NCBI GenBank assembly: GCA_019636755.1
Contig: JAHBWZ010000003.1
Location: 1-64,000, forward strand
Direction: 5' to 3'
Source: Phycisphaeraceae bacterium
GTDB lineage: Bacteria; Planctomycetota; Phycisphaerae; Phycisphaerales; SM1A02
Length of the DNA stretch: 64,000 bases
Each line of letters starts with the position of its first letter. The stretch's first letter is position 1. The notes under the pieces are model-generated. The model made no database searches. It had not been told where the DNA came from and saw nothing but the letters and a program-made list of their open reading frames with translations. Positions 1 to 64,000 of this stretch are shown here, one piece after another. The translations under genes were made by a program, and so were the position numbers.

Positions 1-120
1 ATGCGGGCCGTACGCGTCATCCACCCACTTCTGGCGGACGACCCGCCCGAAGCGGTCGTAGCCGGCATAGGCGCCGGCGGTCGAACGGCCGTTGTCCTGG
101 AAGGAGACCCGTACGACGGC
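1..120 (-). pseudogene. 5'-truncated RHS/YD-repeat protein fragment, runs off left edge
   Basis: The minus strand reads 40 codons open to the window edge. They include a typical YD repeat, AGYDRFGRVVRQKW, at about residues 19-32. RHS proteins are large surface or secreted polymorphic-toxin carriers built from such repeats. Reading upstream on the same strand, the frame is closed at once by two stop codons (TGA at 121-123 and another 6 bases further), and there is no start. I therefore read it as a fragment whose 5' part is missing. What lies upstream is the first copy of a repeat module that also precedes the second RHS fragment at 2329-3420. The rest of this gene lies outside the window. Confidence 0.6.
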
Positions 121-171
121 TCATGGTCACTCATGGCCAGACGCCCTGTGCTGCGTCCAGTCGGAACGAGT

Positions 172-830
172 GACGCACTCGAGGATCGCGGAACTGCTGT
201 CGCCCGGCTTGCTCGCGCGGTGCCACCGGATCATGACGGCCGAACGCACCCCAATGGGGGCTCCGCCCCCCTTGAACCACCCTGGCGGAGTGGCGCACGC
301 CGTGGAGTCCCGGATCGGGGTGCCTGCGGCCAGCGGACCCGGCTGTGCGCCTGAATGCGGCTTGCTCGCGCTCGACGCGCTGCCGGTATGCCTGTTCTTG
401 ACCCATGGTCCGTGGCATCTGCATGTGCCGGAGTCCTGCCGTAACGGGCACGCTCGTCGTGTCCGACGTGGTCGTTGCCGTGCAGGATACCTGGTCGGGT
501 GCGTGTTGACACCACGTCGTGCTGAATCGCAGCAGGGTCCGTGGGCATGATGAACGCGACCGGTCGCACCAGCAGCGCTGGGCAGAGCGCCCGCCTGTCA
601 CCCGGTGACCTTGCCATCGCAAGGGGGGCTCAAGGGGGGCGGAGCCCCCATTGGGGTGCGTCAGATGAGCACGCCGCGCCGGATCGCGCGTGATCGAGTC
701 AACGTGAGACGCGAACGGAGTGCGAGGCCGACAATGGCGCGTCTTCGCCACGGCCGCGGGCTGGTCGGAACGACTTGGGTTCTCAGACTCGGACTCCGGA
801 GGTGCGCTGACACAGAACGACTCGGACTCT
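172..830. repeat. RHS-linked repeat module, copy 1
   Basis: About 650 bases align along their whole length, with moderate divergence, to 3393-4035 in the same orientation. Long shared strings include ggcgcacgccgtggagtccc and gtcacccggtgaccttgcca. Inside lies an imperfect inverted repeat: GCACCCCAATGGGGGCTCCG at 245-264, and its complement ending near 659. Each arm is itself a hairpin (GGGGGC-TCC-GCCCCC). Both strands are broken up into short frames with no recognisable protein, so I call it non-coding. Both copies sit immediately 5' of an RHS fragment on the minus strand, which suggests they belong to a duplicated cassette. No transposase is encoded. Confidence 0.7.
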
Positions 831-976
831 CGGAGCTGAGTTCTGCTGGGTGCGCTGACACCCGACCAGCAGGACGGTCACGACACTGCGGTCGCGTGAA
901 GACAACGCGCGTCCTATCCTGGGAACTGGATCCGCGGCGCATCCGCGCAACTCGGGACCTGAGCCTCCGTCTGCGA

Positions 977-2332
977 TCACGCGGTCAAGCGCCGCCTCGC
1001 CCCTGGTGCTGGCCGTCCGCATTCGGAACACACATCGCCTCGCCCGGCCGGATAGCCGCAGAACAGGCACTCGCCGCGGGCCAGGCGATGTCGTCGCCGT
1101 CTCCAGAAGAGCAGGTACATCACAAGTCCTGGACCGGTTGCGAAGACAAGCCAGTTGCCCATGAACCCGATGGGGAGCGGTCGAAGCGGAAGAGCGGCGT
1201 GGCCGGGACACGATGCGGAACCGGCAGTTGTCATCCCGCGACGCCACGACAGACCCCACCGCAGTTCATAGACCAGAGTGTCGGAGTCGACCTCACCGGA
1301 AACGAGAACCGTAGCGAGCGCACGAAACGGCCATCCCCAGGCTCGCACGATAACCTGCTCTCCGGGGCGGGCCGTCCGTGCGGCGAGTGTCCCTGCGGCC
1401 CTCATGCTCCATGGCAACGACGTCCCGATTTCGGGCGCGGGCCCGGAAGTGAACCCTGGAGGTGCATCCAGGTACTGGCAGTATGTCTCCACGGCGGATT
1501 CTGCAAAGAGGACCTGCCGCAATTCGAGTGGCTGCCGGGCGCTGCGTGAGAGCGCCGCGGTCTCTACCAGCCTGTATCCACCGGGTCTGGTTGTGCTGAG
1601 CACGGCCGGAATCCACGCGCTGAGCAGGGTGACGAGCACCGTCAGCATGACGTACTTTACGACGTTCCAGACACGGCCGCGCCATGTCATGTCGACATGG
1701 AGCATCGACCCGATCGCGGCGCGCGTTCCGGCGATCACCACGCACCAGATCGCCCAGCTCGCCAGGAACGGGAGAACGAGGATCCTGGCGCCAAGGACTC
1801 TGCAGGGCAGATGACGCCCGTCTGCCGACACTTGTCCATGCTGCCCGACGATCCAGCCTGCGCCGACTACCTGGAGCACCGCCTGATCGCGATCATCATC
1901 GGCGATCCATGTGCCTCGAAGAAACGGGAACGGAACGCCGAAGGAGTCTGTCGTGCTGACATAGAGGCCGACAGGCGGTCTGGATTGCATGAACAGCCGG
2001 AGGTCACGGATCTCTGAAGCAGCATCGCGCAACATCTCCTCCCCAGCCGCTCGTTCACCGCGTGGATCGACATCGGTACGATCCCGATCGATCAGCCTGC
2101 CGGCACGCGCGACGGCCACCTCGATCCGACGATGGCCGAGGCGCTCATACTCGATCACGCCCGCATCCCAGGCCGAATCAAGCATGAAGCGATCGTCTCG
2201 CACCGTCTCGCAGTCGAGCGAGACCGGGCGCAGGGCAATCGCGACCGCAGCCGAAAGACTGAGCAAGAGTCCGATCCCGGCTGTCACCGCCAGCCGAACG
2301 AGACGATGCCGATGTCGCTGATGGCGACTCAT
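977..2332 (-). CDS. membrane protein with C-terminal zinc ribbon, coupled to RHS fragment
   Basis: This 451-residue protein has an N-terminal transmembrane segment at about residues 10-35 (rich in A, L and I) and further hydrophobic segments near residues 185-205, 235-260 and 395-415. After the last segment a short basic tail carries CLFCGYPAGRGDVCSECG. This is a CxxC...CxxC ribbon, common at the end of planctomycete membrane proteins of unknown function. The start at 2332 is chosen because its ATG overlaps the stop of the upstream RHS fragment as ATGA, which implies translational coupling. I do not recognise the family. Its position directly behind a variable RHS C-terminus is where an immunity protein would lie, but 451 residues is large for one, so that role is only a hypothesis. 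Confidence 0.7.
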   Translation of the reverse strand: MSRHQRHRHRLVRLAVTAGIGLLLSLSAAVAIALRPVSLDCETVRDDRFMLDSAWDAGVIEYERLGHRRIEVAVARAGRLIDRDRTDVDPRGERAAGEEMLRDAASEIRDLRLFMQSRPPVGLYVSTTDSFGVPFPFLRGTWIADDDRDQAVLQVVGAGWIVGQHGQVSADGRHLPCRVLGARILVLPFLASWAIWCVVIAGTRAAIGSMLHVDMTWRGRVWNVVKYVMLTVLVTLLSAWIPAVLSTTRPGGYRLVETAALSRSARQPLELRQVLFAESAVETYCQYLDAPPGFTSGPAPEIGTSLPWSMRAAGTLAARTARPGEQVIVRAWGWPFRALATVLVSGEVDSDTLVYELRWGLSWRRGMTTAGSASCPGHAALPLRPLPIGFMGNWLVFATGPGLVMYLLFWRRRRHRLARGECLFCGYPAGRGDVCSECGRPAPGARRRLTA

Positions 2333-3420
2333 GGAACACACAGCACATTGCGGTCTTCCGAGCACGGGCACCCGAAGTTGACGACCAGGTGATGTACAGC
2401 GGTGTCGAGTGGCTTGGCTTCGAGCAGCCAGGACGGCGCTCGACGCACGGCCCGAAGGCCCCCGGATCCAAGACGAGCATTGCAGCCTCCGAGTATCGTC
2501 ATTTTCACCCGCCGCCAGTCTCTCAGAGGATCGCGACCACTTCTGCGCGCTGCACGGCGCAGCTCATTGCTGCAGAACAGATACGCCGTTCCTCTGGCAT
2601 CCATGTCACCGCACTGCCGCTCTCCGCCGAGAGCAGCGATCCGGAAGTGGTCGATCTTGCCTTGAGGCCACTCCTCCCAATACTCAGCGTAGCCTGGGAC
2701 CTTCTCAAAGCGGCAACATCCACCGATACATCTACCACAGCGGAAGCTCACCTCAATGTGCTGGATGACGATCGGATCGCCGCAATCAGGCGGCAACGGG
2801 CCGACAACATGCCAGTCCCATGTGCACTCCACAGTGCAGCCCGACCATGATGGATTTGTCAGACCTGCACGCAGCTTGAGGACCGCATCGCCAAATGGAT
2901 CTGCATGCGCCAGTGGCGTCCCGGCTCCATACTCATACCCACCCATCCCATCCACATACCCCAACGGATCCCGCGACGTCCACCGCCCCAACCCCACGTC
3001 ATACACCCGGAACCGCACGCAGTAGAACCCCGTCTCCGGGATGAACACATACCCGCACCACCCGATGATCGAATCCGGCCCGGTGCCGCTGCTGCGATCA
3101 CTGATCTCGCCAGGCGCCAGCGCGCTCTTCGCCGATCCAAGCGCTGACACATCCGCGGAACTGATCACGCCGTCGCGGTTGATGTCCGCCTCGGCGCGGT
3201 ACTCAGCGTCGGTGATGGACACGGGGCCGGTGCCCGACAACGCCAGGATCGTCTGGATGATCCCGCGATCGCTGTCGGTGCCGGATGTCGTGATCGCGCC
3301 GTCGCCGTCGACGTCACTTGCGACGGTATGGCCCAAGTGGTGGCGGGCGCTGTCACGTGCGCCGTCTGCAGCTTCTGCCCGGATCGGGTCACGCGCTTCA
3401 CGATCGCGCCACTGTGTGCG
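2329..3420 (-). pseudogene. orphan RHS C-terminal cassette (dockerin-like pair, RHS core, variable tail)
   Basis: The minus strand is open and clearly protein-like from about 3318 to the stop at 2329. In order it shows a pair of calcium-loop motifs, DVDGDGAITTSGTDSDRG and DINRDGVISSADVSALGS; then the RHS core hallmark, VYDVGLGRWTSRDPLGYVDG; then a Cys-rich variable tail of about 170 residues that I cannot assign. RHS proteins usually run well over 1000 residues. Here the sequence upstream of the dockerin-like motif loses RHS character and merges into the repeat module at 3393-4035. No start codon with a ribosome site is visible. I therefore call it a displaced C-terminal cassette, either non-functional alone or a donor for recombination with a full RHS gene. 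It is coupled by ATGA to the membrane protein at 977-2332. Confidence 0.65.
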
Positions 3421-4035
3421 CCCGGCCTGCTCGCATGGTGCCACCGGATCGCGACGGCTCATCGCACCCCAATGGGGGCTCCGCCCCCCTTGAACCCCCC
3501 TCGGGGAGTGGCGCACGCCGTGGAGTCCCGGATCGGGGTGCCTGCGGCCAGCGGACCCGGCTGTGCGCGATCGCTCGACCCGATCAAGCACGCCGCGCTG
3601 CCAGTATGCCTGCTGTCGACCGATGGTGGTCCGTGGCATGTGCATCTGCCAGAGTCCCGCCGTGGAGGGCACGCTCGTCGTGCCCGACGTGGTGCACTTC
3701 GTCGTGCAGGATACCCGGCCGGGCGCCTGTTTACACCGGGTCATTCTGATTCGCAGCAGAATCCGTGGGTATGAGGCACGCGCCCGGTCGCACGAGCGGC
3801 GCAGGGCAGGGCGCCCGCCGGTCACCCGGTGACCTTGCCATCACAAGGGGGGGTTCAAGGGGGGCGGAGCCCCCATTGGGGTGCGCCAGGTGAGCGCTCC
3901 GCGCCGGATCGCGCTTGACCGGATCAAGGTGAGCCGCGAATGGAGTGCGAGGCCGACAGTCGCTCGTCTTCGCCACGGGCGCGAGCTCCACCAAACGACC
4001 TGGGTTCACAGACTCAGACTTCGCGGCTGCGCTGA
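3393..4035. repeat. RHS-linked repeat module, copy 2
   Basis: This is the second copy of the 172-830 module, in direct orientation. It has the same pair of inverted arms, at about 3464-3500 and 3846-3884; the right arm reads GGGGTTCAAGGGGGGCGGAG and onward. Homology continues past the right arm to a shared end near ...GCTGCGCTGACA. No convincing gene lies inside. The arms resemble the hairpins in the repeat tracts at 22.2-23.1 and 30.7-31.2 kb in layout: a G run, then G6C-nnn-GC5, then a C run on the complement. One family may underlie all of them. Confidence 0.7.
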
Positions 4036-4478
4036 CAGCGGCGTCATCGAGCCAGGCGCGCAGCCGTCACCTGCTTGCAATGCCATACGTCATCGTCGAT
4101 CGCGTCCAGCCGAAGATCGACGACTGTTGACTCGAGACACACGGACTCGACACATTGCGATGGAGCGGAACCACGGACCGGGGCCGCCATCGTTCCATGA
4201 AACAGGAGCGACGGGCTGCATGCATGCGAATCCGCTTCTGGCCAGCGGACCGGAGCCGACACAGGCACGAAGAACGCGAATCTGTGCGGGCTCGCCTTCA
4301 ATGGCCGGCGCGCCTCAGTCTCATTGACACGTTCCACGGGCTGACCATGAGCGGGTCCGGGCAGGTGCAGGTCCCGTTGTCCAGCATGGCGCTCCCGCGC
4401 GACGACAGTGCACGGTCGGCCGCCGGCCGGGACGCCGTTCTGCACGTCGATCGCCCGATGCCGGCGCCGGCGGCGGAC
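4036..4478. other. intergenic stretch without a supported gene
   Basis: About 440 bases lie between the repeat module and the stop of the DUF1080 gene. Short open frames exist on both strands but show no domain, no ribosome site and no protein-like composition. I see no tRNA, strong hairpin or promoter. Confidence 0.5.
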
Positions 4479-5291
4479 TTACGACGGGTCGTCGGGCAGG
4501 GGGCGCACCCAGATGTTCCGGAAGTGGATCGGGTCGCCGTGGTCCTGGAGCCGGATGGGGCCGCTGGGTGCGTGGGGCCGGTAGGACGCGCGCTGTCCGT
4601 GCGTGGTGATGCCGTGCATCTCCGCGCGTTCATGCACGAGCACGCCGTTCATGAGCATCGTGACCGTCGCCCGCCGGCGGAGCGTGCCGTCGTCGTTGAA
4701 GCGCGGCCCTCGGAAGATGATGTCGTATGTGTTCCACTGTCCTTGCTGGCGGCAGGCATTCACCAGCGGCGGGTGCTGGCCGTAGAGCGCGCCGGCCATG
4801 CCGTCGGGATAGGTGAGATTCCCGTGCGACTGGAGCACCTGAACCTCGTAGCGATCCAGGAAGAACACGCCGCTGTTGCCGCCGGACTGGCCGCGGACCT
4901 CCCGTCCCTCGGGGATCATCCACTCGATGTGGAACTGGCAGTCCCCGAAGTGGTCGCGCGTCCGCAGGTCGCCGCTTCCCGGTTCGACGACGAACGCGGT
5001 CCCCTCGTCCACCAGTCGCCAGCGCGGCGCGGCACCGTCTCCGTGCGCCCACGCGTCCAGGGATCCCGTTCCAAAGAGCACGACGGCATCGCCCGGCGCC
5101 TCGCCGCACTGACCGGTGGTCACCGTGATCGGCTGCGGCCGGTCCATGTCGTGGACCGCGTAGCGGTGCGCGCGGGTGCCGGTGTTCTGGACCGGGTCGA
5201 CCCGCACGGCCGGTCGCGCAGCGGCGCCGACGGCCAGGAGAGTCGCGAGCGCCGCGGCGGATGCGAGCGGCAGCGGGGCGATGATGGTCAT
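4479..5291 (-). CDS. secreted DUF1080 / 3-keto-disaccharide hydrolase family protein
   Basis: This 270-residue protein starts MTIIAPLPLASAAALATLLA, an export signal ending near ARP. It continues with a single DUF1080 beta-sandwich: a VLFGTGSLDAW start, DCQFHIEWMIPEG, the family hallmark GGNSGVFFLDRYEVQVLQS, GQWNTYDIIFRGPRF and VTMLMNGVLVHE. Members bind or hydrolyse glycosides in the periplasm or outside the cell. Some are 3-keto-glycoside hydrolases, and many in planctomycetes are uncharacterised. The ATG at 5291 is chosen because an AGGAG motif lies 6-9 bases upstream and the signal peptide begins there. The longer frame upstream has no protein-like sequence. It follows mqnE on the same strand with a 70-base gap, so they may share a transcript. 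The exact substrate cannot be read from the sequence. Confidence 0.85.
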   Translation of the reverse strand: MTIIAPLPLASAAALATLLAVGAAARPAVRVDPVQNTGTRAHRYAVHDMDRPQPITVTTGQCGEAPGDAVVLFGTGSLDAWAHGDGAAPRWRLVDEGTAFVVEPGSGDLRTRDHFGDCQFHIEWMIPEGREVRGQSGGNSGVFFLDRYEVQVLQSHGNLTYPDGMAGALYGQHPPLVNACRQQGQWNTYDIIFRGPRFNDDGTLRRRATVTMLMNGVLVHERAEMHGITTHGQRASYRPHAPSGPIRLQDHGDPIHFRNIWVRPLPDDPS

Positions 5292-5361
5292 GCACGTGGC
5301 TCCTGTCTCGGGGATCGCAGGGGTGGGCATGGGTGCCGGACAGACCCGCGCGAGGGTCCGG

Positions 5362-6717
5362 TCAGCGGGCGACGGCGAGTCCCGCGTGGTCGGTGCTGTG
5401 CCAGCGGGCGCCCTCACGGCGGACCGGGCGGTAGAGCGTGTCGCGCTCGACGGGTTGAAGCCCCGCTTCACGGATGGCGCGTCGAAGGTCGGCGACACCC
5501 GCTTCCTGGTGCGTGGTCTGACCGCCGAGTTTCGTGATGTCGTACCAGACCACCGTGCCGTCCAGGTCATCCGCGCCGCTGCGGAGCATCACCTGCGCCA
5601 TGCGCAGGCTCTGCATGATCCAGAACGCCTTGACGTGCGGGAAGTTGTCCAGCATGAGACGCGCAATCGCCAGGGTGCGGAGGTTCTCCAGGCCGGTCGG
5701 GCCCGGCAGGTGCTGCAGCGCGCTGCCGTCCGGGAAGAACGGAAGCGGGATGATCGTCTGGAAGTACCCCGTGCGGCTGGTCGCGGGCGTCGGCAGCGGT
5801 CGTGCCGGATGGGGTGCACCCGGTCCCGTCAGGATGACGGCATCGCGGACCTCACCGTCATGACCGGGATGCGACTGCAGCGGCACGCCGGACCCGGTCG
5901 CCCACGCGCGCAGTGTCCGATCCTGCTGCTCACGCAGGAGCATCAGGTGCGTCAGCCGTTCATCGCGCGTCTCCACGTGCCCGTAGAGCATCGTGGCGTT
6001 CGAGCGCAGTCCGATCTCGTGCGCCGCGCGATGCACGTCGAGCCATCGCTCCGACCGGATCTTGCCCTTGAAGACCTCGTCATGCACCCGATCGTCGAAG
6101 ACCTCTGCGCCGCCGCCGGGCAGCGAACCGAGCCCGGCGTCGCGGAGATCGGAGAGGACGCTGCGGATGCCGTCGTATCCCTCGCCGCCGCGCTTCGCGA
6201 TGCGGGTGAGATGCACGATCTCGACCGCGGTGAATGCCTTGAGGTGGACCTGCGGCACCGCGTCGCGCAGCGTGCTGAGGAGGTCCAGGTACCACTGGAA
6301 CGGAAGCCACGGATGCAGGCCGCCGACGATGTGCAGTTCCGTGGCGCCGGCGTCGGCCGCCTTGAGCGCCTCGGCGCGGATCTCGTCGATCGTCATCTCG
6401 TAGGCGCCGTCCTGTCCGCGCTTGCGGTGGAAGGCGCAGAACCGGCACGAGAGCGCACAGAGGTTGGAGTAGTTGATGTGGCGGTTGACGTTGTAGTAGC
6501 CCACGTCGCCGTGGAGCCGGTCGCGCACGATGTCCGCCAGCGCGCAGACGGAATGGACGTCCGGCGTCGAGAAGAGCAGCCGACCATCCTCCCGGGAGAG
6601 CCGGGTCCCGTCGCGCACGCGGTCGACGATCGGCGCGAGCCGCGGATCGAATCCGGGAAGCAGCGGCAGCCGTTCGAGACGCGACTGCGGGGTTCTGCGG
6701 TGGAGGGCGTCGGGCAT
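5362..6717 (-). CDS. mqnE: aminofutalosine synthase MqnE (radical SAM)
   Basis: This 451-residue radical SAM enzyme of the menaquinone futalosine pathway joins 3-[(1-carboxyvinyl)oxy]benzoate to adenosine from S-adenosylmethionine, giving aminofutalosine. The iron-sulfur motif is CALSCRFC (C87, C91, C94; CX3CX2C), set in NRHINYSNLCALSC. It is followed by the MqnE-type GGLHPWLPFQWY near residue 132, MLYGHVET near 243 and IPLPFFPD near 323. The family is usually about 370-390 residues. The extra length includes a proline- and glycine-rich insertion at about residues 269-316 that is absent from typical members. Other mqn genes are not in the window. The alternative call, a CofH- or MqnC-like enzyme, fits less well because of the GGLHP and IPLxFxP signatures. 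Confidence 0.9.
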   Translation of the reverse strand: MPDALHRRTPQSRLERLPLLPGFDPRLAPIVDRVRDGTRLSREDGRLLFSTPDVHSVCALADIVRDRLHGDVGYYNVNRHINYSNLCALSCRFCAFHRKRGQDGAYEMTIDEIRAEALKAADAGATELHIVGGLHPWLPFQWYLDLLSTLRDAVPQVHLKAFTAVEIVHLTRIAKRGGEGYDGIRSVLSDLRDAGLGSLPGGGAEVFDDRVHDEVFKGKIRSERWLDVHRAAHEIGLRSNATMLYGHVETRDERLTHLMLLREQQDRTLRAWATGSGVPLQSHPGHDGEVRDAVILTGPGAPHPARPLPTPATSRTGYFQTIIPLPFFPDGSALQHLPGPTGLENLRTLAIARLMLDNFPHVKAFWIMQSLRMAQVMLRSGADDLDGTVVWYDITKLGGQTTHQEAGVADLRRAIREAGLQPVERDTLYRPVRREGARWHSTDHAGLAVAR

Positions 6718-7085
6718 CGCAGGGCGTTCCGTGGTCCGTGAGGGGGAGTCCGGTCCGGAGGCCGGTTCGGAAACCGGCCCGGAAGTCGAGGGCTCCGCGC
6801 GGCGCGGCGGTCAGCGCCGGGTCGCCGGGCCCGGATGGTAGCACCGCGGTCGTGCGCGCCCGGTGCGGCCGCCAGCGGGTGCCCGCATTCCCGGACGCGG
6901 GGGACGGGCCGCGTGTGACGGGGCGGCGCGCGCGATCGCGTCCGGAAACGGGGCGCTGACTTCAGGATCGCCGGCAGGTCGCCGATGCATCCCGGTCGAC
7001 GATTCAAGCGGTGCGGGGAGGTTCCGCGCCCGCGGCGTCCGCCGCCACGTCCTGAACCGCTGCACCGCCGCGCGGAGGTCCCCCG
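6718..7085. other. divergent intergenic region mqnE / coiled-coil protein
   Basis: These 368 bases separate two divergent starts. They must hold promoters for both, but I cannot pick a convincing -35/-10 pair in this GC-rich sequence. The only clear signal is the ribosome site GGAGG at about 7074-7078 before the ATG at 7086. No small gene or RNA is supported. Confidence 0.45.
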
Positions 7086-9185
7086 ATGCCCGACCAGCAC
7101 GCCTCCACTCAGCCCGGGTCCGGATCCGTCAACGGCTCCGGGTCCGGTCCCGCGCACGGGGATCTCTTTGCCGCGCTCGAGGCGCAGCTCGTGCAGCTTC
7201 GCGCGGTCCAGAGCGATCACGAAGCGAAGACGATGGCGCTGGCGCGCCGGGAGGCGGACCTCGCGGCGCTGGAGGCGCGCCTCGAGGAGCGGCAGCAGTC
7301 GCTGGACGCGGCCGCCGGGCAGCTCGAGGCGCGACGCGCGGCCGTCGAGGCGGATCTGCAGGCGGGCGAAGAGGCCCTGGCGGAGGAATCAGCGCGCCTG
7401 GACCGGCAGCGACGCGCCCTCGCGGAGGAGCGAGAGGAGATCGACGCGGCGCGCGAGTCGCTCGAGATGCAGCGGGACGACCTTGCGCGGGAGGCCACGC
7501 GGCTGACCTTGCTCGCGGAGTCCCTGGAAGCACGGGCCGCGGCACTGGACGGGATGCAGGACCAGCTGGCCGGCGCGCAGGAGGCGATCGCCGGACGGGA
7601 GACGGCGCTGGCGGAACTGGCGACGGCACAGGCAGCCGCGCGACAGGCGCAGGAAGACCTCGAACAGCGGCTGCAGCAGGCGCGGCGCAGCGCCCAGGAG
7701 GCGCAGGCGCGCGTCGAGGCGCTTTCGGCGGATGCGGACGCGCTGCGCGCCGAGACGGCGGCGCTTCGCACCGCGCAGGCGGCGGCGGCCGACCTGGAGC
7801 GGCGATGCGCGGATCTGGCGGACGAGCGCGGTTTGCTCCTGGCGCAGGTGACGGACCTGGAGCAGCGGCTGGAGGATGCGTCGATCGGGTCGTCGCAGGC
7901 GCCCTCCGCGGCGCAGGTCGCCGAACTGAACGACGAGCGGGCACTGCTGCTGGCGCGTGTCGTGCACCTGGAGACGCAGCTCACCGCCTGCGCGCAGCAG
8001 GTGCAGGCCGCCGACGCCGATGACCATGCCGCGGTGCTGCGTGCACTCGAGTGCCGGCTCGCGGAGCTGGACGGCGAATGTGCCCGGCTGCGCGATGAAC
8101 GGGCGCTGGCGGACCAGCTCCGCGACGAAGCGGAGCGCGGTGTCCAGGCGCTCGAAGCGCGGTGCCGGGAACTGGAACGTGCCGCGGCGGACGCCGAGGC
8201 GCAGGCGAAGACGAGGTCCGCCGACCGGGCCGCCGCACCCGGCGGCGCGGTCGACCAGGAGTTCCGGGAGAAGGCGAAGCGCCTCGCGGCGATCGCCCGT
8301 CACCTCAAGGGCCGGCAGCTCCGGCTGCGCCGGTACCGTGCCGCGATCGAGCTGCGCCGCGGGGAGCCGGTCCAGCGCGAGATCCGCGGCGTGGACATGG
8401 AGAAGCACGCCGCGCAGATCCGCCACCTTGAACAGCAGAAGCACGAACTCGCCGACCTGCGCCGGAAGATGTCGATTGCCGAACGGCGGATGATCCGCCG
8501 CTGGGCAAGGCCGCGCGCGGTGGCGACGCTGGGCTGGCTCATGCTGTGCGCCCTGGTGGCCGCGGGCGGCTCCTGGATTGCCGCCTCCAGGCTCTATCCG
8601 CCGATGGTGACGGCATCGCTGGTCCTGGAGCCGAAGGGCGCCAGGGCGACCATCTCCGACGAGGAGGCGATCGCGTGGCGGTCATGGCATCTCGGCCTGC
8701 TTCATGACAGCACCTTCCGCATGTCGCTGGCCAAGCGCATGGCGGATCTCCGGCTGGACAGATGGGATGACGAGATCTCCGTCGGTCGCGTGCTGACGCA
8801 GGATCTCACGCATGACTCCATCGATCCGCGACGCATCACGCTCACGCTCGCCGGGACCAGCGAGCGCGAGACGCTGGCGTTCCTCGACGTGCTCGGCGGT
8901 GCCATCTCCTTCGAATCGCAGCGGCAGCACAAGCGCCGTGGCGAGGGCGTCTGGGCATCGATCGCCGGCGAGCGCCGTGAGGGCGAGCGTATCCGCTATG
9001 CGACGGCGGGCGAGGTCCCGATCCGGGACGAGCGCTCCGCGAAAGCCGGCCCGATCTTCGGCGGATCGCTGCTCGTGCTCGTCCTCCTGGGGATCGGCAT
9101 CAGCACCCACCTGGCCCGTGTCAAGCGGGAATTCGATGCGGATGGATCGCTCTTCAACGATGAGCCGATCGCCCAGTCGGCGTGA
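7086..9185 (+). CDS. cytoplasmic coiled-coil protein with Wzz-like two-TM C-terminal region
   Basis: This 699-residue protein has a short G/S-rich start, then about 350 residues of Ala/Glu/Arg/Leu-rich heptads (about 25-375), and a second coiled coil after RAAAPGGAVDQEFREK (about 395-480). Next come a membrane segment GWLMLCALVAAGGSWIAA near residue 484, a periplasmic domain of about 150 residues opening YPPMVTASLVLEP, and a second membrane segment GGSLLVLVLLGIGIST near 663. Two TMs around a SLVLEP-type domain recall the chain-length determinant (Wzz/GumC) family of polysaccharide export. The long N-terminal cytoplasmic coiled coil is not part of that family. No kinase motif is present. A good ribosome site (GGAGG) supports the start. 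Function is unknown; a scaffold for envelope polysaccharide assembly is only a guess. Confidence 0.75.
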   Translation: MPDQHASTQPGSGSVNGSGSGPAHGDLFAALEAQLVQLRAVQSDHEAKTMALARREADLAALEARLEERQQSLDAAAGQLEARRAAVEADLQAGEEALAEESARLDRQRRALAEEREEIDAARESLEMQRDDLAREATRLTLLAESLEARAAALDGMQDQLAGAQEAIAGRETALAELATAQAAARQAQEDLEQRLQQARRSAQEAQARVEALSADADALRAETAALRTAQAAAADLERRCADLADERGLLLAQVTDLEQRLEDASIGSSQAPSAAQVAELNDERALLLARVVHLETQLTACAQQVQAADADDHAAVLRALECRLAELDGECARLRDERALADQLRDEAERGVQALEARCRELERAAADAEAQAKTRSADRAAAPGGAVDQEFREKAKRLAAIARHLKGRQLRLRRYRAAIELRRGEPVQREIRGVDMEKHAAQIRHLEQQKHELADLRRKMSIAERRMIRRWARPRAVATLGWLMLCALVAAGGSWIAASRLYPPMVTASLVLEPKGARATISDEEAIAWRSWHLGLLHDSTFRMSLAKRMADLRLDRWDDEISVGRVLTQDLTHDSIDPRRITLTLAGTSERETLAFLDVLGGAISFESQRQHKRRGEGVWASIAGERREGERIRYATAGEVPIRDERSAKAGPIFGGSLLVLVLLGIGISTHLARVKREFDADGSLFNDEPIAQSA

Positions 9186-9312
9186 CGATTCCGGCTGTAC
9201 CGCATCGGTCCTGCGTCCGGGTGCCCGAGAACCGCCGGAGTACGAAGATCCGGCGGCGTCCGGTCGATGGAATGGCCGCCCGACAGGGATCGGCGCGAGG
9301 AGGAAGTCGACG

Positions 9313-9579
9313 ATGTGCGCTCCATTCGATGGCTCGAGGTTCGATGTCCGGCGATCGGATCCGACCGGACTCCGCACATCCGCGGCGACGCAGCCGGCGA
9401 CGGACGAGGACGCGCTGCGGTTCCCCGTCGAACTGGCGCGGGAACTTCCCCGCTCGACCGATGATCTCTTCGCCGCCTTCGACGTGATGAGCCGGCGCAT
9501 CAACGACCTGGCCCGGGAACTGCACTGCCTGGGTCACTTCGACAGCGATGACGATGACGACCGGCCGCGGGCGGCGTGA
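9313..9579 (+). CDS. small hypothetical protein
   Basis: This 88-residue frame starts MCAPFDGSRFDV and ends in an acidic stretch with DSDDDDDRPRAA. The ATG at 9313 is preceded by GAGGAGGAAG at a sensible distance, a stronger ribosome site than most in the window, so I take it as real. The middle part, LARELPRSTDDLFAAFDVM, could form helices. It has no signal peptide and no known domain. It lies 127 bases behind the coiled-coil protein on the same strand and converges with the next gene after 14 bases. Confidence 0.55.
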   Translation: MCAPFDGSRFDVRRSDPTGLRTSAATQPATDEDALRFPVELARELPRSTDDLFAAFDVMSRRINDLARELHCLGHFDSDDDDDRPRAA

Positions 9580-9593
9580 GCGCGGCGTCGACG

Positions 9594-10418
9594 TCAGCGG
9601 CGCGCGGGCGCTGACCGCGGCCCATCGGGCGCCGTCGTCTCACGCGCCATGGATGCCAGCGCCCGGCTGAGCAGGGCACCGAAGAGCGCCTCGCGATGCG
9701 CCGCGTCCGCGATGACCCGGGGCCCGATCAGCGGACGACCGGGTGACGCGTCCGACTCCATCGCCGGATCCTCCGCGGGGATGCCCGGGACGCGTCGGGG
9801 ATCACGCTCGTCCGCGGCCGCGTGCGCCCCGGCGGCGGATCGCGCGGCGGCCACCGTGTCGCCAGGACGCTCAGGAAGATCGACACGGACCGGTGGTCGT
9901 GCCGGAGTCCAGATCGTCGGGTGGACTGTGCGGGCGTGCGCCGTGCCGGTAGCGCCTGCAGGCATGCCGCCGAGCGTGCCGGGCGTGCCGGGGGTGCCGG
10001 GAGGAGCCATGGTCGAGGGCATCGGGCCGGCGGCGCGAGCCTGCTCGCGCGGATCGATCGAGGCCTCCAGCCGGGCGCGCTGCAGGCCGTCGGCGCCTGA
10101 TCGGAATGTCGTTCCCGGCGGGACGAGCGCGAGGTCGCCTTCGGGCGTCGCGAGGTACCACGAACGGGAGAACACCGCGTGCGTGGCACCGTTCGACCGC
10201 ACGAAGAGCCTGGGCGCACCGACAAGCTGCTGCACACGGTCGAACCCGGAGGCGGACTGAAGGTCGACGCGCAGATCGCGCGGGCTGACCGCGCCGGGAT
10301 TGACGTCCGCTGTGCCCGCCACCACCGGGCGGAGCAGGGGATCGTCCGCGGACGCGATGGCCGCGCCGAGGACGGGCAGCAGGAACGAAATCGGGATAGG
10401 GCGGCGTCTGCGGGTCAT
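9594..10418 (-). CDS. hypothetical secreted protein
   Basis: This 274-residue protein opens MTRRRRPIPISFLLPVLGAA followed by IASA, an ordinary export signal. The next ~110 residues look folded (SGFDRVQQLVGAPRLFVRS, AVFSRSWYLATPEGDLALVP). After that comes a low-complexity linker with GTPGTPGTLGG and many prolines and alanines, and an Ala/Arg-rich end. I recognise no domain. The start at 10418 is the ATG before the signal peptide; upstream codons read as Arg/Pro-rich noise. It is transcribed divergently from the MOSC-MobA gene. Confidence 0.6.
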   Translation of the reverse strand: MTRRRRPIPISFLLPVLGAAIASADDPLLRPVVAGTADVNPGAVSPRDLRVDLQSASGFDRVQQLVGAPRLFVRSNGATHAVFSRSWYLATPEGDLALVPPGTTFRSGADGLQRARLEASIDPREQARAAGPMPSTMAPPGTPGTPGTLGGMPAGATGTAHARTVHPTIWTPARPPVRVDLPERPGDTVAAARSAAGAHAAADERDPRRVPGIPAEDPAMESDASPGRPLIGPRVIADAAHREALFGALLSRALASMARETTAPDGPRSAPARR

Positions 10419-10652
10419 GGCTGTCGTGCGTGTGATACCTGCATGCGCGGGGACGGCGGCGGCATGTTCGCGGGTCCGCGGGCGCGCCGCGCGCCGCCGG
10501 GCGTCCGGCCGTCGAGACCGGATGCACTCTCCATCATCGGCAGGCGGCGATCCGGACCGGGAGACTTCCGGCGGGTTGCCCGCCCTTCCCGGAGCGTATG
10601 ACGGCCGCGGCGCTGCGGCGGTCCGGCCGCGGAGTCCGCGCGGGGGCGGCGG

Positions 10653-10658
10653 TACGAT
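10653..10658 (+). promoter_or_regulatory. possible -10 element (TACGAT) for the MOSC-MobA gene
   Basis: TACGAT ends seven bases before the ATG at 10665, so transcription would begin about at the start codon and the message would be leaderless. No Shine-Dalgarno motif precedes the ATG, which agrees. A -35 box is not evident. Confidence 0.3.
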
Positions 10659-10664
10659 GCATGC

Positions 10665-11801
10665 ATGTCCCGTCCGATCACGGTGGAAGCGCAGGGGCAC
10701 GGCACCGGGCCGACGGCGACCCGGACCGGCCGGGTCCTGTCCGTCAACATCTCGCCCGGTGGTATTCCAAAGCGGCCGATCCCGGTCGGCGTGATGCGCT
10801 GCGCCGGGCTGAAGGATGACGGGCACAACCACGCCAAGCATCGGACGCCGCAGCAGGCGATCAGCCTGCTCGACGAGGAGGACATGCACGCGCTGATCGC
10901 CGAGGGCTTCGCGCTGGAACCCGGCGCGGCCGGGGAGAACCTGACCGTGCGCGGCGCGCTGGTGCGCGACGGCGCGCTCGGCGATCGCCTGGTCTTCGAC
11001 GGCGGCGTGGTCCTGGAGATCACGCGCGTCCGGACGCCGTGCTACGTGCTCGACGCGATCGATCCCGCGCTCAGGACCGCCGCGATCGGCCGGATCGGGA
11101 CATACGCGCGCGTCCTCACTCCGGGCGAGATCCGTCCGGGCGAGGGCGTGTCGATCCGCGCGGACGGCGCCCGGGACTGCTTCGCGCCGGAGAGGGTGGT
11201 GGGCGCGATCCTGGTCGGCGGTGCATCGTCGCGGATGGGGCAGCCGAAGCAGGATGTCAGGCTTCCGGACGGGCGCACGATGCTCGACGCGGTCGAGGAG
11301 GCGATGCGTCCGATCGTCGGCTCGATCGTTCATCTCGGCGAGGCGCCGGGCGCGCAGCGTCGCGCCCGGCGCGTGCTTGCCGACATCGGCGACGGCGATG
11401 CCGGTCCGGTCGGCGGCCTGCGTGCGCTGGCCGCCGCGGCGGACGCGGGTGATGACGCGGCCGCGTTCCTGGTCTGTCCGTGCGACATGCCGCACCTCGC
11501 GCCGGGTCCGCTGCGCCGGCTGCTGCGCCTGGACGCCGCGGTCGCGCGCGTCTTCGCCGGAACGGACGGCCGTGACTTCGAGCCGCTGCCGCTGGTCCTG
11601 ACGCGGACCGGCCTGGACGCGATCGCGCGGGGCGCAGCCGCGTCGGACGAGCGATCGCTTCACCGGCTCATACGCGCGATCGGGCCGACGATCGTGGCGC
11701 GCCCGCCGCGCGTGCCCGGGTCGACGGGCGACGATGATCCGGTCCGGATGGTCCGGGACGTGGACACGCCGGAAGACCTGGCGTCCTGTTCACCTTCGTG
11801 A
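10665..11801 (+). CDS. MOSC domain fused to MobA-like nucleotidyltransferase
   Basis: This 378-residue protein carries two molybdenum-cofactor modules in one chain. Residues ~1-170 are a MOSC domain: GRVLSVNISPGGIPKRP, then DGHNHAKHRTPQQAISLL, GFALEPGAAGENLTVRG and VLEITRVRTPCYVLD. The conserved Cys of MOSC proteins is in the RTPCY motif. Residues ~180-370 are a MobA-type transferase opening ILVGGASSRMGQPK, with CPCDMPHL as the metal-binding segment. MobA attaches GMP to molybdopterin to give the guanine dinucleotide cofactor. MOSC domains bind or sulfurate Mo species. The molybdopterin oxidoreductase at 15333-17540 is a possible client. Both domains look complete. Confidence 0.85.
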   Translation: MSRPITVEAQGHGTGPTATRTGRVLSVNISPGGIPKRPIPVGVMRCAGLKDDGHNHAKHRTPQQAISLLDEEDMHALIAEGFALEPGAAGENLTVRGALVRDGALGDRLVFDGGVVLEITRVRTPCYVLDAIDPALRTAAIGRIGTYARVLTPGEIRPGEGVSIRADGARDCFAPERVVGAILVGGASSRMGQPKQDVRLPDGRTMLDAVEEAMRPIVGSIVHLGEAPGAQRRARRVLADIGDGDAGPVGGLRALAAAADAGDDAAAFLVCPCDMPHLAPGPLRRLLRLDAAVARVFAGTDGRDFEPLPLVLTRTGLDAIARGAAASDERSLHRLIRAIGPTIVARPPRVPGSTGDDDPVRMVRDVDTPEDLASCSPS

Positions 11802-11852
11802 TGCGCTGCATCGCGGCCGGCCGCAGGCGGGACGCCTCCGGCAGCGCCGGCG

Positions 11853-12668
11853 CTACGACGTCAGCCACGCGCCCGGGATCCCGCCGTGCTTCGTTCCGAC
11901 GAACGCCTCGTACTCCAGCAGGCGACCGTCGATCGTGCGGCGGTGCACGTACCGCTCCTGGCACTGGACGGACAGGCGCTTCTCTGTCAGCAGCCGCCTG
12001 ATCAGCACGGAGAATCCGGTCTGGTCGGCCTCGTCCAGGAAATCGGTCTTGATCGTGAACGCGATGAGTCCGCCGTCCTCGACCAGGTTGAACGCGGTTG
12101 AGAAGACGGCCGGCGGGATATCCGAGAATCCCAGGGCAGCGACGCACGTGAGCGCGTTGCATCGGACGGACGTGAGACGCTGCATCGCATCGGCGTCCGG
12201 ATCCGTGAGATCGGTGACGACGTACGCCTGGTAGAGCCCGGGCCTGTCGCGCTCCGCGGCCGTCGCCGCTTCGGGGCAGATGTCCACGCCGACGAACCGC
12301 CGGATGCCGATGGCCCTCAGTGCTTCCGCGACGCAGCCGTTTCCCGCGCCGAGATCCAGCACGGTGAGGCTCCCGGCGCTCCTGCCGGACTTCCGCAGCG
12401 CCTGCTGCATGAGGTCGCGGATCCTGGCCGGTGATGCACACCGAAGGACGCGGTAGATCCACTTCTCGTAGAGGCCCGGCACCGCGAAGACATCGCCGTA
12501 GTCATGCAGCCTGATCCGGCGCCATTCGCGCCCGACACGGGCGACGACCCACTCCTCGTCCTGCGCAAGATGCTCGGATGGCAGGGGAACCGCAAGTTCA
12601 AGCCGCTCGATCGCCCGGGAGAGACGATCCGATGAGTCCGGAGAGACAGCTGTCGGCGCTGCAGTCAT
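11853..12668 (-). CDS. class I SAM-dependent methyltransferase
   Basis: This 271-residue Rossmann methyltransferase has motif I VLDLGAGNGCVAEALRAIGI near residue 103, an acidic loop 2 in FVGVDICPE, motif IV-like region NALTCVAALGFSDIPP, and DGGLIAFTIKTDFLDE. The C-terminus carries a conserved-looking block, YVHRRTIDGRLLEYEAFVGT, seen in small-molecule methyltransferases. The substrate is unknown. The ATG at 12668 is preferred over the GTG six bases earlier because GAGGGAG lies about eight bases upstream. It is divergent from the osmoprotectant transporter; a link to betaine-like compounds is possible but not shown. Confidence 0.75.
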   Translation of the reverse strand: MTAAPTAVSPDSSDRLSRAIERLELAVPLPSEHLAQDEEWVVARVGREWRRIRLHDYGDVFAVPGLYEKWIYRVLRCASPARIRDLMQQALRKSGRSAGSLTVLDLGAGNGCVAEALRAIGIRRFVGVDICPEAATAAERDRPGLYQAYVVTDLTDPDADAMQRLTSVRCNALTCVAALGFSDIPPAVFSTAFNLVEDGGLIAFTIKTDFLDEADQTGFSVLIRRLLTEKRLSVQCQERYVHRRTIDGRLLEYEAFVGTKHGGIPGAWLTS

Positions 12669-12855
12669 GTACACGCTCCCTCATGAGATGGTCGAACGAC
12701 AGAGTGCGAGCCCACCGGGTCGAGCGGTGCACTCATCGGCCGTTCATCGGGAATGTCAGCATCGGCGACCGTATCAGAATCTCATCGAGTCGTCAACTCG
12801 GCCGTCGATCTCCTGAAGCATCTGCCGGTCGACGGTATGCTCGATCGAACGCCCG

Positions 12856-13626
12856 ATGATCGATCTGCGTCATCTCACGAAGCAGTTCACGACGGACGAT
12901 CCGCCGGTGGTCGATGACATCTCGCTCTCGATCGCACGGGGCGAAACGTTCGTGCTGCTCGGGGCATCCGGATGCGGAAAGACGACGCTCCTGCGGATGA
13001 TCAATCGCCTCATCGACCCGACGCGCGGCGAGGTCCGGATCAATGGACGTGACGTGAGATCCGTTCCGGGACCGGTGCTCCGCCGGGGCATCGGATTCGT
13101 GCGACAGGACATCGGGCTCTTCCCGCATCTCTCGGTGCAGGAGAACATCGCGATCGTGCCGCGCCTGCTCGGATGGCCCGCGCGGCGCCGCCAGGAGCGG
13201 GCGTACGAACTGCTCTCCCTGCTGGGCCTGGATCCGGATGCGTACGCAAGTCGGTATCCATCCGGTCTGTCGGGCGGTCAGCAGCAGCGCGTTGCCATCG
13301 CCCGTGCGCTGGCCGCCGATCCGCCGATTCTCCTGATGGACGAGCCGTTCGCGGCGCTTGACGCGATCCTCCGCGATCAGCTTCAACTCGAACTCCTCCG
13401 TATCAGGGCGGCCGTCGCGAAGACCATCGTCTTCGTGACCCACGACATCTTCGAGGCATTCAGGCTGGGTGACCGCATCGCGGTGATGCGCGACGGCCGG
13501 ATCGACCAGGTGGGCGCCGCCCGTGAACTCCTGGGCTCCCCGGCGACGCCGTTCGTGGAGGCGATGATGGCAAGGGCCAGCGCGCAGGCCGCGCTGCCTG
13601 ATGCCGGGGAGCGATCGGCCGGATGA
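12856..13626 (+). CDS. osmoprotectant-type ABC transporter ATP-binding protein
   Basis: This 256-residue ATPase has Walker A GASGCGKTT (36-44), Q-loop region FVRQDIGLFPHLSV (82-95), signature LSGGQQQRVAIARAL (138-152), Walker B ILLMDEPFAALD (158-169) and the H-loop in VFVTHD. The order GxxxRxGIGFVRQDIGLFPHL and the partner gene place it in the glycine betaine/carnitine/choline (OpuCA/ProV) group. It lacks the C-terminal CBS pair of OpuCA/OpuAA, which in those proteins senses ionic strength. The gene overlaps the next as ATGA, so the pair is made together. Confidence 0.85.
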   Translation: MIDLRHLTKQFTTDDPPVVDDISLSIARGETFVLLGASGCGKTTLLRMINRLIDPTRGEVRINGRDVRSVPGPVLRRGIGFVRQDIGLFPHLSVQENIAIVPRLLGWPARRRQERAYELLSLLGLDPDAYASRYPSGLSGGQQQRVAIARALAADPPILLMDEPFAALDAILRDQLQLELLRIRAAVAKTIVFVTHDIFEAFRLGDRIAVMRDGRIDQVGAARELLGSPATPFVEAMMARASAQAALPDAGERSAG

Positions 13627-15212
13627 GAGCGAACCGTCACGGTCGGGTGGGTGCGCCCGGGCTCCGGAGCCTGGCGGCGATCCTCGTGATCGCGCTGTGC
13701 TCCGCGGCGTCGACGGCAGGACAGACGTCGAGAGTGCGCGTCGGAGCCAAGAGCTTCACGGAGCAGGAGATCCTGGGTGAACTGGTCGCCGGTCTGCTGG
13801 AGCGCACGGCCGGCGTGGAGGTCGTCCGCCGGTTCGGACTTGGCGGGACCGACATCTGCCACACCGCGCTCATCCGGAACGAGATCGACCTCTACGTCGA
13901 GTACACCGGCACGGCGCTGCTGAGCATGCTCGGCGGGACGGCATCCGGGAGCGCCGGGTCCGTGTTCATCCGCGTGTCCACCGAGTACCGCGATCGCTTC
14001 GACCTGGAGTGGCTCCCGCCGATCGGGTTCAACAACACGTACGCGGTCGCGGTGCGGGCGGACGATGCACGGGCCAGGCAATGGTCGTCCATCGGCGACC
14101 TCGCCGGCGACGCCGGCTCGCTCCGCGCGGGGTTCACCGGCGAGTTCATCGAGCGCCCTGACGGTCTGCCCGGTCTGCGCCGCCGGTACGGCCTGGAACT
14201 CGGCGGCGTGATCGATCTCGATCCCGGTCTGCTGTACGAAGCGCTGCGCGACAAGCACGTCGATCTCATCAGTGCCTTCGCCACGGACGGGCGGATCGAC
14301 GAGTACGGATTCGTGCTGCTCCGCGACGACCGGCAGGCGTTTCCGCCGTACCACGCGGCACCGGTCGCGCGGGCGGAACTGCTCGAACGGGATCCCCGCC
14401 TCAGGGCGGTGCTCACGCTCCTGGCCGGCGCCATCGACGACGCGTCGATGCGCGCGATGAACCACGCGGTCGATGTCCGCGGTGAACGTCCGCGGACGGT
14501 CGCGGCGCGCTGGCTGGACCGGGTCCTGGGGCCGGAGGAGGGCACGCAGGCGCGGGTCCCGGCGCCGCCGCTCGCGTCGCGCCGCACCTTGCCCGCGCTG
14601 CTCCGCGAGCGCTGGCCGGAACTGCGCGCGAAGCTGGTGGAGCACCTGCTCCTGACCATCGGAGGCGTTGCCATCGCGATGGTCGTCGGCATCCCGGTCG
14701 GTGTCGTCGCGCATCGCGTGGCGCGGATCCGGAGCCTGGCGCTGGCCGCGACCGAGGTCGTGCAGACGATCCCGAGCCTGGCGATGCTGGCCTTCCTCTT
14801 TGCGATCTACGGCATGCTCGGCGCGATCCCGGCCATCACGGCGCTTGCGCTGTACGCACTGATGCCGATCGTACTGAACACGGTCACCGGACTCCGCGAA
14901 GTCCCGGACTCCATCGTGGAGGCGTCCCGTGGAGCAGGCATGACGGGATGGCAGTCGCTTCGCATGGTGGAACTGCCGCTGGCGCTTCCAGTCATGCTGG
15001 CCGGTATCCGGACCGCGGCGGTGCTGACCGTCGGCATCGCGACGCTGAGCACCTACATCGGCGCCGGCGGCCTCGGAGACTTCATCGCGAGAGGACTCGC
15101 CCGGAACGATCCGCACCTGACGCTTCTCGGCGCCATCCCGGCGGCGCTGATGGCGGTGGCCATCGGCGGCCTGGTACGCATCGCGGAACGTCGGATCTGC
15201 CGCACGGCGTGA
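13623..15212 (+). CDS. osmoprotectant ABC transporter, substrate-binding domain fused to permease
   Basis: This 529-residue protein has a signal or anchor segment near residues 13-32. An OpuAC-type binding domain follows at ~38-300 (VGAKSFTEQEILGEL, GGTDICHTALIRNEIDLYVE, YTGTAL). A permease domain lies at ~325-529 with six hydrophobic segments and the ABC coupling stretch EASRGAGMTGWQSLRMVELP. It imports compatible solutes or related quaternary amines together with the ATPase at 12856-13626. In known fusions such as OpuABC the binding domain is C-terminal. Here it precedes the permease, which requires the N-terminus to be exported. Start ATG 13623 overlaps the previous stop. Confidence 0.85.
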   Translation: MRANRHGRVGAPGLRSLAAILVIALCSAASTAGQTSRVRVGAKSFTEQEILGELVAGLLERTAGVEVVRRFGLGGTDICHTALIRNEIDLYVEYTGTALLSMLGGTASGSAGSVFIRVSTEYRDRFDLEWLPPIGFNNTYAVAVRADDARARQWSSIGDLAGDAGSLRAGFTGEFIERPDGLPGLRRRYGLELGGVIDLDPGLLYEALRDKHVDLISAFATDGRIDEYGFVLLRDDRQAFPPYHAAPVARAELLERDPRLRAVLTLLAGAIDDASMRAMNHAVDVRGERPRTVAARWLDRVLGPEEGTQARVPAPPLASRRTLPALLRERWPELRAKLVEHLLLTIGGVAIAMVVGIPVGVVAHRVARIRSLALAATEVVQTIPSLAMLAFLFAIYGMLGAIPAITALALYALMPIVLNTVTGLREVPDSIVEASRGAGMTGWQSLRMVELPLALPVMLAGIRTAAVLTVGIATLSTYIGAGGLGDFIARGLARNDPHLTLLGAIPAALMAVAIGGLVRIAERRICRTA

Positions 15213-15332
15213 ACCGGGCCCGGTCCGCGCGATGGTGCGGGGATCCGTGCGCATGGGCGCATCCGGTGGCGGCGTCGGTCGCGGCCGGAAGACGCGGGAG
15301 CGCCGTCCGGTTCGGTCCCGGCGCCGGCGAAG

Positions 15333-17540
15333 TCAGTCCCGCCGGCTGGCGGACACGCGCACCATGAAGCACTTGAACGCCGGCGTGCGAGACGCCGGAT
15401 CGACCCGGCGCGGGACGAGGATGTTCGCCTCCGGGTAGTACATCGCCGCGTTGCCTGGCGGAATGTCGATCGTCCGGACGATGACGTCCGTCATCTCGCC
15501 GGCCGTACTCCGGACCGTGACCCGGTCGTGCTCGCGCAGGTTCATCCGGGCGACATCGGCCGCGTGCATCAGGATCACGTCGCGTCGCGCCTGGCCGCGA
15601 TAGCGATCCTCGTCCTCGTAGACGACCGTGTTGAACTGTCCTTCGGAGCGGATCGTCGTGAGCCGGAGCACGGCCCCGTCGGTGCCGGTCGGTGCGTCCG
15701 GAGGGGGAGGCGGCAGCGGGACGGCATGGAAACGTGCACGCCCGCTCTCCGTGTGGAAGCGCGGCGCATGCAGCAGGCGTCCGGCCACGTGAAACTCGTG
15801 CCGTGTTGCATCGATCTCACCCACCGCCTGGTAGCCCGGGACGACGTCCGCGATGATCCGGCGGATGTTCCGGTGCTGCCGGAGGGACGCGAAGTCGATC
15901 GGCGAACCTGTACCGAGCAGCCGCTCCGCCAGGTCCGCGATCACCTCCACCTCGCCGCGCGGGCCCTCGAAGCGCGCCGGCCCGCCGTCGCTGAGCCGGA
16001 CATAGCTGAACATCGACTCCTGTGTCGTCGGTTCCGGCTCCTCATCGCGGGCGCGGACGGGCAGGATGAACGTCTCGCGGCCGGTGCCCCATGCGTGGCC
16101 GGTGTTGAGCGTCGTGCTCAGGTAGACGACGGTATCCATCGACGCGAACGCCTCCGCGGCGAACCGCGCATCCGGATTGGACCCGTACAGGTTGCCGCCG
16201 AGACAGACGGCGCATCGCATCGCGCCCGCGCGGGCCGCCTCCATGCACGCCAGCGTGTCGCGACCGGGCGTGGTCGGCAGGGTGACGCCGTGCCGCGCCT
16301 CCAGTCCGTCGAAGATCGCCTTCTGGAGGACGGGCGTCACGCCGACGGATCCGATGCCCTGCACGTTCGAGTGTCCGCGCAGCGGCAGCAGGCCGGCGCC
16401 GGGCCGTCCCGCCATGCCGAGCAGCAGTGCGAGGTTTCCGATCGCCTGAACGTTCGCGACGCCGTGCTCATGGTGGGTGATGCCCATGGCCCAGCAGAAG
16501 ATCGTCCGCTTCGACGCGATCAGGAGATCAGCGGCTTCCTCCAGGCGTGATCGTGGAACGGCGCCGGCGCGCTCGATCTCCGGCCAGGGCACCCCGGTCA
16601 CCTGAGCGCGGAACGCGGCGACGTTCTCCGTATGGGCGTCGATGAATGCCTGGTCCGCGGCGCCGCGCTCGAGGATGATCCGCGCCAGGCCGGTCAGGAC
16701 CGCGATGTCGCCGCCGACGTTCGGCTGGAGATAGAGGTCGCTGGTCTTCGACCCGAAGAGCAGGCTGATCGGATCTGAGGGAACGGCGAAGCGCTCCAGG
16801 CCCAGTTCGCGCAGCGGATTGATGACGATCACCCGCCCGCCGCGCCGCCGCAGGGCAACGACGCTCTTCATGAAGCGGGGATGGTTCGATGCCGGGTTCG
16901 CGCCGATCAGCACAAGGCAGTCACACCGGTCGAGGTCGGCGAGTTCGACCGTGCCCGCGCCGGATCCGGTCACCGTGCGCAGCCCCACGCCGGAGGCCTG
17001 GTGGCAGTAGAAGGAGCAGTTGTTGACGTTGTTGGTGCCGTAGAGCCGGGCGGCCAGCTGGAGCAGGAAGCCTGCCTCGTTCGATGATCGGCCGCTGAAG
17101 TAGAAGAACGACTCGTCGGGCGCCGTCCGCCTCAGGCGATCGGCGATGCGGCTCAGCGCGTCATCCCACGAGACCGGTCGATAGCGATCGTCCAGCGGTC
17201 CCCTGACCAGCGGCATGGTGATGCGGCCCGCGGCCTCGAGTTCCCGCGGCGACATGGCGCGCAGTTCACGCAGCGTGAAATCCCGGAAGAACTCCGGCCG
17301 GATGGCGCCGGCCATGTCGGCCGCCATCGCCTGCACGGACTTCTTGCAGACCTCGAGACGGTGCCTCTTCTCGTCCACCATGCCGCCGGCCTGGCCTCCC
17401 ATGCCCAGCGCGCATGTCTTGCACGCGTTCTTCGCGCGGAGCGCGCGGTAGAGACGCAGGATGCCGCCGGCCTGCCGGCCCTTGCGGAGCGTGTAGAGGA
17501 TGGCGGTAAAGCCGCCGGCGCGGCGAGGACGGCGGGACAT
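15333..17540 (-). CDS. FdhF/YdeP-family molybdopterin oxidoreductase
   Basis: This 735-residue protein matches the YdeP-type branch of formate-dehydrogenase-like enzymes: KNACKTCALGMGGQAGGMVD near residue 38 (C40, C43), VSWDDALSRIADRL, FYFSGRSSNEAGFLLQLAARL, the cofactor-binding stretches LIGANPASNHPRFMKS, GGRVIVINPLRELGLE and WAMGITHHEHGV, and a C-terminal molydopterin dinucleotide-binding domain with ILMHAADVARMNLREHD. It needs the bis-MGD cofactor, for which the MOSC-MobA gene upstream is a candidate helper. The physiological substrate of the family is not settled; YdeP has been linked to acid resistance in enterobacteria. Length is normal. It is 85 bases downstream of nhaA on the same strand. 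Confidence 0.85.
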   Translation of the reverse strand: MSRRPRRAGGFTAILYTLRKGRQAGGILRLYRALRAKNACKTCALGMGGQAGGMVDEKRHRLEVCKKSVQAMAADMAGAIRPEFFRDFTLRELRAMSPRELEAAGRITMPLVRGPLDDRYRPVSWDDALSRIADRLRRTAPDESFFYFSGRSSNEAGFLLQLAARLYGTNNVNNCSFYCHQASGVGLRTVTGSGAGTVELADLDRCDCLVLIGANPASNHPRFMKSVVALRRRGGRVIVINPLRELGLERFAVPSDPISLLFGSKTSDLYLQPNVGGDIAVLTGLARIILERGAADQAFIDAHTENVAAFRAQVTGVPWPEIERAGAVPRSRLEEAADLLIASKRTIFCWAMGITHHEHGVANVQAIGNLALLLGMAGRPGAGLLPLRGHSNVQGIGSVGVTPVLQKAIFDGLEARHGVTLPTTPGRDTLACMEAARAGAMRCAVCLGGNLYGSNPDARFAAEAFASMDTVVYLSTTLNTGHAWGTGRETFILPVRARDEEPEPTTQESMFSYVRLSDGGPARFEGPRGEVEVIADLAERLLGTGSPIDFASLRQHRNIRRIIADVVPGYQAVGEIDATRHEFHVAGRLLHAPRFHTESGRARFHAVPLPPPPPDAPTGTDGAVLRLTTIRSEGQFNTVVYEDEDRYRGQARRDVILMHAADVARMNLREHDRVTVRSTAGEMTDVIVRTIDIPPGNAAMYYPEANILVPRRVDPASRTPAFKCFMVRVSASRRD

Positions 17541-17625
17541 CGCGGGGCAGCGTACCCGGAGTTCGTGCGAGGATCGCGGTGTGCGGCAGCCCGCCGGCGT
17601 CGAGGGCGTGCCCGTCCCGCGCCGG

Positions 17626-19038
17626 TCAGTGCGCGGACGCGGGCCGCAGGGGATCGGTCGCCGGGGCCTCCGCCTCCGCGGCCACGCCCGCCCGCATGAG
17701 CAGCAGGAATCCCAGGACCGCCGCGAACAGCGACCCGGTCAGGATGCCGACCTTCGCCGACTGCGCCAGGTCCTGGGAGCGGAATGCCAGGTTGCTGATG
17801 AAGAGGCTCATGGTGAAGCCGATGCCGCAGAGCATCGACGCGCCGAACGCGTGCCGCCAGGTCATGCCCGCGGGCAGCGCGCCCAGTCCCGACTTCACCG
17901 CAAGCCATGTCGCCAGCATGATGCCGATCGGCTTGCCGAGCAGCAGGCCCAGCGCGACGCCCAGGCCGGCGGAACTGGCCATCGCGGCGTCGAATCCCTG
18001 CGTCATGTGCACGCCGGCATTCGCGAGTGCGAACACGGGCATGATGCCGAACGCCACCCACGGGTGCAGGTTGTGCTCGAGGCGGTTGAGCGGCGTCTGG
18101 ACCAGGTCGCACGCCCGCTCGATGCCCTGCACGTAGCCCTGGCTCTGCTGGTCGGAGAGGATGTTCTCCTTCGCGGCGCCGGACTTCTCGAAACGATCCA
18201 GCATCTGGCGGACGAACGCCACGAAGGAACTGCCCGGGATGCGCATGCGGGACGGGATGGTCAGCGCGAGCAGCACGCCGCCGATGGTCGCATGGACGCC
18301 GGACTGCAGGAGCATGAGCCAGAGGACGACGCCGATGAGGCCGTAGGTGATCGGGGATCGGACGCCTGCCCAGTTGAGAACGGCCGAGAGGATGATGAGC
18401 GCGGTGGAGATCTCCAGGGCAAGGAAGGAGAACTCGTTCGTGTAGAAGAGGGCAATCATGACCACCGCGCCGATGTCATCGACGATGGCGAGGGCGGTGA
18501 CGAAGACCTTGACGGCCAGCGGCACGCGGCTCCCGAGGACCGCGAGTACGCCGATGGCGAACGCGATGTCGGTGGCGGCGGGGATCGCCCAGCCGTGCAG
18601 CGCATCGGTCTCCTCGCTTCCACTGGAGCGCAGGAGCACGACGCCGACATAGATCAGGGCGGGGACCACCATGCCGCCCACCGCTGCGGCCGCCGGCAGG
18701 GCCGCCCGGCGGAACGATGCCAGTTCGCCGACCAGCAGTTCGCGCTTGATCTCGAGTCCCACCACGAAGAAGAAGATGGCCATGAGGCCGTCGTTGACGA
18801 AGTGGTGGAGCGACATCCGGAGGATCGACGAGCCGAAGCCGACCTCGACTTCCGTATGCCAGAAGTGCTCGTAGCTCTCATGCCACGGCGAGTTCGCCCA
18901 CGCCATCGCGATGACCGTGCAGATGAGCAGCAGGACGCCGGCCGACGCCTCGACCCGGAGAAACTGCGTGACGGGATACAGCAGCTTGTCGATGGGGCGC
19001 CGGGCGAGATCCGGGACGCTGAGGACGGTCTTTGCCAT
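17626..19038 (-). CDS. nhaA: Na+/H+ antiporter NhaA
   Basis: This 470-residue inner-membrane antiporter exchanges Na+ for H+ to control internal pH and sodium. Hallmarks are FFFVVGLEIKRELLVGEL, AIPAATDIAFAIGVLAVLG (with the paired aspartates further on in ALAIVDDIGAVVMIALFY), GVHATIGGVLLALTIP and FGASMLCGIGFTMSLFI. Length and segment order fit NhaA, with an ~40-residue cytoplasmic loop around KSGAAKENILSDQQSQG. The start at 19038 (MAKTVLSVPDLA) is chosen for the absence of protein-like sequence upstream and a possible -10 box 60 bases before it. It probably shares a transcript with the YdeP-like gene downstream. Confidence 0.93.
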   Translation of the reverse strand: MAKTVLSVPDLARRPIDKLLYPVTQFLRVEASAGVLLLICTVIAMAWANSPWHESYEHFWHTEVEVGFGSSILRMSLHHFVNDGLMAIFFFVVGLEIKRELLVGELASFRRAALPAAAAVGGMVVPALIYVGVVLLRSSGSEETDALHGWAIPAATDIAFAIGVLAVLGSRVPLAVKVFVTALAIVDDIGAVVMIALFYTNEFSFLALEISTALIILSAVLNWAGVRSPITYGLIGVVLWLMLLQSGVHATIGGVLLALTIPSRMRIPGSSFVAFVRQMLDRFEKSGAAKENILSDQQSQGYVQGIERACDLVQTPLNRLEHNLHPWVAFGIMPVFALANAGVHMTQGFDAAMASSAGLGVALGLLLGKPIGIMLATWLAVKSGLGALPAGMTWRHAFGASMLCGIGFTMSLFISNLAFRSQDLAQSAKVGILTGSLFAAVLGFLLLMRAGVAAEAEAPATDPLRPASAH

Positions 19039-19105
19039 GCGGAAGGGCCCTTGGTCTGTGGGGCACGATCGCCGCTGCCGGCGCGGCGGATCGGCGCGAA
19101 TCCCC

Positions 19106-19111
19106 ATTATC
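19106..19111 (-). promoter_or_regulatory. possible -10 box (GATAAT) for nhaA
   Basis: Read on the minus strand the hexamer is GATAAT, one mismatch from consensus and rare in such GC-rich DNA. It lies about 68 bases upstream of the nhaA ATG. No good -35 box is at the usual distance. Confidence 0.35.
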
Positions 19112-19291
19112 GGATGATCGAGATCGGAACCTTCGTGATGATCGATGCCGTCGCGGCCGGGATCGGAGCCGGGATCGTGCGCCGGCTTGTCCGGTCGCAT
19201 GATCCGGCCGACCGATGCCGCAGCGCGACATGCCCGCGTGGTCCGTGCACCGTGGACCGGGCGCGGCGCTGGACGCGCGGGAGTTGCGCCT

Positions 19292-22189
19292 GTGAACAGC
19301 GGGAATCCATCCGAGCGAAGCGAGAGTCAGCCGGCCAGGCGAAGCGAGAGGAAGCCGGTCGATCGCGGCGCCGAGACGCTTCCCGGCAGGGACGCCGCGC
19401 CGGACCGCGGCCTGCGCGGGGCGGAGGCTCCGGGCGGCGGGGCCGCGCCCGGGCAGGTGGCGCGCTACCGGATCCTCCGGCTTCTCGGCGAGGGCGGCAT
19501 GGGAAGCGTGTATCTGGCGGAGCAGGAGAGCCCGCGACGCCGCGTGGCGCTCAAGGTCATCCGCCCGGGCATCACCACGCCGTCGCTGCTGCGCCGCTTC
19601 GATCTGGAGGCGGAGGTTCTCGGCCGGCTCCAGCATCCCGGGATCGCGCAGGTGTACGAGGCGGGCACGATCGACTTCGGCGCCGGCGCGCAGCCGTTCT
19701 TCGCGATGGAGCTGGTCGACGGCCGGTCGATCGCCGACGCGGCGCGAACGGATGCGATGGATACGCGGGCGCGGCTGGAACTGGTCGCACGCATCTGCGA
19801 CGCCGTGCATCACGCCCACCAGAAGGGCGTGATCCACCGGGACCTCAAGCCGGGAAACATCCTGGTCGCGCCGCGGACCGATGAGTCGGGCCGACCGGAT
19901 CCGGTCGGGCAGCCCAAGGTGCTCGACTTCGGCGTCGCCCGCGTCACGGACGCCGACCGCCACGCCGCCACCCTGGAGACCGGCGTCGGGCAGGTCGTCG
20001 GCACGATTCCGTACATGAGCCCCGAGCAGATCGTCGGCGACACCGACGCCATCGACATCCGGTCCGATGTCTACGCCATCGGCGTGATCGCATACGAACT
20101 GCTGACCGGTCGCAGGCCGCACGTGCTCGACCGCGTCACGCTGGCGCAGGCGGCGCGGATCATCACGGAACACGATCCCGATCCCCTCAGCAGCATCCGA
20201 TCGGAACTGCGCGGCGACGTGGACACGATCGTCCGCAAGGCGATCCGCCGGGATCGCGAGGCGCGATACGACTCCGCCGCGGATCTCGCGGCGGACATCC
20301 GCCGATACCTGCGCAGTGAGCCGATCACCGCGCGGCCGCCGTCGGTGATCTATCACGTGAGCCGATTCGTCCGTCGTCACCGCGCGCTGAGTGCCAGCGT
20401 GTGCCTGCTCCTCCTGTCGCTGATCGCGGGCATCGTCCTGTCGGCCTCGGGCTTCGCGATGGCGAGCCGGCAGCGCGACCGCGCCGTAAAGTCCGGACTC
20501 GACGCGACGGCGGCGCGCGACGAAGCCCTGCAGGCGGCCATCGAGGCCGAGCGGGCGCGTCGCGAAGCGGAGCGTGCCTTTGCCCGGGCGAAGGGGATCA
20601 ACGACTTCCTGGTGCGCGACCTGCTGGGCGCGGCGGATCCTGCCGCGGCGCAGGGAGAGACGATCACCGTGGAGATGGTGCTGGCGGAGGCGGTGCGGCG
20701 GGTCGATCGGGCCCTGGGCGATGCGCCGGACCTTGCCGGCGCGATCCACCAGACGATCGGCAAGACATACATGGGGCTCGGTCGCTATGACGAGGGGCTG
20801 GCCGCCTTCGGTCGGTCCGTCGCGGCGTACGAGAGCGCGCACGGCGCGCGGTCCAGTGAAGCGCTCTCCGTCACCGTCGAGTCCGCCGCGGCGCTCGTGT
20901 ACCTCGGGCGCCCGGCCGAGGCCGAAGCGGCTCTCCGCGACGCGCTGCCGGACCTCCGCGCGGCGCTGGGCGAGGATGCGGAAGCGGTCATCATCGGCGA
21001 GTCGATCCTGGCCGTCAGTTTCAGCGATCGCGGCCGGCTGGACGAGGTCGAAGCGACCCTCGGACCGCTGCTGGCGCGGGCGCGCCGCGCCCTGGGAGAG
21101 GAGCACGAACAGACGGGGATCATCGCGAACAACTACGGCTACCTGCTGGCCGACCTGGGCCGGTTCGCGGAGGCGGAAGAGATCTTCCGTCGACTCTACG
21201 ACGCCCGGCGCGCGCGACTGGGCGCGGATCATCCGCGGACGATGCTGGCCGCGGGCAACCTGGCGATCACGCTCGTCGACCTCGGGCGCCTGGGCGATGC
21301 GGGTGCGTTCTATGAGACGGAAGTCGTCGCCCGAAGCCGGGTCGTCTTCGGTGACGGTCATCCGCACACGATCAATGCGATGGCGAACCTGGCGTCGATG
21401 CGCCGCATGGACGGGCGATCCGACCTGGCGGTCACGATCATGGAGGAAGTGGTCGCACGGTCCACCGACACGCTGGGCGCCCGGCATCCATCCGTGCTCG
21501 GGCACACGGTGGAACTGGCCGGACAGTACACCGCCCTCGGACGGCACGAGGAGGCCGTGGCGCTGAACCGCGCCGTCGCCGCGCAGGGTCAGACGGCCTT
21601 CGGCGAAGATCATCCGCGCTACTTCCACGCGCTGAATGCACTCGGCATCGCGCTTGCCGCCGCGGGCGACCACCACGCCGCGATCGAGTCCTTCCGGACC
21701 GCGCTCGACGGCCGTGGCCGTGTCCTGGGCGCTGACCATCCGGCCACGCTGGCGACCCGGCACAACCTCGGGGCGGCGCTGGTGCGGATCGGCGCCGCGA
21801 GCGAGGCGCGACGGATGTTCGAATCGGCACTCGCCGGCCGGCTGACCGCGCTGGGTTCCGATCACCCGGATGTCGCCGCGACCCGCGCCGCGCTGGCCGA
21901 CCTCCTGGCGCGCGAGGGCGATGCCGGTGAGGCGATCGATCTGCTGCGGGCCGCGTTCGATACCCGACGCACCGGACAGGGACTGGCGCATCGGGAGACG
22001 ATGCACACCGCCTGCGCGCTGGTGCGCGCGCTGCTCTCGGCCGGCGCCGCAGATGAAGCCCTGGCGATCGTCGAACTGTTCACGATCCCGGAGGGTGCCG
22101 CCGCGGATGGCGCGAATGCCGGCGACGTGTGGACGACACTGCACGTCCTGCGCGGCCAGGTGCTGGAGATGCTCGGGCGGTCGCGGTGA
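19292..22189 (+). CDS. transmembrane Ser/Thr protein kinase with tetratricopeptide-like repeats
   Basis: About 965 residues from a GTG at 19292, which has GGGAG eight bases upstream. A longer frame from 19145 adds only Arg-rich sequence without a ribosome site, so the start is uncertain. The kinase domain (~60-330) has the loop GEGGMGSVYLAEQ, ATP lysine in VALKV, catalytic HRDLKPGN, DFGVAR and the activation-segment end GTIPYMSPEQ. A single membrane span, CLLLLSLIAGIVLSASGFAM, follows, then a short coiled coil. About 500 residues of TPR-type repeats come next, marked by recurring GxDHPxTxxAxxNL motifs (GADHPRTMLAAGNLA, GADHPATLATRHNLG). This layout is typical of planctomycete eukaryotic-like kinases, where the outer repeats are thought to bind partners. 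No cognate phosphatase is adjacent. Confidence 0.88.
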   Translation: MNSGNPSERSESQPARRSERKPVDRGAETLPGRDAAPDRGLRGAEAPGGGAAPGQVARYRILRLLGEGGMGSVYLAEQESPRRRVALKVIRPGITTPSLLRRFDLEAEVLGRLQHPGIAQVYEAGTIDFGAGAQPFFAMELVDGRSIADAARTDAMDTRARLELVARICDAVHHAHQKGVIHRDLKPGNILVAPRTDESGRPDPVGQPKVLDFGVARVTDADRHAATLETGVGQVVGTIPYMSPEQIVGDTDAIDIRSDVYAIGVIAYELLTGRRPHVLDRVTLAQAARIITEHDPDPLSSIRSELRGDVDTIVRKAIRRDREARYDSAADLAADIRRYLRSEPITARPPSVIYHVSRFVRRHRALSASVCLLLLSLIAGIVLSASGFAMASRQRDRAVKSGLDATAARDEALQAAIEAERARREAERAFARAKGINDFLVRDLLGAADPAAAQGETITVEMVLAEAVRRVDRALGDAPDLAGAIHQTIGKTYMGLGRYDEGLAAFGRSVAAYESAHGARSSEALSVTVESAAALVYLGRPAEAEAALRDALPDLRAALGEDAEAVIIGESILAVSFSDRGRLDEVEATLGPLLARARRALGEEHEQTGIIANNYGYLLADLGRFAEAEEIFRRLYDARRARLGADHPRTMLAAGNLAITLVDLGRLGDAGAFYETEVVARSRVVFGDGHPHTINAMANLASMRRMDGRSDLAVTIMEEVVARSTDTLGARHPSVLGHTVELAGQYTALGRHEEAVALNRAVAAQGQTAFGEDHPRYFHALNALGIALAAAGDHHAAIESFRTALDGRGRVLGADHPATLATRHNLGAALVRIGAASEARRMFESALAGRLTALGSDHPDVAATRAALADLLAREGDAGEAIDLLRAAFDTRRTGQGLAHRETMHTACALVRALLSAGAADEALAIVELFTIPEGAAADGANAGDVWTTLHVLRGQVLEMLGRSR

Positions 22190-22259
22190 GGCCGGCGCCT
22201 GAGTCGTCGAGAGGGACGGTGGAGGCGGGAGGCATGGCGATGGCGCGGCGCGTCCGCGA

Positions 22260-23130
22260 CCGATGCGTGTGCGTGCGCGCGCTCGATGTCATTCGGAGAC
22301 CACCGCAGGGCCTGTGGATGACCTCGGTCTCCTTGAGCATGTCGGTCTTCCGTACGGGTGCGCGAGCGCAGGGGGGCTGAGCCCCCCCTGCAACCCCCTT
22401 GCGCGCAGGAGGGTGGTGGTGGTCGGCCGGCGCGCGAGTGGTGGAATCTGCGCGCATGGGGTCCAGCGTCGTGCGCTGAGGTCCTCTGGCGGCACGGCGC
22501 GTCCGTGATCGATGCATTGCGCGAGAAGGCGCCTCCGGGATCATCCATCCGCGAGGGGGGGGTTGCAGGGGGGCGCTTCAGCCCCCCTGCGCTTGCGCGT
22601 CCAGGAAGCGCGAACACTCGCGGCGCAATGCTCTGGTGCATCGTCGAGGTCATTGACTCGTTCATGCGTGCGGGCGCGCGCGTGCTCGCTCGCTCGAGGT
22701 CACTTCGGGGACCACGGTTGGCGTCGGGTCTCCCTGGATCCTGCAGATCTTCGTTGGACTGCGCGAGCGCAGGGGGGGCTGAGGCCCCCCCTGCAACCCC
22801 CTTGCGCGCAGGAGGGTGGTCGTGGTCAGCCGGCGCGCGAGTGGTGGCAGCGGCGCGCATCGGGTCCGGGGTTGCGCGGTCAGGACCTCTGCCGACGACG
22901 GCGCGTCCGGCGCGGCGCGTCCGCGTTCGATGATTCGCGAGCCAGGGCGCTCCCGCCGTCGTCCATTCGCCGGGGGGGTTGCAGGGGGGCGCTTCAGCCC
23001 CCCTGCGCTCGCGCGTGCCGAAAGCGATGGCGTGCATGGCGCCATGCCCAGGTGCATTGTCAGGATTGCTGACTCGTGCATGCGCGGGCGCGCGCTTGAT
23101 CGCTCGATCTCTCTCACAGCGTCCACGCGT
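22260..23130. repeat. tandem hairpin-bounded repeat units (two full, one partial)
   Basis: Two ~400-base units run in tandem, about 22260-22665 and 22666-23070, with the start of a third. Each has hairpin A (CAGGGGGGCTGAGCCCCCC type, 22369-22390 and 22769-22794), a conserved ~190-base interior (shared gtcagccggcgcgcgagtgg or close), hairpin B (GCAGGGGGGCGCTTCAGCCC, 22565-22590 and 22981-23006), then a ~170-base tail ending in gactcgttcatgcgtgcggg or close. A and B are roughly inverted relative to each other. The strands carry only short or low-complexity frames. A reverse-orientation relative lies at 30740-31245. The stretch 22190-22260 and 23130-23357 holds no supported gene. Confidence 0.75.
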
Positions 23131-23357
23131 GCACGCCGATGTCGGCCGCCATCGTCTTCGCGGCCGAGCGACTTCTGCCCACGCGCGCGACAGGCTGAAG
23201 ACCTGCCCGTGGTGCGTGGTGTCGAACATCTGGTGTCGATGATGCGGACCTGCCATGACGTCTCTCTACAGGGACGGTGGTTCGTGCGCGACGGTCGATC
23301 CGTGAGGCGATTGACTCACCGTCTGTGCACCGCCCTGTTCATGGACATGATCATTGC

Positions 23358-23385
23358 TTGACACGCGCGGTCGACGCGGTACAGT
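23358..23385 (+). promoter_or_regulatory. sigma70-type promoter upstream of HAF-repeat protein
   Basis: A perfect -35 box TTGACA (23358-23363) is followed after 16 bases by TACAGT (23380-23385). Transcription would start near 23392, leaving a leader of about 270 bases before the ATG at 23663. This is one of the two best promoters in the window. It lies just past the repeat tract. Confidence 0.65.
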
Positions 23386-23406
23386 GTCCACTGTCCGATC
23401 ACGCCC

Positions 23407-23685
23407 ATGTCACTTCAGGGCGCGGCGGTCGGGAACGCAGGGGTCCGGTGGACCCCTCCGGTCGAGACAGTCCGGTCGAATCACTCCGGACGACAATCGA
23501 GGAAGGGATGCGGGCCGGGCCTGCATCCGGGATCGGTCGAGGGCCCTGTCGTGAGACGACTCGAGGGCCCTGTCGAGGGCCCTGTCGAGGGCCCTGTCGA
23601 GGGCCCTGTCGTATTGGGCCCGGGGTACGCCGAATCGGCCCACGGGGCCGGGGAGTGCGGTGATGGGACGGAATGCGCGGGGTGA
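23407..23685 (+). CDS. possible 92-residue leader ORF
   Basis: An open frame begins with ATG 23407, about 15 bases after the predicted transcription start, and ends inside the next gene with a 23-base overlap. It reads a tandem VEGP repeat from the 12-base DNA array. There is no Shine-Dalgarno motif and no known domain. The frame may be an accident of the array length being divisible by three. I list it because of its position between promoter and gene. Confidence 0.2.
   Translation: MSLQGAAVGNAGVRWTPPVETVRSNHSGRQSRKGCGPGLHPGSVEGPVVRRLEGPVEGPVEGPVEGPVVLGPGYAESAHGAGECGDGTECAG
23539..23610. repeat. 12-base tandem array (GAGGGCCCTGTC)
   Basis: Four perfect head-to-tail copies of GAGGGCCCTGTC span 23563-23610. 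One more copy at 23539-23550 is separated by a 12-base degenerate unit. Each copy contains the palindrome GGGCCC. The array lies in the leader of the gene starting at 23663. Confidence 0.9.
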
Positions 23686-25258
23686 CACGGGCCGGATCGC
23701 GGGCGGCGTGCAGCGTCGGCGCGCGCCTGGTGGGGTGGAGGTGCAGGTGGTGTCGGGGGCGCCGGCTGCGGCTTGGGGGGCGGCAGATGCAAGGGACGTG
23801 TCGAGTGCGCGCCGGGCGGACCGCGCGCAGAGCAGCGCCGACGTGGTCAGCCGACCGTGGCGCAGTCCCGGGCGTGGGCATGATGTGGTGCTTCGCGCAG
23901 CGCTGTCTGTGGGCGTCGTTGCGCTGCTTCTCGCAGGTGTTGTCGGTCTGGCGCAGCGAGCGGTGGCCGGTGATGGGGCGAAAGACTCCGGGGGTGGCGG
24001 GGATCCCGGGGGGTCTGGGGGCGCCGGCGCGGGCGGACTGGTCGGGCCGTGCTCCGGCGTGCACGAGGGAGACCTTCCGTATCCGCCATGCTACCGGTTC
24101 GCGCGGGTGATCACGATGGGAGGCTGCGGTACAGGTGTCGGCACGGTGAACAATCACGGGGACATCTGTGGTTTCTTCGTATGTGGCGGGGCAACCTCTC
24201 GCCGCGCAGCGGCTTGGCCGATGACGGGTGGCATGGTGACGCCGCCGTGGCCGCCGGGGGCGGGGTGGAGCGATGCGTTCGCGATCAATGACGCGGGGTG
24301 GGTGACGGGGATTGTGGATATCGCCGGTGACCAGTATGGTCAGCTCTCCTTCCTGTGGAACATCCACACGAACGAGTTCGAGATGATCTACCCGCCGTTC
24401 GTGAACGGTGAGCAGGGAACGAGCATCCAGGCCAATGCGATCTCCGAGGGCAGAACAGTCGTCGGGTACTTCTACACGGCGTACCCGGAGAGTCACCCGC
24501 ACGCGTTCCGCTGGAAGGACGGGCAGTTCGAACTGTTCGTGGGGGCGTTCTCGGGGACGCGGAGCCAGGGCTGGGCGATCGCAGACTCGGGCATCATGGG
24601 CGGGAACGTTGGCGTGCGATCGAGCCCGGCCAATCCCGCGCACCCGTTCGTGATCGCGGACGGAGCGATCACCGAACTGCCATCGTACGGGGACTGGTTC
24701 TCGACGAGCATCGAGGGGATCACTGACGACGGCACGTTCATTGCAATGACGTATCAGCCCGGCAGCGGGGGTGCCCGCATCGGCCTGATGGGCGACGCGA
24801 GCGGCTATCTGTGCGAACTGATGGCGGACCGCCCGCCGGACCTGGTCCGCAGGGTGATGCCGAGCGGAATCAACGACTCGGGTGATGTGGTCGGGCATGT
24901 CAGTTACCTCAACGGCGCTGGAGCTCATGCGCTGGTCTGGCGCAGCGGTGGCGCGCGGAGGCTGCGGGATCTGGTGATGGCGCCGCCCTCCTTCGGTCCC
25001 ATGCCGATCAACCTGGGGTCGCCTTCCCCGATCAGTCAGAACGGCCAGGTCGTTGCGATCGGCGGCGGCGGCAACTTCCACCTCGTACCTGCGGCGCCGG
25101 CGAACGAAGATCTCAACGGCGACTGCCGCGTGGACTTCAGGGACCTGCTGATCCTGCTGAGCCGCTGGGGCAGCAGTGGATTCGGCGACTTCAACGGCGA
25201 TGACGTGATCGACCACAAGGACCTCTGGCATCTCTTCGACCACTGGTGGGCGCCGTAG
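23663..25258 (+). CDS. secreted HAF-repeat protein with C-terminal dockerin-like pair
   Basis: The protein is 531 residues. An unusually long N-terminal region of ~75 residues precedes the hydrophobic segment AALSVGVVALLLAGVVGLA, so it is either a long signal or a membrane anchor. A Gly-rich linker follows, then five or so HAF-type repeats (WSDAFAINDAGWVTG, IQANAISEGRTVVGYF, QGWAIADSGIMGG, MPSGINDSGDVVGHV). HAF repeats are short extracellular repeats thought to form a propeller-like fold. It ends with DLNGDCRVDFRDLLILLSRW and DFNGDDVIDHKDLWHLF, two dockerin-like calcium loops at the extreme C-terminus. The ATG at 23663 is preferred over the overlapping GTG at 23660 because GGGGAG is well spaced to it. 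Confidence 0.8.
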   Translation: MGRNARGDTGRIAGGVQRRRAPGGVEVQVVSGAPAAAWGAADARDVSSARRADRAQSSADVVSRPWRSPGRGHDVVLRAALSVGVVALLLAGVVGLAQRAVAGDGAKDSGGGGDPGGSGGAGAGGLVGPCSGVHEGDLPYPPCYRFARVITMGGCGTGVGTVNNHGDICGFFVCGGATSRRAAAWPMTGGMVTPPWPPGAGWSDAFAINDAGWVTGIVDIAGDQYGQLSFLWNIHTNEFEMIYPPFVNGEQGTSIQANAISEGRTVVGYFYTAYPESHPHAFRWKDGQFELFVGAFSGTRSQGWAIADSGIMGGNVGVRSSPANPAHPFVIADGAITELPSYGDWFSTSIEGITDDGTFIAMTYQPGSGGARIGLMGDASGYLCELMADRPPDLVRRVMPSGINDSGDVVGHVSYLNGAGAHALVWRSGGARRLRDLVMAPPSFGPMPINLGSPSPISQNGQVVAIGGGGNFHLVPAAPANEDLNGDCRVDFRDLLILLSRWGSSGFGDFNGDDVIDHKDLWHLFDHWWAP

Positions 25259-25377
25259 TCGGTGTCTGGTCGGTGGCCGTGTGACGTGATTCGACAGGCG
25301 GTGTGACGCGGGATGTCCCGTCGAAGCGGGATGGCGCGATCATGCCGTCCGGACCCTGTGCAACGGAGACATCCAGG

Positions 25378-27081
25378 ATGAAGACGATCCGTGATATTCT
25401 GCACGGCGGCTGTGGGTGCGCCTTGGCGCTGCTCGCGGCGGCGCATCCGGCGCAGAGCGACATCATCCGAGTTCACCCGAATCCGCCCGCAAGCGGGCCG
25501 TGGCAGGATGCTGAGACGACGATCGAGGATGCGCTCGCACTTGCCGGGCACGAGGACGAGATCTGGATCTACCAGGGCACCTACGTGCCCGGTGCGCCCG
25601 GTACGGAGCGCACCGACACGTTCCTTCTGCCAGAGGATGACGGCCTCTACACCCTCGCCGGGAACTTCAACGGGACGGAAGAGTTCATCACCGAGCGCGA
25701 CCACGTCAACCCCGCCCACGCCACGATTCTCAGCGGGCTGTTCGGACAGGATCCGGGTGATCCGGGTGGTCGGGTGTTCCACGTGGTCACGGGTGTGGCG
25801 GGGCTCAATCAGCAGACCGTCCGGTACCGACTGGACGCGCTGACGATCCGCCACGGCTGGGCGACGGGCCAGGATGGTGACCCGCACAGCTGGCCGGAGG
25901 AACAGCCGAGTGCAGCCGCTGGCGGAGGGGTCTATCTCTTCACCACGGCGGCCGCGTTGACGCTCTGCACGCTCGAGAACAATTACGCGGGGAGCAGGGA
26001 CACGCCCAATCCGGACACCTGCTACAACTATCCTGGGACGGGGGGTGCGATCTTCCAGCACTCACAGATCTCGCCCGTGACGACGATCCAGGACGACTAC
26101 TCGCTGGACCTGGTCGCGTGCACGTTCAAGGACAACGAGGCATGGTTCGAAGGACGCGGTGGCGCGATCGGCGGGACCAATGTGTACATCCGAGCGGTGA
26201 ACACGGTCTTCTTCCAGAACCGTGCGATCGGAAGCGCATGCGTCACATCCGAGATCACCATCCCGTATGACGCATTCGGTGGTGCGGTCGCCCTGCTCGG
26301 TCCAGCGGACAGCGCCACATTCGTCAACTGCACCATCGTCGACAACGAGGCGATCAGCGGAGACCCGGGAGAAACCGTCGCCGAAGGCGGGGTGCTCTAT
26401 GGGGGCAACCAGACCGAGGTGGTGGTCCACAACTCGATCGTCCGGGGCAACCTTGCGGACGAGGTACTGGAGCACATCGCCAACACCGGGACGGTCACCG
26501 TCACCTACACCAACATCGAGGGCGGCTGGTCGGGTACGGGGAACATCGACGCGGACCCGCTGTTCGTCAATCGCAGCATCGGCAATCTGCGGCTTCAGGC
26601 ATGCTCTCCGTCGATCGACGCGGGCGACGAGGGCCTGATGGTGGCGGACGTCCACGACATCAACCGCAACGATGATCTCGAGGAGCCGGCGCCGGATCGG
26701 GACCTGCTGGCCCGCGTCGCGGGGAGTGTGCTCTGCACGTCGGGCACGGTGGACCAGGGCGCGTTTGAGCGCCCGTTTCACCCGGCCGACTTCGACTGCA
26801 ACTCTGCAGTCGACTTCCAGGACCTGCTGGTCCTCCTGGCCGCATATGGGGACTGTCCCGAGTCACCGGACCCATGTCCATGGGATCTCGACGGAAACGG
26901 CGCCGTGGGATTCTCTGATCTCCTCATTCTGCTCTCCTGGTGGACCAGCGACTCGCAGTCCTGTCTGCACGTCACGCTGGGCTCGATCTGGGACTGCATC
27001 AACGAGATCGGTCTTGCGCCCGAGGACCGCGCGAAACTGGAAGCCTGCATCGAAGCGATGATCATCAACGGCACGCCGTAG
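25378..27081 (+). CDS. secreted right-handed beta-helix protein with dockerin-like pair
   Basis: The 567-residue product opens MKTIRDILHGGCGCALALLA, a signal peptide cut near AQS. The body resembles polymorphic outer-membrane or parallel beta-helix proteins: AGHEDEIWIYQGTY, ATILSGLFGQ, GGAIFQHSQ, VNCTIVDNEAISGD, VHNSIVRGN, IEGGWSGTGNIDADPLFVN and SPSIDAGD. This string of motifs is typical of surface proteins with choice-of-anchor ends. Near the C-terminus are FDCNSAVDFQDLLVLLAAYG and DLDGNGAVGFSDLLILLSWW, then about 50 extra residues rich in acidic and hydrophobic positions. The ATG at 25378 has GGAGA upstream and begins the signal. It probably sits on the cell surface or is released. It lies 119 bases behind the HAF-repeat gene. 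Confidence 0.8.
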   Translation: MKTIRDILHGGCGCALALLAAAHPAQSDIIRVHPNPPASGPWQDAETTIEDALALAGHEDEIWIYQGTYVPGAPGTERTDTFLLPEDDGLYTLAGNFNGTEEFITERDHVNPAHATILSGLFGQDPGDPGGRVFHVVTGVAGLNQQTVRYRLDALTIRHGWATGQDGDPHSWPEEQPSAAAGGGVYLFTTAAALTLCTLENNYAGSRDTPNPDTCYNYPGTGGAIFQHSQISPVTTIQDDYSLDLVACTFKDNEAWFEGRGGAIGGTNVYIRAVNTVFFQNRAIGSACVTSEITIPYDAFGGAVALLGPADSATFVNCTIVDNEAISGDPGETVAEGGVLYGGNQTEVVVHNSIVRGNLADEVLEHIANTGTVTVTYTNIEGGWSGTGNIDADPLFVNRSIGNLRLQACSPSIDAGDEGLMVADVHDINRNDDLEEPAPDRDLLARVAGSVLCTSGTVDQGAFERPFHPADFDCNSAVDFQDLLVLLAAYGDCPESPDPCPWDLDGNGAVGFSDLLILLSWWTSDSQSCLHVTLGSIWDCINEIGLAPEDRAKLEACIEAMIINGTP

Positions 27082-27134
27082 CCCGCACGCCGCCGCGGCG
27101 AGCGCCGCATGATCTCATCGACCCATGGCCTGTC

Positions 27135-27173
27135 GATGTCCCGGCGGACGGCGCCATCCGCCGCCGGGACATC
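27135..27173 (+). terminator. long GC-rich hairpin after the beta-helix gene
   Basis: A 13-base perfect stem, GATGTCCCGGCGG (27135-27147) pairing with CCGCCGGGACATC (27161-27173), encloses a 13-base centre. It starts 54 bases past the stop at 27081. No T-run follows, so it could also be a message-stabilising structure. Confidence 0.5.
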
Positions 27174-27542
27174 CCGGGCGCCTCGGGGCCTGTGCGCGCT
27201 CTGGCGCTGACGAGCACGCGGGACTCGACAGGCCGTAGGCCTGGACGCGCAGAGCCGCGGCGTCCTGGCGCACAGCGGCACCCGCGGATGCGTGACGAAG
27301 TACGGTGCAGGCTGAAGGCCGGCCCGTGGTGGGTGTGCCTGGTCGTGTCGTTGGTGGCGTGACCTCACAAGCGGCGAACGCGTGTCTCCTGGTCCTGTGC
27401 AGGTCGAGCGCGCGCCGGTGGGCGCAGCCCGAACGCCTCGGGGTCGCCGATGGGACGTGCCTGTCCGTTCCCCCGCTGTCCATGGTCCGCGGCCTGGCGC
27501 CCCGGGGCCGGCCTCGACCCCGCCCCCGCCGGTATCTACGTC
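27174..27542. other. intergenic stretch before the marR operon
   Basis: I see no supported gene. A motif near 27307-27325 (CAGGCTGAAGGCCGGCCCGT) resembles one at about 23188-23207 in the leader-side region of the HAF gene, a further sign of shared non-coding sequence among these intergenic regions. Confidence 0.4.
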
Positions 27543-27571
27543 TTGACGATAGTTGTTGCAACGGCTATCCT
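27543..27571 (+). promoter_or_regulatory. sigma70-type promoter of the marR-yceI operon
   Basis: TTGACG (27543-27548) and TATCCT (27566-27571) are separated by exactly 17 bases. Transcription would begin near 27578, only a few bases before the ATG at 27581, so the marR message may be nearly leaderless. A palindrome fills the spacer. Confidence 0.7.
27549..27568. promoter_or_regulatory. putative MarR operator between -35 and -10
   Basis: ATAGTTGTTGCAACGGCTAT is a near-perfect palindrome: ATAG-nn-GTTGCAAC-nn-CTAT on both strands. It occupies the promoter spacer and overlaps the -10 box. MarR-family operators commonly have this length and an ATAGTTGC/GCAACTAT-like form. The arrangement predicts autorepression. 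Confidence 0.65.
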
Positions 27572-27580
27572 CCCCGCCCC

Positions 27581-28150
27581 ATGGTCGGTCGGTTGAGATC
27601 CGAGGTCGGCAAGCGCGAGCCGTTCTCCTGCCCGGAGCAGGAAGCGCACCTCAACGTCATGCGGACGGCGGACGTCCTGCACCGGGAGGTGGAGGAGCGC
27701 GTGCTCACGGCCGCGGGCCTGAGCGACGCTCAGTACAACGTGCTGCGGATCCTCCGGGGCGCCGGCGAGTCGGGCCTGCCCTGTGGCGAAATCGCGCAGC
27801 GGATGATCCGGCGGGACCCGGACATCACGCGCCTCCTCGACCGGCTGGCCGCGCGCGGACTGGTGGACCGGAACCGCGACGACCGCGACCGGCGCATCGT
27901 CCGCGTGACGCTCACGGCGAAGGGCCGGGAGATCCTCGACCCGATCGACGGACCACTGCTCGCGGCGCATCGCCGCGCCATGGCGTGCCTGGACCAGGGC
28001 GAACTCCGGTCGCTCATCGAACTGCTTGAACGGATCCGGGCGTCCCTCGATGACCCCGGCGATGACCCCGGCTCCGCGCCGCACCGCGCGGGGGCTGACG
28101 CGGCGACAGACCCCACCCATCACGGAACCCAACGGAGTACTTCATCATGA
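27581..28150 (+). CDS. MarR-family transcriptional regulator
   Basis: This 189-residue DNA-binding protein is a winged helix-turn-helix of the MarR type: LSDAQYNVLRILRGAGESGL near residue 47, the recognition region IAQRMIRRDPDITRLLDRL, the wing RGLVDRNRDDRDRRIVRVTL and LTAKGREIL. It probably acts as a dimer that leaves DNA on binding a ligand or on oxidation. No Cys pair for redox sensing is apparent beyond C17 and a few others. The final ~25 residues are disordered. It overlaps yceI by ATGA, so the two are co-expressed. MarR-YceI pairs are common in bacteria and may sense lipophilic or organic stress. Confidence 0.88.
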   Translation: MVGRLRSEVGKREPFSCPEQEAHLNVMRTADVLHREVEERVLTAAGLSDAQYNVLRILRGAGESGLPCGEIAQRMIRRDPDITRLLDRLAARGLVDRNRDDRDRRIVRVTLTAKGREILDPIDGPLLAAHRRAMACLDQGELRSLIELLERIRASLDDPGDDPGSAPHRAGADAATDPTHHGTQRSTSS

Positions 28151-28827
28151 TGCGCACACGTCTCACACTGATCGTCGCCGGCATGGTGGCCGGCGGACTC
28201 ATCGCAACCATCGCGCCTGCGTTCACCGGCAGCGCCGCGGATGCGGCCGTCGCGCCGCAGCTCTCGACGAGCAGTCCGTCGGCGCCGGCCGCGCGTGCCG
28301 CCGCCGCACCTGTCACCGGGGCATTCCAGGTGGATCCCGTGCACAGTTCCGTCATCTTCGGCATCCGCCACATGGATGTGGCCAACTTCTACGGAAGGTT
28401 CAACAGGTTCGGCGGCTCGATGACCTTCGACGCCGCGGATCCGTCGGCCAGTTCGGTCACGTTCCGCATCGATGCCGCCAGCGTGGACACCGCGAACGAG
28501 CGGCGCGACGGCCACCTCCGCAGCCCGGACTTCTTCAACGCAAGCGAGTTCTCGGAGATCTCGTTCACCAGTTCGCGCGTACAGCCGATGCCCGGCGGCT
28601 ATCGCGTGACCGGCGATCTCACGATGCACGGTGTCACGAAGTCGATCACCCTCGACCTGAAGCAGACCGGCGCGTCGACCAATCCCAGGTCCGGCAAGCC
28701 GATCGCCGGCATGGAGGCGGACTTCACGGTCAAGCGAAGCGACTTCAACATGCTCTACGGCATCGAGCAGAAGGCGCTCGCCGATGAGGTCCGGCTGATC
28801 ATCGGACTGGAAATCAACGGCGCATGA
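28147..28827 (+). CDS. YceI-family lipocalin-like periplasmic protein
   Basis: This 226-residue protein has a signal or anchor segment in the first ~35 residues and an Ala/Ser/Pro linker. The YceI beta-barrel begins at FQVDPVHSSVIFGIRHMDVA near residue 60 and carries DTANERRDGHLRSPDFFNAS, ISFTSSRVQ, GDLTMHGVTKSITLDL and DFTVKRSDFNMLYGI. YceI proteins bind long isoprenoid or amide lipids in the barrel. The likely location is the periplasm. Transcription with marR from the promoter at 27543 implies regulation by that repressor. Confidence 0.92.
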   Translation: MMRTRLTLIVAGMVAGGLIATIAPAFTGSAADAAVAPQLSTSSPSAPAARAAAAPVTGAFQVDPVHSSVIFGIRHMDVANFYGRFNRFGGSMTFDAADPSASSVTFRIDAASVDTANERRDGHLRSPDFFNASEFSEISFTSSRVQPMPGGYRVTGDLTMHGVTKSITLDLKQTGASTNPRSGKPIAGMEADFTVKRSDFNMLYGIEQKALADEVRLIIGLEINGA

Positions 28828-28876
28828 CCGGCGCCGACCACGCCGTCATCCGCGGGCAGGCGCCGGGATCCGCCTG

Positions 28877-29791
28877 ATGCTCCGGTCCCTGGCCATCGGG
28901 ATCCTGCTGCCCGCGCTGATCGTCTTCGCATCCGCCGGAGCCTGCGCGCTCGTCGCCCGGCTCCGGCGGATGCCTCCCGGTGACGATGCCGTGTGCGGCC
29001 GTCGGGTGTCGGGCGTTCTCGGCGCGCTGAGCGTCGGTGCGGGGGCGGTGATCGCCTTCGTCTCGCTGGAGGGGTGGCCGACATTCCCTCCGGCCGCGCG
29101 CTGGCACTGGCTCGTGTTCATGGCGATCGCGGCGGCCGGGGCCGGGGCGATCCATGCGCTTCTTCCGCCGCCGCGGGTCGGCGGCCGATCGTGCGGCGCG
29201 GCGACGATCACGGCGGCCGGCGCCCTCGGCGTGGCAGCGGCACTGCTGCTGCACCCGCTTGCGAAGATCCCGCATCCCTGGCTCTGGAAGGTGGCGCTCG
29301 GCGCGGTCGTGGCGTCCGCGTTCGCGCTGACCGGCGGCGTCGCGCAGCGCCACCGTGACCGCGTGCTGCCGATCGTCCTCTGCGGCACATGCCTGGCGGC
29401 GGCCGTGGTGCTGATCGAAGCGCGAAGCGCGAAGTTCGCACAGCTCATGGCGGCGCTTGCGGCGATGGCCGCGGCGATCGTCGCGACCCCGACGCGATGG
29501 CGGACCGCGGTGTCCGACCACGCGGCGACGGCGGTGTTCGTGACGCTGGTGCCGGCGTGGATGGCGGTCGGGCACTTCTACGACCAGCGCCCCGTGCCGG
29601 TCATGGCGTTCGTCATCGTGGGCATCGCCCCGCTGGCGTTTCCGCTCATCGTGCAGGCGCCGCCGTTCCGGATGGCAGGGTGGCGCGGCTGGGCGCTCCG
29701 GATCGCGGCGGGCCTCGCCCTTCCGACCATCGCCGTCCTGTATGCGCTCCTGCTGGCCGCACCGCCGGAGCCGGCGGACGAGCCCTGGTGA
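28877..29791 (+). CDS. hypothetical polytopic membrane protein
   Basis: The 304-residue chain is almost entirely hydrophobic with about nine or ten spans (examples: LAIGILLPALIVFASAGACA, VLGALSVGAGAVIAFVSLE, VMAFVIVGIAPLAFPLIV). Short polar loops contain ARSAKFAQLMA and GHFYDQRPV. No transporter signature is recognised. It begins 49 bases after yceI and may ride on that transcript. Function unknown. Confidence 0.65.
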   Translation: MLRSLAIGILLPALIVFASAGACALVARLRRMPPGDDAVCGRRVSGVLGALSVGAGAVIAFVSLEGWPTFPPAARWHWLVFMAIAAAGAGAIHALLPPPRVGGRSCGAATITAAGALGVAAALLLHPLAKIPHPWLWKVALGAVVASAFALTGGVAQRHRDRVLPIVLCGTCLAAAVVLIEARSAKFAQLMAALAAMAAAIVATPTRWRTAVSDHAATAVFVTLVPAWMAVGHFYDQRPVPVMAFVIVGIAPLAFPLIVQAPPFRMAGWRGWALRIAAGLALPTIAVLYALLLAAPPEPADEPW

Positions 29792-29918
29792 GCGCGCGAT
29801 CCGCCTCCCGCCCTCTCCTTCCCTCGCCCGGCGCGATGCCGGCGCCTCCGGCGGGGCGCCGGCGTGCATGCCGCGACTTGCGGCGCGGCGCGGTTTCCGC
29901 GAGTCTTCCGCACCCGCC

Positions 29919-30683
29919 ATGAGCGATCGCCTGCGCATCCTGTTCGTGACCGAGGATGACCCCCTCTACGTCATCCGCTTCTTCGAGGTCTTCCTTGCCG
30001 AGTATCCGCGCGATGCGTTCGACCTGGTCGGCATCACCATCCAGGACGCGTTTCACGAGCCTCTCGCCAGGACCGCGCGGCGGATGTGGCGCTTCTACGG
30101 CCCGGTCGACTTCGTCCGGCTCGGGATGCGCTTCGCGCTGGTCAGGGCGAAGCGGACATCGATCCGCACGCTCGCGATGCGGGCGGGTGTGCCGCTGGTG
30201 CCCGCGTCGTCGGTGAACGATCCGGCATACGTGGCCCAGGCGCGGGCGCTGGCCCCCGACGTCATCGTCTCGGTCGCCGCGCCCGAGATCTTCCGCAGGG
30301 AGATCCTGGCGGTGCCCCGCAAGCGATCCGTCAACATCCACTCCGGTCGACTGCCGAAGTACCGAGGCATGATGCCGAACTTCTGGCAGTTGCTCCACGG
30401 CGAGCGGTCGGCGACGGTCACCGTGCACGAGATGGCCGAGCGGCTGGATGCCGGCGCGGTGCTCGGCACGCTGGAGGTGCCCATCCGTGAGCGCGACGCG
30501 CTGGACCGCCTGATCGTGGAGACGAAGCGCGAGGGTGCCCGGCTCATGATCCGCGTACTGCGCGAGATCGCCGCGGGGACGGACCGTCCGAAGCCGCTGG
30601 ACATGTCCGAGGCGTCCTACTTCCGCTTCCCCCAGCCGGCGGATGTCAAGGCGCTGCGGGCGCGCGGACACCGGATGCTGTAG
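29919..30683 (+). CDS. formyltransferase-family protein (Fmt-like fold)
   Basis: This 254-residue protein resembles the N-terminal catalytic domain of methionyl-tRNA/UDP-sugar formyltransferases: LRILFVTEDDPLYVIRFFEV, IVSVAAPEIFRREIL, then the catalytic-region motif NIHSGRLPKYRGMMPNFWQL (N-x-H...YRG) and GAVLGTLEVPIRERD. The invariant Asn and His are present. The usual C-terminal tRNA-binding domain is missing, so the substrate is more likely a sugar nucleotide or other small molecule. It starts at ATG 29919; upstream codons do not look like protein. There is no obvious sugar operon around it. Confidence 0.75.
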   Translation: MSDRLRILFVTEDDPLYVIRFFEVFLAEYPRDAFDLVGITIQDAFHEPLARTARRMWRFYGPVDFVRLGMRFALVRAKRTSIRTLAMRAGVPLVPASSVNDPAYVAQARALAPDVIVSVAAPEIFRREILAVPRKRSVNIHSGRLPKYRGMMPNFWQLLHGERSATVTVHEMAERLDAGAVLGTLEVPIRERDALDRLIVETKREGARLMIRVLREIAAGTDRPKPLDMSEASYFRFPQPADVKALRARGHRML

Positions 30684-30739
30684 GGGCGCGGAGACGCGGC
30701 GTGGGATGGACCACGTGGAACCGGGCGGGAAAGGCCGGG

Positions 30740-31245
30740 TGCAGGCCGATGGTCGGCGCGTGGCGTGATCTCTGGCGCGCCCTGGCTCGCGATCATCGAT
30801 CGCGGACGCGCCGGGTCGGACGTGCCTTCGTCGGCAGACGTCCTCGGCGCGCCGCTATGCGCGCAGACACCACCACTCGCGCGCCGGCTGAGCCCGACCA
30901 GCTTCATGCGCGCAAGGGGATTGCAGGGGGGGCCTCAGCCCCCCATGTGCTCGCGCACCTGTACGGGAAACATCGTGCTCGCGGACACGCGATGTCAGCC
31001 GTATGCCTTGAAAGAAATCGAACGAGCGCGAGCGCGCATGCACGAGTCAGCGACGTGGATGATGCATCAGGGCACTCCGTCGTGCGCGCCATCGAATTCT
31101 GCACGCGCCTGCGCAGGGGGGGCTGAAGCGCCCCCCTTGCAACCCCCCCGGCGGATGGACGGTTCCGGGCGCGGCCTGGCTCGCGGATCATCGATCGCGG
31201 ACGCGCCGGCTGACCACCACCCACCCTCGTGAGCGCAAGTGGGTT
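30740..31245. repeat. hairpin-bounded repeat unit, inverted copy
   Basis: The reverse complement of this stretch aligns with the unit at 22.7-23.1 kb: hairpin at 31112-31140, a tail with a stretch close to gctgactcgtgcatgcgcgc, hairpin at 30923-30947, then an interior with cagccggcgcgcgagtggtg. A second partial interior lies at about 31160-31245. No gene is supported from 30684 to 31482. A somewhat AT-richer part at 31310-31395 precedes the secreted gene at 31.5 kb. Confidence 0.7.
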
Positions 31246-31463
31246 GCCAGGACGCCAGCCCCCATGGGCCTGCGTCGTCAACAGCCCGGTCTGCCCGCAC
31301 GAAAGCCGGAGGACCCGAAAGAATTTCTGATTCCCCGCCAACGGCCGCAGGATCCCGTGCAGGATGGCGTACCTGAAGAAGAAGAGGACGGCCCGGCCCG
31401 GCTCGCGCCTCCCGCCCTCGTTCACTGGATCCGCCGTTTCCGTCCATGACACCAGACCTCACG

Positions 31464-31471
31464 AAAAGGAG
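31464..31471 (+). promoter_or_regulatory. strong ribosome site before an out-of-frame ATG (31483)
   Basis: The stretch AAAAGGAG lies 11 bases before ATG 31483. That ATG opens a frame of 47 codons running through the heptanucleotide repeat and then stopping, one frame away from the large secreted protein. It decides how the next gene is read. Confidence 0.6.
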
Positions 31472-31510
31472 TACCCGCCGTCATGACGAACACTCGACAT
31501 CCCATCTCCG

Positions 31511-33360
<1,850 letters not shown>

Positions 33361-33364
<4 letters not shown>

Positions 33365-34851
33365 ACAGGCAGCATTCAGGTGCCATCGCGGCGGTCGTGG
33401 CAGTGCTGCTCATGGGGCCAGCATCGTCTGCGCGCGCCGGCGGCGAGTGGATCGAGCGATGGGATGGATACACCGCGTACTACGGCGGCGCGTACATGTC
33501 GCTGTTCCATGCATGGTCCGAGGCCGTCAGGTACGTGAGCAGCATCTGGTTCACTGAACTGCCGTTCGCGACGTACCTGTCAGACCAGTACCAGTACCTT
33601 GGCGTGGATGCCGTCGAGCCGGGCCATGCACAGGTCAGCCACGGCTGGCTCATTGACTATGGCCATGGTCCCGACGATGGCGGGGTGAACGTCTTTGGCG
33701 GATACATGCTGCTTACCTTCGACGCGGCGATCAACGCGATCGCTGTGCATTCGAAGCAGCGGATCAGATTCCGGTGCTATCGTGACGGGCAACTCGTTGT
33801 GTCGACAATCGGATTGAGCGGCGGAGCCGCAGTGATGGGATTCAGGGGCATCATTGCGGACGAGCTGTTCGACACCGTCAGGATCGAGAACGAGTTGGAC
33901 CCTGTCCTGAACTGTGACAACATCCACTTCGCCACCGTCCCCACCGACTGCAACGGCAACGGCATCCCCGACGCGCCGGAGGTGGGCGAAGGACTCGCGC
34001 CGGACTGCAATGCGAACGGGATGCCGGACGAATGCGACATCGCCTCCGGTGTGAGCCTGGACCGGGACGGCGACGGCGTGCCGGACGAGTGCAATGACTG
34101 CACCGGCAGCGGCCAGATGGACTGGATGGACATCGCGGCGGGACTGGCGGCGGACTGCAACGGGAACGGGATCCCCGACCAGTGCGACATCGCGGGCGGG
34201 TGGAGCGCGGACTGCGACGGGAACGGTGTCCCGGACGAATGCGAGATCTCCTACCCGCGCTCCGGCGAGTCCCCCGTGTGGGGTCCGCCGGCGGCGAACC
34301 AGTGGTACGTGCACACGCTCTGGGACGTGGGCCGGGCGGGGACGGACGTGACGCTCACGTTCACCGCGCATGGCGACCTGGACACGCCGCTGGAGTGGCT
34401 GGACGTCCACCTGAACACGGTGCTGCTGGGCCGGGCGTTCACCGACTGGTCGGCCGACTGCACGGAGGTGACGGACACGTTCGTGATTCCGCGTGACACG
34501 TGGAACGACCTGGTGGAGAACGACGGCTGGGACCGTGCATGGATCTGGCTGAAGCCGTCCGGCGCCGTCAATGGCGCGCAGTGTCCGGACGGCTTCCTGC
34601 GGTGGACGGCGACCTGGCAGAGCGAGGGCACGGGCGACCTTGACACCAACGGCATCGTGGACGCGTGCGAAGCGCTTGCGTGCCCGGCGGACCTGGATGG
34701 ATCGGGCCACGTCGAGTTCGCCGACCTGCTGAGTCTTCTGAGCGTGTTCGGCCCATGCGAGGCGCCGTGTCCCGCGGACTTCGATGGAAACGGCGCGGTC
34801 GACTTCATGGACCTGCTGCGCCTGCTGGCGGCATGGGGACCGTGCGGATGA
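33361..34851 (+). CDS. secreted protein with DCNGNGIPDECD repeats and dockerin-like C-terminus
   Basis: The 496-residue protein has a signal peptide ending SARA (residue ~26). An unassigned N-terminal domain of ~170 residues contains DGGVNVFGGYMLLTFDAAIN. Four to five Asp/Asn-rich calcium-type repeats follow (TDCNGNGIPDAPE, PDCNANGMPDECDIASG, LDRDGDGVPDECND, ADCNGNGIPDQCDIAGG), then a beta-rich domain of ~130 residues (DVTLTFTAHGDLDTPLEWLD). The very end carries PADLDGSGHVEFADLLSLLS and PADFDGNGAVDFMDLLRLL with a final WGPCG. The start overlaps the previous stop as ATGA. The protein is likely surface exposed; the repeats resemble thrombospondin type 3 loops. Function is unknown. Confidence 0.8.
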
Positions 34852-35185
34852 ATGTCGGGAAGGGCCCTGATCGTCACGATCACCCCGCCTCCGGCGCCTG
34901 CGCCCCGCGGCACGTCATGCTGCGGATGCGCAGGCGCCGGGATGGCGGGGTGGCGGAGGCGACGATCCGCCGGCGCGAACGCGACGGAAACCGCGCTTCC
35001 GCCAGGGGGGTTCACGGGGGGCGTGCCCATGGGCGTGCGCGATCAGGTCGCGCAGACGTCCGTGTCGTCCCTGGACGAATGGCACCGGCAGAGGCATGTC
35101 CCGGTCCGCCGTCTCCTGTCCCGGGCCCGCCGCCAGGGCTCCCTCGAGCCGGACCGTCGGGTCGCCTGTGGGTGCGGCTCGCCGC
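34852..35185. other. intergenic stretch with a lone copy of the hairpin motif
   Basis: At 35001-35038 the sequence CCAGGGGGGTTCACGGGGGG and the following CGTGCCCATGGGCGTGC match the layout of the right arm in the RHS-linked modules (G run, TTCA, G run, hairpin). Otherwise no gene is supported. Confidence 0.45.
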
Positions 35186-35213
35186 TTGTCCGGACGACCG
35201 GCCCCGGTACACT
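35186..35213 (+). promoter_or_regulatory. possible promoter of the metal-efflux island
   Basis: TTGTCC (35186-35191) and TACACT (35208-35213) are 16 bases apart, upstream of the Cys-rich peptide that opens the efflux gene run. I see no CueR- or CusR-type operator that I could name. Confidence 0.45.
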
Positions 35214-35237
35214 GGAGGCGTCCGATCGACGGCACGT

Positions 35238-35633
35238 ATGTGGCGCCTGCTGCTCATCCTGAGCCTCGTCCTGCACCCGCTGACGCTGGTACGGATGCCG
35301 TGCGCCGGCTCGCACAGCCGCACGGCGGCAGTACTGGCCGGTGGGTGCTGCTCCGGCGGCCAGTGCGCGCCTTCATCGACGACCGTCCGGGAGTCCGGCT
35401 GCTGCTCGGGCGCCGCTGTCTGCAACTGCGGCGATACGCAGCGCGACGAGCCCGCGCTACCGCCAGCGCGTTCGGGCTCGCTTGATCAGATCCTGGTGGC
35501 GCTCCAGTGTCCGGCGGCGTTCCTGCGGCCCGCGGACGACATCGGGTTCTCGGCATGCATGCCCGCGAGACCGGTCGTCCTCCTGCCTGCCATGGAGGCC
35601 CCACAGCCGTTCTTCTGTGTCTGGCTCACCTAG
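35238..35633 (+). CDS. small secreted Cys-rich protein leading the efflux operon
   Basis: The 131-residue protein opens MWRLLLILSLVLHPLTLVRM, a signal segment, and continues with two Cys-Cys clusters, LAGGCCSGGQCAPS and ESGCCSGAAVCNCGDT. The second half is plain, with ALQCPAAFL and a hydrophobic end. Paired Cys clusters next to a copper-type efflux pump suggest periplasmic metal binding, but this is inference from context. A GGAGG motif exists but is 18 bases from the ATG, so the start is not certain. The gap to the next gene is 113 bases. Confidence 0.55.
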   Translation: MWRLLLILSLVLHPLTLVRMPCAGSHSRTAAVLAGGCCSGGQCAPSSTTVRESGCCSGAAVCNCGDTQRDEPALPPARSGSLDQILVALQCPAAFLRPADDIGFSACMPARPVVLLPAMEAPQPFFCVWLT

Positions 35634-35746
35634 CACCTGGACTTTCACAGGGACAGTGCGCGCCCTGTGCGTCGAGTTGCACCGTGTACTCGCCCGCATC
35701 CGCTCACCGGACGCGGGCGTCAGGGCCATGAACACAGGACCAATAC

Positions 35747-37225
35747 ATGAAACGTCTGTTGATCGGCGCGGCGTTGCTGCCGCTCGCCGGCGGCTGCGCC
35801 GGCCCGCGCCTGTTCGATGATGGACCAGGCGCATCTCGACGGGAGCATGGCGTCAACGCGCGCTGGCTGGACGGGATACACCGTGCTGAACTCGCGCCGC
35901 GCCGTGAGACCGAGGGTCATGGGCAAGGCGAGGTCCCGCCGGCGCCGCACGCTCCCGCGGACGCGCCTGATGCGCAGAGCACCCTTCAGGACCTGGTGTC
36001 GTTCGCCATCGCCAACCATCCCGCCGTGCAGGCCGCCCACGCGGAGTGGGCCGCGGCACGGGAGCGCATCACCCGGGCGCGCGCGCTGCCGGACCCGCAG
36101 GTCTCCTACGGCATCATGGTGGAGCAGATCGACCGGGATCGTGACCCGATCGGGCACACGTTCGGGGTGTCGCAGATGCTGCCGTGGTTCGGCAGACTCG
36201 ATGCACAGGCCGGGATGCAGACCGAGGCGGCGCGGGCTGCCTTCGAGCGGGTGATTGCCGAGCAGGCACGCGTTGCACGGGCCGTGAAGGAAGCCTGCGC
36301 CGAGTACGCGTATACATCGCTTGCGCGATCGATCGTCGCACAGCATCGAGACCTGGTCCGGAGCATCGAAGAGGTCACCCGCATCCGGTACCGCGGAGCG
36401 GAGGTCGGACTGCCCGATGTGCTTCGCGTGCAGGCGGAGATCGATCAGCTCGACGTGGAGCTGCGTGACCTCGAAGACATGATCACCGCGCAGCGGGCGC
36501 GTCTGAACAGCGCTCTCGGTCGGCCGGTTCACGCCACCCTGCCCGAGGCACAGCGACTTCCTGAGGTCACCCTGGACGCAGATGAGCAGGACCTCATCGC
36601 CCGCCTTGCACAGCGGAATCCCGAGCTGCGCGTGCAGCAGGCGGAGGTCGCGTCGAAGCGAGCGGCGATGCGCGTAGCGCGCCTGGAGTACTTCCCGGAC
36701 ATCATGCTTGGAGTCGAGTACGGGTTGAACACCGCTGGACGGATGGCGAGAATGGATGGCGGCGGCCGGGACACGCTCGCCGGAATGGTCTCCGTCACCC
36801 TGCCGATCTGGCGCGAGAAGTACGATGCCGGGCTGCGCGAGGCGATGGCCGGGTTCGGAGCCGCACTTCAGATGCGGACAGGTCGGCAGTACGACCTCGA
36901 GGCCGAGATGAGGATGGCGCTCTACGGCTACCGTGACGCCCGGCGTCGCGTCGAGCTGTACGGCGAGGTCCTGCGGGTCCGCGGCGAGCAGGTGATGGAC
37001 GCAACGCTGGCGGCGTATCGGGTGGGTGACGCGACCTTCACAGACGTCGTTCAGGCGCAGCGGGAACTTCTGGCGTTCGAACTCGCCCACCAGCGGGCGC
37101 TCGCAGACCGCTTCATTCGCATCGCGGAGATCGAGGGGCTGTTCGGCAGACCCATCGATTCCATCGACCAGCCCCTGGACGACCTGCCGGCCGCCCGGCG
37201 GGCCGGGGAGGCGATCACACCATGA
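35747..37225 (+). CDS. TolC/CusC-type outer-membrane efflux lipoprotein
   Basis: The 492-residue channel subunit is made as a lipoprotein (lipobox LAGGC, Cys near residue 17). After an ~60-residue linker it has the two internally related TolC halves: LQDLVSFAIANHPAVQAAHA, RALPDPQVSYGI, the characteristic SQMLPWFGRLDAQ, then IARLAQRNPELRVQQAEV, YFPDIMLGVEYGLN and DVVQAQRELLAFELAHQRAL. It forms the outer-membrane exit duct for the adaptor and RND pump encoded next. It overlaps the adaptor gene as ATGA. The substrate is taken from the neighbours as Cu(I)/Ag(I) or a similar metal. Confidence 0.88.
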   Translation: MKRLLIGAALLPLAGGCAGPRLFDDGPGASRREHGVNARWLDGIHRAELAPRRETEGHGQGEVPPAPHAPADAPDAQSTLQDLVSFAIANHPAVQAAHAEWAAARERITRARALPDPQVSYGIMVEQIDRDRDPIGHTFGVSQMLPWFGRLDAQAGMQTEAARAAFERVIAEQARVARAVKEACAEYAYTSLARSIVAQHRDLVRSIEEVTRIRYRGAEVGLPDVLRVQAEIDQLDVELRDLEDMITAQRARLNSALGRPVHATLPEAQRLPEVTLDADEQDLIARLAQRNPELRVQQAEVASKRAAMRVARLEYFPDIMLGVEYGLNTAGRMARMDGGGRDTLAGMVSVTLPIWREKYDAGLREAMAGFGAALQMRTGRQYDLEAEMRMALYGYRDARRRVELYGEVLRVRGEQVMDATLAAYRVGDATFTDVVQAQRELLAFELAHQRALADRFIRIAEIEGLFGRPIDSIDQPLDDLPAARRAGEAITP

Positions 37226-39633
37226 CACTCCACTGGAAACCCCTGCTGAGGCGAGGTCTCTGGCTCGCCATCGCGCTGGTCATCGCGATCGTGTTCATGC
37301 TGGGGCGGATGAGCGTGCGCAGGGACCACGCCGGCGACGACGCGGCCCGTGCATCGGCCGATGGTGATGCCGGAGCGCCGTCCGCGGCTGCTGCACCGCA
37401 GGAGTACACGTGCTCCATGCACCCGGCGGTCCGCTCGCCGGACCCGAAAGACAAGTGCCCGATCTGCGGCATGGACCTGATCCCGGTTCCTGCTGATGCG
37501 GATGATGGCAGCGCTGATGAGCCGGTGCTTCGCCTCTCCCCGCGCGCCGCCGCGCTCATGCAGGTCGCGGTCTGGCCGGCCGAGCGACGTGACGTGCATC
37601 GCGAGGTCCGCCTGTTCGGCCGCCTCGACTCCGACGAGACACGACTGCGAACGATCTCCGCCCGCTTTGCGGGCCGGCTGGATCGCCTGTACGTCAACGT
37701 CACCGGCACGGCCATTGCCCGCGATCAGCCGCTGGCGGAGATCTACAGCCCCGCCCTCGTGACCGCGCAGGAGGAACTGCTCCAGGCGCTTCGAGGGCTC
37801 GAGCGGATCGGGCAGGAGAGTCGCCTTGCCCGGGAGTCCGCGCGGGCCACGCTGGATGCCGCGCGCGAGCGACTGCGCCTGCTCGGCCTGACGCCGGGCC
37901 AGGTCGACGGGATCGGGACGCGGCAGACGCTGAGCGAGCACCTGACGGTCCACTCGCCGATGGACGGCATCGTCACACAGCGGCATGCAACCGAAGGCGA
38001 GTACGTCGAGACCGGTCAGCCGATCTACTCGATCGCCGATCTGTCGCACCTCTGGGTGAACATGGAGGCGTACGAATCGGACCTGGTCTGGCTGCGCATG
38101 GGCGATCGAGCGGTGTTCACCGCCCGGTCCCTTCCGGGTGAGGAATACCAGGGCACGGTGGCCTTCATCGATCCATCGGTGGATCCGCAGCGGCGGACGG
38201 TACGCGTGCGGATCGACGTGCCGAACCAGGATGGCCGTCTCAAGCCCGGCATGTTCGTGCGCGGAGCCGTTCATGCCGCCGTGCGCGAGCATCACGGGGA
38301 GTCGCCGATCGTCATTCCGGCGACCTCGCCGCTCATCACGGGGAAGCGCGCGATCGTGTACGTGCAGGTTCCCGATGACGAGCGACTCGTGTTCGAGGGC
38401 CGGCAGGTGACGCTCGGGCCGCGCGTCGGTGGGACCGGCGGCTACTACGTCGTACAGGATGGAATCCGTGAAGGCGAACTGGTGGTCGTGCACGGCGCCT
38501 TCAGGATCGACAGCGAACTTCAGATCCGCGGTCGGCCGAGCATGATGCAGTCCGAAGTCGGCCGGCCGCCGGTCATCCATGACCACGCCGCCCACGCGCA
38601 GGCGCGGCTGCCCGTCCGTGAGGCCGTAGACGTCCCGGACGGGTTCCGGGCCGCGCTGACGCCGGTGTATGAGACCTGCGTAGCGCTCCAGGTCGCATTG
38701 GCGGGCGATGATCTCCACGCGTCACGCGAGGCAGCGAAACAGTTCCATGCGGCGGTCGAAGACGTCGATGCGCGGTCTCTGCGTGGTGACGGCCGCGACG
38801 TCTGGCGCGTCCTGCGGGCCCGGCTTCGCGCAGACGCAGAGCACGTCGATCATCTGGACATCGATGGCCTGCGCCGGCGATTCAACACGTGGTCGAACGC
38901 GGCAATCGAGATGAGCCAGCGCCTCGGCTATGCCGGAGGTCGCGATCTCGTCGTCGCATACTGCCCGATGGCATTCGACGATGCCGGCGCGCACTGGCTT
39001 CAGGTCGGCCACGCCATCGCCAATCCGTACTTCGGCGCCGCCATGTTCCGATGCGGAGAAGTCGTCCGGCACGTCGCCGAGCACGTCGGAGACGAGGCCG
39101 CGGATCCCGATCAGGCCCCGGCGCCTCCCGTCGCCGCCTCGGCCGAGTTCCTTGCAGCGCTGGAGGATGTCTACGCGTCGTACTTCGAGCTGCAGAACGC
39201 CCTCGCTGCCGATGACCTGGACCGCTCGCAGCGTGCCGCAGTCCGGTTCCATGAGACCGTTCGCGCAGTTCACGAGGACGCCTCACCGCCGGGCTGGAAC
39301 GGATTGCGAGAGCGCCTCGAGGCCGGCGGAGAGCAGACACCGATCGAGGAGATCGAAGCATTGCGCGCGGTGTTCGAGGGCTGGGCCATGACGGTGATCG
39401 AACTGTCGAGGACGTACGGGCACGCAGCAGCCGCGGGTCACTTCGTGGCGCACTGCCCGATGGCCTTCGACTGGCGCGGCGCGAGCTGGCTGCAGGCGGA
39501 CGAACGCATCAACAACCCGTACTTCGGTGCCGCGATGCTGCGGTGCGGGAGTGTCCGGGAGCGGATCGACGCCAGGCCTGCATCGGACGCGGGCGACTGC
39601 TGCGGGACCGGACCTGCAGGAGGTCAGCCATGA
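37222..39633 (+). CDS. CusB-like RND adaptor with metal-binding domain and two DUF3347 domains
   Basis: The 803-residue protein is about twice the usual adaptor length. It has an N-terminal anchor (WLAIALVIAIVFMLGRM), then a heavy-metal-binding domain YTCSMHPAVRSPDPKDKCPICGMDL, then the membrane-fusion body (LRTISARFAGRLDRLYVNVT, HLTVHSPMDGIVTQRHATEG, FIDPSVDPQRRTVRVRIDVP, VVHGAFRIDSELQIRG). Two copies of DUF3347 follow, at ~470-605 and ~630-795, each ending in the same pattern (VAYCPMAFDDAGAHWLQ and AHCPMAFDWRGASWLQ, then NPYFGAAMFRCG and NPYFGAAMLRCG). DUF3347 is associated with CusB-like adaptors, and its Cys/Met/His pattern suggests copper binding. ATGA overlaps join it to both neighbours. 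Confidence 0.9.
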   Translation: MTLHWKPLLRRGLWLAIALVIAIVFMLGRMSVRRDHAGDDAARASADGDAGAPSAAAAPQEYTCSMHPAVRSPDPKDKCPICGMDLIPVPADADDGSADEPVLRLSPRAAALMQVAVWPAERRDVHREVRLFGRLDSDETRLRTISARFAGRLDRLYVNVTGTAIARDQPLAEIYSPALVTAQEELLQALRGLERIGQESRLARESARATLDAARERLRLLGLTPGQVDGIGTRQTLSEHLTVHSPMDGIVTQRHATEGEYVETGQPIYSIADLSHLWVNMEAYESDLVWLRMGDRAVFTARSLPGEEYQGTVAFIDPSVDPQRRTVRVRIDVPNQDGRLKPGMFVRGAVHAAVREHHGESPIVIPATSPLITGKRAIVYVQVPDDERLVFEGRQVTLGPRVGGTGGYYVVQDGIREGELVVVHGAFRIDSELQIRGRPSMMQSEVGRPPVIHDHAAHAQARLPVREAVDVPDGFRAALTPVYETCVALQVALAGDDLHASREAAKQFHAAVEDVDARSLRGDGRDVWRVLRARLRADAEHVDHLDIDGLRRRFNTWSNAAIEMSQRLGYAGGRDLVVAYCPMAFDDAGAHWLQVGHAIANPYFGAAMFRCGEVVRHVAEHVGDEAADPDQAPAPPVAASAEFLAALEDVYASYFELQNALAADDLDRSQRAAVRFHETVRAVHEDASPPGWNGLRERLEAGGEQTPIEEIEALRAVFEGWAMTVIELSRTYGHAAAAGHFVAHCPMAFDWRGASWLQADERINNPYFGAAMLRCGSVRERIDARPASDAGDCCGTGPAGGQP

Positions 39634-42600
39634 CCGGGGGCCACTCGCCTGCTGACCGCATCATCCGATTCTGCCTGGAGCAGAAGCTGATCGTCGTGCT
39701 GCTCACGGCCCTCATCACCGGCTGGGGCGTCGCCGTGGCCCCGTTCGATTGGGACTTCAGGTGGCTTCCGCGGAACCCGGTCCCGGTCGACGCGATCCCG
39801 AACCTTGGCGAGAACCAGCAGATCGTCTTCACCGAGTGGCCCGGCCGTTCGCCGCAGGATGTCGAGGACCAGGTGACGTATCCGCTGACGGTGGCGCTCA
39901 TGGGCGTACCCGGCGTGCGGGAGGTGCGCAGCATCTCGATGTTCGGATTCTCGTCGATCTTCCTCATCTTCGAGGAAGGCGTCGAGTTCTACTGGTCGCG
40001 TGCGCGGATCATCGAGAAGCTGGGGTCCCTTGCGGAGGGCACGCTTCCTCCCGGCGCGCAGCCGGGGCTCGGGCCCGATGCAACCGGCCTGGGCCAGATC
40101 TTCTGGTACACGCTGGAGGGCCGCGATCCGGATGGTCACCCCATCGGCGGATGGGACCTCCAGGAACTGCGCAGCGTGCAGGACTGGTACGTGCGCTTCG
40201 GGCTGCTGGCGTCCGAGGGCATCGCGGAGGTGGCCTCCATCGGCGGGTTCGTGCGCGAGTACCAGGTCGACGTCGATCCCGACGCCATGCGCGCCTATGA
40301 CGTGACGCTCGTGCAGGTGATCGACGCCGTGCGCCGGAGTAATCTCGATGTCGGCGCGCGCGTCACGGAGATGAACCGTGTCGAGTACCTCGTGCGCGGG
40401 GTCGGCTTCATCAGGGGTATCGGCGACATCGAGGACGCGGTGATCCGCGGCGGCGAGGATCATGTCCCGATCCGCATCCGGGACGTGGCCCACGTGACGC
40501 ATGGACCGGCGGAGCGGCGCGGCGTACTGACGCAGTCGGGCGCCGAGGCCGTCGGCGGCGTTGTCGTGGTGCGGGAAGGCTTCAATCCCCTCGCAGCGAT
40601 CAACAACGTCAAGCGGAAGATCCTCGAGGTCAGTCCGGGGCTGCCGGTCAGGGCCGTTGTCGACTGGTCCAGGGCGACGCCGCGCGACGTTGAGCGATTC
40701 GCCGCCATGCAGGGGTTCAACGGGCTCGCAGCCGGAGGGCCCGGGCTTGACCAGGACGCCTGGATGACCTGGCTGCGGGGCAACCCGCGCGAAGCGTGGC
40801 CGGAGTGGATCACCACGAGCCAGCTCGAAATCGTCCCGTTCTACGACCGGACCAGGCTCATCCACGAGACTCTCGGCACGCTCAATGATGCGCTCGTGCA
40901 GCAGATCCTGGTGACGATCATCGTCATCATCGTCATGGTGATGCACCTGCGGGCGGCGATGGTCGTGAGCTTCATGCTGCCGATGGCCGTGCTCATGACG
41001 TTCATCGGGATGAAGGCGTTCGGGGTCGATGCGAACGTGGTGGCGCTCGCCGGCATCGCGATCGCCATCGGCACCATCGTGGACATGGGCATCATCGTGA
41101 GCGAGAATGCACTCAGGCATCTGCGTGACGCTCCACCGGAAGAGCCTCGCCTCGAGGTCGTGTTCCGAGCGACGCGCGAGGTGGCATCGGCGGTCCTGAC
41201 GGCGATCTCCACCACGGTCATCTCGTTCCTGCCGGTGTTCACCATGACCGGCGCGGAAGGGAAGATGTTCATTCCCCTGGCGTACACGAAGACGTTCGTG
41301 CTGATCGCCTCCGTCGTCGTCGCGCTGACCATCATTCCGGCGGCCATCCACGTGGTCGTGGCAGGCCGGGCGCATTCCGGGCTGCGCCGGCCGCTGCTCG
41401 TCGGGCTGGGCGTGGCATCCACAGGCATCGTCGTCTACGGCCTCACCCGGGGATGGTGGTGGGTATCGGGCGCCGGACTGGTCCTGTCGGGCATCGCGCT
41501 GTTTCACCTGCTGAACGCGCGGCTTCCGAAACTGCTGGGTGCCGGCGCCAGGTGGATCACGAGTGCCATTGCCGCGGTGCTGGTGGCCTGGATCCTCACG
41601 GGGGTATGGGAACCGCTGGGTCCGGAGTCCGGCGTTGTGCGGAACTTCATCTTCGTCACCGTCCTGATCGGCGGACTCCTCGGCCTGTTCGTGCTGTTCC
41701 AGTACATCTACGAGCCGATCCTGAGATGGTGCCTGGACAACAAGGCGCTCTTCCTGTCCGTTCCGCTTGTCCTGATCGCGCTCGGTGCATCCGTGTGGCT
41801 CGGCTTCGACCGCGTGTTCGGGTTTCTCCCGGCGACCGCGGACCGCGTCGGCCTGGACGGGGAGAAGATCCGGCTGAGCCGGCCGTGGGTGTGGGCGGCG
41901 CACGAGTGGCCGGGGCTCGGGCGCGAGTTCATGCCGCGGCTCGACGAGGGATCGTTCCTGTGGATGCCGACGACCATGCCGCATGCGTCGATCGGCGAGG
42001 CGCTCGAGATCCTGCGGTACCAGGACATGGCGATCGCGTCCGTGCCCGAGATCGAGTCGGTCTCGGGAAAGATCGGTCGAGCCGAGAGCGCGCTCGATCC
42101 CGCGCCGATCGGGATGGTCGAGACCGTCATCAGCTACAGGCCGGAATACATCACCGACGAGAGCGGTCGGCGCATCAATTTCCGGTACGATCGTGCCGCG
42201 GGCGAATTCGTGCGCGATGAGGCGGGCGCGCTCATCCCGGACCCCCGCCGAGGAAGGCCATACAGGCAGTGGCGTGATCACATCCGATCGCCGCAGGATA
42301 TCTGGGATGCACTCGTCGAGGCGGCACACCTTCCCGGGGCCACCTCGGCGCCGATGCTGATGCCGATCGAGACGCGCATCGTCATGCTCCAGACCGGCAT
42401 GCGGGCGTCGATGGGCGTCAAGGTGCGGGCACCCGATCCCGGTACGCTCGACCGCGTGGCGGTGCAGATCGAGCGGCTCCTCCGCGAGGTGCCCGGCATC
42501 AGCGCCTCCACGGTGAACGCCGACCGCGTCGTCGGCAAGCCCTACCTCGAGATCGACATCGATCGCGAGGCCATCGCGCGCTACGGGCTCAGCATCATGG

Positions 42601-43628
42601 AGGTGCAGGATGTCATCAGCGCAGCGATCGGTGGGGAGACGATCACGCAGACCGTGGAGGGCCGCGAGCGCTATCCCGTGCGCGTGCGCTATCCGCGGGA
42701 ACTGCGCGACGACATCGATGCGATGGAACGGGTGCTCGTCGGGGGAATGATGAGCGGGGGACAGATCCCGCTCGGTGAAGTCGCGCAGATCAGGTATGCG
42801 CGCGGGCCGGACATGATCAAGAGCGAGGACACGTTCCCCGTCGCCTACATCACCTTCGGCAAGGACCCGGGCATCGCCGAAGTGGAGGTCGTCGAACGCG
42901 CGCAGGCCTGGCTGCAGCACGCGATCAGCACCGGCCGGCTGTCCGTCCCGCCGGGCGTCAGTTACCGGTTCGCGGGCGCTTATGAGCACCAGCTCCGCGC
43001 GGCGCGCACGCTGAGCGTTGTTCTTCCGGTGGCGCTCATCATCATCTTCCTGATTCTCTACTTCCAGTTCCGCCGCGTCAGCACGTCATGCATCGTGTTC
43101 AGCGGCATCGCCGTCGCCTGGGCCGGCGGGTTCGTGATGATCTACTTCTACGGCCAGGACTGGTTCGCTGACTTCGAGATCTTCGGCGTGAACATGCGGC
43201 AACTGTTCCAGCTCCACCCGATCAACCTCAGTGTCGCGGTGTGGGTCGGCTTCCTGGCGCTCTTCGGGATTGCCGTCGACGATGGTGTCGTCATGGCGAC
43301 GTACCTGCGGCAGCGCTTCGCCGAGGACCGGCCCTCGACAGTCGCGGAGATGCGTGCCTCGACGATCTCCGCCGGACTGCGCCGCGTGCGGCCGTGCCTG
43401 ATGACCAGCGCCACGACGATTCTCGCGCTGCTCCCCGTGCTCACGAGCACCGGTCGTGGGGCGGACATCATGGTGCCGATGGCAATCCCGAGCGTTGGCG
43501 GCATGTCACTCGTTCTGCTGTCGATGTTCACGGTCCCCGTTCTATACTGCATGGCCGCGGAGTGGAGCCTCAGGAGGCGCTCCCGCGACCCGCTCCAGGT
43601 TCCAGGTGCACGAAAGGAAACGCAATGA
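39630..43628 (+). CDS. cusA: CusA-like heavy-metal efflux RND pump (long form)
   Basis: The 1332-residue inner-membrane proton-driven exporter is close to the HME-RND type: PVPVDAIPNLGENQQIVFTE, WPGRSPQDVEDQVTYPLTVA, GVPGVREVRSISMFGFSSIF, AIAIGTIVDMGIIVSENALR, VGKPYLEIDIDREAIARYGL and FGIAVDDGVVMATYLRQRF. Typical members have ~1040 residues. Much of the surplus lies at about residues 565-700, where extra hydrophobic segments occur (LLVGLGVASTGIVVYGL, ITSAIAAVLVAWILTGVW, FIFVTVLIGGLLGLFVLFQY). Direct metal specificity cannot be read here. Copper or silver is inferred from the DUF3347 adaptor and the CCxGC partner. The ATG at 39630 overlaps the adaptor stop. Confidence 0.9.
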   Translation: MTGGHSPADRIIRFCLEQKLIVVLLTALITGWGVAVAPFDWDFRWLPRNPVPVDAIPNLGENQQIVFTEWPGRSPQDVEDQVTYPLTVALMGVPGVREVRSISMFGFSSIFLIFEEGVEFYWSRARIIEKLGSLAEGTLPPGAQPGLGPDATGLGQIFWYTLEGRDPDGHPIGGWDLQELRSVQDWYVRFGLLASEGIAEVASIGGFVREYQVDVDPDAMRAYDVTLVQVIDAVRRSNLDVGARVTEMNRVEYLVRGVGFIRGIGDIEDAVIRGGEDHVPIRIRDVAHVTHGPAERRGVLTQSGAEAVGGVVVVREGFNPLAAINNVKRKILEVSPGLPVRAVVDWSRATPRDVERFAAMQGFNGLAAGGPGLDQDAWMTWLRGNPREAWPEWITTSQLEIVPFYDRTRLIHETLGTLNDALVQQILVTIIVIIVMVMHLRAAMVVSFMLPMAVLMTFIGMKAFGVDANVVALAGIAIAIGTIVDMGIIVSENALRHLRDAPPEEPRLEVVFRATREVASAVLTAISTTVISFLPVFTMTGAEGKMFIPLAYTKTFVLIASVVVALTIIPAAIHVVVAGRAHSGLRRPLLVGLGVASTGIVVYGLTRGWWWVSGAGLVLSGIALFHLLNARLPKLLGAGARWITSAIAAVLVAWILTGVWEPLGPESGVVRNFIFVTVLIGGLLGLFVLFQYIYEPILRWCLDNKALFLSVPLVLIALGASVWLGFDRVFGFLPATADRVGLDGEKIRLSRPWVWAAHEWPGLGREFMPRLDEGSFLWMPTTMPHASIGEALEILRYQDMAIASVPEIESVSGKIGRAESALDPAPIGMVETVISYRPEYITDESGRRINFRYDRAAGEFVRDEAGALIPDPRRGRPYRQWRDHIRSPQDIWDALVEAAHLPGATSAPMLMPIETRIVMLQTGMRASMGVKVRAPDPGTLDRVAVQIERLLREVPGISASTVNADRVVGKPYLEIDIDREAIARYGLSIMEVQDVISAAIGGETITQTVEGRERYPVRVRYPRELRDDIDAMERVLVGGMMSGGQIPLGEVAQIRYARGPDMIKSEDTFPVAYITFGKDPGIAEVEVVERAQAWLQHAISTGRLSVPPGVSYRFAGAYEHQLRAARTLSVVLPVALIIIFLILYFQFRRVSTSCIVFSGIAVAWAGGFVMIYFYGQDWFADFEIFGVNMRQLFQLHPINLSVAVWVGFLALFGIAVDDGVVMATYLRQRFAEDRPSTVAEMRASTISAGLRRVRPCLMTSATTILALLPVLTSTGRGADIMVPMAIPSVGGMSLVLLSMFTVPVLYCMAAEWSLRRRSRDPLQVPGARKETQ

Positions 43629-44347
43629 AATCCACGGTTCTGAAATCACTGGCAGTGCTCTCACTCGCCGCGTTCATGACCGGCACAGGCGGCTTCGCCG
43701 ACGGGCAGGCGAAGAAGGACGAGGCGGGACCCAGGTCACTGTCGCTCAATGTCTACGCGCTCGACACCTGCCCCGTCTCCGGGAAGAAGCTCGGTTCCAT
43801 GGGCGATCCGGTCGTGAAGGAGTACGACAACCCGGGTCCGACCGGCGGCAGGCGCGAAGTGCGCCTGTGCTGCGCCGGATGCATCGACGCGTTCGAGAAG
43901 GACAGGGAGAAGCATTTCAGGAAGATCGATGAGGAGCTCATCAGGCAGCAGAAGGCGCACTACCCGCTCAAGGTGTGCCTCGTCTCCGGCCGGGAACTTG
44001 ACCGGTCCGACACGGTGCTGGACCTGATCCACGAAGGCCGGCTGGTGCGATTCTGCTGCCCCGGGTGCCCGCCCCGGTTCAAGGAGAGCCCGGACCGCGG
44101 CATGGCCAGGCTCGACGAAGCGATCATCGGGCAGCAGCGGGAGAAGTACCCGCTCCGGACGTGTGTCGTCGCCGGTTCTGAACTCGGCTCCATGGGCGAG
44201 CCGCACGAGATCATCGTCGGCGGAACGCTGGTGCGCTTCTGCTGCAAGGGATGTCTGCCGGGCTTCAGGAAGGACCCGGCGAAGCACCTTGCGGCCATCC
44301 GCGAAGCATGGGCTGCCGCGCACACCGACAGGAACGCACAGCACTGA
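43625..44347 (+). CDS. periplasmic triple TRASH/YHS-like metal-binding protein
   Basis: The 240-residue protein has a signal peptide (LKSLAVLSLAAFMTG) and three tandem units. Each begins with a CPVSG-, CLVSG- or CVVAG-type knot, continues through an (L)GSMGxP or equivalent strand, and ends in a double-Cys motif: LCCAGCIDAFEKD, FCCPGCPPRFKES and FCCKGCLPGFRKD. These resemble TRASH/YHS zinc-knot domains that bind Cu, Ag or Hg thiophilically. Between the units, helices like LIRQQKAHYPLKVC and IIGQQREKYPLRTC recur. Its position directly behind the pump (ATGA) suggests it collects metal in the periplasm for export. The triple form in one chain is unusual to me. Confidence 0.7.
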   Translation: MKSTVLKSLAVLSLAAFMTGTGGFADGQAKKDEAGPRSLSLNVYALDTCPVSGKKLGSMGDPVVKEYDNPGPTGGRREVRLCCAGCIDAFEKDREKHFRKIDEELIRQQKAHYPLKVCLVSGRELDRSDTVLDLIHEGRLVRFCCPGCPPRFKESPDRGMARLDEAIIGQQREKYPLRTCVVAGSELGSMGEPHEIIVGGTLVRFCCKGCLPGFRKDPAKHLAAIREAWAAAHTDRNAQH

Positions 44348-44375
44348 GCACGACGCGTGCGGAGCAGTTGACCTC

Positions 44376-45128
44376 ATGAAGACCAGCTACGAGATCCAGG
44401 GTATGCACTGTGCCGGCTGTGCCGTCAGGATCGCCGGCGTGCTCCGATCCATGGAGGGAGTCCGCAACGCGGATGTCTCCATCGACACTCATCTCGCCAC
44501 ACTCGAGGTCGACACGCCGGTCGATCTGGATCGGCTCCGGCGGGAGGTCGCGACTGCGGGCGAGTACCAGGTGTATCCGGTCGCCTCTCACGACCGGCAC
44601 CCGGGAGAGCGGTCTGCACCGGACGCCGCTCACATCGATGAAACCCAGCCGCGCGAGAGTCTCTACCCGCTCGTCCTCATCGTCGGTTACATCCTCGGCG
44701 TCGTGCTCCTCATCGCGCTGGCGACCGGGAACTGGGCGGTCGAAGCGATGATGGGGCACTTCATGGCCGGCTTCTTCATTGTCTTCTCGTTCTTCAAGCT
44801 GCTTGATCTGCCCGGGTTCGCCTCCGCCTATCGCGGCTACGACATCCCGGCCCGCGCCTTTCCTGCGTGGGCGTGGGCCTATCCATTCGTGGAACTGGGA
44901 CTGGGCGTGGCGTACCTGCTCGCGATCGCGCCGACGGCGACGAACCTGGTCACGCTCATCGTCATGCTGGTCGGGGCCGCGGGTGTACTTCGGGCTCTCC
45001 TCGACAGGAAGCAGATCCGCTGTGCCTGCCTGGGCACCGCCCTGAACCTGCCGATGACGAAGGTGACGCTCATCGAAGATCTGACGATGGCAGGGATGGC
45101 TGGCGCGATGCTGGTTCTGATGGCATGA
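44376..45128 (+). CDS. HMA domain fused to MauE/DoxX-like membrane protein
   Basis: The 250-residue protein starts with a heavy-metal-associated domain: YEIQGMHCAGCAVRIAGVLR (C12-x-x-C15) and GVRNADVSIDTHLATLEVD. A linker of ~30 residues leads to four membrane segments of the MauE/DoxX type: PLVLIVGYILGVVLLIALA, MAGFFIVFSFFKLLDLPGFA, YDIPARAFPAWAWAYPFVEL and LIVMLVGAAGVLRALLDRK. The end, IRCACLGTALNLPMTKVTLI, has two cysteines beside a membrane helix. It could pass metal or electrons across the membrane in the efflux island. MauE relatives help disulfide formation. The start is ATG 44376 with GGAG upstream. Confidence 0.8.
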   Translation: MKTSYEIQGMHCAGCAVRIAGVLRSMEGVRNADVSIDTHLATLEVDTPVDLDRLRREVATAGEYQVYPVASHDRHPGERSAPDAAHIDETQPRESLYPLVLIVGYILGVVLLIALATGNWAVEAMMGHFMAGFFIVFSFFKLLDLPGFASAYRGYDIPARAFPAWAWAYPFVELGLGVAYLLAIAPTATNLVTLIVMLVGAAGVLRALLDRKQIRCACLGTALNLPMTKVTLIEDLTMAGMAGAMLVLMA

Positions 45129-45202
45129 CCCCGAAGTGGAGAACCGAGACGACATCGGAAGCGCGCTGACGCACGACACCGGCGATCCCCGATGGCCTTC
45201 CC

Positions 45203-46717
45203 TTACAGCGTCACGTACGCCCGCAGCCCCGCCATGCCGCCCTCGCGGCCGAAGCCGGATTCCTTGTAGCCGCCGAAGGGTGACGCCGCGTCGAACTGGT
45301 TGTACGTGTTGCACCAGACGACGCCCGCCTCCAGTTTCCGCGCGACGTCGAAGATCCTGGCGCCCTTGTCGCTCCAGACGCCGGCGGCCAGTCCGTACGG
45401 CGTGTTGTTCGCGCGCTCGACGGCCTCGGACGGCGTGCGGAACGTGAGGATCGTCAGCACCGGCCCGAAGATCTCCTCGCGCGCGATCGTGTGGCTGGGG
45501 TCGACGTCCGTGAAGAAGCAGGGCCGGCACCAGTAGCCGCGCTCGGGCAGCGGCGGGCCGGGGATCTCTTCAAGGCGTGCACCCTCGGCACGACCGATCT
45601 CAAGGTACCGCCGGATGGTGGCGAGCTGCGCCGCGGAGTTGATCGCGCCGACGTCCGTGTTCTTGTCCAGCGGATCGCCCACGCGCAGCGAGGCGAGCCG
45701 GTGGCGCAGCCGCACTGCGACGTCATCGGCGATCGACTCCTGCACCAGCAGGCGCGATCCCGCGCAGCAGACGTGCCCCTGGTTGAACCAGATGCCCTGC
45801 ACGATCCCCTCGATCGCCTGGTCGATGGCGGCGTCCTCGAAGATGATGTTCGCGCTCTTGCCGCCCAGTTCCAGGGTCAGTCGCTTGCGGGTCCCGGCGC
45901 ACGCCGCGGCGATGCGCTTGCCGACTTCCGTCGAGCCTGTGAAGGCGATCTTGTCGACATCCGGATGTTCGACCAGCATCCGCCCCGTCTCGCCCGCCCC
46001 GGTCACGATGTTGACGACGCCGGGCGGCAGTTCGATCTCCTGAAGGATCTCGGCGAGGCGCAGCGCGGTGAGGGACGTCGTCTCCGCGGGCTTGAGGACG
46101 CAGGTGTTGCCGCAGGCGAGTGCCGGTGCCAGTTTCCACGCCGCCATGAGCAGCGGGAAGTTCCACGGGATGATCTGTCCGCAGACGCCGACGGGGCGGG
46201 GGTCCGCGCCGGCGAAGGCATAGCGCAGTTTGTCGCACCATCCGGCGTGGTGGAAGAAATGCTGCGCGACGAGGGGGATGTCCACGTCGCGCGATTCGCG
46301 GATCGGCTTGCCGCCGTCCATCGTCTCCAGCACGGCCAGTTCGCGCGCCCGTTCCTGGATGCGGCGCGCGAGTCGGAAGAGGTACTTCGCCCGTTCCTCC
46401 GGCCTGGTCCGCGACCAGCGGCGAAGCGCGGCACGGGCCGCGGAGACCGCCGCGTCCACGTCCGCGGCACCGCCGTCGGCGATCAGCGAGAGCCGTTCCT
46501 CCGTCGCCGGGTTGATCGTCTCGAAGCGCCGGCGCGACCGCGGCGCGACGAAGGTGCCGTTGATGAAGAGTCCGCAGGACTCGCTGACGGGCGTCCGGGC
46601 GGTCTCCGGCGCCGGGCTGTAGTCGATCAGCGCGGGGGCCGTCCGCATCGTTGCGGATACGGCGGATGCATCGTACTGCAGCGAGGCGGCCGTATCGTCG
46701 TGGTGATCGTGCGTCAT
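45203..46717 (-). CDS. NAD(P)-dependent aldehyde dehydrogenase
   Basis: This 504-residue enzyme of the ALDH superfamily shows the substrate/cofactor motifs [48 protein letters not shown], general base ELGGKSANI, catalytic Cys in [26 protein letters not shown] and [14 protein letters not shown]. It likely oxidises acetaldehyde made by the DeoC enzyme encoded immediately upstream (7-base gap). The start at ATG 46717 follows that gap; the first ~50 residues are His/Asp/Ala-rich and not part of the fold. No microcompartment targeting peptide or shell gene is seen in the window. Confidence 0.92.
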
Positions 46718-46724
46718 GGGACCT

Positions 46725-47660
46725 TCATGCCTCCGGGAAGTCGTGCTGCGCCATGTACCGCCCCGTGGCCTGGCGGAGGAGCTGACGGAGCAGGTCGTTC
46801 GCCAGTGACGACGCGCCGAAGCGGAAGAGCCCGGGCGTGAGCCAGTCGGCCCCAAGCGTCTCATTCACCATGACCAGGTGGTGAATCGCCTGCTTCGCCG
46901 TGCGGATGCCGCCCGCCGGTTTCATGCCGATCCGGACGCCCGTGGCGCGGTGGTGATCGCGGATCGCCTCCAGCATGATCAGCACGACGGGCATGGTCGC
47001 CGCCGGCTGGACTTTGCCGGTCGACGTCTTGATGAAGACCTCCCCGTCGTGCACGTCGCCCTCGGCGGCGACGGCCTCGAGCACGAGGTCGCTGGCCATC
47101 CGGACGTTGTCGTACGTTTCCAGTTCCCCGGTCTCGAGGATCACCTTGAGATGCGCCGTGCGCCCGCCTTCGCCGACGGTCCGGCAGGCGCGGAGCACGT
47201 GACGGACTTCCTCGGCCACGTCGCGGCGGCGACCGGCGAGGAAGGCGCCGCGGCTGATCACCATGTCGATCTCATCGGCGCCGGCGTCGATCGCGCTGCG
47301 CACGTCGGCAAGCCGGATCTCCAGCGGGTACTGACCGCTCGGAAAGCCGGTCGCAACCGACGCGACGCGCACCGTCGATCCGCGCAGTGCCGCTGCGGCG
47401 ACCGGCACGAGCGCGGGATACACGCAGACGGCGGCGGCGGAAGGCACCGGCGGATCGAGCGGGATGTCACACGGATGGATCGCCTTCCGGCAGAGTCCGC
47501 GCACCTTGGCCGGTGAGTCCCTGCCCTCCAGCGTCGTCAGGTCCAGCATCGAGAGCGCGGTCCGCAGGAGGCGCACTTTCGACGCGGTCTTGATCGACCG
47601 CCGGGTGAACGACACCGCCCGCTGCTCCAGCATGACGGAATCGACGGGACGACGGCGCAT
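46725..47660 (-). CDS. deoC: deoxyribose-phosphate aldolase
   Basis: This 311-residue class I aldolase cleaves 2-deoxyribose-5-phosphate to glyceraldehyde-3-phosphate and acetaldehyde. Motifs are LDLTTLEGRDSPAKVRGLC, AAAVCVYPALVPVAAAAL, ATGFPSGQYPLEIRLADVRS, GADEIDMVISRGAFLAG, HLKVILETGEL, the Schiff-base lysine in EVFIKTSTGKVQP, and MKPAGGIRTAKQAIHHL. The N-terminus is longer than in the short E. coli-like type. It forms an operon with the aldehyde dehydrogenase, a scavenging route for deoxynucleosides to acetate. Confidence 0.93.
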   Translation of the reverse strand: MRRRPVDSVMLEQRAVSFTRRSIKTASKVRLLRTALSMLDLTTLEGRDSPAKVRGLCRKAIHPCDIPLDPPVPSAAAVCVYPALVPVAAAALRGSTVRVASVATGFPSGQYPLEIRLADVRSAIDAGADEIDMVISRGAFLAGRRRDVAEEVRHVLRACRTVGEGGRTAHLKVILETGELETYDNVRMASDLVLEAVAAEGDVHDGEVFIKTSTGKVQPAATMPVVLIMLEAIRDHHRATGVRIGMKPAGGIRTAKQAIHHLVMVNETLGADWLTPGLFRFGASSLANDLLRQLLRQATGRYMAQHDFPEA

Positions 47661-47764
47661 GCGCGCAGTCTACCACCGCCCCAGTGGTGCCGAGCGGCGC
47701 GACCGGGTGCGGATCAGTCGCCTTCCCGGCACCGGCGCGTCGCGTGGGGTGCTCGGTACGCCAG

Positions 47765-47807
47765 CGCCCCCGGCTTCGCCGCGAGGGCGAGTCGGAGCCG
47801 GGGGGCG
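47765..47807 (-). terminator. hairpin downstream of the repeat protein gene
   Basis: CGCCCCCGGCT (47765-47775) pairs with AGCCGGGGGGCG (47796-47807, one base bulged). The loop contains a second small stem, TCGCC-GCGAG-GGCGA. It begins 25 bases past the stop of the minus-strand gene at 47833. There is no U-run. Confidence 0.45.
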
Positions 47808-47832
47808 GTGTCGTGTCAGGGAAGTCGCACCG

Positions 47833-49266
47833 TCAGAGTTCACACGGCCCGAACGAGCCCAGGACGATCAGGAGGTCGCTGAAGTCCACGGTGCCGTCGC
47901 CGTTCAGATCCGCGCGGCAGACCGGGCACGGTCCCCAGCGACCGAGCAGGTGCAGCAGATCCGAGAATCCGATGAACCCGTCGAAGTCAAGGTCGGCATC
48001 GCAGAAGACGGCGCCCTGGCACTCGTCGGGAATGCCGTCGTGGTTGTGATCGGGGCTGTTGCCGGTGGCGATGTCGCACGAGTCGGGAATGCCGTTGCTG
48101 TTGCAGTCGCCGTCGCCGATCGGCATGAACGAGAGCTCCGCCTCCACCCAGGATGTGCAGAGCGGCGGGAAGGCGTCAACCGCCGCGGACGGCTGGATCT
48201 GGATGAAGGCGACGCCGCCGCCGGTCAGATCGAACCACACCGCAGGCGGGATGGTGATCGAGTCTTCGCTGTACGGGTTGGCGCAGTCACTGCCGACGGT
48301 CTCGAAGACACGACCCATGATCGTGCCGTTCACCCGGATCGTGAAGAACTCGACCGGTGAACCGATGTCAGCAACCGCGCGAACGGTGAGTGTGAGCGCC
48401 GTCCCCGGCTCCTGGATGCCACTGAGGACCCATGTCGCCGAATGGCCGGTCCCGATCGGTGAGTACACCGGCGAGGTGTACTCCAGCGCCACGACCTCAC
48501 ATTCATCCGGGATGCCGTTGCCGTTGCAGTCCCAGGCGCCCTGGGCGATGTCGCAGTCGTCCGGGATGCCGTTGCCGTTGCAGTCATTGCCCGCGAGCTG
48601 GCACTCGTCCGGGATACCGTCGCTGTTGCAGTCACTGCTCGGACCGAAGGCGATGTCGCAGGAGTCCGGGATGCCGTTGCCGTTGCAGTCCTGTGAGACC
48701 CCGCCCGCGATGTCGCAGGAGTCCGGGATGCCGTTGCCGTTGCAGTCCTGTGAGAACCCGCCCGAGATGTCGCAGGAGTCCGGGATGCCGTTGCCATTGC
48801 AGTCCCTGGCGAATCCGGAGGCGATGTCGCACTCGTCCGGGAGTCCGTTGCCGTTGCAGTCCTGCGAGAGTCCGGAGAGGATGTCGCACTGGTCCGGGAT
48901 CCCGTTGAGATTGCAGTCCGTCGCGGTCCCGTTCAGGAACTCGCACTGGTCGGGCACGCCGTCGCCGTCGCAGTCCGGCTCGCACTCGTCCGGGATCTCG
49001 TTGCCGTTGCAGTCGGCACTTCCGCCGAAGACGACATCGCAGATGTCCGGGATGCCGTTGGCATTGCAGTCCCGGTACAGGCCCGAGGCGATGTCGCACT
49101 CGTCGGGAACGCCGTTTCCGTCGCAGTCCTGGCTGGTGCCGTTCGCGATGTCGGTGGCGTCCGGGATGCCGTTCTGGTTGCAGTCGGGTCCGGCGGCGCC
49201 CAGCAGCGCGGCGAGCGCGACGGCGCCGAGCGCGGGCACGATTCCACTCCGTGTTCGAGACGACAT
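47833..49266 (-). CDS. secreted protein with ~17 DCNGNGIPD calcium-type repeats and dockerin-like pair
   Basis: The 477-residue protein has signal peptide MSSRTRSGIVPALGAVALAA and a cut near GAA. About 240 residues follow of tandem ~16-residue units of the form DCNGNGIPDxCDIAxGxSx, some shortened. A beta-rich domain of ~130 residues comes next (SGIQEPGTALTLTVRAVADI). One more repeat follows, then ADLDFDGFIGFSDLLHLLGR and ADLNGDGTVDFSDLLIVLGS at the C-terminus. The DxDxNGxxD loops should bind many calcium ions and stiffen the chain outside the cell. Ribosome site AGGAGGAG and ATG 49266 define the start. It lies 88 bases behind the larger Cys-rich gene, probably in its transcript. Confidence 0.82.
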   Translation of the reverse strand: MSSRTRSGIVPALGAVALAALLGAAGPDCNQNGIPDATDIANGTSQDCDGNGVPDECDIASGLYRDCNANGIPDICDVVFGGSADCNGNEIPDECEPDCDGDGVPDQCEFLNGTATDCNLNGIPDQCDILSGLSQDCNGNGLPDECDIASGFARDCNGNGIPDSCDISGGFSQDCNGNGIPDSCDIAGGVSQDCNGNGIPDSCDIAFGPSSDCNSDGIPDECQLAGNDCNGNGIPDDCDIAQGAWDCNGNGIPDECEVVALEYTSPVYSPIGTGHSATWVLSGIQEPGTALTLTVRAVADIGSPVEFFTIRVNGTIMGRVFETVGSDCANPYSEDSITIPPAVWFDLTGGGVAFIQIQPSAAVDAFPPLCTSWVEAELSFMPIGDGDCNSNGIPDSCDIATGNSPDHNHDGIPDECQGAVFCDADLDFDGFIGFSDLLHLLGRWGPCPVCRADLNGDGTVDFSDLLIVLGSFGPCEL

Positions 49267-49354
49267 GGTTCTTTCTCCTCCTCCGGCCGACCGATCCCTC
49301 CCAGGTACGGCGCCGGGCGGCATGTGTGCGGGCCGTCATGGGCCCGCGCGTGGG

Positions 49355-52300
49355 CTATGGACAGATCGTTCCCCAGTTGGACAGGATCAGCAGGACATCG
49401 TCGAAGCCGACGGACCCGTCGCCGGAGAGATCGGCGGGGCAGTCGGGCTCATCCGTGCATACGCCGGCACCGCACGCGATGCCGGCCCCGACCCAGGCGC
49501 CGCCGAAGGCATCGCAGCCCTCGAGCGTGAGTTGCCCGCATGAACCGTCGGGAAGGCAGCACGCGCCCGCAAGATCGCAGGCGAGGTGCGCGCAGTTCGT
49601 GCAGTTGCCCTGGAACCGGCCGGCGCGATCGAAGCACTCCTGCTCGCTGAGCAGCATGCAGGCGCCGGTGGGAAGGCAGCATGCCCCGTGTGGATCGCCC
49701 GCGGCGAGTTCCGGGTATGCCCCGCACCCGGCGCCCGCGCCGCACGGCAGGAAATTGCAGGCGATGCGGCCGCCGAGGATCAGCGTGCAGTACACCGGAT
49801 TGGCCGGCACGCAGCAGCCGTCACACAGGTAGCACCCGGTCTGCGACACGTCGCCGGAGCAGGGCAGCACATCGCAGGGTTCCTCCGGCCTGCCGGCGCA
49901 GCGGAGGCACTCGAAGTCCGGGAGCGAGCAGGAGATTCCGATGCCGTCGCAGAGTGCGAACGGGGCACAGAAGACATCGGCACAGCTCGTGCAGACATCC
50001 GACCAGATCACGCCGCCGTTCAGCACGCATTCCACGATGCTCTCCACGAGAATGCAGCCACCGTCGCAGAGACAGCAGGCACCGAAGGGCGTACAGGGCT
50101 CCGGAATGTCTTCGCACCGGATGCAGATGCCGCCGGCGTTGAAGATGCCGCCCTGCGCCGCGCAGCTGCTCTCGGTCACGAAGACGCATTCCCCGGTGCA
50201 GAGACAGCAGGCACCGGGATACTCGCAGACCGTGGTGGCGCAGTCGGTGCACTCGCCGTGCCAGATGCCGTCCAGGGCCAGGCAGTCCGCCTCCGGAAGC
50301 GCCTGGCAGACGCCGCTGCCGAACCCGCAGAAGCAGCAGGCGCCGATGGGCGGGCACTCGATGCCGGCGCAGACGCTGCATGCGCCCTGCCAGACGCCCC
50401 TGGCGGCCAGGCACTCGTCTTCCTCGAGGTCGTCGATGCAGCCGTCGCAGAAGCAGCACGCGCCCCACGGCTCGCAGACGGTCGTGCTGTCCGTGCACGC
50501 GGTGCAGACGCCCTGGTACCGTCCACCCTGCGCGAGGCAGTCGTCCGGCGTCGTCCGGACACAGTCGCCGTCACAGAGGCAGCAGGCGCCGATCTCCGGG
50601 CAGGTGACGGTCATGCACGTCGAGCAGTGCCCCTGGTAGACGCCGCCGGCGGCTTCGCACGCCTCCGGGCTGCCTTCCGTACACGATTCGTCGCAGAAGC
50701 AGCATGCACCGAGCAGCGGGCAGGTGACCTCGGCGCAGGACAGGCATGCGCCCTGGAAGATCCGACCCGAGGCGAGGCAGGCGCCCTGTTCGATGAACTC
50801 GCACGATCCATCGCAGGGGCTGCAGCAGGCGCCGATCACCGGGCATCCGGCGCTCCCGCAGGCGAGGCAGTCCTGCTGGTAGACGCCGCCGGCGGCGCTG
50901 CACGCGTCCGGCGTGACGTAGGTGCACGTGCCGTCACAGGGATGGCAGCACGCGCCGAACCGGTCGCACTCGACCTCCGCACAGGTGACGCAGTGGCCGC
51001 GGTAGAGGCCGCCCGACGCGGCACAGTCATCCGGTGACACGTAGACACACGATCCATCGCAGGGGTGGCAGCACGCGCCCAGGGGGATGCAGCCGGCCGA
51101 TTCGCAGGGGATGCAGTCGCCCTGGTAAAGCCCGCCCGCGATCGCACACGCCTCCGGCGTGACATAGGTACACGTTCCGTCGCAGGGATGGCAGCACGCG
51201 CCGACCTCCGGGCAGTCGACCTGGGCGCAGGGCGTGCAGTCGGCCTGGTAGACGCCGCCGGATTGCATGCACGCCTCCGGCGAGACGTAGGTGCATGTTC
51301 CGTCGCAGGGGTGGCAGCACGCGCCCAGGTGCACGCACGCGACGTCCCCGCACGCGGTGCAGTCGCCGGCGTACGTGCCGCCGGCGGCGGCGCATGCCGC
51401 CGCGGTCTGGATGGAGCACGTGCCGTCGCAGGGATGGCAGCAGGCGCCGAAGCCCGGCGCGCAGGGCATGTCCGCACACTCGGCACAGGTGCCCAGGTAG
51501 ACGCCGCCGAGCGACTGGCACGTCTCGCCGGAGACCTCGACGCAGGCGCCGTCACAGAGGCAGCACGCGCCGAACGGGAAGCAGGGCGGATCGAGGTCAT
51601 CGCAGTCCGAGCAGTCGCCGCGGTAGATCCCGTTCGCCTCGGCACACGCGCTGACCGTCAGGACTTCGCAGACGCCGGGGCAGAGACAGCAGGCGCCGAA
51701 CGGCTCGCAGCCGGGCGAGTCGCAGCTCCCGCACCTGGTCCACGCGCCTCCGGCCGCGGCACAGGCCGCCTCCGTGACATCGGGCAGACAGGCGCCGTCA
51801 CAGAGGCAGCAGTTGCCGAAGGGAATGCAGGTCGCCGTGTCGCACGTGGTGCAGTCGCCCTGGTACTGTCCGCCCTGCGCCTCGCAGGCAAGTTCGGTCG
51901 AAACGATGCACTGGCCGGTGCAGAGACAGCAGGCGCCGAACGGGATGCACTCGACGGACGTACACGGCGTCAGGTCCGCCGTGTACTGGCCGCCCGCGGC
52001 CAGGCAGTCCCGCGGCGTCAGCAGCACGCAGGCGCCGTCGCACAGGCAGCACGCACCGGCGTTGTCGAAGAAGTAGGTGATGCGGGCGACGGCTTCCTGT
52101 TCGAGGATCGCGTTGGTGAACGTGAATTCGCCCGAACTGGCGAACGTGAAGCGGGCCGCGCCGCCGACGCTCATCGGCAGAGGACTCCCCGGCAGGATCA
52201 CCTGCGCGAGCAGGACCGGATCCTGCGTGACGTAGGACCAGTCGCCGCGATACGTGAGAGCGCCACCGTACTGGCAGGACCCGCCCGGCGGAAGCGTCGG

Positions 52301-53170
52301 CGGATCGCAGGTGACGATTTCGTCGAAGGACAGGACGGGCGTCTGCCCCGCTTCGAGCGGGACGGCAGTTACCCAGGCCACGCCCTGGATGCGCGCGTTG
52401 GTGGCCATGTCTCCCGAACCGCCGTTCTCCACGACCGCCAGCGCGTGCACGCCTACGTCGATGCGGAACGAGAGTCCGCGCAAGACGCGAAGGCCGTCCA
52501 TGCCGTCGAAGCGCTCGACCGGCAGCGGGACGACCGTCGGATTCGCCGGATTCCCGCTGGGCGCAAGGCGGATCGCCGTCGTGTGCGCGACGGCCGGGCA
52601 GGGATCATCGAGGCAGTCGCGTCCCTCGCCGAGGAACAGCCCCCCGGCCTGCGCGCAGTCGTCCGAGGCATAGCCAGGCTGGCAGGTACCGTCCGGCAGG
52701 CAGCAGGCGCCGGTGCACTCGAAACTCCGACACACCGCTGGGTACCCGAGGTACTGTCCGCCGGCATCGCCGCAGTCGTGGTAGCGATGCGGTACGCACA
52801 CGCCGTCCGGCAGGCAGCACGTCCCGAGGATCGGGCAGACAGTGGTCGGGGAACACTGCGCCGACGGCGTGAACGAGCCGCCGAGCGCCGCGCACGCCGG
52901 GCCGGTCATGGGGCCCTGGCATCGCAGGTCAGGAAGGCAGCAGGCGCCCAGCGCGGCGCAGTCGATGTCGTCGCAGGTCGTACCGGGGCCGGCGAAGACG
53001 CCACCAGCGCTCTGACAGAATCCCTCGGAAACGTCGAAACAGTCGCCCTGAAAGCAGCAGGCCCCGTCCTGCGCCTGCGCCGGCGCGGACACGCACAGCA
53101 GGACCAGCAGGACAGCCAGCAGCGCAGGCGCGGCGGCAGACCACCCCCAGCCAGGCCCTCTCGCTCGCAT
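49355..53170 (-). CDS. giant secreted Cys-rich modular protein (23 GACC modules) with dockerin-like end
   Basis: The 1271-residue protein opens with signal APALLAVLLVLLCVSAPAQA. I count 23 modules of about 36-42 residues beginning GACC, GTCC or GNCC. Each follows the plan CC-x-xDGxC-x5-C-x5-GGxYxGxC-x2-C-xxxxC: for example FGACCHPCDGTCTYVTPDAC and LGACCFCDESCTEGSPEACE. After the fourth module a non-Cys domain of ~165 residues intervenes (TTAIRLAPSGNPANPTVVPL). The last residues carry PADLSGDGSVGFDDVLLILS and end NWGTICP. Hundreds of cysteines imply disulfide-bonded knots in the periplasm or outside. I know the GACCLPDGTC motif from planctomycete proteins but no function. Start ATG 53170 has GGAGG upstream. 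Confidence 0.85.
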   Translation of the reverse strand: MRARGPGWGWSAAAPALLAVLLVLLCVSAPAQAQDGACCFQGDCFDVSEGFCQSAGGVFAGPGTTCDDIDCAALGACCLPDLRCQGPMTGPACAALGGSFTPSAQCSPTTVCPILGTCCLPDGVCVPHRYHDCGDAGGQYLGYPAVCRSFECTGACCLPDGTCQPGYASDDCAQAGGLFLGEGRDCLDDPCPAVAHTTAIRLAPSGNPANPTVVPLPVERFDGMDGLRVLRGLSFRIDVGVHALAVVENGGSGDMATNARIQGVAWVTAVPLEAGQTPVLSFDEIVTCDPPTLPPGGSCQYGGALTYRGDWSYVTQDPVLLAQVILPGSPLPMSVGGAARFTFASSGEFTFTNAILEQEAVARITYFFDNAGACCLCDGACVLLTPRDCLAAGGQYTADLTPCTSVECIPFGACCLCTGQCIVSTELACEAQGGQYQGDCTTCDTATCIPFGNCCLCDGACLPDVTEAACAAAGGAWTRCGSCDSPGCEPFGACCLCPGVCEVLTVSACAEANGIYRGDCSDCDDLDPPCFPFGACCLCDGACVEVSGETCQSLGGVYLGTCAECADMPCAPGFGACCHPCDGTCSIQTAAACAAAGGTYAGDCTACGDVACVHLGACCHPCDGTCTYVSPEACMQSGGVYQADCTPCAQVDCPEVGACCHPCDGTCTYVTPEACAIAGGLYQGDCIPCESAGCIPLGACCHPCDGSCVYVSPDDCAASGGLYRGHCVTCAEVECDRFGACCHPCDGTCTYVTPDACSAAGGVYQQDCLACGSAGCPVIGACCSPCDGSCEFIEQGACLASGRIFQGACLSCAEVTCPLLGACCFCDESCTEGSPEACEAAGGVYQGHCSTCMTVTCPEIGACCLCDGDCVRTTPDDCLAQGGRYQGVCTACTDSTTVCEPWGACCFCDGCIDDLEEDECLAARGVWQGACSVCAGIECPPIGACCFCGFGSGVCQALPEADCLALDGIWHGECTDCATTVCEYPGACCLCTGECVFVTESSCAAQGGIFNAGGICIRCEDIPEPCTPFGACCLCDGGCILVESIVECVLNGGVIWSDVCTSCADVFCAPFALCDGIGISCSLPDFECLRCAGRPEEPCDVLPCSGDVSQTGCYLCDGCCVPANPVYCTLILGGRIACNFLPCGAGAGCGAYPELAAGDPHGACCLPTGACMLLSEQECFDRAGRFQGNCTNCAHLACDLAGACCLPDGSCGQLTLEGCDAFGGAWVGAGIACGAGVCTDEPDCPADLSGDGSVGFDDVLLILSNWGTICP

Positions 53171-53286
53171 GTCCGCTGCCTCCTGCCTCCCGCCCCGGCT
53201 GGGCCCTTGAACCACCCGTCCCGGGCGGCATCAGCAGCGGGCTGATACCGCGACGGTCGGTCCCACCTCAGTGCGGGCAGGGTCCG

Positions 53287-53292
53287 ATTATA
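53287..53292 (-). promoter_or_regulatory. -10 box (TATAAT) for the Cys-rich gene
   Basis: Read on the minus strand the hexamer is a perfect TATAAT in GC-rich surroundings, 117 bases before the ATG at 53170. No matching -35 box sits at 16-18 bases, so an activator or alternative sigma factor may be involved. Confidence 0.5.
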
Positions 53293-53409
53293 CCGTGGGG
53301 CCCCGATCCCCCTGCGCGACCAAATCTCCTTGAATTGCAAGGGGTTACGGAGTCTCGACGGGGGCGGACCGCCCGCCGGGCCCGCGGGGCCGTTATCGGA
53401 CGGCCGGGG

Positions 53410-54231
53410 TCACTTCGCCCCGGTGAAGAACGTCCGGATCCGGTGGATCGTGACCGCCCGGCCGATCGCGGCGATCGACTCGGTGAGCGGGATCGCCTTC
53501 GGGCAGACCCGGACGCAGTTCTGCGCATTGCCGCAGTCCGAGACGCCGCCGGGCCCGGCGAGCGTCTCCAGCCGCACGCCCGCGAGCACGCGGCCCGTCT
53601 CGTGCTCGTTGAAGAGCCGAGCCTGGCTGATCGCGTGGGCGCCGATGAACGATCGATCCCACTCGGACCGATCCGGCTCCAGCGTGAACTGCGGGCATGC
53701 CTCAAGGCAGCAGCCGCAGCTCATGCACTCGCTCAGCGTGTACCGGGTCTGCTGGTGCTCCGGCGTGGACTTCGGCCCGGCGCCCAGGTGATACGTGCCG
53801 TCGATCGGCACCCACGCGCGGACGCGCTCCAGGTTGTGGAAGAGCCGGGCACGATCCACCATCAGGTCACGCACCGTCGGGAACCGGCTCATCGGCTCCA
53901 GGGTGATGATGTCGCCGTGCCTCGGGGCAATCCGATCGACGAGCGCACTGCACGCCTGCCGGACGTGGCCGTTGACCACCATCGTGCACGCGCCGCACAC
54001 CTCTTCAAGGCAGCCCGAGTCGTACACGACGGGCGTGGTCTGCCGGCCCTCGACGGTCACCGGGTGTGCGGCGATCCACTGGAGGCACGAGATGATGTTG
54101 GCGCCGGACTGCACCGGCACGTCGAACTCCTCCCAGCGCGGCGCGGCCTGCGGGGTGGCCTGTCGCTGGATCCGGAACCGGACGAGGCGCTCGGACTCGG
54201 GCCGGGTGGGCGTGCCGGCATCGGAAACCAT
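53410..54231 (-). CDS. sdhB: succinate dehydrogenase / fumarate reductase iron-sulfur subunit
   Basis: The 273-residue subunit carries the three cluster motifs: 2Fe-2S in DSGCLEEVCGACTMVVNG; 4Fe-4S in ECMSCGCCLEACP; 3Fe-4S in CGNAQNCVRVCPKAIPLTES. It moves electrons between the flavoprotein and the quinone-binding anchor of complex II. The spacing in the first motif (CxxxxCGxC) suits the non-classical type close to fumarate reductase. SdhA and SdhC are not next to it: the genes on both sides are unrelated. The menaquinone pathway enzyme MqnE at 5.4 kb fits the expected quinone. ATG 54231 has GGAG eight bases upstream. Confidence 0.92.
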   Translation of the reverse strand: MVSDAGTPTRPESERLVRFRIQRQATPQAAPRWEEFDVPVQSGANIISCLQWIAAHPVTVEGRQTTPVVYDSGCLEEVCGACTMVVNGHVRQACSALVDRIAPRHGDIITLEPMSRFPTVRDLMVDRARLFHNLERVRAWVPIDGTYHLGAGPKSTPEHQQTRYTLSECMSCGCCLEACPQFTLEPDRSEWDRSFIGAHAISQARLFNEHETGRVLAGVRLETLAGPGGVSDCGNAQNCVRVCPKAIPLTESIAAIGRAVTIHRIRTFFTGAK

Positions 54232-54377
54232 CGCGTGTGCTCCAGAGAGGTCGGGTGGGACCGTCGGGGTGCAGAGAATAGCACGCGCGCAGACTCCGGA
54301 GGGGGGCGGGATTGTGCCGATCAACCCATCGATCGGGTCCGGAACGCGGCGTGTCCGGCACCCGGCGGCTGCCCGAG

Positions 54378-55361
54378 ATGTCTCTTCCACTCCTCCGTCT
54401 TCTCCGTCCCGCCGACTGGGTCAAGAACGTCCTCGTCTTTCCGGCGTTCGTCTTCGGCCTGCCCGGCCTGCTGGAGCGGGGCGAATCCGTGCTGCCGCTC
54501 GCGGGCCGGTCGCTTGTCGCGTTCGCGGCGTTCTGCTGCATTTCCAGCGGCTTCTACGCGATCAACGACGTCATCGACGCGTCGCGCGACCGACTGCATC
54601 CGGTGAAGCGCCTCCGCCCCGTCGCGTCCGGCGCCGTCTCTGCCCGCGTCGCGCTCCTGCTGGGTGGAGCGCTCATCGCCGCCGCGCTGCTGCTGGCGGC
54701 CGTCATCGGCTGGATGCTCGTCGTGGTCCTGGTGGCGTACGCGGTCATGCAGATCGCGTACAACGTCGGCATCAAGCGGGTGATGTTTGTCGACGCGGTC
54801 ATCCTTGCCGCGGGCTTCGGCATGCGCGCCACCGCCGGCGCGGTGGCGATCGCCGTGCCGATCTCCGCATGGCTGCTGCTCTGCGTGTTCTTCCTCTGCC
54901 TCTTCCTTGCCTTCATCAAGCGGCTGTGCGACCTGACCAGTGCCCGGGAGGCGGGGAGCACATGGCGCAGTCCCGCCGGGTACGACGATCCGGGCGAACT
55001 GGACTGGCTGCTCGGCGTGAGTGCCGTGCTGTCGATCGTCACGTACCTGATGTACGCGCTCTCCGATCACGCGTGGGCGCTCTTCCAGTCCCGCGCGATC
55101 GGCTTCGCCATGCTCGTGCCGCTGCCGATGATCTGCATGCACCGGTTCTACCGGCTGGCCCGCCACGGCCACGCTGACAGTCCGCTGGAGGCGATCCGGA
55201 CCGATCGCATCATGGCCGCGGCGGCCGGGCTCTTCTCGCTGGGCGTCCTGGCGGCGATCTATGTGCCGCCCGTGCAGGCCGTCCTTGACCATGTCTTCCT
55301 TGCCCGCCCGGGCGGAGGGGCCCTGCACCCCGCCTGGCAACCTGCGCCGGCAGTGCCGTGA
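54378..55361 (+). CDS. UbiA-family prenyltransferase, DPPR-synthase-like
   Basis: The 327-residue membrane protein has about nine spans and the aspartate-rich motif NDVIDASRDRLHPVKRLRPV (NDxxDxxxDxxHPxKxxRP). This matches decaprenyl-phosphate phosphoribosyltransferase-like proteins better than quinone UbiA/MenA. RLLRPADWVKNVLVFPAFVF at the N-terminus is also typical of that branch. Such enzymes load phosphoribose on a polyprenyl phosphate, the route to a lipid-linked arabinose donor. It is followed by a GT-C-like membrane protein with a one-base overlap (TGATG), a plausible user of a lipid-linked sugar. The ATG at 54378 lacks a clear ribosome site. Confidence 0.82.
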   Translation: MSLPLLRLLRPADWVKNVLVFPAFVFGLPGLLERGESVLPLAGRSLVAFAAFCCISSGFYAINDVIDASRDRLHPVKRLRPVASGAVSARVALLLGGALIAAALLLAAVIGWMLVVVLVAYAVMQIAYNVGIKRVMFVDAVILAAGFGMRATAGAVAIAVPISAWLLLCVFFLCLFLAFIKRLCDLTSAREAGSTWRSPAGYDDPGELDWLLGVSAVLSIVTYLMYALSDHAWALFQSRAIGFAMLVPLPMICMHRFYRLARHGHADSPLEAIRTDRIMAAAAGLFSLGVLAAIYVPPVQAVLDHVFLARPGGGALHPAWQPAPAVP

Positions 55362-56770
55362 TGCCTGCCGCGCCGCCGCCATCCGAGCCCGTCGCGATCG
55401 CGCCGCGCGCGATCCGGCCCGGCGCGCTGCTGCTGACCCTTCTCTTCGGGCTGCTTGTCTTCCCGGTGATTCTGACCGGTGGCGGCGGCACGAACGAGCA
55501 TCACGACCAGGTCAGACACCACGAGCCGTTCATCCGCGCGCTCATCGATGACTTCCCGCGGATGGACCTGGCGCAGTACTCCTCGGCGACGACGCCCGGG
55601 TACCACCTCCTGCTGGCGGGTGCCGCGCGGTTCATCCGGGATGACGCCAGGCTCCTGCAGTCCATCGGCGCCCTGTTCGGGCTCGCGCTGGTGCTGGCGC
55701 TCTACCGGCGCATCGCGCCGCTGACGGGCGCGACCACCGCCGTCATCCTGGCGCTCCCGCTGCTGCTGAGCAGTTATGTGCTCGGTGCCTCCATCTGGCT
55801 GACGACGGACAACGCGGGATGGCTCTTCGCGTCGCTCGCGATCGCGGCGATCCTCTTCCCCGCGACGACCGCGCAGGGCGCTCCCGTCCTCCGTGCGTCG
55901 TCCCTCGTGCTGGCCGCGGTGCTCGTCCGGCAGGTGCATCTCTGGGCGGCCGGTCCGGTTGCGGTGTGCATCCTGTCCGGGACCGCGCTCGCGCGCTGCC
56001 TGCCCGGGCCGCTCCGCTTCGTCCAGGCGCCGCCCGTCCCGCGCCGCCGGCTCGTTGCGGCGCTCGGCGTGCTGCTCGCATCGGTCGCGGTCGTCGCGGG
56101 ATTCGCGGCCTGGTGGGGCGGACTCGTGCCGCCGCGCTACCAGGGCATGCACGCATCGTCGGTCAATCCGGCGGCGATCCCCCTCGCGCTGGCGCTCTTC
56201 GGGGGATTCGGGGCGCCGATGCTGCCCCTCATCCTGCGCCGTCGACCCACGCGCGCCGATCTCGCGCTCGCGCTCGCCGCCGCCGGTGCGGCGATCCTGC
56301 TCTGTCTCGTGATCCCGACCGCGCCGGACGCCGATGCCGGCCGGCGCGGCGCGATCTGGACCGTCGCGGCACGGTTCCCCGTGGTCGCGTACGTCTCGCT
56401 GCTGATGCTGCCGCTGGTCATCGCGGGTGCGGTGACCGTGGTGCTCGGTGTTCGACGGGTCATGGAGATCTCCGGTCCGCGCCCGGCGTTCGTGATGACG
56501 CTCTCGCTTGCGGCCTGGCTGGCCGCCCAGTGCGCCAATGCGCAGGCGTGGCAGCGCTATGCCGAGCCGATGGTCCTCATCGTGCTGGCCTGGATCGTGG
56601 CGCTCAGCAGCGGGGGGCGCGGACAGGCGCCCGCGGACGACGCGGCGCGGGGAGGGCCCGCGCCGCGTCCCACGGCCCTCTGCCTTGCCGGACCGCTGGG
56701 CGTCGCGCTGCTCCAGGCGGTCATCGCGGCACTGACGCTGTACCGGGTGGTATGGCAGGCCGCGGGCTGA
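55361..56770 (+). CDS. polytopic GT-C-like glycosyltransferase candidate
   Basis: The 469-residue protein has ~10-12 membrane spans. After the first span a large loop holds TNEHHDQVRHHEPFIRALID and YSSATTPGYHLLLAGAARFI. An acidic residue in the first loop and a TTPGYH segment are reminiscent of GT-C enzymes such as ALG10-type glucosyltransferases and ArnT-like proteins, which use polyprenyl-phosphate sugars. I cannot place it in a precise family. It is coupled to the DPPR-synthase-like gene, so it may transfer the pentose made from it to a cell-envelope polymer. A GTG three bases earlier is an alternative start. Confidence 0.65.
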   Translation: MPAAPPPSEPVAIAPRAIRPGALLLTLLFGLLVFPVILTGGGGTNEHHDQVRHHEPFIRALIDDFPRMDLAQYSSATTPGYHLLLAGAARFIRDDARLLQSIGALFGLALVLALYRRIAPLTGATTAVILALPLLLSSYVLGASIWLTTDNAGWLFASLAIAAILFPATTAQGAPVLRASSLVLAAVLVRQVHLWAAGPVAVCILSGTALARCLPGPLRFVQAPPVPRRRLVAALGVLLASVAVVAGFAAWWGGLVPPRYQGMHASSVNPAAIPLALALFGGFGAPMLPLILRRRPTRADLALALAAAGAAILLCLVIPTAPDADAGRRGAIWTVAARFPVVAYVSLLMLPLVIAGAVTVVLGVRRVMEISGPRPAFVMTLSLAAWLAAQCANAQAWQRYAEPMVLIVLAWIVALSSGGRGQAPADDAARGGPAPRPTALCLAGPLGVALLQAVIAALTLYRVVWQAAG

Positions 56771-56954
56771 TGCGTCTGCCGGCAGGACCGTCCGTGCATG
56801 GCGTCGCCTCGCAGCGTGTGCCGGAGACAGCTGGCTCCCCGGACCTCGGCGCGCGTCCCCGTCGGGCCCCGCGTCCGGCCGGAGTATCCTGTCACCCGAG
56901 CCGTTGCCGGCCGGGCATTCCGGTCGACCTGTGTGTGCGAGGAGTGACGTCGGC

Positions 56955-58160
56955 ATGAACGTGCGTGCATCGGACAGGAACGGAACGATCGGCGGCGTGG
57001 ACGCGCTCGAGCGGGCGGTGCTGAACCGCTACGCGGACGCGTCGCGCGCGGCCGAGCCGGCGCTCTGCTGCCCGACCGGCGAGTACGACGCATCCCTGCT
57101 CGCCCTGCTTCCTCCGGAGATCGTGGAGCGCGACTACGGCTGTGGTGATCCCGGCCGGTACGTCCGGGAGGGCGAGACGGTCGTGGACCTCGGGTCCGGC
57201 GCGGGGAAGATCTGCTACATGCTCTCGAAGCGCGTGGGCCCCACCGGTCGAGTCATCGGTGTCGACTTCAACCAGGCGATGCTGGACCTGGCCCGCAGGT
57301 ACCAGGACGAGATGGCCCGCCGCATCGGGTGGGCGAACCTCACGTTCATCCGTGCCCGCATCCAGGACATGGGGCTCGACCTCGATGCGCTGGCAGGCTG
57401 GCTCGAGCGCCATCCCGTGACGACGCTGGACGGCGCCGACGCGCTGGAGTCGGAACGGCAGCGCCTCCGCGCCGAGGCGCCGGGTGTCCCGGACGACATC
57501 GCCGACGTGGTGGTCTCCAACTGCGTCCTCAACCTGGTCGGGACGGAGGAGAAGGACCGGCTCTTCGCGGAGATCTTCCGTGTGCTGCGCAAGGGCGGCC
57601 GCGCGGTCATCAGCGACATCGTCTGCGATGAGACGCCGCCGCCGGGCATGCGCAGCGACCCGCATCTCTGGAGCGGATGCATCGCCGGGGCGTTCCGCGA
57701 GGACGAGTTCCTGGAGCGATTCGAACGGGCCGGGTTCCACGGCGTGGAGATCCTGGAGCGCGCCGCCGCGCCGTGGCAGGTGATCAACGGGATCGAGTTC
57801 CGATCCATGACCGTCCGCGCGTTCAAGGGCAAGGCCGGGCCGTGCTTCGACCACGACCAGGCCGTCGTGTACCGCGGTCCGTGGAAGCGCGTCGTGGACG
57901 ATGACGGACATGTCCTGCTGCGCGGGAAGCGGATGGCGGTCTGTGACAAGACCTACCGGATCCTGACCGATGCCCGCGGGCCCTATGCCGGTCAGGTCAT
58001 CGGCGTGGAACCGCTGACGCCGGTCGACCCCGCGCGCGCACCGAGGTTCGCCTGTGAGAAGCAGGCGCTGCGGGATCCGCGCCGGACCAAGGGCGTGGAC
58101 TACCGGGACACGGTTCCCGCGGACGGGGAGGCGTGCTGTACCGACGGGTCATGCGGATGA
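56955..58160 (+). CDS. arsM: ArsM-type arsenite S-adenosylmethionine methyltransferase
   Basis: The 401-residue protein has ArsM organisation. The three cysteines that bind As(III) in ArsM enzymes are present in context: YGCG (C63), VVSNCVLNLVG (C190) and SGCIAGAFREDEF (C242). The SAM motif is VVDLGSGAGKICYMLSKRVG near residue 77 and VIGVDFNQAMLDLARRYQ follows. VISDIVCDE is also typical. An extra region after ~residue 290 ends in EACCTDGSCG, a Cys-rich tail seen in some ArsMs. It would methylate trivalent arsenic, to volatile or soluble products or as the first step of arsenosugar formation. Ribosome site GAGGAG; ATG 56955. It overlaps pstS at the stop (ATGA), so a pst cluster is co-expressed. 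Confidence 0.82.
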   Translation: MNVRASDRNGTIGGVDALERAVLNRYADASRAAEPALCCPTGEYDASLLALLPPEIVERDYGCGDPGRYVREGETVVDLGSGAGKICYMLSKRVGPTGRVIGVDFNQAMLDLARRYQDEMARRIGWANLTFIRARIQDMGLDLDALAGWLERHPVTTLDGADALESERQRLRAEAPGVPDDIADVVVSNCVLNLVGTEEKDRLFAEIFRVLRKGGRAVISDIVCDETPPPGMRSDPHLWSGCIAGAFREDEFLERFERAGFHGVEILERAAAPWQVINGIEFRSMTVRAFKGKAGPCFDHDQAVVYRGPWKRVVDDDGHVLLRGKRMAVCDKTYRILTDARGPYAGQVIGVEPLTPVDPARAPRFACEKQALRDPRRTKGVDYRDTVPADGEACCTDGSCG

Positions 58161-59041
58161 CCGCGCGATCGCGTTGCATGCCGGGGCGGGCGCGAAGGCG
58201 CGGCGCGGCGCGGATCCTCGCCGGGCTCGGTGCCGTCGCCGCAGGACTGCTGACTGCAGCCTGCGGCCGGGACGTGCCGGCGGCGGGAGCGATTTCCGGC
58301 ACGATCACGGTCACCGGGTCCAGCACGATCGCGCCGCTGATGGTCGGACTCGGGGCCCGATTCGAGCAGTTCCATCCGGGCGTGCGCGTCAACGTGGAGA
58401 CCGGCGGATCGGCGCGGGGCATCATCGACGTGCGCTCGGGGCTGGCGCACATCGGCATGGTGTCGCGAGCACTGCGACCGGAGGAGCGCGATCTCACCGC
58501 GCACCTGCTGGCGCGCGACGGTGTCGCGGTGATCGTCCACGCGGAGACCCGGGTCGGGCAGATCGACCGGGAGGACCTGGCGGGGATCTTCACCGGCCGG
58601 ATCACGAACTGGCGCGACGTGGGTGGGCCGGATCGCGCGATCACCGTCGTCACCAAGGCCGAGGGCCGGTCGACGCTGGAGGTGTTCAACGGCTACCTGG
58701 GCATCGCCGCACAGGACGTGAAGGCGTCCGTCGTGATCGGCGACAATCAGCAGGGAATCAAGAGCGTGGCATCGATGCCCGCGGCGATCGGCTACGTCTC
58801 GATCGGGTCCGCCGAGTCCGCCGTCGCCGAGGGGGTCGCGATCCGGCTGCTGCCGCTCAACGGCGTTCCGGCGTCGTCGGCGCGGGTCGCCGATGGATCG
58901 TTCCCGCTCTCGCGGGAACTCAATCTGGTGACGGGGCCCGCGGCGGATCTCCGCGTGCAGGCATTCATCAGCTACTGCCGGTCGGCGGACGCCCGGCCGC
59001 TCATCGAGGACGCCGCCTTTGTCCCGGTCGACGACAGGTGA
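58157..59041 (+). CDS. pstS: phosphate ABC transporter substrate-binding lipoprotein
   Basis: The 294-residue protein has a lipobox LLTAAC (Cys near residue 32) and the PstS-type binding signature ITVTGSSTIAPLMVGLGARF. Phosphate-contact motifs ETGGSARGIIDVRSGLAHIG and KAEGRSTLEVFNGYLGI (SGT-like loop) follow, as do IGDNQQGIKSVASMPAAIGY and VSIGSAESAV. It captures phosphate, or perhaps arsenate, in the periplasm. ATG 58157 overlaps the stop of arsM; an ATG six bases earlier is an alternative. No PHO box that I can name lies upstream. Confidence 0.87.
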   Translation: MTARSRCMPGRARRRGAARILAGLGAVAAGLLTAACGRDVPAAGAISGTITVTGSSTIAPLMVGLGARFEQFHPGVRVNVETGGSARGIIDVRSGLAHIGMVSRALRPEERDLTAHLLARDGVAVIVHAETRVGQIDREDLAGIFTGRITNWRDVGGPDRAITVVTKAEGRSTLEVFNGYLGIAAQDVKASVVIGDNQQGIKSVASMPAAIGYVSIGSAESAVAEGVAIRLLPLNGVPASSARVADGSFPLSRELNLVTGPAADLRVQAFISYCRSADARPLIEDAAFVPVDDR

Positions 59042-59885
59042 CGCCGTTCTGGCGACCGTGGGGCGGAGTGCGGCGATCGTCGCGGGCGCGCTCTCCCTTC
59101 TCATGCTGATGCATCTGGCGCTGGCGTCGATGCCGGCGTTCCGGGAGATCGGCGTGCGGCGCATGCTGACGGACGGCACGTGGCATCCTGCACCGGATGC
59201 ATCCGGGTCGTTCACGCTGGTTCCCGCCGTCGCCGGCACGCTCGCGATCGCCGCGCTCGCGATCACGATCGCGCTGCCGCTGGGCGTCCTGGCCGCGCTC
59301 GGTGCGACGTTTCTCGCGCACGGGGCCATCGGCCGTGCGATGGACGTCGTCATGTACGTCCTCGCGGGGATTCCGTCCGTCGTACTGGGGCTCTGGGGCC
59401 TGACAACGGTGGTCCCGATCGTCGGGCGCCTCCGGGTTCCCGGGACCAGCGTGCTTGCCGCGGGGATCACGCTGTCGATCATGGTCGTACCCACGATCTA
59501 CGTCGCGTCGACGATCGCGCTGCGCAGCGTCCCGCGCCCGATCCTGGATGCCGCCCGCGCCATGGGGCTCTCCCGGTGGGCGACGATCCGATCCGCGGTC
59601 CTGCCGCTGGCGCGACCGGGCCTCGCGGTCGGTGCCGTGCTGGCGCTCGCGCGGGCCCTGGGCGAAACCATGGCGGTGGTCATGGTCGCGGGAAACGTCG
59701 CCGCCATCCCGCGGTCGCTGTTCGATCCGGCCCGGACGCTGACCGCCGCCATCGCGCTGGAGATGGCGTATGCGACCGGGACTCATCGCGCGATGCTCTA
59801 CACATGTGGTGTCCTGCTCATGGTCGTGTCGGCAGTGCTGATCCTGCTGACGCGCCGCCTCATGCCGGAGCCCGTGCATGCCTGA
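59019..59885 (+). CDS. pstC: phosphate ABC transporter permease PstC
   Basis: The 288-residue permease has six main spans, a typical first span (AAIVAGALSLLMLMHLALA) and periplasmic segment FREIGVRRMLTDGTWHPAPD. The ABC coupling motif is DAARAMGLSRWATIRSAVLP, with ARALGETMAVVMVAGN after it. A TTG at 59019 with GAGGA before it overlaps pstS by 23 bases. A GTG at 59058 is a second candidate. Length is normal for PstC. It pairs with PstA to form the channel. Confidence 0.88.
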   Translation: MSRSTTGDAVLATVGRSAAIVAGALSLLMLMHLALASMPAFREIGVRRMLTDGTWHPAPDASGSFTLVPAVAGTLAIAALAITIALPLGVLAALGATFLAHGAIGRAMDVVMYVLAGIPSVVLGLWGLTTVVPIVGRLRVPGTSVLAAGITLSIMVVPTIYVASTIALRSVPRPILDAARAMGLSRWATIRSAVLPLARPGLAVGAVLALARALGETMAVVMVAGNVAAIPRSLFDPARTLTAAIALEMAYATGTHRAMLYTCGVLLMVVSAVLILLTRRLMPEPVHA

Positions 59886-60753
59886 GCGCGGCGCCGCGTC
59901 GTCATCCGTGCGCCCGGCGTCGAGGGCAGACTTCGTGCTGCGCGCCCTGGCGTGGGGGGGCATGGCCGTGCTGGGTGCGGGCGTGTGCTGGATCGTCGGG
60001 GACGTGGTGCTCCGGGGAGTCCGAGGCGTGTCGCTGTCGTTTCTCCTGGACGCACCGGCGCGGAGCGGACGGGACGGCGGCATCGCGCCGGTCATCGTCT
60101 CGACGGCGATCGTCATCGGCACCTGCATGATCGTGGTGATTCCGTCCGGCGTGCTCGCCGCCGTGGGGCTCTCCGAGTGTCTCCGCCGCGGCGGCCGGAC
60201 GGCGGCGGTCATCCGACTCGGCCTGGACATCGTTGCCGGAACGCCTTCCATCGCGTTCGGCCTCTTCGGACACGCCTTCTTCTGCGCCTTCCTCGGGCTG
60301 CGTGTCTCCCTGCTCTCGGGCGGGCTGACCCTGGCGTGCATGGTGCTGCCTCTGTTCATCCGACTGTGCGAGAGCGCCCTCCTCGGCGTCCCGGCCGGGA
60401 CCCGGCGCGCCGTCGATGCCCTCGCGCTCACGCGCCGGACCGCCCTGCGCCGCGTGGTCCTCCCGATCGCCTTCCCAGGCATTGTGTCGGCCGCCGTGTT
60501 CTCGCTCGCTCGCGCCCTCGCCGAGACGGCGGCGCTTCTCTTCACGACCGGGTACATGCTTCGCATGCCGGGTTCGCTGCTGGACCCCGGACGCGTCCTG
60601 TCCGTGCACATCTACGATCTCGCGATGAACGTCCCCGGCGGCGATCCGAACGCCTATGCGACCGCGCTCGTGCTGCTCGCGGCGGTCCTCGTGATCGGAC
60701 TGGTTCCGCTGCGCGTCCGGCGGGTCCGGGCAGACCGGCTGGTGATCACATGA
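59878..60753 (+). CDS. pstA: phosphate ABC transporter permease PstA
   Basis: The 291-residue permease, overlapping pstC by eight bases, shows GGMAVLGAGVCWIVGDVVLR as the first span, GGIAPVIVSTAIVIGTCMIV, GTPSIAFGLFGHAFFCAFLG, and the coupling loop AVDALALTRRTALRRVVLP followed by SLARALAETAALLFTTGYM. Together with PstC it forms the membrane channel of the high-affinity phosphate importer. Confidence 0.88.
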   Translation: MPERGAASSSVRPASRADFVLRALAWGGMAVLGAGVCWIVGDVVLRGVRGVSLSFLLDAPARSGRDGGIAPVIVSTAIVIGTCMIVVIPSGVLAAVGLSECLRRGGRTAAVIRLGLDIVAGTPSIAFGLFGHAFFCAFLGLRVSLLSGGLTLACMVLPLFIRLCESALLGVPAGTRRAVDALALTRRTALRRVVLPIAFPGIVSAAVFSLARALAETAALLFTTGYMLRMPGSLLDPGRVLSVHIYDLAMNVPGGDPNAYATALVLLAAVLVIGLVPLRVRRVRADRLVIT

Positions 60754-61592
60754 CCTCCGCTGATCCTGATTGCGACACCATCCTCCCGTGGCCGCCGATG
60801 GAGCACACGCCGCCCTGCTGCGTGGCGGCACCGCACATCGAGGTCACCGGGCTCTCGGTGTCGTATGCGGGGGCCGAAGCGCTCCGGGGCGTCACGTTGA
60901 CCATCCCGCGCGGCTGCGTGACCGGGATCGTCGGTCCCTCGGGGTGCGGCAAGTCCACGCTGCTCGCGGTGCTGAACCGGATGACGGATGCGATCCCGGC
61001 ATGTCGCGTGCAGGGCAGCGTCCGCATCGATCGCGCCGAGATCCTGGCGCCGGACGTGGACCTGCGATCCCTGCGGCGGCGGGTCGGGCTGGTGTTCCAG
61101 CGCCCCAACCCGCTGCCGATCTCGATCGCGGACAACATCCTTGTTCCGTTGCGTGACCACGGTCTCGGGGACCGTCGTGCACGGGACGCGCGGCTCGAGT
61201 CCGTGCTCCGAGACGTCGGACTGTGGGAAGAGGTCGCGCACCGGCTGCGACGACCGGCGACCGCGCTCTCCGGTGGCCAGCAGCAACGACTCTGCATCGC
61301 GCGATGCCTGGCGCTGCAGCCGGAGATCGTCCTGATGGACGAGCCGTGCAGCGCGCTCGATCCGATGGCGGCCGAGGTGATCGAGGACCTGATCGGCGGG
61401 CTCCGGCATCGCTATACCGTCGTCCTCGTCACGCACAACCTGGCGCAGGCGCGGCGCGTGACCGACCACTGCGCCGTCTTCTGGCACCGGCCGGGGGCGC
61501 CCTCGCTGATCGAGATGGGGCCGACCCGGCAGGTATTCGAACAGCCGGCCGACGACCTGACCCGGCTCTATGTCGGCGGCATCCGGGGATGA
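60750..61592 (+). CDS. pstB: phosphate ABC transporter ATP-binding protein
   Basis: The 280-residue ATPase has Walker A GPSGCGKST (62-70), Q-loop VFQRPNPLPISI, signature LSGGQQQRLCIARCLALQPE, Walker B VLMDEPCSALDP and H-loop VLVTHNLAQARRVTDHCAVF. The FQRPNP and SALDP strings are specific to PstB. It starts with ATGA overlap on pstA. The N-terminal ~28 residues include PPCC, which is unusual for PstB and of unknown meaning. Confidence 0.92.
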   Translation: MTSADPDCDTILPWPPMEHTPPCCVAAPHIEVTGLSVSYAGAEALRGVTLTIPRGCVTGIVGPSGCGKSTLLAVLNRMTDAIPACRVQGSVRIDRAEILAPDVDLRSLRRRVGLVFQRPNPLPISIADNILVPLRDHGLGDRRARDARLESVLRDVGLWEEVAHRLRRPATALSGGQQQRLCIARCLALQPEIVLMDEPCSALDPMAAEVIEDLIGGLRHRYTVVLVTHNLAQARRVTDHCAVFWHRPGAPSLIEMGPTRQVFEQPADDLTRLYVGGIRG

Positions 61593-61667
61593 GCAGGGTG
61601 GCCGCTATCATCCGTCCCGCCTCGGACGACGGGACGTGAGAGAGCCTGCGGCACGGCGGCGACGGAC

Positions 61668-63374
61668 ATGACGATCGACCTGAAAGACGCCGGATCCGGC
61701 GGCGCCGGTGGCGCCGGGGTGCCGACCGACCCGGAACGGAGGCGCGGCGCGGGCCCGCGCGGGCCCGGGCGCGGCCCGGGATCGGCGATCACGGGAAGGA
61801 TCCTGCGATGGATCTCCTGGCTGATCATCGTGGCCGGCGCCTTCGTGATCCTGCGCGCCCTGCCGATCGGGTCGGCACTGGACCTGCTGCAGTCGCGCGT
61901 CGCGGCGCTGGGACCATGGGGACCGCTGGTCTTCGGCGCGGCATACTGCATCGCGGCGGTGCTCTTCGTGCCGGGCTCGGCCATGACGCTCGCCGCCGGC
62001 GCGATCTTCGGGCTCGGGGTGGGCATGGTCACGGTGTCCCTCGCCTCCACGGCGGCCGCGGGCGTCTCGTTCCTGATCGCGCGCTACGTGGCGCGCGAAC
62101 GGGTGGCGCGCATCGCGCAGACCCATCGGACCTTCGGGGCCATCGACCGGGCCATCGGTGAGGGGGGGTGGCGCATCATCGCGCTGCTGCGCCTCTCGCC
62201 GGCGGTTCCCTTCTCGATCGGCAACTACCTCTATGGTCTGACGCCGGTCCGTTTCTGGCCCTATCTCATCGCGTCATGGATCGCGATGCTGCCCGGTACC
62301 CTGCTCTATGTGTACCTCGGCGTGGCGGGTCGAGCCGCCGTCGGGAGCGGGGGCGGTCCCGCGGCGGGAGATCCGTGGCAGACCGTCCTGCTCGTCGCGG
62401 GCCTGGCCGCGACGGTCGTCGTCACCGTGTACATCACCCGGCTCGCCCGTCGGGCGCTGAAGGAGTCCGCCTTGAACACGATCGTTGCCGACGCGCCGGC
62501 ACCCGGTTCGACCGGTTCGCATCGCGCCGTGACCGCGCGCCTGCTCGTCATCGCCGTGGCCGTGGCCGTTCTGGCCGCCTGCGCGCATGTGAACCGGGCG
62601 CGGCTCGGAAATCTCTTCGGCCCGCCCCGGGTGGTGATGCAGGAGGCGCATGCGGATGCGGGCGGGACGGCCGCCTTCGATCACAGTGCCCTGGATGCGC
62701 TGCTGCGCGCCCGCGTGGATCCGGAGGGCTTCGTCGACTACGACGGCCTGCGCTCTGACACGATGGCACTGGACGCCTACATCGAGTCGCTTGCGAAGGC
62801 CGAGCCGGAGTCACTGGGGCGCGACGAGCGGCTGGCGCTGCTGATCAACGCGTACAACGCGTTCACGCTCCGGCTGATCCTGGATCACATGCCTGTCGAT
62901 TCCATCCGGGACATTCCCGGCGGCCAGCGCTGGGACGCGCGCCGCTGGCGACTTTCCGGTGCGACGGTCAGTCTGAACGAGATCGAACATGAACTGATCC
63001 GGCCGCGCTTCGCCGAGCCCAGGATCCACTTCGCGCTGGTCTGCGCGGCCGTCGGCTGTCCGCCCCTGCGGCGGGAGGCGTACACCGGGGCGCGCCTGGA
63101 GGCGCAGCTTGCCGACCAGACGCGCATCGTCCATACGAGTCCGCGGTGGTTCACACTGGACGCGGCGCGCGGCGAGGTGGGACTGACGGCGCTGTATGAC
63201 TGGTACAGGGGGGATTTCGAGCAGCAGGGCGCGCCGGTCCTGGCGTACGTCGCCCGGCATGTGCCGGACCTGGCGGCACTGATCGCCGAGGATCGCGCGC
63301 CGCGCGTCCGGTTCCTTGACTATGACTGGCGGCTCAACAGCACCGCCAACCGTGCGACTGCTGCCGGGCCGTGA
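61668..63374 (+). CDS. VTT (TVP38/TMEM64) membrane domain fused to DUF547
   Basis: The 568-residue protein has a G/P-rich start and a first span near residue 48. A VTT-type membrane domain at ~70-265 follows (FGAAYCIAAVLFVPGSAMTL, AAGAIFGLGVGMVTVSLAST, LLRLSPAVPFSIGNYLYGLT, YLIASWIAMLPGTLLYVYLG). A last span at ~290-305 anchors a DUF547 domain at ~335-555: VDPEGFVDYDGL, LLINAYNAFTLRLILDH, FALVCAAVGCPPLRREAYTG. VTT proteins share the DedA fold and may move small anions or lipids. DUF547 is of unknown activity and its Cys in VGCPP is conserved. The two are separate genes in many genomes. Neighbours suggest an arsenic role. Confidence 0.85.
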   Translation: MTIDLKDAGSGGAGGAGVPTDPERRRGAGPRGPGRGPGSAITGRILRWISWLIIVAGAFVILRALPIGSALDLLQSRVAALGPWGPLVFGAAYCIAAVLFVPGSAMTLAAGAIFGLGVGMVTVSLASTAAAGVSFLIARYVARERVARIAQTHRTFGAIDRAIGEGGWRIIALLRLSPAVPFSIGNYLYGLTPVRFWPYLIASWIAMLPGTLLYVYLGVAGRAAVGSGGGPAAGDPWQTVLLVAGLAATVVVTVYITRLARRALKESALNTIVADAPAPGSTGSHRAVTARLLVIAVAVAVLAACAHVNRARLGNLFGPPRVVMQEAHADAGGTAAFDHSALDALLRARVDPEGFVDYDGLRSDTMALDAYIESLAKAEPESLGRDERLALLINAYNAFTLRLILDHMPVDSIRDIPGGQRWDARRWRLSGATVSLNEIEHELIRPRFAEPRIHFALVCAAVGCPPLRREAYTGARLEAQLADQTRIVHTSPRWFTLDAARGEVGLTALYDWYRGDFEQQGAPVLAYVARHVPDLAALIAEDRAPRVRFLDYDWRLNSTANRATAAGP

Positions 63375-63445
63375 ACGCGATGACGGCGCGGTGCGCGTGA
63401 TGCCCGGGCCTGACCCGGTTGCGCCTGCCCCCGAATGGAGACATC

Positions 63446-64000
63446 ATGTCACGCGAGGACGACCCCGGGATTCTGCGCGATCTGCAGCCGTTCGACGAGC
63501 ACAACCGGCGGCTGCTCGACGCCGTGCATCCGTCGTCGTGGACGAACCCGGCGCCGGACGGGCGCTACAACATGGTCGTCGTCGGCGCGGGGACGGCCGG
63601 CCTGGTCACGGCCGCCGGCGCGGCCGGGCTTGGCGCGAAGGTCGCGCTCATCGAGCGCAGGCTCATGGGCGGCGACTGCCTCAACTTCGGATGCGTGCCC
63701 AGCAAGGCGCTGATCCGCGCCGCGCGGGCCGCGGCGGAGGTGCGCGATGCAGGGCGCCTGGGCGTCGTCGGTACCGGCGACGCCGCCACGGACTTCCCCG
63801 CGGTGATGGAGCGCATGCGGGCGATCCGGGCCCGCATCGCGCCGCACGACTCCGCGGCGCGGTTCCGCTCGCTCGGGATCGACGTCTACATCGGGGAGGC
63901 GGCGTTCACCGGGCCGGACACCGTGCAGGTGGGAGGCCGCACGCTGCGCTTCGCGCGGGCGTGCATCGCCACCGGCGGCCGGCCGGTCGTTCCGCCGGTG
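63446..64000 (+). CDS. mercuric-reductase-like FAD disulfide oxidoreductase, N-terminal part
   Basis: 185 codons run off the right edge. After MSREDDPGILRDLQPFDEHN, an N-terminal extension of ~50 residues, comes the FAD-binding motif MVVVGAGTAGLVTAAGAAGL and the redox-active pair MGGDCLNFGCVPSKALIRAA (CLNFGC). FPAVMERMRAIRARIAPHD and IATGGRPVVPPV follow. The family includes MerA, dihydrolipoamide dehydrogenase and several unassigned enzymes annotated as mercuric reductase. The N-terminal extension and neighbours match the flavoprotein often found next to TVP38/TMEM64 and DUF547 genes rather than true MerA. The C-terminal Cys pair of MerA cannot be checked. ATG 63446 has GGAG seven bases upstream. 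Confidence 0.88.
   Translation, partial: MSREDDPGILRDLQPFDEHNRRLLDAVHPSSWTNPAPDGRYNMVVVGAGTAGLVTAAGAAGLGAKVALIERRLMGGDCLNFGCVPSKALIRAARAAAEVRDAGRLGVVGTGDAATDFPAVMERMRAIRARIAPHDSAARFRSLGIDVYIGEAAFTGPDTVQVGGRTLRFARACIATGGRPVVPPV

What the first reader, a model, noticed from the sequence alone, without database searches (positions are those of the whole stretch)
1..4035. Duplicated RHS cassettes behind a conserved ~0.65 kb repeat
Both RHS fragments lack their 5' part and both are preceded on their strand by the same repeat module. This is the pattern of displaced RHS C-terminal cassettes, but with an unusual conserved spacer that has inverted arms and may act as a recombination or exchange unit.
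Basis: partly seen in the sequence, partly recalled or inferred. Interest (0 to 1): 0.6.

Follow-up and report, generated by a model that had tools for sequence, protein, structure and literature searches.

The report
IS-derived spacer capping orphan RHS cassettes
In this bacterium, broken-off tail pieces of large RHS genes lie in a row, several of them behind copies of a non-coding spacer that carries one end of an old jumping gene and two hairpin repeats found widely in the genome; it looks like a local variant of the known RHS tail reserve rather than a new kind of system.

Summary
Two 5'-truncated RHS fragments (- strand) each lie behind a 0.69-kb repeat (A ~126-812, B 3351-4037, 83% identical) with 38-nt inverted arms. 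The window starts at a contig end. A third full copy and a half copy sit in the same RHS array on contig C1; 60 relatives gave no copy. The right-hand fragment is a displaced RHS C-terminal cassette; the left one is a mid-core stub cut by the contig end.

New here: (1) the module's 5' end resembles an IS21-family left end (istA remnant in the array; intact istA-istB element in a relative). (2) Such ends open four units of the array and close its far end, all on one strand, with no right end found. (3) The module evolves like non-coding DNA while the RHS tail beside it is under purifying selection. (4) The arms belong to a genome-wide hairpin family, mostly away from RHS, whose flanks switch partners at the hairpin.

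Best reading: a degenerate IS21-derived, hairpin-bearing spacer caps displaced RHS tails; copies spread by duplication and recombination, and the tails stay useful. Site-specific cassette exchange is possible but unproven. New variant of a known kind.

The parts
1..120 (-). Mid-core fragment of an RHS gene, cut by the contig start; 5' side ends near module A
   Evidence: C14:2-99 homologous to C1:729514-729611 (93.9%); peptide 97% identical over 33 aa; the stretch 100-120 is assigned by eye
126..812 (-). Module A: non-coding repeat; - strand 5' end at 812 is the IS21-type end, 3' end abuts RHS (left border approximate)
   Evidence: 83% identical to module B
245..282 (+). Hairpin arm, left, module A
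623..660 (-). Hairpin arm, right, module A
746..812 (-). IS21-type left terminal sequence of module A; the 12-mer TGTCAGCGCACC at 801-812 is repeated at 849-860
   Evidence: 0 of 5000 random window segments scored as high against an intact IS21 left end
977..2371 (-). ORF downstream of cassette B (464 aa), membrane-protein-like by eye, with C-terminal CxxC/CxEC ribbon; candidate partner or immunity gene
   Evidence: no family hit in NCBIfam, only a weak Pfam match below cut-off (5TM-5TMR_LYT, E 0.063)
2329..2889 (-). Variable C-terminal region of RHS cassette B
   Evidence: Homology to other copies ends at 2927-2928; no family hit for this part
2890..3078 (-). RHS repeat-associated core of cassette B
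   Evidence: TIGR03696, 51.5 bits and 48.1 bits
3109..3348 (-). Dockerin-like insert in RHS cassette B, under purifying selection together with the core
   Evidence: Dockerin_1 E 1.8e-4, 22.1 bits, just below the 22.9 cut-off
3351..4037 (-). Module B
3463..3500 (+). Hairpin arm, left, module B
3848..3885 (-). Hairpin arm, right, module B (100% complementary to left arm)
3971..4037 (-). IS21-type left terminal sequence of module B; right edge of the array
   Evidence: (4 of 5000 random segments as high)

Best explanation
The locus is the 5' edge of a row of displaced (orphan) RHS cassettes. Units have a 5'-truncated piece of RHS core with a dockerin-like insert, a variable C-terminal end, and often a small gene behind it that looks membrane-bound. 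The repeat before the two fragments is a non-coding composite spacer: the left end of a dead IS21-family insertion sequence, flank, an inverted pair of genome-wide hairpin repeats around a ~340-nt centre, and a short flank joined directly to RHS code. It most likely arose when an IS21-type element and hairpin elements landed in the array and cut RHS copies. Copies then multiplied by duplication and recombination of whole units between the direct repeats they provide, with the hairpins as frequent breakpoints. The tails are still used, as recombination donors for an RHS gene or expressed in place. Shown: anatomy, IS21-type end, non-coding pattern of the module, hairpin family with switching flanks, purifying selection on the tails. 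Inferred: order of events, recombination as the copying route, what the tails do.
For: Array and copies. IS21 end: modules A, B, C, D align to the sequence upstream of the istA remnant (scores 76, 64, 50, 65; no random control for these); A, D and B also align above nearly all random segments to the left end of an intact element in relative G019, whose two genes are an IS21 transposase (194.8 bits, cut-off 160) and IstB (250.2 bits, cut-off 200). Using A's end as probe, matches in the window and the C1 stretch are A itself, B, C, D and the remnant, all on the - strand. Non-coding: pN/pS 0.71-1.33 in all six frames for three pairs. Selected tails: B-C 8 nonsynonymous and 15 synonymous differences in 139 codons, one-sided P 5.6e-5, with pS 0.144 close to the module's B-C divergence, 93/679 = 0.137. 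Two different RHS breakpoints at the same module border (A mid-core, B/C dockerin edge). Hairpins as junctions: baseline; half-modules that stop at the arm: D and C15.
Against: No target-site duplication: the 5 bases outside the two ends differ in B and in C, so neither is a clean IS21 insertion. No IS21 right end was found; the module's RHS-side end shares TGTCA with it but does not match the relative's right end at that border. Module C scores at background against the relative's IS21 left end (1847 of 5000 random segments as high), and with a 50-nt probe of that end only the remnant, none of the four modules, passes the threshold. No RHS gene of this family (tail >=80% identical) with a full 5' end was found. 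The selection result assumes that B and C share one truncation event; conversion from a selected donor is an alternative. The 34-aa istA remnant alone hits no NCBIfam family and was not among the two matches of the IS21 model in the own genome.
Confidence: 0.6

Rival explanations
1. The module is a dedicated exchange unit: the hairpin arms are sites for a recombinase or RAYT-like nuclease that moves RHS tails (and other paralogous cassettes) between loci.
For: Flank families switch at hairpins: 20 pairs share the downstream but not the upstream family; two units are bracketed by direct repeats; half-modules end at the arm.
Against: Homologous or illegitimate recombination at any dispersed repeat leaves the same mosaic. 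The one Y1 transposase-type gene found (C17:82123, 27.9 bits) has no arm within the 3.2 kb seen around it (0 matches with up to 3 mismatches). 15 of 26 strong arms are not at RHS arrays.
Confidence: 0.12
2. The module is a leader that expresses the truncated cassettes: promoter or start signals from the IS21 end drive the RHS tail.
For: All five ends found face the same way, four of them into an RHS piece; in copy 3 the istA start codon, with AGGAGG before it, runs in frame into about 930 aa of RHS; the tails are under purifying selection.
Against: No sigma-70-like promoter in 1-4500 (0 found, 0.6 expected; other promoter types not covered); no reading frame in the module shows constraint; the frame open through A and C is broken in B.
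Confidence: 0.2
3. REPIN/BIME-like mobile hairpins are all there is; their presence in RHS arrays is incidental to the duplication of the array.
For: Inverted hairpin pairs about 155 nt apart at 4 loci (C12:284.9k, 457.6k, 525.8k, C4:2.2k) and alternating arrays of a second class.
Against: Does not explain the IS21-type end or the two RHS breakpoints at the same module border.
Confidence: 0.25
4. Assembly artefact at a repeat-rich contig end.
For: C14 starts in the repeat; C1 ends in a run of 56 C; C14:2 and C1:733120 are adjacent in RHS coordinates; contig C5 also ends in an RHS copy.
Against: Module copies differ by 14-17% and sit in distinct contexts; module B lies fully inside the contig with non-repeated sequence after it.
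Confidence: 0.05

Closest known systems
Orphan rhs-CT/immunity pairs of Enterobacteriaceae (PMC3967940, abstract and passages seen)
   Same: Displaced RHS fragments, 5' truncated, keeping a stretch of core then a variable C-terminal end and a small downstream gene; reached by homologous recombination with the main gene
   Different: Here no main gene was found at the locus, the core holds a dockerin-like insert, and a non-coding IS21/hairpin module caps several units; toxin and immunity functions are untested
E. coli Rhs C-terminal tips with H-rpt (PMC3032704, passages seen)
   Same: RHS tips linked to an insertion-sequence-like repeat, no transposition shown
   Different: Different sequence source here: IS21-type left end plus hairpins, placed upstream of the tip
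IS21-family insertion sequences (PMC10122671, passages seen; element of G019)
   Same: Terminal TGTCA sequence and neighbouring bases; in module A a repeated 12-mer, reminiscent of the multiple end repeats of IS21
   Different: No right end, no 5-bp duplication, no istA/istB in the module
REP/BIME repeats and RAYTs (PMC2817692, abstract and passages seen)
   Same: Palindromes in inverted pairs and alternating arrays, many copies, not found in relatives searched
   Different: No cognate RAYT flanked by these hairpins was found; the REP 5' tag was not tested

Membership tests
Orphan RHS C-terminal cassettes | RHS core fragment followed by a non-conserved C-terminal end | tested here: met
   TIGR03696 hit; homology to sister copies ends at 2927-2928, within the last codons of the core. 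Met for cassette B; not for the fragment at 1-120
Orphan RHS C-terminal cassettes | Lacks the 5' part of the gene | tested here: met
   RHS homology stops at the module border in B and close to it in A
Orphan RHS C-terminal cassettes | Lies downstream of a full main rhs gene with matching core | tested here: not met
   No copy >=80% identical in the tail has a full 5' end; the 2668-aa RHS frame at C1:100 kb is 54% identical. The assembly is broken at the array, so absence is not final
Orphan RHS C-terminal cassettes | C-terminal end is a toxin with a cognate immunity gene | not testable with these tools
   No convincing family hit for the C-terminal ends or the next genes in Pfam or NCBIfam
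IS21-family element (or MITE of it) | IS21-type terminal sequence | tested here: met
   One end only; against the G019 left end, random segments scoring as high: A 0, D 1, B 4, C 1847 of 5000, so C meets it only through its homology to A, B and D
IS21-family element (or MITE of it) | Second, inverted end | tested here: not met
   No match to the G019 right end, or to an inverted own end, in the window or the C1 stretch; only TGTCA at the RHS-side border of B and C
IS21-family element (or MITE of it) | Target-site duplication of about 5 bp | tested here: not met
   B: GGCGC left, GCGGC right; C: GGCGC left, GTCTC right. A not testable, left border uncertain
REPIN/BIME | Palindromic repeat in inverted pairs, many copies | tested here: met
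   147 matches at E<=1, 26 of them >=55 bits, of which 24 trained the model; BLAST without a model also finds the dispersed arms
REPIN/BIME | Cognate RAYT gene flanked by the same repeat | tested here: not met
   One Y1_Tnp-type gene found, C17:82123; no arm in the 3.2 kb around it

The most novel reading that the evidence does not exclude
The hairpins are active junction sites: a genome-wide, lineage-specific set of palindromes at which a cellular enzyme joins and swaps flanking segments, so that RHS tails and other secreted paralogues are shuffled like cassettes, with IS21 left ends as fixed 5' caps that mark a unit.
Probability: 0.1. Interest if true: 0.75.

Novelty: new variant of a known kind. 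Interest (0 to 1): 0.42.

Why it matters
Orphan RHS tails are usually explained by recombination through the RHS core alone. Here an insertion-sequence end and hairpin repeats recur at breakpoints, the spacer drifts like neutral DNA, and the truncated tail beside it does not. That gives an internal clock for asking whether displaced RHS tails are kept by selection, and a testable place to look for tail turnover in a lineage where RHS tails of this type are frequent (41 of 151 genomes searched, the window's own included, have a match at E<=1e-8).

Tried and rejected
Protein-coding module: rejected; pN/pS is near 1 in all frames, although one - strand frame is open through A and C. Known RNA family: the two matches in 1-4500 are far below their gathering scores. 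Intrinsic terminators or sigma-70 promoters: no excess over shuffles (2 against 1.5, 0 against 0.6). Hairpin arms as strong RNA structures: the module B arms fold no better than shuffles (z -0.28 and -1.14), a C12 arm z -1.41, only the longer C20 palindrome stands out (z -5.29). Same module in relatives: none of 60; three of them gave weak hits of 32-41 nt. Arms in relatives: 0 of 40 at E<=1e-6 with strict filters; an exact 27-mer of the arm consensus had no match in genome contigs, where the window's own genome may be left out. Same module type behind displaced RHS tails elsewhere: I fetched 10 loci chosen for having two or more tails and self-compared all 10; I read the unit borders of four of them (L118, L122, L123, L124), and there, by eye, the repeats are RHS core; the other six were not read. 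RHS tail in genome contigs: one distant hit (46% identity). istA N-terminus in plasmids: no match. Intact IS21 in the own genome: two weak matches, none over the cut-off. Literature: a search for hairpin and 12-mer letters listed 10 papers, none holding the hairpin strings; wording with rhs, orphan and IS21 listed 8 papers, none holding IS21; Planctomycetes+dockerin+rhs listed one termite-gut paper. One search's B-C figure includes non-homologous C-terminal residues and is superseded. Ribbon-protein link downstream of RHS tails: seen several times, tested against no background beyond the window. A cloudier part of the hairpin test: among the 16 pairs with the same upstream but different downstream family, 5 of 8 in family U0 are only 60-67% identical next to the hairpin and two pairs are above 80% on the supposedly different side.
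Full report
Observation. The repeat, the inverted arms and the two RHS fragments are as described. Module B is 3351-4037 and module A ~126-812; BLAST aligns 651 bases at 83%. Window base 1 is base 1 of contig C14 in a 20-contig, 4.11-Mb assembly, so extension to the left is impossible in this assembly.

Copies. In the window's own genome the module has a third full copy, C (C1:723922-724601, 86%), and a half copy, D (C1:722074-722265, 84%). Of 60 relatives, none has it; three gave weak hits of 32-41 nt. The three full copies and D lie at RHS code seen at the right end of C1 (722-734.6 kb) and the left end of C14, which I treat as one array; that the two contigs adjoin is not shown.

The array. 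RHS tails with the dockerin-like insert occur four times on C1 (L032 8463-8921, 10780-11226, 13176-13625, 16818-17234), once in the window, and once at the right end of C5, all on the - strand. The RHS homology of the C1 and window copies stops at different points on the 5' side. C-terminal ends differ, apart from the C5 copy and C1 copy 2, which share one (88.7% over 1036 nt). C14:2-99 corresponds to C1:729514-729611, and C1 copy 4 stops at the point equivalent to C1:729512: the window's left fragment therefore reads as the 5' stub of an RHS copy whose rest was assembled elsewhere (C1 copy 4 or the C5 copy). Which of these it joins I cannot tell.

The module's ends. On the - strand module A starts TGTCAGCGCACC and B TGTCAGCGCAGC. 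A related sequence lies 151 nt before an istA-like N-terminus (C1:730317-730418) that runs in frame into RHS copy 3; modules A, B, C and D align to it with scores 76, 64, 50 and 65 (no random control). In relative G019 an intact element has an IS21 transposase (194.8 bits), an IstB helper (250.2 bits), a left end beginning TGTCACCGCACC 154 nt before istA and an inverted right end beginning TGTCA at 2636. Its left end aligns to the remnant (score 99) and to modules A (48), D (42) and B (39); 0, 0, 1 and 4 of 5000 random window segments score as high. Module C scores 23, which is background (1847 of 5000). With module A's own end as probe, the matches in the 64-kb window and the C1 stretch are A itself, B, C, D and the remnant, all on one strand; with 50-nt probes of the G019 ends only the remnant matches, and no right end appears. 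Four of the five ends open an RHS piece; D lies at the far, 3' end of the array. Genome-wide, a DNA search finds A, B, C, D, one more at C15:412292 and a chance-level 18-mer. At the RHS side the module begins TGTCAC exactly where RHS homology stops in B and C; A's border is less sharp. No 5-bp duplication is seen in B or C, so a simple insertion is not supported.

Neutral spacer, constrained tail. In all six frames and all three pairs the module shows pN/pS of 0.71-1.33. The RHS tails of B and C, which share the same module-RHS junction and a 4-residue insert, differ by 8 nonsynonymous and 15 synonymous changes in 139 codons (pN 0.026, pS 0.144, one-sided P 5.6e-5). The synonymous distance matches the module's own B-C divergence (93 of 679 sites, 13.7%). 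The simplest reading is that both diverged from one truncated ancestor and that the tail stayed under purifying selection. Conversion from a selected donor is a possible alternative.

The arms. The 38-nt arm belongs to a hairpin family in this genome. A model trained on 24 arms finds 147 matches at E<=1; 26 reach 55 bits, 24 of them the training arms. Of these 26, nine lie in the C1/C14 array, two in another RHS array (C12:525 kb) and 15 elsewhere, the nearest of these about 12 kb from RHS tails on C4. No match at E<=1e-6 in 40 relatives. For 34 arms with flanks, single-linkage clusters of upstream and downstream flanks mix: downstream family D0 occurs with upstream families U0, U4, U13 and U17, and U0 with D0, D3 and D15. 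I then profiled the 21 of 34 arms that belong to mixed or comparison clusters. In the 20 pairs with the same downstream but different upstream family, the first 40 nt downstream are 77-100% identical and the first 40 nt upstream 55-71%; random 40-nt pairs average 62.5%, 95th percentile 76%. The pairs are not independent, and a few bins further upstream reach 82-92%. The 16 same-upstream, different-downstream pairs show the switch clearly for the three that involve D, less so in family U0 (5 of 8 pairs at 60-67%; two pairs above 80% on the other side). D and the C15 copy are half-modules that stop at the arm. The hairpin is therefore a recurrent junction. Whether an enzyme acts there is not shown.

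Comparison. Displaced RHS tails are known in enterobacteria: orphan rhs-CT genes usually lack initiation signals and can be fused to the main gene by recombination (PMC3967940, abstract and passages), and E. coli C-terminal tips may carry an IS-like H-repeat without observed transposition (PMC3032704, passages). Orphan cdiA-CT genes may be interrupted by IS elements (PMC3150448, passages). IS21 ends have multiple direct repeats, insertions make 5-bp duplications, and IstA can use an isolated left end in vitro (PMC10122671, passages). In the four relatives' arrays whose unit borders I read, the bracketing repeats are RHS core, so the IS21-hairpin module looks like a peculiarity of this genome.

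Verdict. A real and slightly unusual arrangement: a new variant of displaced RHS cassettes, capped by a degenerate IS21-derived, hairpin-bearing spacer. The exchange-unit idea is open, not shown.

Noticed in passing
window 22546-23019, 31100-31280, 34996-35045; also C1:247108-248383 and C2:120017-121096: Many weaker hairpin-model matches, often in alternating orientation about 200 nt apart, like BIME arrays; at C12:459256 and C20:103762 the sequence is a second class (GAGCGCAGGGGGGCTG..GCGCCCCCCTGC). The window copies themselves were not read.
   Followed up: no
L032 12528-15419 (C1:727527-730418): An istA N-terminus (HTH_38 at 21.1 bits, below its cut-off; AGGAGG before its GTG) is fused in frame to about 930 aa of RHS: a transposase-RHS fusion ORF of 963 aa.
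   Followed up: partly
window 977-2371; L032 9627-10415; L115 5708 and 10061; L123 5086-5811: Several genes downstream of RHS tails end in a CxxC.Y...CxEC ribbon; the only such motif in the 64-kb window is the one behind cassette B.
   Followed up: partly
C1:733115; L033 7006, 7386, 7896, 11557, 14037; L040 2510: The 12-mer GGGACAGGCACT recurs close to hairpin arms and sits at the break in RHS copy 4.
   Followed up: no
C12:81-86 kb, 284-286 kb, 454-459 kb, 492-498 kb; C20:94-103 kb: Hairpin arms lie among families of secreted-looking paralogues (e.g. proteins with GTWVTDHYSHLGVTF), suggesting that the same repeats accompany other duplicated arrays (gene calls by a simple script).
   Followed up: partly
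C1:734560-734642: Contig C1 ends in a run of 56 C, probably a sequencing artefact.
   Followed up: no
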